From positions 1-33,523 of the forward strand of contig DASPUC010000040.1 of NCBI GenBank assembly GCA_035623075.1: DNA of 33,523 nucleotides, in the 5' to 3' direction. Below the pieces are notes generated by a model. It saw only the letters and a list, made by a program, of their open reading frames with translations, was not told where the DNA came from and searched no databases. The translations under genes were made by a program, and so were the position numbers. Numbering within the stretch: position 1 is the stretch's first letter; each line of letters starts with the position of its first letter. This document shows positions 1 through 33,523 of the stretch, in pieces. This DNA is from Nitrospiraceae bacterium (GTDB lineage Bacteria > Nitrospirota > Nitrospiria > Nitrospirales > Nitrospiraceae).

Positions 1-307
1 GCGCGGTGAAGGAAGGGTTTGACACAAAGGGGGCGGTGAGGAGATATCCCCCAAGAAAGGTTTCCTCTTCTTCTCTCCCATTCGGAGGCCCTTCAGCCTG
101 TTCTTTTCCCATCTCCGGCAGAGGCCGCCCATATTTCTCCAGTGCGTATGCCGGATCCATACCGGAAAAAGTCCAAAAGATAATCTTGGTAATGATGGCG
201 GCCTTCAGGACACTGATAGGTCGAGGGGCCGGAGCCAGAAGCCAGCTTATCATTTGGCGATATGGGGCTCGGTCGATCGGGAATAACACAAGGAAACCTA
301 TTTCCAT
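1..307 (-). CDS. Partial exported protein of unknown function, downstream of mgtC
   Basis: A reading frame opens with ATG at 307 and stays free of stops for 102 codons to the window edge, so the C-terminus is missing. It begins 10 bases after the mgtC stop on the same strand, which fits an operon. The N-terminal part has a hydrophobic stretch (around residues 31-46, AAIITKIIFWTF) followed by an AYA-like cleavage site and LEKYGRPLPEMG, so export is likely. An internal ATG at residue 19 is another possible start. The later part is rich in Gly, Glu and Pro. I do not recognise the family; an outer-membrane or periplasmic protein is possible. The ribosome-binding site (TAGGG, about 9 bases upstream) is only fair. 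Confidence 0.55.
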   Translation of the reverse strand, partial: MEIGFLVLFPIDRAPYRQMISWLLAPAPRPISVLKAAIITKIIFWTFSGMDPAYALEKYGRPLPEMGKEQAEGPPNGREEEETFLGGYLLTAPFVSNPSFTA

Positions 308-317
308 TCCGGGGACC

Positions 318-1025
318 CTACGCGTGATCTTTGCCGTTCTGCTCGCCGCTCTCCCAGCTGACCGAACGGACGCTGGGTTCCATACTCAGCCGACTCGTGA
401 GCTCTTCGATCAGACGGTCCTGCCTTCCATTCGTAACTACTTCGGCCTGTACCTTCGTGACCTCCGCCTCAGGAAGTGCTTCGCTCCGTAACGCCTTGAG
501 GAGCAGCGCCTCTCTGGCCACAGCCTGAAGGATGAGCATTCGAATATGCGGCTCCTCCGTGTCCTGACAGGTGGTTGTCAGGTGATACGTGACTTCCAGC
601 TCCGACACTTCCATAGACTGCCGATTAATCAACTGGCCGACCGGTCTCAACAACACATTCGTCGTAACAATGACAGACGCAGTAATGGCGGCAGCGCCCA
701 GAAATCCCGATCCTGCCAGGCTCCCCACCGCGGCTGAGCACCACAACGTCGCGGCGGTGTTGAGTCCCCGGATGCTCAGCCCTTCCCGAAGAATTACCCC
801 ACCACCAATAAAGCCAATGCCCGACACGATTTGGGCCGCGATCCGGGTGGGACTCTGCTCTCCCGACAATAGCGACGAGAGGGTCACAAAGGCAGCTGCG
901 CCCATGGCCACTAAGGCATTGGTTCGCAAGCCCGCCCCGCGTTGCCGGTATTGGCGTTCAATCCCGATCACCGCTCCCAACGCCACCGCGAGGACGATCC
1001 GACATGTGAAGTCCAACAGAGTCAT
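318..1025 (-). CDS. mgtC: MgtC/SapB family inner-membrane protein
   Basis: The protein is 235 residues. MgtC proteins are inner-membrane factors tied to growth in low magnesium and, in pathogens, to survival in macrophages; they modulate F1Fo ATPase and phosphate or magnesium balance rather than clearly transporting Mg themselves. The N-terminal half shows the family signature: GIERQYRQRGAGLRTNALV, then VSGIGFIGGGVILREG and GLNTAATLWCSAAVG within several membrane segments. The C-terminal third is a soluble, ACT-like region. The start at 1025 is chosen over a longer frame because AGGAAAG lies about 10 bases upstream and the MgtC fold begins there. It sits 22 bases after the mgtA stop, so the two are co-transcribed. 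Confidence 0.9.
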   Translation of the reverse strand: MTLLDFTCRIVLAVALGAVIGIERQYRQRGAGLRTNALVAMGAAAFVTLSSLLSGEQSPTRIAAQIVSGIGFIGGGVILREGLSIRGLNTAATLWCSAAVGSLAGSGFLGAAAITASVIVTTNVLLRPVGQLINRQSMEVSELEVTYHLTTTCQDTEEPHIRMLILQAVAREALLLKALRSEALPEAEVTKVQAEVVTNGRQDRLIEELTSRLSMEPSVRSVSWESGEQNGKDHA

Positions 1026-1047
1026 GATGGAGTTTCTTTCCTGAGCC

Positions 1048-3747
1048 TTAGAGCCATTCGTGGAATCGCCTGAGATACCACCCCTTGACGACTTGCGTGA
1101 GCACGGCATAGCTGAACAGGATGGCGGCCAGCCAAACAAAATAACTGTCTGGTAATGGCTCCATGCTCGCGAATGTCCCCAAAGAAGAGAACGGGAGCGA
1201 AAGCCCGATCGCTGCGATGAGACCCGTGAGCAACAAGACAGGCAGGGCCGCCGTGCTTTGCACAAACGGAATTTTCTGCGTCCTGATCATATGGACAATC
1301 AGCGTCTGTGAGAGCAGCCCTTCAATAAACCAACCCGATTGAAACAACGATTGGTGGCCAGGCGCATTGGCTTGGAACACAAACCACATGACGACGAAGG
1401 TGATGATGTCGAAGATGGAACTGATGGGACCGATGAATACCATAAAGCGAGCGATGCCCTCTGGATTCCACGGCCGTGGCTCCTTGAGGAATTCGTCGTC
1501 CATCCGATCCCACGGCAGGGACAATTGCGAGAGGTCATAGCAGAGGTTCTGAATGAGCAATTGGATGGGGAGCATCGGGAGGAACGGCAGGAAGGCACTG
1601 GCCGTGAGCACACTGAACATGTTGCCAAAGTTAGAACTCGCGGCCATCTTGATGTACTTGATGATATTCCCATAGACCTCGCGTCCCTCGAGCACTCCCT
1701 CTTCAAGTACCAGAAGACTCTTCTCAAGCAGAATAATATCGGCTGATTCTTTCGCGATGTCCGTCGCGGTGTCCACGGAAATGCCGACATCTGCCTGGCG
1801 CAGGGCCGCAGCGTCATTGATGCCGTCACCCAGGAAGCCGACCGTGTGGTTCTTCTGCCGCAGTGCTTGGATGATGCGGGCCTTCTGTAACGGATTGAGC
1901 TTGGCAAAGACGGTAGTCCGCTCTGCCAGGGTCGCTAACTCATCGTCCGACAGGGCCTCGATCTCGCTGCCAAGCGCCACGTGTGTGATGTGCAAACCGA
2001 CCTCGTGGCAGACCCGCCGCGTCACGATGTCATTGTCTCCGGTCAGGATCTTCACCTGGACACCATGGTCCTTCAGGGCTGCGAGCGCCTCCGGCACAGT
2101 CTCTTTCGGGGGATCGAGAAAAGCGAGGATCCCGACCAACACCAGGTCCCGTTCATCGGCAATCGCATAGGGCCGATCCGAGGCTGGCAAGGTCTTCGAA
2201 GCCACCGCGATGACCCGCAACCCATCCTGATTCAAGTCCGTGGTCAACCGGACCACGCGCTCGCGCAGTGCTGCAGTTAGAGGGGTCACCGCGTCAGCCT
2301 CCTCCGCGTGGGTGCAAATACTGAGGGTCTCTTCGACCGCCCCTTTACAAATCAGGAGATGTTGCGCATGGTCTTGCTCTACCACCACCGACATGCGACG
2401 TCTGAGGAAATCAAAGGGGATCTCATCGACTTTGGCATACCGCTCCGCGACATGAAGTTGCGGTTCCAGCTCCACATGGTCAAGCACGGCGCGATCCAAT
2501 AGGCTTTTCAAACCGGTCTGGTAATAACTATTGAGGTAGGCGTACTCCAACACGGGGAGACTTTTGTTGCCGTCGAGATCCAAATACTGCAGCAGCACGA
2601 TCTTGTCCTGTGTCAGTGTGCCGGTCTTATCCGTACAGAGCACGTCCATGGCACCAAAGTTCTGAATGGCATTGAGCTGTTTGACGATCACCTTGTGGCG
2701 TGACATCGCCACGGCCCCTCTGGCTAACGTGGCCGTGACCACTGTGGGGAGCATTTCCGGGATCAACCCGACCGCCACAGCGAGGCTGAAGAGCAACGCC
2801 TCGTGCCAGCCACCTTTGACGAGTCCATTGAGGACGAAGATCACCGGCACCATGACCAGCATGAACCGGAGCAGCACCCAGGTGACTCTGGTGATCCCCT
2901 GATCAAAGCTGGTGAGGGGACGCTGTCCCACAATGCTCTTCGCCATAGAGCCAAAGTAGGTCTGTGCCCCCGTTGTCGCGACAACCGCCGTTCCCGTGCC
3001 ACTAATGACCGTCGTCCCCATGAAGCAGAGGTTTCCCCGGTCGAGCAAATTGTCGGCCATGTCGTCCGTTCGAGGGCGGGCTCCGTTCGGACGTGTGCCT
3101 AGCGACTCGTATTTCTCCACCGGCATTGATTCCCCCGTCAGCACCGACTGGCTGACAAAGAGATCCTTGGCGGTCAAGAGCCGAAGGTCCGCGGGGACCA
3201 TATCGCCCGCGGAGAGGTGCACAATGTCGCCTGGCACCAACTCTTCAAAGGGCACCTCCCGCTTCTCACTGAATTCTTTGACGGTGCCATCGGCCAGCGG
3301 CTGGTACTGTTGTCGAGTAACGGTAGCTGTGGCGCGCACCATCGCTTTTAAGCGTTCGGCAGCCTGGGAGGAGCGAAACTCCTGGACGAACTGGATCACC
3401 ACACTCAAGGCAACCATCACAGTCACGACGACGGTGGCCCTCAGGTCCCCAGTCAGGTAGGACACGGCGCCAATGACCAAGAGGACGAGGACAAAGGGGT
3501 TCTTCAGGTACTTGAACAGCATCCGGTACCACGGTGGCGGAGGCTCGTGAGCCACCTCGTTCTTGCCATATTTCTCGACTCGCAGGGCGACGTGAGCATC
3601 CGTCAAGCCTTGCTCAGATGTCGTGAGGACGCGAAAGACTGTGCGCAGATCCAGATTGGAGAGATTCCTCAAAAAGTGAACCTCACCCATGCTGACCTCC
3701 GACAGAGGTTGCTTCTTCTCTTTGAGGGTCGGGGTATTTCCGTTCAT
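1048..3747 (-). CDS. mgtA: Magnesium-translocating P-type ATPase (P3B type)
   Basis: This is a 899-residue P-type ATPase that imports Mg2+ across the inner membrane using ATP. Motifs, numbered from an ATG two codons upstream: TGES at 206-209 (actuator domain), IPEMLP at 331-336 in the ion-binding membrane helix, the phosphorylated Asp375 in DKTGT, KGA near 470 (nucleotide domain), TGDN at 571-574 and GDGIND at 642-647. C-terminal motifs NFGNMFSVLTASAFLPFLPM and LLIQNLCYDLSQ are typical of MgtA/MgtB. Length matches the family (about 900). ATGs occur at 3753 and 3747; the second has GGATAAGGG at better spacing and is preferred. The gene follows an unusual leader with two small ORFs and precedes mgtC. 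Confidence 0.95.
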   Translation of the reverse strand: MNGNTPTLKEKKQPLSEVSMGEVHFLRNLSNLDLRTVFRVLTTSEQGLTDAHVALRVEKYGKNEVAHEPPPPWYRMLFKYLKNPFVLVLLVIGAVSYLTGDLRATVVVTVMVALSVVIQFVQEFRSSQAAERLKAMVRATATVTRQQYQPLADGTVKEFSEKREVPFEELVPGDIVHLSAGDMVPADLRLLTAKDLFVSQSVLTGESMPVEKYESLGTRPNGARPRTDDMADNLLDRGNLCFMGTTVISGTGTAVVATTGAQTYFGSMAKSIVGQRPLTSFDQGITRVTWVLLRFMLVMVPVIFVLNGLVKGGWHEALLFSLAVAVGLIPEMLPTVVTATLARGAVAMSRHKVIVKQLNAIQNFGAMDVLCTDKTGTLTQDKIVLLQYLDLDGNKSLPVLEYAYLNSYYQTGLKSLLDRAVLDHVELEPQLHVAERYAKVDEIPFDFLRRRMSVVVEQDHAQHLLICKGAVEETLSICTHAEEADAVTPLTAALRERVVRLTTDLNQDGLRVIAVASKTLPASDRPYAIADERDLVLVGILAFLDPPKETVPEALAALKDHGVQVKILTGDNDIVTRRVCHEVGLHITHVALGSEIEALSDDELATLAERTTVFAKLNPLQKARIIQALRQKNHTVGFLGDGINDAAALRQADVGISVDTATDIAKESADIILLEKSLLVLEEGVLEGREVYGNIIKYIKMAASSNFGNMFSVLTASAFLPFLPMLPIQLLIQNLCYDLSQLSLPWDRMDDEFLKEPRPWNPEGIARFMVFIGPISSIFDIITFVVMWFVFQANAPGHQSLFQSGWFIEGLLSQTLIVHMIRTQKIPFVQSTAALPVLLLTGLIAAIGLSLPFSSLGTFASMEPLPDSYFVWLAAILFSYAVLTQVVKGWYLRRFHEWL

Positions 3748-3783
3748 CGTCATCCCTTATCCGTTACATTTTAGGCATGGAGC

Positions 3784-3933
3784 TCAACAATCACAGCACG
3801 ATTCCTCAATTCCATCGCCCACGGCGGTTTCGCAGGCTTGCTCACGGCAGACGGCGTACCCTGAATTCCGGCAAGCCAGATCCGTAGTGCACGCGACGAC
3901 CACGACAATTGAAAGTAAAGCCAGAATGGACAT
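3784..3933 (-). CDS. Small Cys-rich protein (49 aa) in the mgtA leader
   Basis: ATG at 3933 opens a 49-codon frame ending in TGA at 3784-3786, 36 bases before the preferred mgtA start. The first 15 residues are hydrophobic (MSILALLSIVVVVAC) and end in a lipobox-like VVAC, although the positive charge expected of a signal peptide is absent. Seven cysteines follow the pattern C15, C21, C29, C34, C46, C47, C49, with a CCDC end. A strong GGAAGGAGAGG lies directly upstream but is the 3' arm of a perfect hairpin, so initiation should be controlled. It may be a small membrane-anchored or metal-binding protein, or only a leader whose translation is coupled to mgtA. No homologue comes to mind. Confidence 0.55.
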   Translation of the reverse strand: MSILALLSIVVVVACTTDLACRNSGYAVCREQACETAVGDGIEESCCDC

Positions 3934-3963
3934 CCTCTCCTTCCCATTGGCCGGAAGGAGAGG
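3934..3963 (-). promoter_or_regulatory. SD-sequestering hairpin with a competing upstream strand
   Basis: On the transcript, CCUCUCCUUCC (3963-3953) and GGAAGGAGAGG (3944-3934) are perfectly complementary over 11 bp with an 8-base loop. The 3' arm is the ribosome-binding site and abuts the AUG at 3933. A second copy of the SD-like strand, AGGAGAGG at 4015-4008 inside the upstream leader ORF, can pair over 8 bp with the same CCUCUCCU. The two pairings are mutually exclusive, which is the architecture of a translational attenuator or riboswitch platform. The structure is seen directly; its function is inferred. Confidence 0.6.
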
Positions 3964-3974
3964 TCAGAGGCAGG

Positions 3975-4076
3975 CTACGAACGTGGGATTCGAGAGACGA
4001 ACTCCAACCTCTCCTGGCCCAGCAAGCCGAGCAAAGAGACAGCTACCCTATCTCTACTACTACCGCCATCATCCAT
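3975..4076 (-). CDS. Putative 33-aa leader peptide of the mgt operon
   Basis: ATG at 4076 with GGAG nine bases upstream opens a 33-codon frame ending in TAG at 3975-3977. The peptide starts MDDGGSSRDR and contains a hydrophobic VSLLGLLG stretch. The ORF lies just downstream of a good promoter, contains the competing AGGAGAGG strand (codons 20-23), and stops 12 bases before the hairpin that hides the next ribosome-binding site. Small leader ORFs that sense ribosome progress are established for Salmonella mgtA (MgtL) and mgtC. This peptide is not proline-rich like those. Only the position and structure argue for it, so confidence is moderate. Confidence 0.4.
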   Translation of the reverse strand: MDDGGSSRDRVAVSLLGLLGQERLEFVSRIPRS

Positions 4077-4107
4077 GGTGAACTGCTCCAGTGATTAACT
4101 CTGTGTG

Positions 4108-4136
4108 CCTTTACGCCAGTAAAAAACTCTTGTCAA
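4108..4136 (-). promoter_or_regulatory. Sigma-70-type promoter of the mgt operon
   Basis: On the minus strand a perfect TTGACA (4136-4131) is followed after 17 bases by TAAAGG (4113-4108), a fair -10. Transcription would begin near 4100, just ahead of the 33-codon leader ORF, giving a leader of about 350 bases before mgtA. No M-box-like riboswitch was recognised by eye. Confidence 0.55.
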
Positions 4137-4190
4137 GGCATTTCCCTCGCACCCATGACCTGCGGTTTAGGAAACCGTGGTCGTCACCCT

Positions 4191-4330
4191 ACTCCAGCCT
4201 ATTCAGGCTCACTGAGGCCCACTCCAGCCAAAGTTTGCGCGAAATCCAAACTTTGGCTGGAGTAGGCTGGAATGAGCTGGAGTGAGGTGGAGTTGAGCAC
4301 AAAATGAGCACAATTGGGTGGAGTGAGCCT
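4191..4330. repeat. Nested inverted-repeat element built on ACTCCAGCC/GGCTGGAGT
   Basis: The core is a perfect 17-bp inverted repeat, ACTCCAGCCAAAGTTTG at 4221-4237 and its complement at 4247-4263, separated by 9 bases. Imperfect complementarity continues outward: ACTCCAGCCTATTC (4191 on) against GGAATGAGCTGGAGT (4269 on), and AGGCTCACT (4205-4213) against AGTGAGCCT (4322-4330). There is no T-run on either side, so it is not a typical intrinsic terminator. It fills the space between the ankyrin gene and the mgt promoter and may be a REP- or MITE-like intergenic element. The remaining bases between 4137 and 4443 show no gene. Confidence 0.6.
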
Positions 4331-4443
4331 CTCCGGTGCAAGACCAAGGATACGCCAAACAGCTCTTTTCTCACTCTGGATCACGGCTCTTTCGCACCAG
4401 GGTGGTACCAGACTCGCCTGAAGATGAACCGGAGACCATCAGG

Positions 4444-5664
4444 TCAATGCACAAGCTTGGTTCTCAACAGATCCACCATGTCTTTGTCACTGATGTCCGC
4501 AATTTGCCAGGGTGTCCTCCCTTTATAATCCTTGGCATTCACGTCTGCCCCGTTGGCGATCAACACTTCGGCCACATCTCTAGCGCGATAGGCTGCAGCC
4601 GTATGCAGCGGCGTGAAGCCCAAGCCCTGCCTGGCGTTCACATCCGCCCCCTTCGCGATCAACAGTGCGGCCACCTCTTTCGCGTTCGTGGACGCAGCCT
4701 CATGCAGCGGCGTCTCGCCCGCGCCATTCCTGGCGTTCATATCCGCTCCGTTGGCAATCAACACTTCGGCCATTTCCTTATCGTTCTTGGCCGCAGCCGA
4801 ATGCAGCGGCGTAGAGCCCAAGCCCTGCCTGGCGTTCACATCCGCCCCCTTCGCCAGCAACAGTTCGGCCATATCTTTTGTGTCCGCGTGATGCAGCGGC
4901 GTCCAGCGAAATTTATCCGCGGCATTCACATCCGCCCCCTTCGCCAGCAACACTTCGGCCACGTCTTTATGATTTTCGATCACAGCGCAATGCAGCGGCG
5001 TCCGGCCAAGGACATTCGTCGCGTTCACCTTGGCGCCCTTGGCAATCAACAGTTCGGCCATGGCTTTTGTGGGAGCCTTACACAGCGGCAAACCGCCAGC
5101 TTGATCCTTGGTATTCACATCCGCGCCCTTGGCAATCAGCGAATTCACCATTGCCATGTCTCCAAAGAATGTGGCCGTGACCAGCTTCTCGTTCAACGAC
5201 CACGAGCGCTGCGCCCCCTTAGCAATCAACAGCGCAGCCATATCCTTCTCGTCAGCGGCCACAGCCGTATGCAGCGGCGTGAAGCCCGCCTGATCCCTGA
5301 CGTTCATATCTGCCCCGTTGGCAATCAACACTTCGGCCACAGCCTTCTTGTTCGCCCCCACAGCCGAATGCAGTGGCGTCTGGCCAAGGACATTCGTCGC
5401 GTTCACCTTCGCGCCCTTGGCAAGCAACAGGGCGGCCACCTCTGGTGTGGGAGCCATATGCAACGGCGTCTGGCCAAGTAGTTCATTCTTGGCATTCACA
5501 TTGGCGCCCTGGGCAATCAGGGACCGTATCAGAGCCATGTCTCCACCGGGGGGAGTGTTCATTGACAGCAATAGCTTCGTATCCAACGAGTCCTCCGCCC
5601 ACGCCGTCCCGGCGACCAAGCCTGCCATGACGATCGCGACGAGGACTCTCAGTGGGCGGCACAT
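4444..5664 (-). CDS. Exported ankyrin-repeat protein
   Basis: The 406-residue product has a signal peptide (MCRPLRVLVAIVMAGLVAG followed by TAWA and cleavage before EDS) and then about eleven 33-residue ankyrin repeats plus a partial last one. Most carry the TPLH and AxLLxAKGADVNA signatures; one repeat in the middle (AQRSWSLNEKLVTATFFG) is degenerate. Ankyrin repeats bind proteins, so a periplasmic binding or protective role is possible, but no partner is visible. The start at 5664 has AAGGG eight bases upstream and gives a clean signal peptide; a longer frame to 5721 is less likely. Repeats are very alike at DNA level, including a 38-bp identity between 4619 and 4817. Confidence 0.85.
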   Translation of the reverse strand: MCRPLRVLVAIVMAGLVAGTAWAEDSLDTKLLLSMNTPPGGDMALIRSLIAQGANVNAKNELLGQTPLHMAPTPEVAALLLAKGAKVNATNVLGQTPLHSAVGANKKAVAEVLIANGADMNVRDQAGFTPLHTAVAADEKDMAALLIAKGAQRSWSLNEKLVTATFFGDMAMVNSLIAKGADVNTKDQAGGLPLCKAPTKAMAELLIAKGAKVNATNVLGRTPLHCAVIENHKDVAEVLLAKGADVNAADKFRWTPLHHADTKDMAELLLAKGADVNARQGLGSTPLHSAAAKNDKEMAEVLIANGADMNARNGAGETPLHEAASTNAKEVAALLIAKGADVNARQGLGFTPLHTAAAYRARDVAEVLIANGADVNAKDYKGRTPWQIADISDKDMVDLLRTKLVH

Positions 5665-5730
5665 CTCACATGCCCTTGAATTGGGTTTCTGATGTGGGTA
5701 TCGGCTCAGATGTGTTAGCAATCCTATGGA

Positions 5731-5736
5731 AGTATA
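5731..5736 (-). promoter_or_regulatory. Possible -10 element of the ankyrin gene
   Basis: The minus strand reads TATACT here, 67-72 bases before the start codon. The -35 region is poor, so this is tentative. The rest of the 5665-5968 gap shows no gene; GGTCAAAAAG-like words occur twice but form no clear structure. Confidence 0.3.
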
Positions 5737-5968
5737 GCAGAGAAGCGGGACCGAGCCGGTTCACTGGGACCCCCATAGCAACGGTGCGCACTGACTAGCT
5801 ACGATCGCTGGCCGGCGAGTCGGTCGAATTCCAGGCGGTCAAAAAGGATGTGAAAATTGAGTTGCTATCCTGTCGATCCAGTTGAGAATTAAAAGTACGC
5901 GTCCCAGGGGTCAAAAAGAACTGGTTTTGAACCCACAGTGTCCTAGGAATTATTTCCCCAGCACCACT

Positions 5969-7144
5969 TTATTGAAGAGCTGCTTGACGGCCATCTTCCG
6001 ATATCGGGCGGCCAACGTGATAGTTGATTCCAGCGGCGCGGATTTCCGTCAGAAACTGCTCGATGGCCAGAAGGTCCATAAATCTTGTGACCGTACCTGT
6101 CTGACACGGAAGCTGGCCTGCGAGGGCGCGGCCGATGGTGATCAATGGGAACGAAGGGATTTTCTGACCATCATCGCCGGCGGAGAATTGTTGACAATGG
6201 ATGACTAGGTCTGATCCATGCCGATGAGTGGTCGTCACCTCAAGCCATCCCAGGGTGCTGCCGAAGTGGCTCAACAACAACGGATGTCCTCTGAACAGGA
6301 GGGCACTCCACAGTGGATCTATCCATTGTGGCGTGATGCGTTGGAGTAGACCGATGAGGCGGACCACATGATGAATCCACCAAAATTCAAGGCTGACTTG
6401 GAAACAGACCTCTACCGCCTTAAACCAGAGAGGCAAGAAATGGTCGTCAGGGGATTCGATGAGACTAAACGGGTGCCGTCTGGAGTCGAAGGGGCTCGAA
6501 TAGGTGGAAGACGTGCTCCAAGTCCACTCCGGTGTCGAAGAGCCATTTCGCATGGCTTGAAATGGATGTCTCAACGCATGAATCAGATATTCGATAACCC
6601 CTTTCCCCTTTGGATTTTGGTTTCCGATAAACATCCGGATGGAGATCCGTTCAACTGGCCCGTATCGGGACTCAGCCATTCGAGTGAGGAGGGAGGTCAT
6701 GGAGGGTAGACTCGACGCTCCACAGATCACTATCCGATCGACAGGTGGATAGGAGGCCATGAGTTGGGCGGCTGTCTCGAGATAGCCGGGGTCATCTCCC
6801 AAATCGGCATAATGGAGGCCATGTTCAAGGGCGAGCCGCAGCGGATGGAGGGGGTGAGCACTGAACGGGCCCGCACAATGAAAGACCGCATGCGCACCGT
6901 CCATCAGACTCCGCACCTCACTCCGACATTGAACATCACCCCATAAAGGAGAGACGGAAGGCTTGAACTCTTGAGCGAGGGCTATGGCTTGCTGTTTGGT
7001 TCGACAGACCGCCCCGATATTGAGTCCATCCAGAGTCGCGAGTCCCTTGATGATTCGCCGACCGAATACCCCGTTTGCGCCAAAAATGAGTAATCGGCAG
7101 GGTGCGGTTTGAGAAAAACGCATGGCTGAATGGTCGTCACGCAT
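5969..7144 (-). CDS. Saccharopine dehydrogenase-like NAD(P)-binding protein
   Basis: The protein is up to 391 residues. The N-terminus is a Rossmann fold with LLIFGANGVFGRRIIKGLA (residues 18-36) and, further on, AHAVFHCAGPFSAHP and YADLGDDPGYLE, which match the NADP-binding domain of saccharopine dehydrogenase-like proteins. The C-terminal half is rich in Trp, Leu and His with hydrophobic segments, which is common in the membrane-linked members. The substrate is unknown; true lysine-pathway activity is not implied. ATGs at 7144 and 7123 are both possible and neither has a good ribosome-binding site. It lies 55 bases downstream of another NAD(P)-binding gene on the same strand, so the two probably form an operon. 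Confidence 0.75.
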   Translation of the reverse strand: MRDDHSAMRFSQTAPCRLLIFGANGVFGRRIIKGLATLDGLNIGAVCRTKQQAIALAQEFKPSVSPLWGDVQCRSEVRSLMDGAHAVFHCAGPFSAHPLHPLRLALEHGLHYADLGDDPGYLETAAQLMASYPPVDRIVICGASSLPSMTSLLTRMAESRYGPVERISIRMFIGNQNPKGKGVIEYLIHALRHPFQAMRNGSSTPEWTWSTSSTYSSPFDSRRHPFSLIESPDDHFLPLWFKAVEVCFQVSLEFWWIHHVVRLIGLLQRITPQWIDPLWSALLFRGHPLLLSHFGSTLGWLEVTTTHRHGSDLVIHCQQFSAGDDGQKIPSFPLITIGRALAGQLPCQTGTVTRFMDLLAIEQFLTEIRAAGINYHVGRPISEDGRQAALQ

Positions 7145-7199
7145 TTGTTTGTGGACCGCACAGCTTCAATAGGAGCTGTCCGCGAAGCAGGCCGAACGT

Positions 7200-8114
7200 C
7201 TAGCGAAAATGACGGTCAAATTCTGAGGCATAGGTCCGTCCTAGAGCGTTGGCCTTCTGATCGAGCCAGTCGCTCAGCCGAGTGGTTCCTCTCGGTCGGT
7301 CTTTCGCAACAAGGAGATTGGCCATCAAGGCCCCCAGTTCGTCACGGGTCAGAACGACATCATCGACCAACAAGCCGATCACTTTGAGAAGCGCCAGAGA
7401 CACGCTGGGACTCGCGTGAAAGAGAAGCGTTCTGCTGCCAATCTTTTGAGCGATCAGCTGCACCATTTCCTTGAATGTGAACGTATCAGGGCCTGCCGCA
7501 TCTATGGTTGTGTTCTCAGGAGTCCGGGCTCCTTCGACCGCAAGTGTCGCCACGTCTTCGACAAATATGGGCTGCAGGCGGTAGTCGACCGGTGCGGGAA
7601 TGGCAAAAATCGGAAACCGTCTCAGGAGCCATGCAATGTTGTTGACGAGGATTTCTTCTTCGCCGCCAAACACCAAAGTTGGCCGGATGATCGCATAGGG
7701 CAACTTTGATTGGCGAATGGCCTTCTCGAGCACGGCCTTCCCTCTGAAATAGGGAAACGGTGCTTCTTCGGATGGATTCGAGACGCTCAGGTGAACAATC
7801 TTTCGAACACCGGCCTCCTCAGCTGCCTTGATCAACTGTTTGGTATTTTCGACAGCGCTATCGAACGAGACCGTGTCGTAATCAAAACGGACCCAGTAGG
7901 TGTTGAAGAGCGTTGTGGCTCCCTGAAGGCAGGTGACCAGGGCTTTTTGGTTCTCGAAATTCCATGGCGCAATGGTGATCTGCTTGCCAAATGGGTTGGG
8001 GCGATTGGGATGGCCCGTCAGGATGAGGACCTTCTTTCCCTCCGCAACAAGTCGTCGCGTGATGTATTTGCCTATATAGCTGAGTCCCCCTGTCACAATA
8101 TTCAGTTCAGGCAC
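7200..8114 (-). CDS. NAD(P)H-binding atypical SDR (NmrA/NDUFA9-like)
   Basis: About 304 residues from a GTG at 8114, which has GGGAGAGG six bases upstream; a longer TTG frame to 8159 is weaker. The start reads VPELNIVTGGLSYIGKYITR, a glycine-rich nucleotide-binding motif of the TGGxxxIG type. Further landmarks are KIVHLSVSNPSEEAPFPYFR, KLPYAIIRPTLVFGG and YRLQPIFVEDVA, typical of complex-I NDUFA9-like and NmrA-like extended SDRs. Such proteins bind NAD(P)H and act as reductases, epimerases or assembly factors. The catalytic YxxxK is not clear (YFRGK is a candidate). It is followed by the saccharopine dehydrogenase-like gene. Confidence 0.75.
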   Translation of the reverse strand: MPELNIVTGGLSYIGKYITRRLVAEGKKVLILTGHPNRPNPFGKQITIAPWNFENQKALVTCLQGATTLFNTYWVRFDYDTVSFDSAVENTKQLIKAAEEAGVRKIVHLSVSNPSEEAPFPYFRGKAVLEKAIRQSKLPYAIIRPTLVFGGEEEILVNNIAWLLRRFPIFAIPAPVDYRLQPIFVEDVATLAVEGARTPENTTIDAAGPDTFTFKEMVQLIAQKIGSRTLLFHASPSVSLALLKVIGLLVDDVVLTRDELGALMANLLVAKDRPRGTTRLSDWLDQKANALGRTYASEFDRHFR

Positions 8115-8359
8115 TGAGTCCTCTCCCAGAAATACGGTGGCTCTCCGGCTCCGATTCAAACCTTTTTAAACATTTGTTTTTGGACCAGCTGGAAGGATAC
8201 GTCAAAGCTCAGGATAAATCGACATCTGTGGTTCTGAACTGGAGAGAGGTTTTTGATCCTTGGACATGGAATTGCTATCTCAAAGTAATTCCGAACGTGA
8301 ACGTTCTTTCTTCTATACCGTCAGGGGAATCCGATCCGACATCAAGCATCGGCCTTGGG

Positions 8360-8380
8360 TTGTGATAGATTTGTGATAGA
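8360..8380. repeat. Two direct copies of TTGTGATAGA, 11 bp apart
   Basis: TTGTGATAGA occurs at 8360-8369 and 8371-8380. The spacing of one helical turn resembles a regulator binding site, but no gene starts close by on either strand. The rest of 8115-8508 shows no supported gene. Confidence 0.4.
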
Positions 8381-8508
8381 AATAGGAGCAAAGGGTAGAA
8401 TCGACAAGAACCAATAGAATCACTGTAAGCGAGCTAACCGCTTGGTCAGCAAAAGAAATGGGGAAACCAGGTTGCAGATCAAGCCGTTAGAGAAACTGCC
8501 CTATTTAC

Positions 8509-8554
8509 ACTCTTAATCAGCGGGCCGTAGGTTCGACCCCTACACGGCCCACCA
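8509..8554 (+). other. 3' fragment of a tRNA-Lys(CTT) gene, likely att scar
   Basis: The fragment runs from the anticodon loop (CTCTTAATCAG, anticodon CTT) through a variable loop, a perfect T-arm (GTAGG-TTCGACC-CCTAC), the 3' acceptor strand ACGGCCC and an encoded ACCA. The bases upstream do not provide the 5' acceptor strand, D-arm or 5' anticodon strand. This is the shape left at the distal end of an element integrated by a tRNA-targeting recombinase. If so, the intact tRNA and the element would lie to the left, beyond the window. No integrase is seen. Confidence 0.7.
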
Positions 8555-8709
8555 ATATCAACCACTTACCGTTTCAGGTTCCCTGCCGACAGAGCCGGCT
8601 ATGATGAAGTAAGTTACCAGCTTGATCCGATCCAGCACTTCTATACCACCCCGAAAATTTTCCGGATAGTGATGGGGATATCGCTGTGCTGTGTCATCGT
8701 AGGTGACTT

Positions 8710-8880
8710 ATGCCACAACAGCCGCTCCACCTCAAAACTCGCAACATCCAATTCAAAATTCCACATCGCGACCTGCCGGAGCCTTATTCGGTAGTACTTC
8801 GCAGGGAGGGTCAATCAAGTGCGGAACATCTGTCGAGCGCGCTCTATCAGGACCCGAACCAGAAGCACGCTTTGGTTTGA
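8710..8880 (+). CDS. Possible small protein (56 aa) between the tRNA-Lys scars
   Basis: ATG at 8710, preceded by AGGTGA four bases away, opens a 56-codon frame ending in TGA at 8878-8880. The product begins MPQQPLHLKTRNIQFKIPHR, is polar and basic with no membrane segment, and has no domain I recognise. The strong ribosome-binding site is the main support. It lies between the tRNA fragment and the aldo/keto reductase, a region (8555-8966) otherwise without a gene. It could be a remnant of an integrated element or chance. Confidence 0.3.
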   Translation: MPQQPLHLKTRNIQFKIPHRDLPEPYSVVLRREGQSSAEHLSSALYQDPNQKHALV

Positions 8881-8966
8881 CAGTCTTGGACCTGACCTCT
8901 AAGTTTACAAAAGGCTGCACTAGTTTGAGCTGTGGCACTAATTGATCAAGGTTCATATTGGTGAGC

Positions 8967-9920
8967 ATGCTTCAACGAAGATCGCCAACCGTTCATTCCA
9001 TCCTTCCACCGTCAAGAGAAATTCCCCGCCGACCTCTTGGGAAAACTGGCGTTGAAGTGTCCGTTCTCGCCCTAGGAGGTGCCCACTTAGGTCGCATTGA
9101 CTGTGAAAAGAACGCCATCAAGCTTATCCATGAAGCAATAGCTGCCGGGCTCACCTTCTTTGACAACGCTTGGGAATATCATGACGGACGTAGTGAAGAC
9201 TGGATGGGGAAGGCTCTCGTTGGTCGACGGCACAAGGTCTTCGTCATGACCAAGGTGTGCACTCATGGCCGCAACAAAAAGCTGGCTTTCAAGCAACTCG
9301 AGGAATCCTTGCGGCGCCTACGAACAGACTACATCGATCTCTGGCAGATTCACGAGGTGATTTACCCTGATGAGCCTCATCAGCATTTTAGTCCAAACGG
9401 AAGTATCGAAGCATTGATGGAGGCAAAGCGTCAAGGCAAGGTTCGCTTCGTCGGATTTACGGGTCATAAGGATCCCGCAATCCATCTGAAGATGTTGCAG
9501 TATGGCTTCCCTTGGGATACTTGCCAACTACCACTGAACGTGTTTGATGGCACCTTTCGAAGCTTTGAGCGTACCGTCTTACCTGAGCTGATCCGGTTGA
9601 GTATCGCTCCTCTTGCGATGAAGACCCTGAGCGGCAACGGAGATCCTATCAGGCAAGGCATACTCACGGCGGAGGAGGCGTTACGTTATGTCCTCAGTCT
9701 TCCAATTGCCTCTGTCGTCAGTGGAGTTGATTCACTGGAAGTGTTGCACCAGAATGTCAGGATAGCGCACCAATTCACCCCTATGACCGAAGACGAGATG
9801 GAGGCCCTGAGGCGGCGGGTCGAATCTTACGCAACGGATGGGCGATTTGAAGGGTTCAAATCCTCGGACATTTATGACAGTGCAATAGGGAGAGAGCAAC
9901 ACAGAGAGAGGGCAGCTTAA
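8967..9920 (+). CDS. Aldo/keto reductase
   Basis: About 317 residues. Aldo/keto reductases reduce carbonyls with NADPH in a TIM barrel. Numbering from a TTG three codons upstream, the catalytic tetrad is Asp69 (FFDNAWEY), Tyr74, Lys99 (VMTKVC) and His132 (LWQIHEV). The fold begins at EIPRRPLGKTGVEVSVLALG, and RFVGFTGHKDP fits the family. The chosen ATG at 8967 has GGTGAG just upstream; the TTG at 8958 cannot be excluded. The gene stands alone, flanked by the tRNA-Lys 3' fragment (8509-8554) and a short second copy (9979-9993), so it may have arrived by integration. The substrate cannot be told. Confidence 0.9.
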   Translation: MLQRRSPTVHSILPPSREIPRRPLGKTGVEVSVLALGGAHLGRIDCEKNAIKLIHEAIAAGLTFFDNAWEYHDGRSEDWMGKALVGRRHKVFVMTKVCTHGRNKKLAFKQLEESLRRLRTDYIDLWQIHEVIYPDEPHQHFSPNGSIEALMEAKRQGKVRFVGFTGHKDPAIHLKMLQYGFPWDTCQLPLNVFDGTFRSFERTVLPELIRLSIAPLAMKTLSGNGDPIRQGILTAEEALRYVLSLPIASVVSGVDSLEVLHQNVRIAHQFTPMTEDEMEALRRRVESYATDGRFEGFKSSDIYDSAIGREQHRERAA

Positions 9921-9978
9921 ATTTTCTCCTTTTGCCCGGTCCTCTTCAGCTGTTGGTCGTTGGTGCTCCGTTTCATCA

Positions 9979-9993
9979 CTACACGGCCCACCA
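9979..9993 (+). repeat. Second copy of the tRNA-Lys 3' end (15 bp)
   Basis: CTACACGGCCCACCA repeats 8540-8554 exactly and is followed by a related sequence (CATAATCAATCCAC here, ATATCAACCAC there). Together the copies bracket about 1.4 kb holding the aldo/keto reductase, as expected of tandem att sites. It is too short to be a tRNA. Confidence 0.55.
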
Positions 9994-10048
9994 CATAATC
10001 AATCCACGAGAGAAGGCTCGCTGCCGATGGAGTGATGGCTCATGATCC

Positions 10049-10666
10049 TCATTCCCCGCTGGCGCGAGAGTACGATCTGAGGGTTCGTCGCACGAGGCAC
10101 CATGCGACCCCTATCGCGAGCGTAAGAAGAACCAGCAGTGTCACCACAACCAGTGTTCGATGCATCAAAGGGGAAAGCTGGTTCCATTCTTCTCCGCCGA
10201 TGTACCCGATTCCAATAAAGCTCGTCGACCAGATCAAGGCTCCAGTATAGGCAAACCGGGCAAATACCGTCGGAGGAAGCAGCGCGGCGCCCAAGATCAA
10301 GGCGCCAAGGTGACGGAGTCCGGGGATGAAATAGGCCACGAGAAGGGAATACCTCCCCCAGCGTTCAACCCATTGCTGCGCTTTGGCCAGGTGGTCTGGT
10401 CGAAGGTGAAACAGGTAGCCGAATTTGAGGAGTGCGGGAAGCCCGACAAACCGGCCGAGCGCATAGCTGATGGTAATGCCGCTGGCACTCCCCAAGAAGG
10501 CGGTAACCACCGCCGGCTCAAGCTGCAGCGTCCCTTTGAAGCTGAGATAGCCGACGAAAATGAGTAATGACTCGTCTGAAATTGGGAGACCCACGATGCC
10601 CAGCATCAGCAGAGTGAAGATCGCTCCGTACCGGTAGCGGCCAATCCAATCGAATCCAGCTTCCAT
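10049..10666 (-). CDS. DedA-family inner-membrane protein
   Basis: A 205-residue membrane protein with four to five hydrophobic segments. It carries the DedA/VTT features: GLPISDESLLIFVGYLSFKG in the first re-entrant region, SASGITISYALGRFVG, and YFIPGLRHLGALILGAAL with the conserved F-x-PG-R core. DedA proteins are linked to phospholipid recycling and membrane potential, some acting as undecaprenyl-phosphate or phospholipid flippases. The start has AGGG about seven bases upstream. An 8-bp hairpin (GCTCTGGT/ACCAGAGC, 10683-10709) lies in the leader just before it. The protein may belong with the upstream exported-protein gene, although 174 bases separate them. Confidence 0.85.
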   Translation of the reverse strand: MEAGFDWIGRYRYGAIFTLLMLGIVGLPISDESLLIFVGYLSFKGTLQLEPAVVTAFLGSASGITISYALGRFVGLPALLKFGYLFHLRPDHLAKAQQWVERWGRYSLLVAYFIPGLRHLGALILGAALLPPTVFARFAYTGALIWSTSFIGIGYIGGEEWNQLSPLMHRTLVVVTLLVLLTLAIGVAWCLVRRTLRSYSRASGE

Positions 10667-10840
10667 GACAAGCCCTAGCTATGCTCTGGTGTCATCTCAA
10701 GACCAGAGCCTTTCCTTGGAAAGCGAAGGGAAGCCATCATAGATCTCGCCTTTGAGCAGGTGCGACCATTACGACACGATAGATCAGGCTGAGGTTCACC
10801 AGGCCAGATTTGCCAGAATGCTGTGTTCTAACTGGAACCT

Positions 10841-11398
10841 TTAACTCTTGGCTTTGCGATCAGGGTTCACGGCCAGATAATCCTTGATGAACTGATCCGT
10901 TTTTTGGAGAACTTGGGTCTCGATATGCTTGACATTGTCATCGGCGACCGTGCTGATCGACCCAAATTTCATCCAAGTCACGGCGGAGAGTTCTGCTCCT
11001 TCTCGGCTTTCCAGGCGAACACGTTGCGTCAGATACATGTCGATGGAGTAAAAATAGCGGCCGATGCGATCATGGAGCGTATCCACTCGAATCATCAGTG
11101 TTGCCGCAGTCGGAGTTTTGAGTCGCTCGCGTTCGGTCACTACACTCACCCCCGCCTTCTGAAGGCGCTGCTTGATGTCTTTTTGGAGAGCACTTGTCTG
11201 AAGCCCTAACTGTTCAATCTCAACATCCAAAGGATCGACGAGAACCTCCACTCCCGTCACCCCCTTCAACGCCTCAAGATCAGGAGGTTCGGCAGGTTGC
11301 TCGGCAAAACCCGTGGTTGAGGCAAGGACGATTGTGATGACCCCCACACTCAGAAGGAGAGAGGGGATACGGAGCGGTACGTACGCGAGATGATTCAT
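10841..11398 (-). CDS. Exported protein of unknown function
   Basis: The product is 185 residues from the ATG at 11398, chosen because GGAGG lies seven bases upstream; another ATG at 11404 is too close to it. The N-terminus is a signal peptide (hydrophobic RIPSLLLSVGVITIVLA, cleavage near GFA-EQP). The mature part is mixed alpha/beta: VTGVEVLVDPLDVEIEQLGL, DIKQRLQKAGVSVV, ATLMIRVDTLHD and YLTQRVRLES. The pattern, with a helix leading into a Val-rich strand and a C-terminal helix with QVLQKTDQFIKDYL, is common in small periplasmic proteins. I do not recognise a named family. It is divergent from the PilZ gene. Confidence 0.75.
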   Translation of the reverse strand: MNHLAYVPLRIPSLLLSVGVITIVLASTTGFAEQPAEPPDLEALKGVTGVEVLVDPLDVEIEQLGLQTSALQKDIKQRLQKAGVSVVTERERLKTPTAATLMIRVDTLHDRIGRYFYSIDMYLTQRVRLESREGAELSAVTWMKFGSISTVADDNVKHIETQVLQKTDQFIKDYLAVNPDRKAKS

Positions 11399-11604
11399 GG
11401 TCATGCCTCCTTCCCAATTCGTAAATATCCTACGCCCCTTGTTCGCCTCTGTCAGCCTTGACACCTTTCTACAGACAGCCTAGCCTTGCGTCGACAGCAG
11501 ACAATCCGGTCGTATCCATCGTTGTGGCTCACAAATCGAAACAGAATGTTGCTCGATGGGGAGAACCAGCGCACCTCACATGCCTGATCGGAAGGAAGGC
11601 TCTT

Positions 11605-11928
11605 ATGGACCTCCGCCGCCACCAGCGCTTTCCTGTGCATTTTCACAGCATGCTCTCTGGTCCCAAGCTTAGCGAATCGACTGGTACCATCGTAAACCTG
11701 TCGGAGGGTGGCTGCTGTGTCGAGACCAAGAGCCAGGTATATACAGGTATTCAATTGGCCCTGCGCCTTCACGTGCCTGGCGAAGAAGCGCCAATCCGTG
11801 TCGAACAGGCGGCGGTACGCTGGACCCGCGGCCACGAATTGGGTGTGGGCTTCATCACCCTGACTCCACCACACAAGGAACGATTAAGCCACTTCCTCGA
11901 GCGATTAAAGCGAGAGCAACAGGCTTGA
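11605..11928 (+). CDS. PilZ-domain protein, probable c-di-GMP receptor
   Basis: The 107-residue protein begins MDLRRHQRFPV. The RRHQR motif (residues 4-8) matches the RxxxR c-di-GMP motif and NLSEGG (about 32-37) matches the D/NxSxxG motif, so nucleotide binding is likely. It is a single-domain PilZ protein with no output domain. GGAAGGAAGG lies seven bases before the ATG at 11605, so the longer frame to 11458 is rejected. It may link c-di-GMP to surface or exopolysaccharide functions; the window carries such a locus from 25849 on, but nothing in the sequence ties them directly. Confidence 0.85.
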   Translation: MDLRRHQRFPVHFHSMLSGPKLSESTGTIVNLSEGGCCVETKSQVYTGIQLALRLHVPGEEAPIRVEQAAVRWTRGHELGVGFITLTPPHKERLSHFLERLKREQQA

Positions 11929-11941
11929 AAATCACCCTTTG

Positions 11942-12424
11942 ATGCCGAACAGGAACTGCTTAACCCTGTGGAGTGCTGTATTCGTCTTATGGACGCTCCC
12001 CGCTGAGACAGCCGCGTTGAGAAGCCAGGTCGACACCGTTCTAGACGGTAATATTCTCGATGTCTTCCACCAGGGCAAGACGAAACGGATACCGATTAAC
12101 GGGATTGACTGTCCCGAAAAGGGTTAAACCTAGGGGGAACAAGCGAAGTACGTTATCTCCGACATACTGGTCGGGAAGGAAGTCCTGCTCAATACCTACG
12201 GCCCCGACAAGAACGGGCGGAAAATTGCCGATATGCTCCTGCGGCATGGCACCAACGTCAGCTTTAAGTTCGTCAAAGAGGGGTACTGTCGGTGGGATCG
12301 AAAATATGCGCCGGGGAACAGGAAATTCGAAAAGCTGGAACAAGAAGCCCGGCAGGGCAAGAAGGGATTGTGGGCAGAATCCAACCCGGTGCCTCCGTGG
12401 GAGTGGCGAAAGAAGAAGAAGTAA
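11942..12424 (+). pseudogene. Thermonuclease (SNase-like) gene with two in-frame stops
   Basis: The intact frame would encode about 160 residues: a signal peptide (CLTLWSAVFVLWTLPAETAA), VDTVLDGNILDVFHQGK, then RIPINGIDCPEKG with the Arg and Glu equivalents of the SNase active site. The frame is broken by TAA (12125-12127) and TAG (12131-12133), two codons apart. After that the same frame continues perfectly as GEQAKYVISDILVGKEVLL, NGRKIADMLL and GKKGLWAE. No frameshift is present, so inactivation looks recent; the expected residues at the stops, by family pattern, are Gln and an aromatic. The gene starts 13 bases after the PilZ stop with a poor ribosome-binding site. Confidence 0.8.
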
Positions 12425-12623
12425 CCCGGTAGTCTTATCGGTCGACGAATTTCATTCGCTCTGAGCAGCTGGCCCACGCTCATCACAGCAGACCTCATCA
12501 TCTTTCATACGCTTTTCACCGGCACCCCTACGCCTGTTCTGTGCAAGATCCTCAATATGTTATCAGCTTATTTTCAATGGCTTCCGGCGTTAGCGCTCCA
12601 GAATTATCCCTAGATGCTCACAT

Positions 12624-12651
12624 CTTAAATTATTAGTAATACAATCGTAAC
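12624..12651 (+). promoter_or_regulatory. Pho-box-like array upstream of the first regulator
   Basis: Hexamers CTTAAA (12624), AGTAAT (12635) and CGTAAC (12646) follow each other at exactly 11 bp. The array ends 82 bases before the start codon at 12734. The 12425-12733 gap has no gene. Confidence 0.5.
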
Positions 12652-12733
12652 ACTGGGCCCTTATCCTTCCCTTCGAACTCCCGATGTTCTCACACTCTCA
12701 CTGCCGCCGTGAATCGATAACTGTGGTGGTCAC

Positions 12734-13444
12734 ATGACAACTTTCTCCTTGAAAAAGATCTTGATTGTCGAAGATGAAGAAGACATCGCGCAGCTGGTGA
12801 AACACTATCTCGAAAAAGAAGGGTTTCGAACAGCGATCGCCAAAACGGGAATCGAAGGCCTCAGGTCCATCAAGAGCGAATTCCCCGACATGGTCATTCT
12901 GGATCTGATGCTCCCGGAAATGGACGGGCTGGAAGTCTGCAAGAAAATTCGGAGTCTTCCGGACACGGTCATGCTTCCTGTCCTGATGTTGACCGCAAAA
13001 GCCGAAGAGTCTGACACCATCATCGGCCTTGAACTGGGAGCCGATGACTATGTCACCAAACCATTCAGCCCCAAGGCGTTAGTATCGCGAGTCAAAGCCT
13101 TGTTCCGCCGATTGGAGCGCGCCGATGATTCAACCCAATCCTCTTACTCCTACGGTCCGTTGCTCATGGACCTCTCACGGCATGAGGTTTTGATTGACGG
13201 GCAGGAGATTCCTTTGACGACGAAGGAATTCGGATTGCTCGAACATCTCCTGCATCAGCCCGGTCGGGTGTTGACCCGCGACGTGCTCTTAAATGCGGTG
13301 TGGGGCTACAATTACTACGGTACGACCAGAACGGTCGATGTCCACATTCGTCGGCTCAAGCAGAAACTCCCTTTCCTGAATGAGGCGATTCTCTCCGTCA
13401 AATCACTTGGGTATAAGCTCAAATACATCAACGCATCCGAATGA
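12734..13444 (+). CDS. PhoB/OmpR-family response regulator
   Basis: The 236-residue protein has a complete receiver domain (residues 7-121) with acidic residues Glu13/Asp14, phospho-acceptor Asp57 (VILDLMLPEMDG), Thr87 and Lys109 (YVTKPFSP). A winged-helix DNA-binding domain (about 140-232) carries GTTRTVDVHIRRLKQKL as recognition helix, very like PhoB. No histidine kinase gene is next to it. The array of 11-bp-spaced half-sites upstream suggests self-regulation or control by the second regulator at 21419. It is transcribed towards olsB, which starts 205 bases downstream and has its own array. Calling it PhoB proper would need a phylogeny. Confidence 0.9.
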   Translation: MTTFSLKKILIVEDEEDIAQLVKHYLEKEGFRTAIAKTGIEGLRSIKSEFPDMVILDLMLPEMDGLEVCKKIRSLPDTVMLPVLMLTAKAEESDTIIGLELGADDYVTKPFSPKALVSRVKALFRRLERADDSTQSSYSYGPLLMDLSRHEVLIDGQEIPLTTKEFGLLEHLLHQPGRVLTRDVLLNAVWGYNYYGTTRTVDVHIRRLKQKLPFLNEAILSVKSLGYKLKYINASE

Positions 13445-13557
13445 TTCCCTTATAAACCTTGGTTGTAGCTCGCGCCGCGGTATCGAGTAAGCCCGCTTAT
13501 ATCCCCGCTCGATTGTGTTGAATTTCTGTAACGTCCGCCATCAATACCTCATCCCAA

Positions 13558-13596
13558 ATTAACCCCCGTTTCACGAGGAATTTACCCTTCTGTTAC
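13558..13596 (+). promoter_or_regulatory. Pho-box-like array upstream of olsB
   Basis: TTAAC (13559), TTCAC (13570), TTTAC (13581) and GTTAC (13592) lie at exactly 11-bp intervals. The last unit, in CTGTTACA, is close to the E. coli PhoB half-site CTGTCAT. The array ends 53 bases before the olsB start. Confidence 0.55.
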
Positions 13597-13649
13597 ATGG
13601 CCACGCCAGGCTTAGAGAGGCGACCCATGATCTACAGGAGGGAACGAAT

Positions 13650-14423
13650 ATGGCTGCTCAAACCGTAGAGCAAGGGCATACATCCAATCTATCGGTCACG
13701 CTTGCGAAATCGGCCTTTGAAGTACGGGAGGCCCAACGACTCCGCTATCAGGTCTTCGTAGAGGAATGTGGCGCTCGTCTGGAGTCGCCCACAGTGGGGA
13801 TCGATGAAGATGAGTTCGATTCCTCCTGCGAGCATTTGATTGTCCGCGACCAAGACACCGATCAGGTCGTCGGCACCTATCGAATCTTGACGTCATGGAA
13901 GGCGAAGGAGTTGGGTCGATTTTATTCCGAAAGCGAGTTCGATCTGACCAAACTTCGTCCATTGCTCCCCCGGGTCGTCGAGGTCGGACGATCGTGCATC
14001 CACCCCGACTATCGACGTGGAGGCGTCATTACCTTGCTGTGGGCCGGGTTGGCTCGTTTCATGCTGACCGGCGGATATGAGTACCTGATGGGCTGCGCGA
14101 GCATCAGCCTGGCCGATGGCGGAAGCAGTGCGACGGAAGCGTACCTCAGCTTGCGAAGAGAACATCTGAGCCCGGAATATTGGCGAGTTACACCTCATCG
14201 TCCGTTCCCCGTCGCACCAGGCATCGTCGTCGGCAAGCCGATCCTCCCGCCACTCATCAAGGGATATGTCCGGTTAGGAGCCTATATCTGCGGAGAGCCG
14301 GCATGGGATCAACAGTTCAACACCGCCGACCTCTTCATGTTACTGCCGATGTCGCGAATGGACCAGCGATACGCGCGCCATTTTATGGGAACCACATGTC
14401 TCGCCCAACCCTCAGCCGCATAA
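13650..14423 (+). CDS. olsB: L-ornithine N(alpha)-acyltransferase-like protein
   Basis: A 257-residue GNAT-fold protein of the OlsB type. OlsB transfers a 3-hydroxyacyl group from ACP to ornithine, giving lyso-ornithine lipid. The sequence shows the family run: AQRLRYQVFVEECGARL, DEFDSSCEHLIVRD, VVGTYRIL, VEVGRSCIHPDYRRGGVI (acyl-donor loop) and LMGCASISLADGG. The start has AGGAGGG at good spacing. The next gene overlaps it by 28 bases and is an acyltransferase of the OlsA type, completing the pathway. Autoinducer synthases share the fold, but the paired OlsA and the motifs argue for ornithine lipid. A Pho-box-like array upstream agrees with phosphate-starvation control. Confidence 0.85.
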   Translation: MAAQTVEQGHTSNLSVTLAKSAFEVREAQRLRYQVFVEECGARLESPTVGIDEDEFDSSCEHLIVRDQDTDQVVGTYRILTSWKAKELGRFYSESEFDLTKLRPLLPRVVEVGRSCIHPDYRRGGVITLLWAGLARFMLTGGYEYLMGCASISLADGGSSATEAYLSLRREHLSPEYWRVTPHRPFPVAPGIVVGKPILPPLIKGYVRLGAYICGEPAWDQQFNTADLFMLLPMSRMDQRYARHFMGTTCLAQPSAA

Positions 14424-15229
14424 AGCAAGCAGGCCGAATACTCCGCCTGGTCAATCACCTGGCGAAGGGCGTTCTCCTCGTGTGGATCGTCTTCCCTCAC
14501 GTCAACTCAACCCAACGCGACGCCATCATCGTCGAGTGGTCGCAAGAGATGCTGGGGATCTTACACGCACGTCTCCGATTGTTAGGCGACGTTCCTCCAG
14601 TGACGCTGTCTTCGGTGCTCTTTGCAGCCAACCATATCTCTTGGCTGGATATCTTGGCCATCAACGCTTTCCGGAGAGTCCGATTCGTGGCAAAAGCTGA
14701 GGTTCGGCAGTTGCCGATCGTCGGCTGGCTTGCCGCCCGAGCGGGGACGACGTTTATCCGTCGATCGCGCAGCTATGAGTTGACCCGTGTGGCCAAGACA
14801 GTCAGCCGTTCATTGCGCAAAGGACACTGCGTCGCCCTGTTCCCGGAGGGCACGACGTCCGACGGGACCTCCCTACGACCGTTTCATTCGGGATTGTTCG
14901 AATCCGCGATCGATGCGGAGGCCACTGTCTGGCCGGTGGGCCTTCGTTACCCGGGGCCTGACGGGACAGCCGACGTTGGGGCGGCTTTCCTCGGTGAAGA
15001 TTCCCTGATCGCTTCGATGCTTCGCATCGTGGCTCGACCTGCAACGGAAATCCAGATGTGGTTCGCTCCGCCGTTAATTGCCGCCGGCTCGACTCGACGG
15101 GAACTCGCTCAGCAAGCGGAGGATGTAATCGCACGATGGGTCGAGGGCTCTCGCGGTCGGGCCGATGTCCCAGCCAGACTCCATATCATGGTAACCGATC
15201 CATGCTCCCCTCCGCTCTCCACCGCTTGA
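14396..15229 (+). CDS. olsA: Lyso-ornithine lipid O-acyltransferase-like (PlsC family)
   Basis: The 277-residue protein has an N-terminal hydrophobic segment (HLAKGVLLVWIVFPHV) and the acyltransferase motif NHISWLD (His80 and Asp85, the HX4D pair), followed by RVRFVAKAEVRQLP, TTFIRRS and FPEGTTSDG (149-157). It adds the second acyl chain at the inner membrane. The ATG at 14396 lies inside olsB, so the two are translationally coupled; a longer frame to 14180 would run through olsB and is rejected. OlsA is favoured over plain 1-acylglycerol-3-phosphate acyltransferase only by context. Confidence 0.85.
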   Translation: MSRPTLSRIKQAGRILRLVNHLAKGVLLVWIVFPHVNSTQRDAIIVEWSQEMLGILHARLRLLGDVPPVTLSSVLFAANHISWLDILAINAFRRVRFVAKAEVRQLPIVGWLAARAGTTFIRRSRSYELTRVAKTVSRSLRKGHCVALFPEGTTSDGTSLRPFHSGLFESAIDAEATVWPVGLRYPGPDGTADVGAAFLGEDSLIASMLRIVARPATEIQMWFAPPLIAAGSTRRELAQQAEDVIARWVEGSRGRADVPARLHIMVTDPCSPPLSTA

Positions 15230-15271
15230 TTTCTCTCTCGCCTGACGGCATGATTTTGCATCCGTTCCATC

Positions 15272-15598
15272 ATGTCTCCAACCACACGACTCCGGCACGG
15301 CCGCCACTCAACGACGAGTATCGCGCTCCTGTTCACAGTTTGCTTATCGTGCGTGTCCGCTTGCGCCGCACCGCGTGTTGAAGAGTTCGAATCCAGCATT
15401 GGCACCGCCACGCAAGACGAACTAATTCACCGGTTCGGCTACCCACAGCGCCTCAAGCAAGCATCGAACGGAACTGAGATTTGGGACTATGAATTCCTGG
15501 CCGGACGATCTCGATGTGTCGGCTACCGCGTGCATTTCGATCAAGACCGTCGATCTCAACGATGGGAGCCCCGCGACTGCCAGAATGACAAACGCTAG
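15272..15598 (+). CDS. BamE/SmpA-like small lipoprotein
   Basis: The 108-residue product has an N-terminal signal with a lipobox around SCVSAC and then a short domain: SSIGTATQDELIHRFGYPQR followed by GTEIWDYEF. This GxxTxxEvxxxxGxP pattern is seen in BamE-like outer-membrane lipoproteins. It is much like the protein at 19743. The gene follows olsA by 42 bases, so it may be part of that operon, but no good ribosome-binding site is visible. Its cargo is unknown; an envelope-integrity role is a guess. Confidence 0.65.
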   Translation: MSPTTRLRHGRHSTTSIALLFTVCLSCVSACAAPRVEEFESSIGTATQDELIHRFGYPQRLKQASNGTEIWDYEFLAGRSRCVGYRVHFDQDRRSQRWEPRDCQNDKR

Positions 15599-15656
15599 GC
15601 GTACCTGTATCCAACCTATGACGGCAGAGAAGCGGTTCGCACAGATCAATGGGAGG

Positions 15657-16046
15657 CTAAAATTTGGATTTCGACGGCGTCTGAGCCGCTTCTTTCCCCG
15701 TGAGGCTCGCATCGAGGGGTTCTTTGATTTGCAATCCGATGTCTTGCAATGCCTTGCCATACATCGCGCAATATTCCCGTGCACGCACCGGTGTCTGTTC
15801 GTACTTCTCTAGACAGGCCCGATACGACTTCATCAGCAGCGTCGCTTCATTGTAGACCGCCGTGGCCGCTTCTTCCTGCCGGAACTGCTGGCATTGTATG
15901 GCAGCTTCCCGATCGAGCAACGTCTCGCCAGGCATTTTCCCACACGTGATGTCGATGTACTTCTGCGGCCGCGCACAACTTGCTGCGATAAAAGCCAGTG
16001 CACAGGATATGACGATACTGCACAACCCCTTGAGCATGTGCTGCAT
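15657..16046 (-). CDS. Lipoprotein of unknown function
   Basis: The 129-residue product starts MQHMLKGLCSIVISCALAF and has a lipobox AASC, so it should be attached to a membrane. The mature part has several Cys (ITCGKMPG, AIQCQQF, YRACLEK, REYCAMYG) in a mostly helical region, spaced as if for disulphides, then a polar tail rich in Ser and Lys. The start at 16046 has AAAGGG six bases upstream; the longer frame to 16145 is rejected. It is convergent with the lipoprotein at 15272. An array of Pho-box-like half-sites at 16146-16173 lies 100 bases upstream. Confidence 0.7.
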   Translation of the reverse strand: MQHMLKGLCSIVISCALAFIAASCARPQKYIDITCGKMPGETLLDREAAIQCQQFRQEEAATAVYNEATLLMKSYRACLEKYEQTPVRAREYCAMYGKALQDIGLQIKEPLDASLTGKEAAQTPSKSKF

Positions 16047-16145
16047 TGGAATCCCTTTGGCAGTTAATACCGATCCCCCGGAACAGCCGGGGCGCACGCT
16101 TCCACCCTGGGCATCCTCATCCTCGCTCCATTCCATTACACCCAT

Positions 16146-16173
16146 GGTAAGGCCGTGTTACAAGTTCGTTAAC
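16146..16173. promoter_or_regulatory. Pho-box-like array between lipoprotein and DksA-like genes
   Basis: GGTAAG (16146), GTTACA (16157) and GTTAAC (16168) lie at 11-bp intervals. The array could serve the minus-strand lipoprotein (100 bases away) or the plus-strand gene at 16354 (180 bases away). The register of the middle unit is shifted by one against the other arrays. Confidence 0.4.
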
Positions 16174-16353
16174 TTCCTATGATTTAAACAACCACGCCGT
16201 GCGCAATACGCTCCGATCTCCCCGTTTTCATAGGGAATCGCCTCTTCTTGGCTTCCCATACCTGGGCAGACAAGTGTTACGCAGACTTGATCCGGCACTG
16301 ATCGATCAGTGCGGCGGATCTTGTAGAAGTACTAGGAGAGTGAGGCGAAACCG

Positions 16354-16770
16354 ATGCGCAACGCGCTCTCGTCGAACCGCAGTTCGCGAATCGTCCAATC
16401 AAAGCATCGGAGCACTCTTTTCCGAAGGGACACACAGTACGCACATCTTCAGTGCGAACTCAACAGACTTCGATCGATGCTCGCGCACGAAACCACGATG
16501 TCTCACTTGATTACGACAGAACCGGAACTGTTCGCCGATCCTACCGACCAGGCCGCTGCAGACCATGAACTCGATGTCTCATGGTCGGTCAAGATGCGCA
16601 CTGTTGAAAAACTTCGTCGAATCGAACAAGCACTCATATCCCTGCGTGAACGTTCGTACGGGATCTGTCGTCGCTGCGGTCAAGAAATCCCCTGTGCCAG
16701 ACTCAAAGTGCAGCCAGATTCGCTCTACTGTGTTCACTGTCAAACGATGCGTGAGCGTCGAGGGTTATAA
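16354..16770 (+). CDS. DksA/TraR-family zinc-finger protein
   Basis: The 138-residue protein ends in a C4 zinc finger: Cys105-x2-Cys108 and Cys126-x2-Cys129 (YGICRRCGQEIPCARLKVQP and the following stretch). A helical region (residues 75-100, VKMRTVEKLRRIEQALISLR) precedes it, as in DksA/TraR proteins that act through the RNA polymerase secondary channel. The acidic DxxDxA coiled-coil tip of true DksA is not clear, so it is probably a TraR- or YocK-like member. The start at 16354 has GAGG nine bases upstream. Residues 1-45 look less conserved and ATGs at residues 42 and 49 are possible starts. Confidence 0.75.
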   Translation: MRNALSSNRSSRIVQSKHRSTLFRRDTQYAHLQCELNRLRSMLAHETTMSHLITTEPELFADPTDQAAADHELDVSWSVKMRTVEKLRRIEQALISLRERSYGICRRCGQEIPCARLKVQPDSLYCVHCQTMRERRGL

Positions 16771-16796
16771 GAGATGAGACACACCGCTATGGTGAC

Positions 16797-17057
16797 TTAC
16801 ACAAGCCGAACAATGGGAGCAGTGTGCGAACGATCATAGACCAGCGGTTTCGAAGGCTGCGGTCTGGTCGCTGCGTGCACGTGCTGAGGTAGACAGCCCG
16901 CTTCCCTGAGGGCATCGCTCCAGCGAGCCCAGTACACGCCATACCAATCATACCGTTTGATGCCTGTCTCAGATTCGAATTCTATTTTCCGCAGTGGCGT
17001 GCCGCCGTTGGCCCGAGTGGTTCGTTTGATTTCCTGAAGAATGTACAACTTGGTCAT
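16797..17057 (-). CDS. Small protein with a homing-endonuclease-associated repeat
   Basis: The 86-residue protein contains NGGTPLRKIEFESETGIKRY, then WYGVYWARWSDALREAGCLP. The pattern (Gly-x-Pro, a middle segment, then W/F-G-x-W-x-x-A-L-x-x-A-G) matches the short DNA-binding repeat found next to HNH homing endonucleases. Here it stands alone, without a nuclease domain. It probably binds DNA. The start has AGGAGAG nine bases upstream. The neighbours are a DksA-like gene (convergent) and an RRM protein. Confidence 0.6.
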   Translation of the reverse strand: MTKLYILQEIKRTTRANGGTPLRKIEFESETGIKRYDWYGVYWARWSDALREAGCLPQHVHAATRPQPSKPLVYDRSHTAPIVRLV

Positions 17058-17298
17058 AGAGATTCTCTCCTATGGTTGTACGCTTCACAGCATGGGGGGG
17101 GCGAATACTACTCCCTTTTCAATGTTTCTGCTACTACTATTTGCTCCCACTCTCCGAAGACCTCCGCATTAGGTCCGTGCTCTAGCTAGAGCAAATCTAA
17201 AACAAAGACCATCACCGTTATCGTGACGATGACTACTGTCAATGCGTGGTCAGGTGGCTTCGGTTCTTCCATCTATCTCGATACGTCCATCGTATGTT

Positions 17299-17553
17299 TC
17301 ACTTCCCCGTTTCGTTTGTCTGCCAGAATACCAGAAGCATCTTTCCTTGGATGTAGGACAGATGTAGCTTTTCTTTGGCTTGTTTCGCTTCTTCTGGCAG
17401 AGCCATTTCTACCTGACCCATGCGCAAGGACTCTCCCTGCGGATCTCGCGCAATTGAGACAGAAAGAACAGAACCAAAGGGGACGAGTAGAACCTTGAGA
17501 TCTTGTTCAGTGAAGGAGGACGGAAATCCATCGACAATAAGCTTGGTTTGCAA
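17299..17553 (-). CDS. RRM-domain RNA-binding protein
   Basis: The 84-residue protein is a single RNA-recognition motif: RNP2-like KLIVDGFP (residues 4-11), helix TEQDLKVLLVPFG, strand SVSIARDP, a degenerate RNP1 (SLRMGQVEM), helix EEAKQAKEKLH and a last strand GKMLLVFWQ. RNP1 lacks the two aromatic residues that usually stack on RNA, so binding may be altered. The start is TTG at 17553, preceded by GGGGG four bases away; no ATG fits. Small RRM proteins occur in cyanobacteria and many environmental bacteria. Nothing shows its RNA target. Confidence 0.7.
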   Translation of the reverse strand: MQTKLIVDGFPSSFTEQDLKVLLVPFGSVLSVSIARDPQGESLRMGQVEMALPEEAKQAKEKLHLSYIQGKMLLVFWQTNETGK

Positions 17554-17716
17554 CGTACCCCCAGTAATGAGCTGTAGCGACCAAAAACTAATGGAAATCG
17601 ACTTTATTGGCTTTGAGCTTGGAGAGGATTTTGCCCACTGAGTGGAACAGTTTCTGAAGATAGTAGAACGATCCTACTAACTAGCGATAGTCAGGTGGCA
17701 GGAGCTGCGCGGATAC

Positions 17717-18034
17717 TTATCGAGACGCCGATTCAAACGTTGGTATGCGACCCGGTTGTACGCCTTCCTGCCTTTCATCGGCAACTATCTCGGCCTTCGC
17801 CTCGAGGACGTGACCGGACCGTCCGTCGATATATACCTTGAACTGTCTTCCAGCATTGAGGAGTTTCACGCGCCACACCACCCGTTCGTCGACTTCTTTC
17901 AGTTTGGCATCAAACACCGTTCCGCCGATGCTCGACAGTGCCACATTAATAGCCCGCTCGATCGTGACGGAACAGGTGCTGATCAGAGCGACGGTTTTCT
18001 TCGCTTGCATCACTCTGTCATGATTATGCTTCAT
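17717..18034 (-). CDS. PepSY-domain protein
   Basis: The 105-residue product contains VTIERAINVALSSIGGTVFD, KLKEVDERVVWRVKLL and QFKVYIDGRSGHVLEAKAEI, the helix-strand-strand pattern of PepSY domains. PepSY domains act in the periplasm or on membrane proteins as peptidase inhibitors or binding modules. No convincing signal peptide is seen; the N-terminus is MKHNHDRVMQAKK and a hydrophobic VALISTCSV follows. The ATG at 18034 has GAGGAGGGG upstream. A second ATG at residue 9 is possible. It stands alone; a Pho-box-like array lies 280 bases upstream but faces the opposite gene as well. Confidence 0.7.
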   Translation of the reverse strand: MKHNHDRVMQAKKTVALISTCSVTIERAINVALSSIGGTVFDAKLKEVDERVVWRVKLLNAGRQFKVYIDGRSGHVLEAKAEIVADERQEGVQPGRIPTFESASR

Positions 18035-18314
18035 CAGGCTCCCCTCCTCACGCCGAGCACGTAACCGTTATTCTATACGATGGGGTGAAACTGCAGTTCT
18101 CCGCCTTGCAGGCAAGGAAGTGTAGTCTTGCAGTCCAAGAAGTTCCACTGAAAAATATGCCCAATTAATAGGCACAAACTGGGGACTGAGGCGCGGCGTA
18201 TCCACGGCCTGTAACCTGGATGAGGATTCCATATTCCACAATATGCTGTGGGTGCATCTCACAACTCCCCATTGTGATGATTGAATCCTTAAAATCGTGA
18301 GGGACCTCCCGCTT

Positions 18315-18353
18315 GTTAACAAAAACGTAACAATATGCAAATACTTTTGTAAC
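18315..18353 (+). promoter_or_regulatory. Pho-box-like array upstream of the DUF155 gene
   Basis: TTAAC (18316), GTAAC (18327) and GTAAC (18349) sit on an 11-bp grid; the unit at 18338 is degenerate. The 18035-18596 stretch holds no supported gene. The distance to the DUF155 start (about 240 bases) is long, so a leader is implied. Confidence 0.45.
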
Positions 18354-18596
18354 AGTTGCGCCATAGGTTAGTTAATTTATTCCATGGTCTCCACCCGAGG
18401 ACCAAGTGGAAGGAAGGCGATGCTCCCACGCTTATTCAAGTGCCTGAGACGGAGGAGTGGGCAAATAACGTCGGATATCATTTAGCATCGATTCGAGAAT
18501 TGTCTCGCGAGATTAAGCGGTTCGGTGAATACCCACGGAGCGAAGTTCGAACCTGATAGAATGACGTTCACCTTTACCACCCCCGGAGATGCTGTC

Positions 18597-19712
18597 ATGC
18601 CAGCCGCACGCACAGCGAAGCTCATTATCAATAAGGGAACGTGTTATGCCATGTTTGCGTATGATATTGGATCGTCCATCAACCTAGAGGAGGCAGACCG
18701 CCGCATTACGGCCGGAACCGAACGCGGACGGCTGCGTCATAAGGCCAGGGCTCCACAGTACTTCGACTACCGCCCGGCCCCCCTTCGGTTGACGCAGGAG
18801 GGCGCTTCCCTCACGGTGGGCTCCTATTCATCAAGTCCAACCGTCGAAGTCATGGTGTTTGACTTTGGAGCAGTCAGTATCACGTATCGATTCGCGTTGG
18901 ATGGTCCCTTCGACGGATTGCTCGACCTCAGTGAGTCGCTCTATGAGAACGAGCAGTTGCTGGCAGAGTCGCGCGCGCGAGTCGAACAACTGGTCCAAGC
19001 CATTCATCCGACGATCGAACGGCCTCGGATCGCCGCTGAGGTTGAGGATTACCTTATCTTCTCCATTGAGGCCTGTTCGCCATCACAGGGACCGCCGCTG
19101 TGGACGACCAGGGAGATGACACTTGCCCGCATTCTGCGTGGTGAACGGACTCCGCTCTCGGACCAGGAAACACGCGATGCTCTCTCCTGTCGGATTTCGT
19201 TTGGGATCGAAGACGCAGCCCTCATCGACTGGCATGCCGCGGTGTTGGTCGGGAAGGACATGGACGATGTGCGTGCTGTGTTGGAATTTGCCAACGTCGA
19301 GTTGCTGGAGATGCGGATACTCGATGAACAGCTCGATCAGGCGTTAGACCAAGGCTACGAGGCACTCTCCCGCAGACCGGGACTCTTGTCCCTCCCTGGC
19401 TCTTACGACAAAGATACGACTCGCATCGCACAACTCCAGGTCGACGGGGCACTCCTCTTCGAACGAGTCACCAACACATTGAAACTCTTGGGCGATCAAT
19501 ACCTGGCGCGCGTCTACCGTCTCGTCTCTCAGCGATTCCACTTGGAGGCATGGGACGCAAGCATCATGCGGAAGCTCCAAACTTTGGAGAGCATCTACAG
19601 CAAAATGTCCGACCGCGCTGGTACTCGCCGGATGGAACTCCTGGAATGGATCATCATCATCTTAATCGCTGTGTCCATCGCGCTGTCCATCTTTCCGTTA
19701 AGCGGACATTAG
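18597..19712 (+). CDS. RMD1/DUF155-family membrane protein
   Basis: About 371 residues. It fits the DUF155 family, which includes the yeast mitochondrial Rmd1 and related proteins. The N-terminal half reads YAMFAYDIGSSINLEEADRR and later VEVMVFDFGAVSITYRF. The C-terminal region has a coiled coil (LQTLESIYSKMSDRAGTRRM) followed by LLEWIIIILIAVSIALSIF, a single membrane anchor at the very end, as in other members. The function is unknown in bacteria. GGAG lies eight bases before the ATG at 18597; an ATG at 18561 and a GTG at 18525 are alternatives. The gene is followed, 30 bases later, by a lipoprotein gene. Confidence 0.7.
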   Translation: MPAARTAKLIINKGTCYAMFAYDIGSSINLEEADRRITAGTERGRLRHKARAPQYFDYRPAPLRLTQEGASLTVGSYSSSPTVEVMVFDFGAVSITYRFALDGPFDGLLDLSESLYENEQLLAESRARVEQLVQAIHPTIERPRIAAEVEDYLIFSIEACSPSQGPPLWTTREMTLARILRGERTPLSDQETRDALSCRISFGIEDAALIDWHAAVLVGKDMDDVRAVLEFANVELLEMRILDEQLDQALDQGYEALSRRPGLLSLPGSYDKDTTRIAQLQVDGALLFERVTNTLKLLGDQYLARVYRLVSQRFHLEAWDASIMRKLQTLESIYSKMSDRAGTRRMELLEWIIIILIAVSIALSIFPLSGH

Positions 19713-19742
19713 CCTAAACCCTATCGAAAAGGATGGCTTGCA

Positions 19743-20177
19743 ATGACCGACTCGAGCACCCGGTCATTTCTTTCTACCTTGCTGTTTTGCCTGAGTATCT
19801 GCTGGGTCATGTGGGCAGCAGCCTGCGCAAGCGGTGTTGACCAAACACAAAGCGGCGCTGACCAGACACAATGGATTCGAATCGGGATGACCACAAAAGA
19901 AGAAGTGGTCGCACGCTACGGCGAACCTGACTTCGTGGAGATGAGAGCAGACGGAGCCGTCGCAACCTATCGTCCGACCGCCTCGAAACAATCCGCACCG
20001 CGTGTCGAAATTCCGACGGTTCAGCCCGGTCCATTTGGGACCGCGACCACGAAAATGCAACCGGTCGAGCCCGGACTTGGCGCAGAGGGCGTCGCCGGCG
20101 GCAAGCACGCACGGATCAGAAAAGAAATCCGCATTCGGTACGACGCACAGGGTACCGTGCAGGAAGTGATGGAATAG
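19743..20177 (+). CDS. BamE/SmpA-like small lipoprotein
   Basis: The 144-residue product has a signal peptide and lipobox AAAC (WVMWAAACAS). The mature part contains RIGMTTKEEVVARYGEPDF, the BamE-like GMTxxEVxxxxGxPD motif, then TYRP and a Pro-rich linker (about residues 85-107). It ends in EIRIRYDAQGTVQEVM, a strand pair expected of this fold. The motif is shared with the lipoprotein at 15272, so two related members lie in one region. It follows the DUF155 gene by 30 bases and is probably co-transcribed. It overlaps no other gene, and mgsA converges on it from the right. Confidence 0.7.
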   Translation: MTDSSTRSFLSTLLFCLSICWVMWAAACASGVDQTQSGADQTQWIRIGMTTKEEVVARYGEPDFVEMRADGAVATYRPTASKQSAPRVEIPTVQPGPFGTATTKMQPVEPGLGAEGVAGGKHARIRKEIRIRYDAQGTVQEVME

Positions 20178-20198
20178 CGACCGACCCGAGTGGCTTGG

Positions 20199-20669
20199 CT
20201 AGGCTACATCGCGACGGAGCAGGCGGGTTCGGTATCCCTCATAGTCTGGCACGAGCCGTTGATACGCCTGCGGCATTAAAGAAGACGAAATCAAGAAATC
20301 CGCCGAGGCTCTGTTGCAGGCGATCGGAATATTCCAGACCACTGCGATGCGGAGCAGCGCTTTCACATCAGGATCGTGCGGGTGCGGCTCCAGCGGATCC
20401 CAAAAGAAAATGAGGACATCAATCTCGCCCTCACTGATTTTCGCACCGATTTGTTGATCGCCCCCCAGCGGCCCGCTCTGCAGCCGCGTCACAGGAATCC
20501 CGAGTTCCCTTTGGAGCAACTTCCCTGTGGTTCCGGTCGCGACGAGCCTGTGATGACTGAGTGCCTCACGGTTGAACTTCGCCCAGGCGAGGAGATCTTG
20601 TTTCTTGTTGTCATGGGCCACAATGGCCACGGTTTTCTGCGCGGCCATCGGTACGATGTTGTCCTTCAT
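20199..20669 (-). CDS. mgsA: Methylglyoxal synthase
   Basis: The 156-residue protein turns dihydroxyacetone phosphate into methylglyoxal and free phosphate. It follows the E. coli enzyme residue for residue at key points: His19 (VAHDNKK), the phosphate-binding GTTG at 46-49, [12 protein letters not shown] with catalytic Asp71, and [18 protein letters not shown] with Asp91, His98 and Asp101. E. coli MgsA is inhibited by phosphate, so the reaction acts when phosphate is scarce. The ATG at 20669 has AAAGGGG six bases upstream and the correct length; a longer frame to 20873 is rejected. Pho-box-like units lie upstream. Confidence 0.95.
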
Positions 20670-20731
20670 ACGACACCCCTTTCGACAGCAAGTTGGCAAG
20701 GATTCGTTCTCCGGCCAGTATGGCAGGTCCG

Positions 20732-20749
20732 TGTTACAGGTTTGTTGCG
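20732..20749 (-). promoter_or_regulatory. Two Pho-box-like units upstream of mgsA
   Basis: GTTACA (20733) and GTTGCG (20744) are 11 bp apart; on the mgsA strand they read GCAAC and GTAAC. The pair starts about 63 bases before the mgsA ATG. With only two units this is weak. Confidence 0.3.
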
Positions 20750-20815
20750 GATCTCTGGGCGCTGGCGAATCAACGGGGTAAAAGGAAGCCTTCAAGACTA
20801 CGTGGCCGGTGATGA

Positions 20816-20843
20816 ATTTACGTACCAGTAACAAGTTTCTAAC
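20816..20843 (+). promoter_or_regulatory. Pho-box-like array upstream of the CBS gene
   Basis: TTTAC (20817), GTAAC (20828) and CTAAC (20839) lie at exactly 11-bp intervals, 65 bases before the CBS-protein start at 20908. Confidence 0.5.
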
Positions 20844-20907
20844 CACGGTGCAATCTCGGCTTGGTAGAGTCACGCTAACGTAAAATACATCAAAAGGAGG
20901 AGCACAG

Positions 20908-21291
20908 ATGGTAACTGTCGGTCAATTGATGAAGAAGGATCTGGTCACGGTGGACTCCGGCACCTCGGTCATAGAGGCGGCCAAACTGATGAAGGCCTGC
21001 AATGTCGGGAGCGTGCTAGTCTCCCGTCAAGAGCGCATCGTCGGTATCGTCACGGAATCGGATATCGTCAAGAAGGTCATTGGATCAGATCGTGGTCCCT
21101 ACTTTGTCCCTGTTGAAGAAATCATGAGCAGTCCCGTTGTCGGCATCGAAGAGCGTCGCCCCATTACGGAGGCCGCCGATATGATGAACAAGCACCGGAC
21201 GAGGCACTTGGGCGTGACCAAAGGCGGGACGCTCGTCGGAGTCGTGTCGGTCAGAGACTTCCTGAAGCCTGTGTCCATCGACGAACTCTAG
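20908..21291 (+). CDS. Tandem CBS-domain protein
   Basis: A 127-residue protein made of two CBS domains, about residues 8-60 and 72-125, with no other domain. Each has the usual pattern: [40 protein letters not shown], then [20 protein letters not shown] and [15 protein letters not shown] pairs bind adenine nucleotides (AMP, ATP, sometimes c-di-AMP or NADH) and regulate partner proteins. A stand-alone pair probably acts as a soluble energy-sensing regulator. The ATG has an AAAGGAGGAG ribosome-binding site. It is divergent from mgsA, with Pho-box-like units between them. Confidence 0.9.
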
Positions 21292-21418
21292 CTGTCGATT
21301 CTCTCACACCACCGATTCTCCTCTCCTCGGCTCTGCTGTACGAAGCGCGGCGCGCAAGAGACGAAGGCTTTCTTTTTCGATCCTGAGCGAAGGAAATTGA
21401 AACGAGCTTTCGGCTTGG

Positions 21419-22126
21419 CTAGGCGCGGAGCTTATAGCCGATGCCCCTGACGGTCACGATGAACGTCGGACGGGACGGGTTCCGTTCGATCTTCTGCCGT
21501 AGGGAATGAATGTGGACATCAAGGGCATGCTCTTCGAGGGCATAGCCTTCTCCCCACACCCGATTGAGCATCTCCTGGCGGGAGAAAACGCGCGAGGGTG
21601 ATTCGAGGAACTGCTTGAGAATCTGGAATTCCTTTGGAGTCAGATCGACCGGACGGCCGTCGACTCTAACTTCGTGGCGACCGAGGTCCAGCCGAACATT
21701 CCCCGCACTATACAGGACGTGTGACTCCGCACGAGCATCCCGACGTCGAAGAATCGCGCGAGCCCGCGCGACCAGTTCACGGACGCTCTGACCACAGACA
21801 ATGAGATCGACGTCATGGTCATAGTCCTGTATGCATTCCTCTTCCGAGCAGGAGTTGCTGTTTTCTTGTACGGCTACGATGGGGACTGCGTTCAGCCCTC
21901 GCAACTGGCGGAAATTCGTGATCGCGCCGCTCTGACGGTCAAGGATAATCAAGGAGGGGACATTCGTCTTCGCCTCAGCGAGGGCCGCGGATTCCGTAGT
22001 CACGGTCGTGCTGCGGTAGCCGCTCGTCTCTAACGCCTTCTTCAGCGACTGCGCAAAAGACTCCGATTTCATGAAGATGAGAACTGAGTCGCGGACACCG
22101 ACCGCGGAAGGCTTGACCGTCAGCAT
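21419..22126 (-). CDS. OmpR/PhoB-type regulator with a degenerate receiver
   Basis: A 235-residue protein. The N-terminal receiver-like domain keeps Asp63 (LIILDRQSG) but lacks the acidic pair (VLIFMKSES where VVEDE would be) and the conserved Lys (VDLIVCGQS where KPF would be). It is therefore unlikely to be phosphorylated normally. The C-terminal winged-helix domain (about 135-232) is intact: DLTPKEFQILKQFLE, SRQEMLNRVWG, HALDVHIHSLRQKI and VRGIGYKL. No partner kinase is adjacent. The gene diverges from the PstS-like gene, and half-sites lie just before its start; the start at 22126 lacks a clear ribosome-binding site. It may regulate the Pho-type arrays or itself. Confidence 0.85.
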   Translation of the reverse strand: MLTVKPSAVGVRDSVLIFMKSESFAQSLKKALETSGYRSTTVTTESAALAEAKTNVPSLIILDRQSGAITNFRQLRGLNAVPIVAVQENSNSCSEEECIQDYDHDVDLIVCGQSVRELVARARAILRRRDARAESHVLYSAGNVRLDLGRHEVRVDGRPVDLTPKEFQILKQFLESPSRVFSRQEMLNRVWGEGYALEEHALDVHIHSLRQKIERNPSRPTFIVTVRGIGYKLRA

Positions 22127-22153
22127 AATAAGGCGACATGCTAGAACGCGACG

Positions 22154-22192
22154 GGGAACATGTCGTTAGGACCGTGTTAATTGTCCGTTAAA
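22154..22192. promoter_or_regulatory. Pho-box-like array next to the second regulator
   Basis: GGGAAC (22154, weak), GTTAGG (22165), GTTAAT (22176) and GTTAAA (22187) lie at exactly 11-bp intervals, 28-66 bases before the regulator start on the minus strand. They may also serve the divergent PstS-like gene. Confidence 0.5.
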
Positions 22193-22236
22193 TTGAAAAT
22201 ACGTCGATGGCGTCAGACCTTCTTCGGTCGGGGCGA

Positions 22237-22253
22237 GTTAACCTGGAGTTAAC
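22237..22253. promoter_or_regulatory. Pair of GTTAAC half-sites upstream of the PstS-like gene
   Basis: Perfect GTTAAC occurs at 22237 and 22248, 11 bp apart, 71-87 bases before the PstS-like start. The half-site is a palindrome, so its direction cannot be told. Confidence 0.5.
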
Positions 22254-22323
22254 AATTCATTGATCTGCCGGCAAAGAAAACCCAGTAGGCTGAATGGGAT
22301 AGAGACTCTGGAAGGGATTGTTG

Positions 22324-23418
22324 ATGAACGCAAATCGGTTGAGAACACGACAGATAGGGTTAGGACGGCTCATCCTCTACGGCTTTTCCCCTGCTTTAGT
22401 TGGAGTCTGTATCCTCCTGGGACTGAGTTTTGCTCTGCCACCTCAATCGTCCGGGCAGTTGAAGCCACCGCTGGACCCCCAAATCCCCCCCTACCAGCCC
22501 GTCAGCAGTCTGACTGCTGGTGCGCTCTCGGTCGCAGGGTCGGAAACCATGGAGCCATTGACAAAATCGTGGGCCAAAGACCTCCAACAGCTGTATCCCG
22601 GCTTGGCTATCAAGGTCGAGAGCAGAGGATCAGAGACGGGATTGGCTGCCCTGCTGGAAGGGAAAGCCCAGATTGCCGCGATGTCTCGGCGCATGAACCA
22701 ACAGGAAATCGTCGAATTCAAGCGGGAGTTTGGCTACGAACCGGTCGAAGTTCCGGTCGCGGTGGATGCGCTGGCCGTCTTCGTCCATATCGACAATCCG
22801 ATCGAAGGACTCTCCCTCGACCAACTTGACGCGATGTTCTCGAAAGAGCGTCGGCGAGGGCTGCAATACCCCATCAACACGTGGGGAGAGGCGCTGCTCC
22901 TCGATGAAGCATGGACCAACGCTCCGGTTCATCTCTACGGAAGCAACGGAAATTCCGGCACGGCCTCGTTCTTCAAGGAGCACGTGTTGAAGGGAGCACC
23001 GACCAAGGACACCATGACGGTGGTTGCCGGCTCCGCCTCGGTGGTTGTGGAACTGGTGAAGGATCGGCTCGGAATCGGAGTCAGCGGAATCGGCTATCGA
23101 ATTTCAGGCATCCGTCCCGTCCCTATCGCCTCGGTCCAAGGAGGTCGATATGTTCAGCCAAGCTTTCAATCTGCAATGGACGGCTCGTATCCTTTGAGAC
23201 GGAACCTCTATCTGTATATCAATAGACCGCCCAAGATTGCCGCCCCTCCCTCACTCAGCGAATATGTCAAGTTCGCGCTCAGCCAACAGGGCCAACAAAT
23301 TGTCTTGGCTCACGGATACTTTCCCCTTCCGACCACTGAGCTCAATCGGCTGACCAAGTTATGGACGACCCCCGTGCGAGCCGCTGCCACGGACCAACCA
23401 GCTAAAACCCACGACTAG
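22324..23418 (+). CDS. PstS-like phosphate-binding protein
   Basis: The 364-residue protein has an N-terminal hydrophobic segment (ILYGFSPALVGVCILLGLSF), so it is exported, and the PBP-like fold of PstS. Landmarks are SVAGSETMEPLTKSWA, KVESRGSETGLAALLEGKAQ and IAAMSRRMN, VDALAVFVHIDNP, YGSNGNSGTASFFKEHVL and GIGVSGIGYR. SGSET- and GNSGT-type motifs bind phosphate in PstS. The ATG at 22324 has GAAGGG upstream at good spacing. No pstC, pstA or pstB follows in the window; the next gene is a lipoprotein. Pho-box-like half-sites lie upstream. It could be a high-affinity scavenging protein or a signal-type relative of PstS. Confidence 0.85.
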   Translation: MNANRLRTRQIGLGRLILYGFSPALVGVCILLGLSFALPPQSSGQLKPPLDPQIPPYQPVSSLTAGALSVAGSETMEPLTKSWAKDLQQLYPGLAIKVESRGSETGLAALLEGKAQIAAMSRRMNQQEIVEFKREFGYEPVEVPVAVDALAVFVHIDNPIEGLSLDQLDAMFSKERRRGLQYPINTWGEALLLDEAWTNAPVHLYGSNGNSGTASFFKEHVLKGAPTKDTMTVVAGSASVVVELVKDRLGIGVSGIGYRISGIRPVPIASVQGGRYVQPSFQSAMDGSYPLRRNLYLYINRPPKIAAPPSLSEYVKFALSQQGQQIVLAHGYFPLPTTELNRLTKLWTTPVRAAATDQPAKTHD

Positions 23419-23471
23419 GTCCCGTTGACGGCACCACCGTTTCATGTCAGCGTGTAGGAGCTGGTCCTACC

Positions 23472-24173
23472 ATGAACCGACTCATCCGCTATGCTCTCTG
23501 TGTTTCCATCACCACGGGACCGATCGTCGCGTGTAGTCCTACTCAGTTCACTACCGTTACGATCTATGAGACACCCGCCAGATACGTCCGGTTAGAGTTT
23601 GATCGGACTGTCAAAAAAGGAATGGAGCACTCGCATCCGATCTCACTCACACCCGAACAGGTTGCTGCCGTCCTCGGGGGAGTGCGGATCGATGAACCAC
23701 TGGCGAAACTCCCTGTGTATGATGACATGAGCGTACCCCGTGTCCATCAGGCCTTCACCGACGCAGAAATCGCATTCCTTGCCCCGCTTCTGGCGCAAGC
23801 TCTGAGTCAAGCGACCCCGGAAGAAGTCGTGACCTTCTATCACACTCGAGACCTGTCGGCCCTTTCTCGAGAAGTCACATCCGGAGGAGTATTCGTGCAA
23901 GGCGATGAACTACACCTGATTCTCGCGAATTATCGGTCGCATACCCACTATAAGGCCGATTATGGCACTGCTGAAACCCAGGATGACCGGCTCACACCGA
24001 TGCAATCGCTGGCGCCTCAACGCGGCCGCCTCGGTTTTGTACCGTACTCGGCGCAACGAGAACGATCATCTGGAATCTGGGAGAAGCTCTTTCAATACGA
24101 CCATCGTGAGCTCACGATTTTGTATAAGCAATTGCCGCCGCGTGCACTGACCCAGGCAGGGTCTCCCCCATAG
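23472..24173 (+). CDS. Lipoprotein of unknown function, downstream of PstS-like gene
   Basis: The 233-residue product starts MNRLIRYALCVSITTGPIVA with a lipobox IVAC, so it should be a lipoprotein. The mature part has ETPARYVRLEFDRTVKKG, SLTPEQVAAVLGGVRIDEPL, FLAPLLAQALSQATPEEVVTF and QGDELHLILANYR, a mixed alpha/beta pattern. I do not recognise the family. It follows the PstS-like gene by 53 bases on the same strand and is probably co-transcribed, which suggests an envelope role linked to phosphate. The porin gene converges on it, leaving 26 bases between the stops. GGAG lies about 11 bases before the ATG. Confidence 0.7.
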   Translation: MNRLIRYALCVSITTGPIVACSPTQFTTVTIYETPARYVRLEFDRTVKKGMEHSHPISLTPEQVAAVLGGVRIDEPLAKLPVYDDMSVPRVHQAFTDAEIAFLAPLLAQALSQATPEEVVTFYHTRDLSALSREVTSGGVFVQGDELHLILANYRSHTHYKADYGTAETQDDRLTPMQSLAPQRGRLGFVPYSAQRERSSGIWEKLFQYDHRELTILYKQLPPRALTQAGSPP

Positions 24174-24199
24174 CACGAGCAACCGGCCGTCGCAGATTT

Positions 24200-25690
24200 T
24201 CAGAAATTCCATTGCAGTTGGAAGCGGAGCAAGTTGCCGGTTTGAAGTTGATAGGGGGTCTGCGTACAAGCGATTCCACTGCCAGCACCAGAACCGCAAG
24301 ATGCTCCGGGAATCGCAGGAAGCTGCGAAGGATCATCCGACGTGCGCTGCGTCCAGGAATAGGCGACGGTCAACTCCAGCGCTGCGTTAAATTGATACTC
24401 TAATCCGAATTCGGTCTCACGCACGCTATAACGAGGCGCATTGTTTTCAAACTTCTTCCCGCCGAAATATTCTTGCCATCGAATATAAGGGAAGATACTC
24501 AGACAATAGGTATCACATTGGTAGTTGTAATAGAGCTGCAGATACCCGCCGCGCAAACTGCCGACCTCAACCTGGGTTCGCTCTGTGTTCAATTGAGGCC
24601 CTCGTCCGATTGTATATTCTCCTTGAAGGCCGAACGGTTGCGGAAACACGACAAAATGCCAGGCTACCCGCTCATCGAGATAGTTCCCGTTATTCGTGAT
24701 AAACGGAGACACCGGCACGGGAGTAATGATGTTGGAATTTGGAAAGACCGGAGTGGTTGAGACCACATACTGCCCTGTATACGCATCCATCCCGATCTCG
24801 ACGACCTGCCCATTCGAAAACTCATGCGGATAGGACGAATGAACAATGACATGTTTGTTCTTGTTGAGTTCCGTCGTGTTACTCAGATTCGAGTTGCCAT
24901 TGTAGACGCCGAGACCGAGCATTCCATAATCACCTGATCCCTTGAGTCCGCTCTCGGCAAGACGCCGAAAGCGTTCGCGAATGATCGTCGGGCTGTAGTA
25001 GAGAAAGAGCCCGACATCCCGCTCATTGAGTTGCGCGCTGTTGATCGCATCGGTACGGTCGAACGCAAGGCGGTTTTGGCTTGATTGCAGGGTCTCGAAT
25101 CCAAAGGGCACCTTCGACTGCCCGGCCCTGATCCGCCACTCCTTGTTCGGGGTCAAGTAGAGATCGGCATAGAAATCGCGTAACACAGGTGTATTATTCG
25201 TCCCCGTATTATTGTTATTTCCCATGGTCGATTGGGTGCCCGTACCATTGGCTGTATTGGTGCCGGTCATCTCCGCGAATTCTTCCTGCACATAGATAAA
25301 GACCCGATCATGCGGTTGTCCGCTCACGATTAACCGAGCCCGTCGCAAGGAAAACTGATCGTTCCGTCCTAGAGCCCGGTCACCTTGATCGTTGATAAGC
25401 AGGGAATTATTCTGAGTTTCAAACCGGAACTGTGCATATCCTCGAATGCTGATTTTTTCGTACCATCTCTCTCGAACCGGGACATCTCCTACACTCCTGC
25501 TTTCCTCCAGCGCCTTAGCCTGCTGCTTCTCTTCTTCTGCTTTCAGCTTCACCCACTGATCGATCGTGATCTGCTTGTTTTCGAGCAGAAAGTCTTCGAG
25601 GCTGCCCGCCTGCGCCGGCACCCAGGCCGCGACGAGTCCCCCGAGGGCCAGCAGTCCCATCCCTCCCAGTCTTCGACTGGTCCGTCCCAT
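24200..25690 (-). CDS. Phosphate-selective porin O/P-type outer-membrane protein
   Basis: A 496-residue outer-membrane barrel of the OprO/OprP type. It has a signal peptide (MGLLALGGLVAAWVPAQAG), a short coiled region (QWVKLKAEEEKQQAKALEES), then ISIRGYAQFRFETQNN, SLRRARLIVSGQPHDRVFIY, DFYADLYLTPNKEWRIRAGQ with SKVPFGFE, and many alternating beta strands ending in an aromatic Phe (LQWNF). An Asn/Thr-rich insert around residues 145-165 is likely a loop. The ATG at 25690 has AAGGGG five bases upstream; a second ATG at 25705 is weaker. Anion selectivity is inferred from the family and the Pho-box-like array upstream. Confidence 0.85.
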   Translation of the reverse strand: MGRTSRRLGGMGLLALGGLVAAWVPAQAGSLEDFLLENKQITIDQWVKLKAEEEKQQAKALEESRSVGDVPVRERWYEKISIRGYAQFRFETQNNSLLINDQGDRALGRNDQFSLRRARLIVSGQPHDRVFIYVQEEFAEMTGTNTANGTGTQSTMGNNNNTGTNNTPVLRDFYADLYLTPNKEWRIRAGQSKVPFGFETLQSSQNRLAFDRTDAINSAQLNERDVGLFLYYSPTIIRERFRRLAESGLKGSGDYGMLGLGVYNGNSNLSNTTELNKNKHVIVHSSYPHEFSNGQVVEIGMDAYTGQYVVSTTPVFPNSNIITPVPVSPFITNNGNYLDERVAWHFVVFPQPFGLQGEYTIGRGPQLNTERTQVEVGSLRGGYLQLYYNYQCDTYCLSIFPYIRWQEYFGGKKFENNAPRYSVRETEFGLEYQFNAALELTVAYSWTQRTSDDPSQLPAIPGASCGSGAGSGIACTQTPYQLQTGNLLRFQLQWNF

Positions 25691-25746
25691 ACAATCCCCT
25701 TCCATGCCTGCTTAGGAGAATGGCGGAAGGAGAATATGAAGAGACG

Positions 25747-25785
25747 ATTACAGCCAAGTTACGGCTGTCTCCAGTCTCCGTTAAC
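25747..25785 (-). promoter_or_regulatory. Pho-box-like array upstream of the porin
   Basis: ATTACA (25747), GTTACG (25758) and GTTAAC (25780) sit on an 11-bp grid, with a degenerate unit at 25769. The array is 57-95 bases before the porin ATG. Confidence 0.5.
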
Positions 25786-25848
25786 TCCCTGGATGCTGGG
25801 AACAGAATGAGGGCATCAATCCGGTTGCATGGACGAGCGAATCGAACA

Positions 25849-27378
25849 CTACAGGGGGATTCGGAGGAGCTGTACCCAGCTTTTCGTCACGGAGCGGAAC
25901 CAAGACCCGCTGAGAGGACTGACAAGTATGGAGGACCATGCCCTTGACGACGAAAGTTGACCAAGGCGGGCCGCTGTGTCAAGGAAGGTGGGGGCATCCT
26001 TCTGAAGGACCTTGTAATGCGCAAGCGCCTGCTCGGTCCATCCGAGCCGCTCATAGATACGAGCCAGCAAGTATCGGATCTGCCGGCGCTCACCATCTGT
26101 GCCTTTGTTGTCCTTCAACAATTGTCTTAACAACGCTGCCGCATCGTCCAGGCGATCCAGAGCCTTATAACAGAGTGCCGTCTGAACATCAGACCTCACC
26201 GCCATCGCCGGTTCCTGGCGGGCGTGATCGAAGCAGGCAATAGCCTGTCGATACTGCCTCGCTTCCTTATGGGCGAGCCCCTGTTGGTAGGATGATGTGG
26301 GTGCGCTCTCGTCCCTCACTTTCGGTTTCTGTCTCGTTGTGGTGGTCTTCTCCGCCGTTGCCGACAAAGCTTGTTCTATTTCCTTCTGTTCCGGCTCGGG
26401 CGTGGGCAAGTGTGCGAGCGACGAGGAGGTGAGAGGCAGAATCCCACTGGCTACCCGGTCTGTGGCCGACTGCATTACTAGACCCGCCGCGACCGACGAA
26501 GCTTCTTCTTTTTCCTTCTGCTCCGCCTCAGGCGTCAGCAAGTCTGCGACCGACGAGGAGGTGAGAGGCAGAATCCCACTGGCTGCCCGGTCTGTGGCCG
26601 CTCTCATCACCAGACCCGCCGTGACCACGCGTGCCTGTTCGGCAAAACCATAGGCCATTGAGACATCGCACACCTGGTTGATCAATCGTGCGTTACCACC
26701 AGCCAGCCGATGCACGACGCGACAGGCCAGCTCCGTCATCACGGCCCTGGTCATGCCGGCCACCACCAGTCGATGACGAACGTAACGGGGTGTCTCGCCT
26801 TCGTCAAACGGCTCGAGATGGTAATCGACCGAGATGCGCTGGGCGAATTGAACCAAATCACCTCGCTGCAATAAGGCCCGCAACCCGGGCTGACCTGAGA
26901 GAATGATTTGAAGGGACTGCCGTCGGCCATCGTTCAGATTCGACAACAGCCTGAGTTCTTCAAGCATGGCCGAACCCAGATTCTGGGCTTCGTCCACCAC
27001 CAGCACGACACGCCGACGCTGCTCGTATTCGTGGGCAAGGAAGGCCGTGAACGTCCGGTACAGTTCAACACTGTCCATCCCTTTGCCATTCAAATTGAAC
27101 GCCATCAAAACCCAGGGCATGAGCGACCCGAGACCAGCATGCGTATTCGACAGCATTCCGACTACGACCTGATGTTGTGATTGATCAAGGATGGCATTGA
27201 GCAGTGTGGTCTTGCCTGTACCCGGTTCCCCGGTGATGACGGTAAACACCGCTCGGTTGAGCAGCCCGTACTCCAACAGACTCAGGGCCAACTTGTGCTG
27301 TGTCCCGAGATACAGAAATCCCGGATCGGGAACCAGAGAGAAGGGGTTCGTTCGAAGTCCGTAGAACGATTCGTACAT
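25849..27378 (-). CDS. ExeA-like ATPase of PEP-CTERM/exopolysaccharide loci, with TPR tail
   Basis: A 509-residue protein. The N-terminal 250 residues are an ExeA/GspA-type AAA ATPase: MYESFYGLRTNPFSLVPDPG, Walker A GEPGTGKTT at 50-58, Walker B VVLVVDEAQN (Asp129-Glu130) and SGQPGLRALL. Such ATPases accompany exosortase (XrtA) exopolysaccharide loci. Then come two near-identical 44-residue units (254-297 and 298-341), a Thr/Lys linker and TPR-like helices (about 365-470: QQGLAHKEARQYRQAIACFD and following). The TPR tail and the duplication are unusual for this family, as far as I know. It starts 15 bases after the kinase-like gene stop. Confidence 0.85.
   Translation of the reverse strand: MYESFYGLRTNPFSLVPDPGFLYLGTQHKLALSLLEYGLLNRAVFTVITGEPGTGKTTLLNAILDQSQHQVVVGMLSNTHAGLGSLMPWVLMAFNLNGKGMDSVELYRTFTAFLAHEYEQRRRVVLVVDEAQNLGSAMLEELRLLSNLNDGRRQSLQIILSGQPGLRALLQRGDLVQFAQRISVDYHLEPFDEGETPRYVRHRLVVAGMTRAVMTELACRVVHRLAGGNARLINQVCDVSMAYGFAEQARVVTAGLVMRAATDRAASGILPLTSSSVADLLTPEAEQKEKEEASSVAAGLVMQSATDRVASGILPLTSSSLAHLPTPEPEQKEIEQALSATAEKTTTTRQKPKVRDESAPTSSYQQGLAHKEARQYRQAIACFDHARQEPAMAVRSDVQTALCYKALDRLDDAAALLRQLLKDNKGTDGERRQIRYLLARIYERLGWTEQALAHYKVLQKDAPTFLDTAARLGQLSSSRAWSSILVSPLSGSWFRSVTKSWVQLLRIPL
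26356..26619 (-). repeat. Tandem 132-bp duplication inside the ATPase gene
   Basis: Two in-frame units of 132 bp code for residues 254-297 and 298-341. Long identical runs, such as CGACGAGGAGGTGAGAGGCA at 26419 and 26551, lie exactly 132 bp apart. Each encodes AGLVM, SGILPLTSSS and a TPExEQKE segment. Confidence 0.85.
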
Positions 27379-27392
27379 ACAGAGGCTCTACC

Positions 27393-28229
27393 TCATCTCT
27401 CTTGTTCCACTGCTGTGGCACGTTTCACTTTGGACAAGCTCAGTTGGTCGCGGCCGGCTTTGTTCAGGACGGTTCCCAGAATCGGTGCCCCTCCCTTCAG
27501 CACCTGTATCGCTTGCTGGAGGTCGGGTCCCGAAGTTTTGCTGTCTTCCACAACGAGAAGCAACGCGTCCAGTCGTGGACTGAATGCCAGAACATCCGGT
27601 CGATCAAGCACGGGAGGGAGATCGAACACCACCACCCGCGATGGGTATCGATGCTTCAGCTCCTTCACAAGTGCGGTCATGCGTGGAGAGGTAAGGACTT
27701 CGGCCGACTGTTTCGTCACTCGGCCGCCCTGCAACACAATCAGTCGCCCGAGACCAGGATGGAACAGCACGTCCTCGACTGATCGGCCGTCCAAGAGACA
27801 CTCCACTAATCCTTCGCCAGGGATCAGGCCGAATTCCTCATGAATGCGGGGAGCACGCAGGTCTGCATCCACCAAGAGAACCGTTTGGGTTGGTTCGCTC
27901 GCCAAGGCAATCGCCAAGTTAATCGACGTAAGAGTTTTCCCCTCTCCGTCCCGTGGGCTCGTCACTCCCAGCATGTTCCACCCGTTCTCCTGTAACCGGT
28001 GCAGCACTTGGGTTCTGAGGATCTTGTAGGCATCCGCGAATGGCGAATGGTGCCCCGTCAGTATTCGGTGCCGCTGCAGGACATCTTCGTCGATCGCAAC
28101 TGAACGCGTACGAGAATACATCACTTCGGGGCCAGACGCCGCGGACCGGTCCGACCGAGGAGGCGCGGGTGCAGCATGCTGCTGCTCCTTGAATCGGTCC
28201 ATCGCACTCTGGAGTTTGTCCATGATCAT
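27393..28229 (-). CDS. BY-kinase-like ATPase of the exopolysaccharide locus
   Basis: A 278-residue MinD/ParA-fold protein like the cytoplasmic part of bacterial tyrosine kinases (CpsD/EpsG, XrtA-associated autokinases). It has Walker A SPRDGEGKT (91-99), Walker A' LLVDADLRAPRIH (118 on) and a Walker B-like VVVFDLPPVLDRPD. The C-terminal Tyr cluster expected of an active autokinase is absent; the tail is KVKRATAVEQER. A transmembrane partner, the Wzz-like protein, is encoded 19 bases upstream on the same strand. It would control polymer length and export. The start has AGGAGA ten bases upstream; the next in-frame ATG two codons later is possible. Confidence 0.85.
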   Translation of the reverse strand: MIMDKLQSAMDRFKEQQHAAPAPPRSDRSAASGPEVMYSRTRSVAIDEDVLQRHRILTGHHSPFADAYKILRTQVLHRLQENGWNMLGVTSPRDGEGKTLTSINLAIALASEPTQTVLLVDADLRAPRIHEEFGLIPGEGLVECLLDGRSVEDVLFHPGLGRLIVLQGGRVTKQSAEVLTSPRMTALVKELKHRYPSRVVVFDLPPVLDRPDVLAFSPRLDALLLVVEDSKTSGPDLQQAIQVLKGGAPILGTVLNKAGRDQLSLSKVKRATAVEQER

Positions 28230-28248
28230 AAACGGAATCTCTCCTGTT

Positions 28249-29994
28249 TTATGTCAAGCCCAGTTTTCTCAGGGCGGCATACAAGACCACATCCAATGGG
28301 GTTCCCCTCGCCAGCACCGACACGAGCAGTAAGACCACGACGCCGGCACCCGCCAAGGCGAGTCTTCTTCTCTTGCGGAGCAGTCGCTGAAGATCGTCAT
28401 CCGTCGGCATATAGGGAATCACGGCCAGCGGCGGCAGCCCAGCAAGCCTACCGAGGTGCTCGCCGCCGCGAATCGAGCGGTCGAACTGTTCGCGCGCCGC
28501 GCCGCTTCCGATCCCACCAGCGACGGCAAGAATCGCGCCGAGCATCACGATCACCGGGCGATTCGGCCGTTCAGGTTTCTCAGGAAGGTCGGGCGGATCG
28601 ATGAGCGAGAATCGCTCGCCTTTTCTCTGAACCTCCAGCTCCTTGGAGACCTCGGCCTCAAGCAAGCGAGACGTGATCTCCTGGTGCTTGCGCACTGATT
28701 CTTCCCTGTTTCGGCTGAGATTGAGATAGGTGGGCTCGATTTCGACCGTTCGCTCAAGTCGACCGGCATAGTCATCGACTCTGCGCTTGATGCCCTCTCG
28801 TGATTTGCGAAGCGCTTGAAGCGAGGCAGTGGTCGATGAGAGTTGCGCGCGGATATTGATATAGGCGGGATTTTCGGGCTTGACGACCGGAGCTTGGATG
28901 CCCGCCTGCAAGACGTTATTCAGTTCTTGTTCGAGAGAAGCCACGATCTGGCGCGACCGGATCACATCAGGATGTTCCTCTCCATATCGATCGACGAGGG
29001 TCGCCAGACGGGCCTGTTCTGCATTGAGCCGCTTATGCAATTCCTCGGGCGTTGCGTGATGGCCGGTCTCTCGCTCCAGCGCGGCGATCTCCTGCTGCAT
29101 CTTGATCACGTCCGGATGCTCGGGCGAAAGATAGCCGCTCGCGCTCGCATACTGAGCCCGCAATGCCTTCAACCGTTCGCCCGAATCCAGCAGCCGCTCC
29201 CCACTGGCCGAGATGATCGGCGTGTGCGGCTTCAGCGTGGCCAACTCGCCCTCCAGGTAGGACTTCTTTTCCTCTAACGCCCTAATGTCACGGTCGGCAT
29301 CCAGCAGTTCGCGTTCTGCCTGGTTGAGCATCGTCATGTTGAGAGATATCAGCTCGGGCAGCGCTCCGTCAGCCTTCTGCTTGATCGCAGCCAGTTGCAA
29401 CTCCAACGCTCCGATACGTTCCGCCAGCTGCTCTGATTCTTTCCTCAAGAAAGCGGTGGTCTCTTGGGCATGCCGTTCGCGAGTCTTAAGATTTTCCCCC
29501 AGAAACAGACTCGTCAGCTCGTTGGCCACTTTCTGGGCAATCTCCGGACTTTCTCCATCATAGGACAGCGTGAAGGCGATCGTGGCCTGGGTCGGCGTTT
29601 GCGTGCGCTTGTCGATGATCTTCACATTGATGACGTCCACACGAATGTCATCGGTAAACCGCTTCAGCACATCTTCAGTGGGTTTACTTTGGCGCATTCC
29701 AGAGTACAGCCCGTATTGCTCGACGATCTTCCAAAGGGTCGACCGCGTCATGACCTGCTGCTTGATCGTCTCGATCCGCTGGTCGGCATAACTGGTGATG
29801 GCGGACCGCACAAGGTCAGGCGGGATTTCCTGTTCTTCGATGAGGATGGTCGCCGTTGAACGATAGACTGCTGGCAGCAGAAAGGCGAGCGTGACGCTGG
29901 CCATGAAGAGCACGGCGGTGACCGCTAATATCAGAGTTCGGCGACGGCGGAGGAGCGCGAGGTAATCATGTAGATTGTTCTGGGGTGTTTCCAT
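28249..29994 (-). CDS. Wzz-type polysaccharide chain-length determinant
   Basis: The 581-residue inner-membrane protein has an N-terminal Wzz domain with a membrane helix (LILAVTAVLFMASVTLAFLL, about 21-40), a long periplasmic coiled coil (about 170-460: LRKESEQLAERIGALELQLA and several similar stretches) and a second membrane region after the Pro-rich DLPEKPERPNRP (VIVMLGAILAVAGGIGSGAA). A further hydrophobic segment near 550 (LALAGAGVVVLLLVSVLA) ends the protein. This is the form associated with PEP-CTERM loci. No kinase domain is fused; it is the following gene. The ribosome-binding site is poor. Confidence 0.9.
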   Translation of the reverse strand: METPQNNLHDYLALLRRRRTLILAVTAVLFMASVTLAFLLPAVYRSTATILIEEQEIPPDLVRSAITSYADQRIETIKQQVMTRSTLWKIVEQYGLYSGMRQSKPTEDVLKRFTDDIRVDVINVKIIDKRTQTPTQATIAFTLSYDGESPEIAQKVANELTSLFLGENLKTRERHAQETTAFLRKESEQLAERIGALELQLAAIKQKADGALPELISLNMTMLNQAERELLDADRDIRALEEKKSYLEGELATLKPHTPIISASGERLLDSGERLKALRAQYASASGYLSPEHPDVIKMQQEIAALERETGHHATPEELHKRLNAEQARLATLVDRYGEEHPDVIRSRQIVASLEQELNNVLQAGIQAPVVKPENPAYINIRAQLSSTTASLQALRKSREGIKRRVDDYAGRLERTVEIEPTYLNLSRNREESVRKHQEITSRLLEAEVSKELEVQRKGERFSLIDPPDLPEKPERPNRPVIVMLGAILAVAGGIGSGAAREQFDRSIRGGEHLGRLAGLPPLAVIPYMPTDDDLQRLLRKRRRLALAGAGVVVLLLVSVLARGTPLDVVLYAALRKLGLT

Positions 29995-30026
29995 GGTGAC
30001 GCTCGTCTGTGACTAAGGTCTCCCTG

Positions 30027-31214
30027 TTATCGCGACACCGACCACTTGTCTCCCGTATAGGTCAACATGACAAAGGTGGAATTCGCATTGGCCCAAAAGT
30101 TGACACTGCCCACGGCGCGCTCCGCGTAGGTGTACCCCACACTGAGGGTCCACCATTGAGCGAACTTCCACGACACATTGGGATTAACGTTGATATAGCG
30201 AGTCTGAGGAAATGACCCGCCAGTCGACGCGACGGGCTGAGTAAAATATAACCCCCCGGTGAGGGAAGCGGTGAGATTCTCCGTCAGCCGATGAGAAATT
30301 GAGCCGGTGACTCGATCGGTCTGGACCAACAGGCCAAATCCGCTGGGATAGAGTTCACGCCCACCATCGAGCGAAATAGTCGACTGCTCGAACTCTTGTT
30401 TGATATTGGCGTTATACACCCAGACGACATCATGCTGAGTCAAAGAGCCGCCAGGGACCCCCCCCTTCGTAGATGTTATAAACTTCGGTCCCCCCGACAC
30501 AGTCGCGGAGAGCGACTCGGAAAAGTCATGAGACGCGCCGATTTTCACGCCCTCGTATGTCCATGTTTGTTGGATTTGTGAAGCGACGAAGTTGGTGGCT
30601 TCCCCGATCAATTTGATTTTGTCGTGCTCACGGAGTTCGTAGGACAATTCAGATGTCCCCCCGTTGGTCTGATAGTTCACGAGGCCAAGACTGAGTCCAT
30701 TCTGGTAGGTGGCATCCACAAACTGATACCCCACTTGCCAGCTTACTCGCTCCGCCAGCCCCACTGTCACACTCGGGTTCGCAGTCCACAGATTGCGCTG
30801 GGTAAACGTGAGTACCAAACCTGTCTGGCGCAATTCACTCATCAAGGTATTGTCACGGGTAAATCCACCGTCAAAGCCGAACTTTAGGCGTTCCCATTCG
30901 TACGAGGTTCTGACCGGGAACAACAGATTGGTGAACCCCCGATCCTGTTGACCGTAGTACTGGACAAAGTCTGCTTGGGCATTGCCTTCGATCATAAAGG
31001 ATTCCGTGGCACCCTTGAACTTGACCGCAGGACTTGTCCAATACCCCCACACTTCATTGTTGCCAGTGCTCAAGATCAGGTTACTGTTGTATACGCCCTT
31101 GACGTTGAACGAAGGCTCCGCCGACCATTCAGCCGACTGTGCCCTGTGACTGATGATGCCCAACAGAGTACTCACGACCATCCCTACAAGGAGAAGCCTG
31201 TGTAAATGCGACAT
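30027..31214 (-). CDS. Outer-membrane beta-barrel protein of the exopolysaccharide locus
   Basis: About 395 residues from the ATG at 31214 (a GTG at 31226 is an alternative). It has a signal peptide (HRLLLVGMVVSTLLGIIS, cleavage near QSA-EW) and then alternating aromatic beta strands: SFNVKGVYNSNLILST, ESFMIEGNAQADFVQYYGQQ, TSYEWERLKFGFDGGFTRDN and VGYTYAERAVGSVNFW. It ends in NSTFVMLTYTGDKWSVSR. This resembles the barrel found sporadically with PEP-CTERM systems (TIGR03016 type). It may help export polymer or anchor the secretion apparatus. It lies between the Wza-like and Wzz-like genes. Confidence 0.75.
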   Translation of the reverse strand: MSHLHRLLLVGMVVSTLLGIISHRAQSAEWSAEPSFNVKGVYNSNLILSTGNNEVWGYWTSPAVKFKGATESFMIEGNAQADFVQYYGQQDRGFTNLLFPVRTSYEWERLKFGFDGGFTRDNTLMSELRQTGLVLTFTQRNLWTANPSVTVGLAERVSWQVGYQFVDATYQNGLSLGLVNYQTNGGTSELSYELREHDKIKLIGEATNFVASQIQQTWTYEGVKIGASHDFSESLSATVSGGPKFITSTKGGVPGGSLTQHDVVWVYNANIKQEFEQSTISLDGGRELYPSGFGLLVQTDRVTGSISHRLTENLTASLTGGLYFTQPVASTGGSFPQTRYINVNPNVSWKFAQWWTLSVGYTYAERAVGSVNFWANANSTFVMLTYTGDKWSVSR

Positions 31215-31264
31215 CGGGCATCTCACTCCCTCACCGTCCGAGGGAGGGACCCCTTTTGCAGAAT

Positions 31265-31849
31265 TCAGGGAACCACCACCACGTCGCCTCGTTCCAGGAT
31301 GATGTTCTGGCTCAATTCTTTCCCTTTGCGGACGTCGCCATAGCGAAATGGAAAGACCACCTGTTCGCCGCGTTTCCGCCGCATGATGTGGATGTCGTTC
31401 TCGGCGGCATACGGGGTCAACCCGCCGGCCAGACTCAAGGCCTGAAGGACGTCCGTATAATGGCCGACCAGGAATTCGCCTGGCTTGTTGACCCGCCCGA
31501 CCACGTAGATCTTATAGCTCAGGATCTTTGTGGCCAGGACCGAGACGTGCGGGTTCGGCACGAATTTGTTGAGACGCTTGACCAACTCGAGCCGGACATC
31601 CTCGACGGTCAGACCGGCCGCCGGCACGTCCCCGACGAGCGGAAACGAAATCATACCGTCCGGACGCACGACGACTTCCTGGGTGAGATGTTCATCTTTC
31701 CAGACAGAGATCTTGACCACGTCTTCAGGCCCGAGCAGATAGGACGCATCCGCAACCATCGCCGGCTCGCTCCCGTTTGACAGAGCCAGGGCGATCCCCT
31801 GCCACCACACGATGCACGAGCTGAGCACCAATAGTCCGACGACCCGCAT
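31265..31849 (-). CDS. Wza-like polysaccharide export protein
   Basis: The 194-residue protein has a hydrophobic N-terminus (VVGLLVLSSCIVWWQGIALA) that could be a signal peptide, a polysaccharide-export domain (about 37-110: YLLGPEDVVKISVWKDEHLT, VRPDGMISFPLVGDVPAAGL) and a SLBB-type domain (KIYVVGRVNKPGEF, then TDVLQALSLAGG). It forms the outer-membrane or periplasmic channel for polymer export. The start is three bases after the TPR gene's stop, so the two are translationally coupled, with AAGGAT about seven bases upstream. It is short relative to Wza, like PEP-CTERM-associated versions. Confidence 0.9.
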   Translation of the reverse strand: MRVVGLLVLSSCIVWWQGIALALSNGSEPAMVADASYLLGPEDVVKISVWKDEHLTQEVVVRPDGMISFPLVGDVPAAGLTVEDVRLELVKRLNKFVPNPHVSVLATKILSYKIYVVGRVNKPGEFLVGHYTDVLQALSLAGGLTPYAAENDIHIMRRKRGEQVVFPFRYGDVRKGKELSQNIILERGDVVVVP

Positions 31850-31852
31850 ATT

Positions 31853-33523
31853 CTATCCTTGCAACTGCGCCAAAACTGACTTGGCCTCATCGAGGCCGGG
31901 AAACGGCTTCTGGGACGCGACGGCCTTTTGAAGATGGGCTTTCGCTTCCGTCCGCTGACCAACTTTAAAATAGGCGACCCCAAGGTGGTAGTTCACCACG
32001 GGATGATCGGGCACCTTGGTTGCCGCTTGCTGAATAAAGTGAACGGCTTGACCGGAATGCCCCAGTTTGTAATGTACCCACCCGAGCGTATCGAGGAAGA
32101 TGGCGTTGGGCGCTGTGGTTTCAAAATTCTTCGTAAGGACGAGAGCCCGCTCCAAGCTCTTCTGATCGCCCTTCTGATCCGTCAAGAGCGACGCCAAGTT
32201 ATTCGCAGCGATGAGATTCCGAGGATTCTGCTGTACCAAGGTCTCGTATTCCTGGATCGCTCGGTCGACCTGTCCCGCCTCGCTCAGTGTTATCGCCAGT
32301 AACAGTCGCAGTTCCTGACTGTTTGGGTTCGCCTTGAGCCCTCTCTCCAACCATTCGAGACCCTCGTCCTTCTTTTTCTGAGAGAGCTTGAGCGTGGCCA
32401 AGTGCAGCCACGGCTGGCCCCACTCGGGCTTGTGTTCAATCGCTTCACGGAACCGGCTCTCAGCCATCCCCTGATTGCCCTCCAACATCGCGATTTCCCC
32501 GAGGAGACCCGAGGCGTAGGGGTGGTTGGGATTGCGGCCAAGCAACTGCTCAAGCCTCAGCTTGGCTTCCGAGATCTTGCCTCGCTTGAGATCGAGCTGC
32601 ACCAACGCAAGCAGGGGCTCGGGCGCATCGGGATTGCGTGCCAGGGCCCGCTCGAACGAAGCCCGTGCCTGATCCCATTCGGCGCGAGCTTGATGGAGAT
32701 ACCCTTCTACCAGATCCGCCGCTGAGCTGTTGGCTCCCGCCACACGGGCGCGGGACAAGGTTTGCTCCGTCGCGTTCCAATCATGCTCCGCGGCCTGAAG
32801 ACTCAACAACACACCGAGCGTCTGGAGGTTATTCTGGTCCTGCTTGAGCAGCTCCTCTACCCTGGTGCGGGCTTCTTTGAGCTTCCCGGAGGAGGTGTCA
32901 AGCGCGACCAGCGCCATCTGAGCATCGGCCATCCTTGGATTGAGCGCGACCGCCTGTTCCATGCTTTCTCTGGCAAGGACCAAATCAGAAGAGGCAAGGT
33001 AGGCCTGCCCGAGGAGAGCATGGACCTCCGCCGAATCGGGCCGATCTTTCAGCACGGTTCGAAAATCCTGGATTGCCTCTCTTCCATCGCCGCGCTGCAA
33101 CGCAAGCTTTCCTCGAAGCAGCAGGCCGTCGGACGAATGGGGATTCTCCTTGAGCACCTCCGCCAACTCTTTTTCGCCTTCATCTTGTCTTCCCGCTGAG
33201 AACGCGAGTGCGGCGAGTTTGACCTTGGCGTCGAGGGCGGGGGGCTTTCCTCGAAAGTCGCCGCGCATTGCTTCGTACATCGCCCGTGCCTTGTCCGGCT
33301 GCTTGTTGAACTCATACAATTCTCCCAACGCGAGCCGGATCGCAGACGATCGAGGGAGGGCGCGTCGTCCTTCCATCAACGCGGCTTCCCCCTCAACAAA
33401 TCCGCGCCGAGTCAGCTGGAATTTCGCGAGCGCGAGGTACCGCTGCTCATTGTCCGGATCAACCCGGATCATATCGCGCAGCAGACTTTCTGCCTTATCG
33501 TACTGATGCCGCTCATCGTAGAA
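31853..33523 (-). CDS. Partial TPR-repeat protein of the exopolysaccharide locus (PrsT-like)
   Basis: The frame is open to the right edge, so the N-terminus is missing; 556 residues are visible, including YDERHQYDKAESLLRDM before an internal ATG at 33472. Nearly all of it is tandem TPR repeats, with regular A-x-x-x-Y and G-x-A-P patterns such as SAEVHALLGQAYLASSDLVL and KEARTRVEELLKQDQNNLQT. The protein resembles PEP-CTERM system TPR lipoproteins (PrsT), which have an N-terminal lipobox that cannot be seen here. It would be a periplasmic scaffold for polymer assembly and is the first visible gene of this operon. Confidence 0.8.
   Translation of the reverse strand, partial: FYDERHQYDKAESLLRDMIRVDPDNEQRYLALAKFQLTRRGFVEGEAALMEGRRALPRSSAIRLALGELYEFNKQPDKARAMYEAMRGDFRGKPPALDAKVKLAALAFSAGRQDEGEKELAEVLKENPHSSDGLLLRGKLALQRGDGREAIQDFRTVLKDRPDSAEVHALLGQAYLASSDLVLARESMEQAVALNPRMADAQMALVALDTSSGKLKEARTRVEELLKQDQNNLQTLGVLLSLQAAEHDWNATEQTLSRARVAGANSSAADLVEGYLHQARAEWDQARASFERALARNPDAPEPLLALVQLDLKRGKISEAKLRLEQLLGRNPNHPYASGLLGEIAMLEGNQGMAESRFREAIEHKPEWGQPWLHLATLKLSQKKKDEGLEWLERGLKANPNSQELRLLLAITLSEAGQVDRAIQEYETLVQQNPRNLIAANNLASLLTDQKGDQKSLERALVLTKNFETTAPNAIFLDTLGWVHYKLGHSGQAVHFIQQAATKVPDHPVVNYHLGVAYFKVGQRTEAKAHLQKAVASQKPFPGLDEAKSVLAQLQG

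Follow-up and report, generated by a model that had tools for sequence, protein, structure and literature searches.

The question raised by this locus is whether the 5' region of an mgtA-mgtC gene pair in a Nitrospiraceae bacterium carries a translational switch, built from two SD-like strands that compete for a single anti-SD strand. In the window, i.e. the whole stretch of 33,523 nt that was analysed, the minus strand presents in order an ankyrin-repeat gene (5721-4444), which forms the upstream flank of the leader region, a 33-codon ORF (MDDGGSSRDRVAVSLLGLLGQERLEFVSRIPRS), a 49-codon ORF (3933-3784; MSILALLSIVVVVACTTDLACRNSGYAVCREQACETAVGDGIEESCCDC), mgtA and mgtC. The 33-codon ORF of the original prediction was confirmed at 4076-3975, and the putative product of the 49-codon ORF would have a hydrophobic N-terminus. 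The mgtA gene (3753-1048) codes for a Mg2+-translocating P-type ATPase, as indicated by matches to TIGR01524 and PRK15122, and the mgtC family gene (1019-318, with matches to the Pfam families MgtC and MgtC_SapB_C) begins 28 nt 3' of it.

Analysis of pairing in the leader reveals three strands and two helices. Strand 1 (AGGAGAGGTTGGAG, 4015-4002, minus strand) is an SD-like copy located within codons 21-25 of the 33-codon ORF, strand 2 (CTCTGACCTCTCCTTCC, 3969-3953) is the anti-SD, and strand 3 (GGAAGGAGAGG, 3944-3934) serves both as the SD of the 49-codon ORF and as the 3' arm of a perfect 11-bp hairpin, in which 3963-3953 pairs with 3944-3934 across an 8-nt loop. The last base of the hairpin immediately precedes ATG 3933, so that its 3' arm indeed reads as the SD of the next ORF, as had been proposed; its energy, modelled for the hairpin alone, is -22.3 kcal/mol. 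A second copy of this arm, previously described as AGGAGAGG at 4015-4008, does pair with the anti-SD strand, and the helix comprises 14 contiguous pairs (strand 1 4015-4002 with strand 2 3969-3956, two of the pairs being G-U) as opposed to the 8 noted earlier. Both helices need strand 2, which supports the proposal of two mutually exclusive structures. The stop of the 33-codon ORF lies 11 bases before the hairpin, not 12 as first counted. The AAGGAG core of strand 3 is just 3 nt away from ATG 3933; the best SD-to-start spacing is usually larger than this, and the short spacing should make the 3933 site weaker as an RBS. Two other identities of the hairpin were considered and rejected: it is not a dispersed repeat or mobile hairpin, since the 30-nt palindrome had no second occurrence in the genome even when up to 3 mismatches were permitted, and it is not an intrinsic terminator, since it is followed by no U-run on either strand.

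It is the 49-codon ORF whose SD is masked, and the description of the region as an mgtA leader, with mgtA as the regulated ORF, has to be amended in this respect. The mgtA gene possesses an AAGGG SD of its own, located 6 nt ahead of the likely start (ATG 3747) and 0 nt ahead of an alternative start (ATG 3753); the start of mgtA lies about 30-36 nt past the stop of the 49-codon ORF and about 180 nt from the masked SD. In a leader-ORF attenuator the masked RBS is that of the regulated main gene, and here the RBS precedes the 49-codon ORF instead. Because mgtA has its own SD, any effect on it would need coupling, Rho or mRNA stability. The promoter assigned to the leader is likewise only partly recognizable: the putative -35 hexamer TTGACA (4136-4131, minus strand) is a perfect match to the consensus, yet the best candidate for the -10 element, TAAAGG (4113-4108, minus strand), spaced by 17 nt from the -35 hexamer, is a weak one with 3 of 6 consensus bases, and the promoter scan called no promoter here. 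Another possible -10 element, TAAAAT (3771-3766, minus strand), is located about 20 nt ahead of the mgtA start and, judging by its sequence, could drive synthesis of a short, leader-independent mgtA transcript.

In the modelled growing transcript, the 1:2 helix (strand 1 with strand 2) was virtually complete until most of strand 3 emerged, and was then replaced by the 2:3 helix, i.e. the hairpin, such that a transcript ending at 3925 was entirely in the 2:3 form. For transcripts ending between 3900 and 3784, the equilibrium populations were 55-92% for 2:3 and 8-45% for 1:2, and in a model of the 96-nt core, direct conversion of 1:2 into 2:3 had to overcome about 17 kcal/mol. A ribosome footprint placed over codons 16-30 of the 33-codon ORF raised the predicted fraction of 2:3 to at least 0.97, in agreement with the claim that a ribosome over codons 20-23 would block one of the structures; according to these models leader translation should close the RBS, not open it. 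A footprint at codon 32 gave the opposite outcome and one at codon 33 did not, so that this crude model makes no consistent prediction for the end of the ORF. The calculations support bistability of the leader. They do not support a clean on/off control of the RBS: when 1:2 was enforced in a 226-nt model, the SD core was still mainly paired elsewhere (unpaired probability 0.02-0.35 per base), and in every free-RNA model it was open at most 7% of the time.

In order to reconcile these features we propose that the 5' region of mgtA-mgtC contains a three-strand expression platform for translational control, acting in the first place on the 49-codon ORF, and we estimate the probability of this reading at roughly 0.4. 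In the closed state, strand 2 would sequester the SD of the 49-codon ORF (strand 3), and in the less closed state it would pair with strand 1 inside the 33-codon ORF. This reading presumes that transcription starts from the putative promoter upstream of the 33-codon ORF and that the small ORFs are translated. As strand 1 is transcribed ahead of strand 3, the emerging RNA should initially fold into 1:2, with 2:3 taking its place later provided that the downstream start has not been used before. Occupation of strand 1 by a ribosome would disrupt 1:2 and shift the RNA towards the closed hairpin, so that efficient translation of the upstream ORF is predicted to repress, and poor initiation there to permit, the use of the downstream start. 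The mgtA gene may be affected indirectly, by the three routes named above, while any Mg2+ input or link is unsupported.

Such an arrangement is not without precedent, although SD occlusion by a duplicated strand was originally thought to be undescribed: the M. tuberculosis pe20 M-box provides a published example (PMC12810186), and a close analogue is the Salmonella mgtQ-mgtB leader (PMC8092293). In the pe20 leader, SD1 (the anti-anti-SD), the anti-SD and SD2 compete, as tested with reporters, in a platform that operates under an M-box and with Rho-dependent termination, and SD2 is the SD of uORF2, identical to the small, conserved and expressed rv1805A (PMC12810186). The Nitrospiraceae locus is similar in that one anti-SD strand has two exclusive SD-like partners, of which one is a copy and the other is the SD of a small ORF preceding Mg2+-linked genes, in that an upstream ORF overlaps the strands, and in that the controlled ORF is small and is not the main gene of the operon. 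However, in pe20 the M-box aptamer sets the choice, whereas no M-box was detected by Rfam in the Nitrospiraceae window, and uORF2 is conserved and expressed, whereas nothing was found to be conserved at the Nitrospiraceae locus. Therefore, the locus resembles the pe20 platform on paper, but we do not class it as a member, because the window contains no known Rfam aptamer that could act as the sensor and the SD core stays mostly paired in the modelled alternative state. An aptamer-less variant of the pe20-like layout, seen in a single genome, is plausible but unproven.

The other Mg2+-related and antibiotic-responsive leaders show partial similarities. In Salmonella, the 8 codons of mgtQ extend over alternative stem-loops by which the RBS of mgtB is masked (PMC8092293). 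The two loci share a short ORF, with acidic residues near its start, over exclusive RBS-masking stem-loops at a transporter of the MgtA/MgtB type; they differ in that mgtQ-mgtB uses four strands, translation of its uORF opens the RBS, the masked RBS is that of the transporter, and the ORF is conserved in enterobacteria and was shown to be translated. The ermC/ermB and toiL-topAI systems also combine a leader ORF with an SD-masking structure, translational control and a possible contribution of Rho (PMC5118997, PMC12121999), but in these systems stalled ribosomes open the structure, whereas the Nitrospiraceae geometry predicts closing, and the Nitrospiraceae locus has no link to a drug or stress. 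Leader ORFs and alternative stem-loops at Mg2+ genes are found also in the Salmonella mgtA and mgtC leaders (the latter Rfam mgtC_leader, RF02887), whose action is mainly transcriptional, by attenuation (PMC3641672); these differ from the Nitrospiraceae locus, which has no Rfam match. What would be distinctive of the locus with respect to the known systems compared is the lack of a recognised aptamer combined with the repressive leader translation predicted by the models.

The comparison with mgtQ and the erm genes brings up the possibility of a ribosome-stalling attenuator, in which slow ribosomes within the 33-codon ORF would open the downstream RBS. The upstream ORF does overlap a competing strand, like mgtQ, and its acidic residues 2 and 3 recall Asp2 and Glu5 of mgtQ, but the polarity is wrong: in a three-strand system, a ribosome that covers strand 1 leads to closing of the RBS, whereas mgtQ achieves opening by way of a fourth strand; moreover, a stall motif is not evident in the 33-codon ORF. 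We consider this explanation very improbable. Coincidence, i.e. chance pairings in non-functional intergenic DNA located beside a dispersed repeat, appears somewhat less remote, yet still unlikely. When the 407-nt region was simulated 3000 times with a Markov model, no copy had a perfect hairpin of at least 11 bp with a loop of 3-12 nt, and a 14-pair helix with strand 2 arose in just 0.4% of Markov upstream sequences; the joint occurrence of both with the adjacent ATG is hard to ascribe to chance. Nonetheless, the whole window had been searched, and a hairpin of such class occurs in about 7% of Markov windows at the full 33.5-kb length (the sole other one in the present window sits inside a dispersed repeat); conservation, which would also argue against coincidence, was found neither in the phylum genomes nor in 88 mgtA upstream regions. 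The pairings are probably not due to chance, the evidence being moderate given that the whole window was scanned.

A static reading stands level with the three-strand platform. On this view the 11-bp palindrome acts as a stable hairpin of the mRNA (with a role in 5' protection or pausing) or as a DNA operator, the small ORFs are not genes, purine-rich SD-like sequence gives rise to the second helix as a side effect, and expression of mgtA relies on its own SD, with a nearer promoter (TAAAAT at 3771-3766) perhaps contributing. Perfect hairpins of at least 11 bp are present in 7 of the 88 other mgtA upstream regions (as counted from the table) without a common leader, and this class of hairpin is thus normal for such regions. 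The duplex energy of the second helix is unexceptional compared with shuffles (P 0.14; P 0.015 compared with real windows), and the SD core is occluded in both states. On the other hand, a static hairpin would not readily account for a 3' arm that resembles a strong SD and has an ATG directly at its end, nor for a contiguous 14-pair alternative as rare as the Markov sequences suggest. The small ORFs themselves side with the static reading. In a codon model trained on 16 genes of the window, with leave-one-out controls, the 33-codon ORF scored -3.2 bits, below all but 4% of the true segments and exceeded by 36% of the non-coding open ones, and the 49-codon ORF scored -2.0 bits (4% and 32%, respectively); the third-position GC content is 0.58 and 0.57, versus 0.73 for mgtA, and the codon usage of both resembles that of non-coding frames. 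Neither ORF matched any Pfam or NCBIfam family, and peptide searches of family genomes, plasmids and viral contigs returned weak chance matches, with nothing credible for either. The assumption that the small ORFs are translated thus gained nothing from codon usage or homology; young or fast-changing ORFs would be compatible with the data, in which we saw no positive sign of coding.

Returning to the three-strand platform, it is favoured by the perfect hairpin at the ATG together with its long rival helix, by the near balance of the two modelled states, by the early completeness of 1:2 and the shift to 2:3 under footprints at codons 16-30, by the single-copy nature of the hairpin and its lack of a U-run, and by the similar, reporter-tested strand logic of pe20. 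It is disfavoured by the small ORFs, with neither coding-like codon usage nor a homologue, by the 3-nt SD spacing and the occlusion of the SD core in both modelled states, and by a leader that is conserved nowhere searched, has a weak -10 element and does not, as a whole, fold more stably than shuffles (z = -1.0). A more specific version, in which an aptamer-less switch reads translation of the 33-codon leader ORF and controls a small protein of 49 residues, membrane-bound or secreted, that is produced along with MgtA and MgtC, with a polarity opposite to that of mgtQ, seems to us improbable. If the platform is real, one more bacterial lineage gates Mg2+-transporter genes via competing SD strands, and a three-strand platform is able to work without a recognised aptamer; if it is not, the locus cautions that purine-rich SD-like strands readily yield duplicate pairing partners.

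Comparative searches placed the leader in this genome only. A search with the leader DNA against 41 relatives and 396 genomes of the phylum retrieved just an unrelated upstream repeat or short chance matches, a search of plasmids retrieved none, and the leader is absent from all 88 mgtA upstream regions checked. The small ORFs and the strands were not found in the 396 phylum genomes, in 172 genomes of the family or in the 88 upstream regions; the searched set includes no other genome of the genus and no close relative, so that absence of the leader from it is not a fair test of conservation among close relatives. The nearest mgtA proteins (about 61% identity, among GTDB genomes) are spread across many phyla; identity is 55-58% within the family and does not exceed 58% in samples of the order and the phylum. 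Among Rfam families, the M-box (RF00380), the mgtC leader (RF02887) and other Mg2+ leaders had no match in the window; as positive controls, the M-box was found at three other mgtA loci (L055, L056 and L083) and RF02887 at one (L123).

Next to the leader lies a copy of a strongly palindromic repeat, about 150-160 bp long (4163-4316, plus strand), which is dispersed in this genome as at least 15 full or partial copies; several of these are separated from a gene end by no more than tens of bases. One end of the repeat, GCGGTTTAGGAAACCGT, has a 22-23 nt match to tRNA-Arg(CCT) of relatives, in the region of the anticodon arm, and the other end is GTTGAGCACAAAATGAGCACAAT. The tRNA-like stretch upstream of the leader belongs to this repeat; no tRNA was found in the window. 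Two contigs of the same assembly (C17 and C19 of G000; L150 and L151) start exactly at the GCGG end of the repeat, which suggests that the repeat breaks the assembly or marks a junction. A similar copy with the same tRNA-Arg-like end is present in a relative from another genus of the family (G016, L009, approximately 1475-1511).
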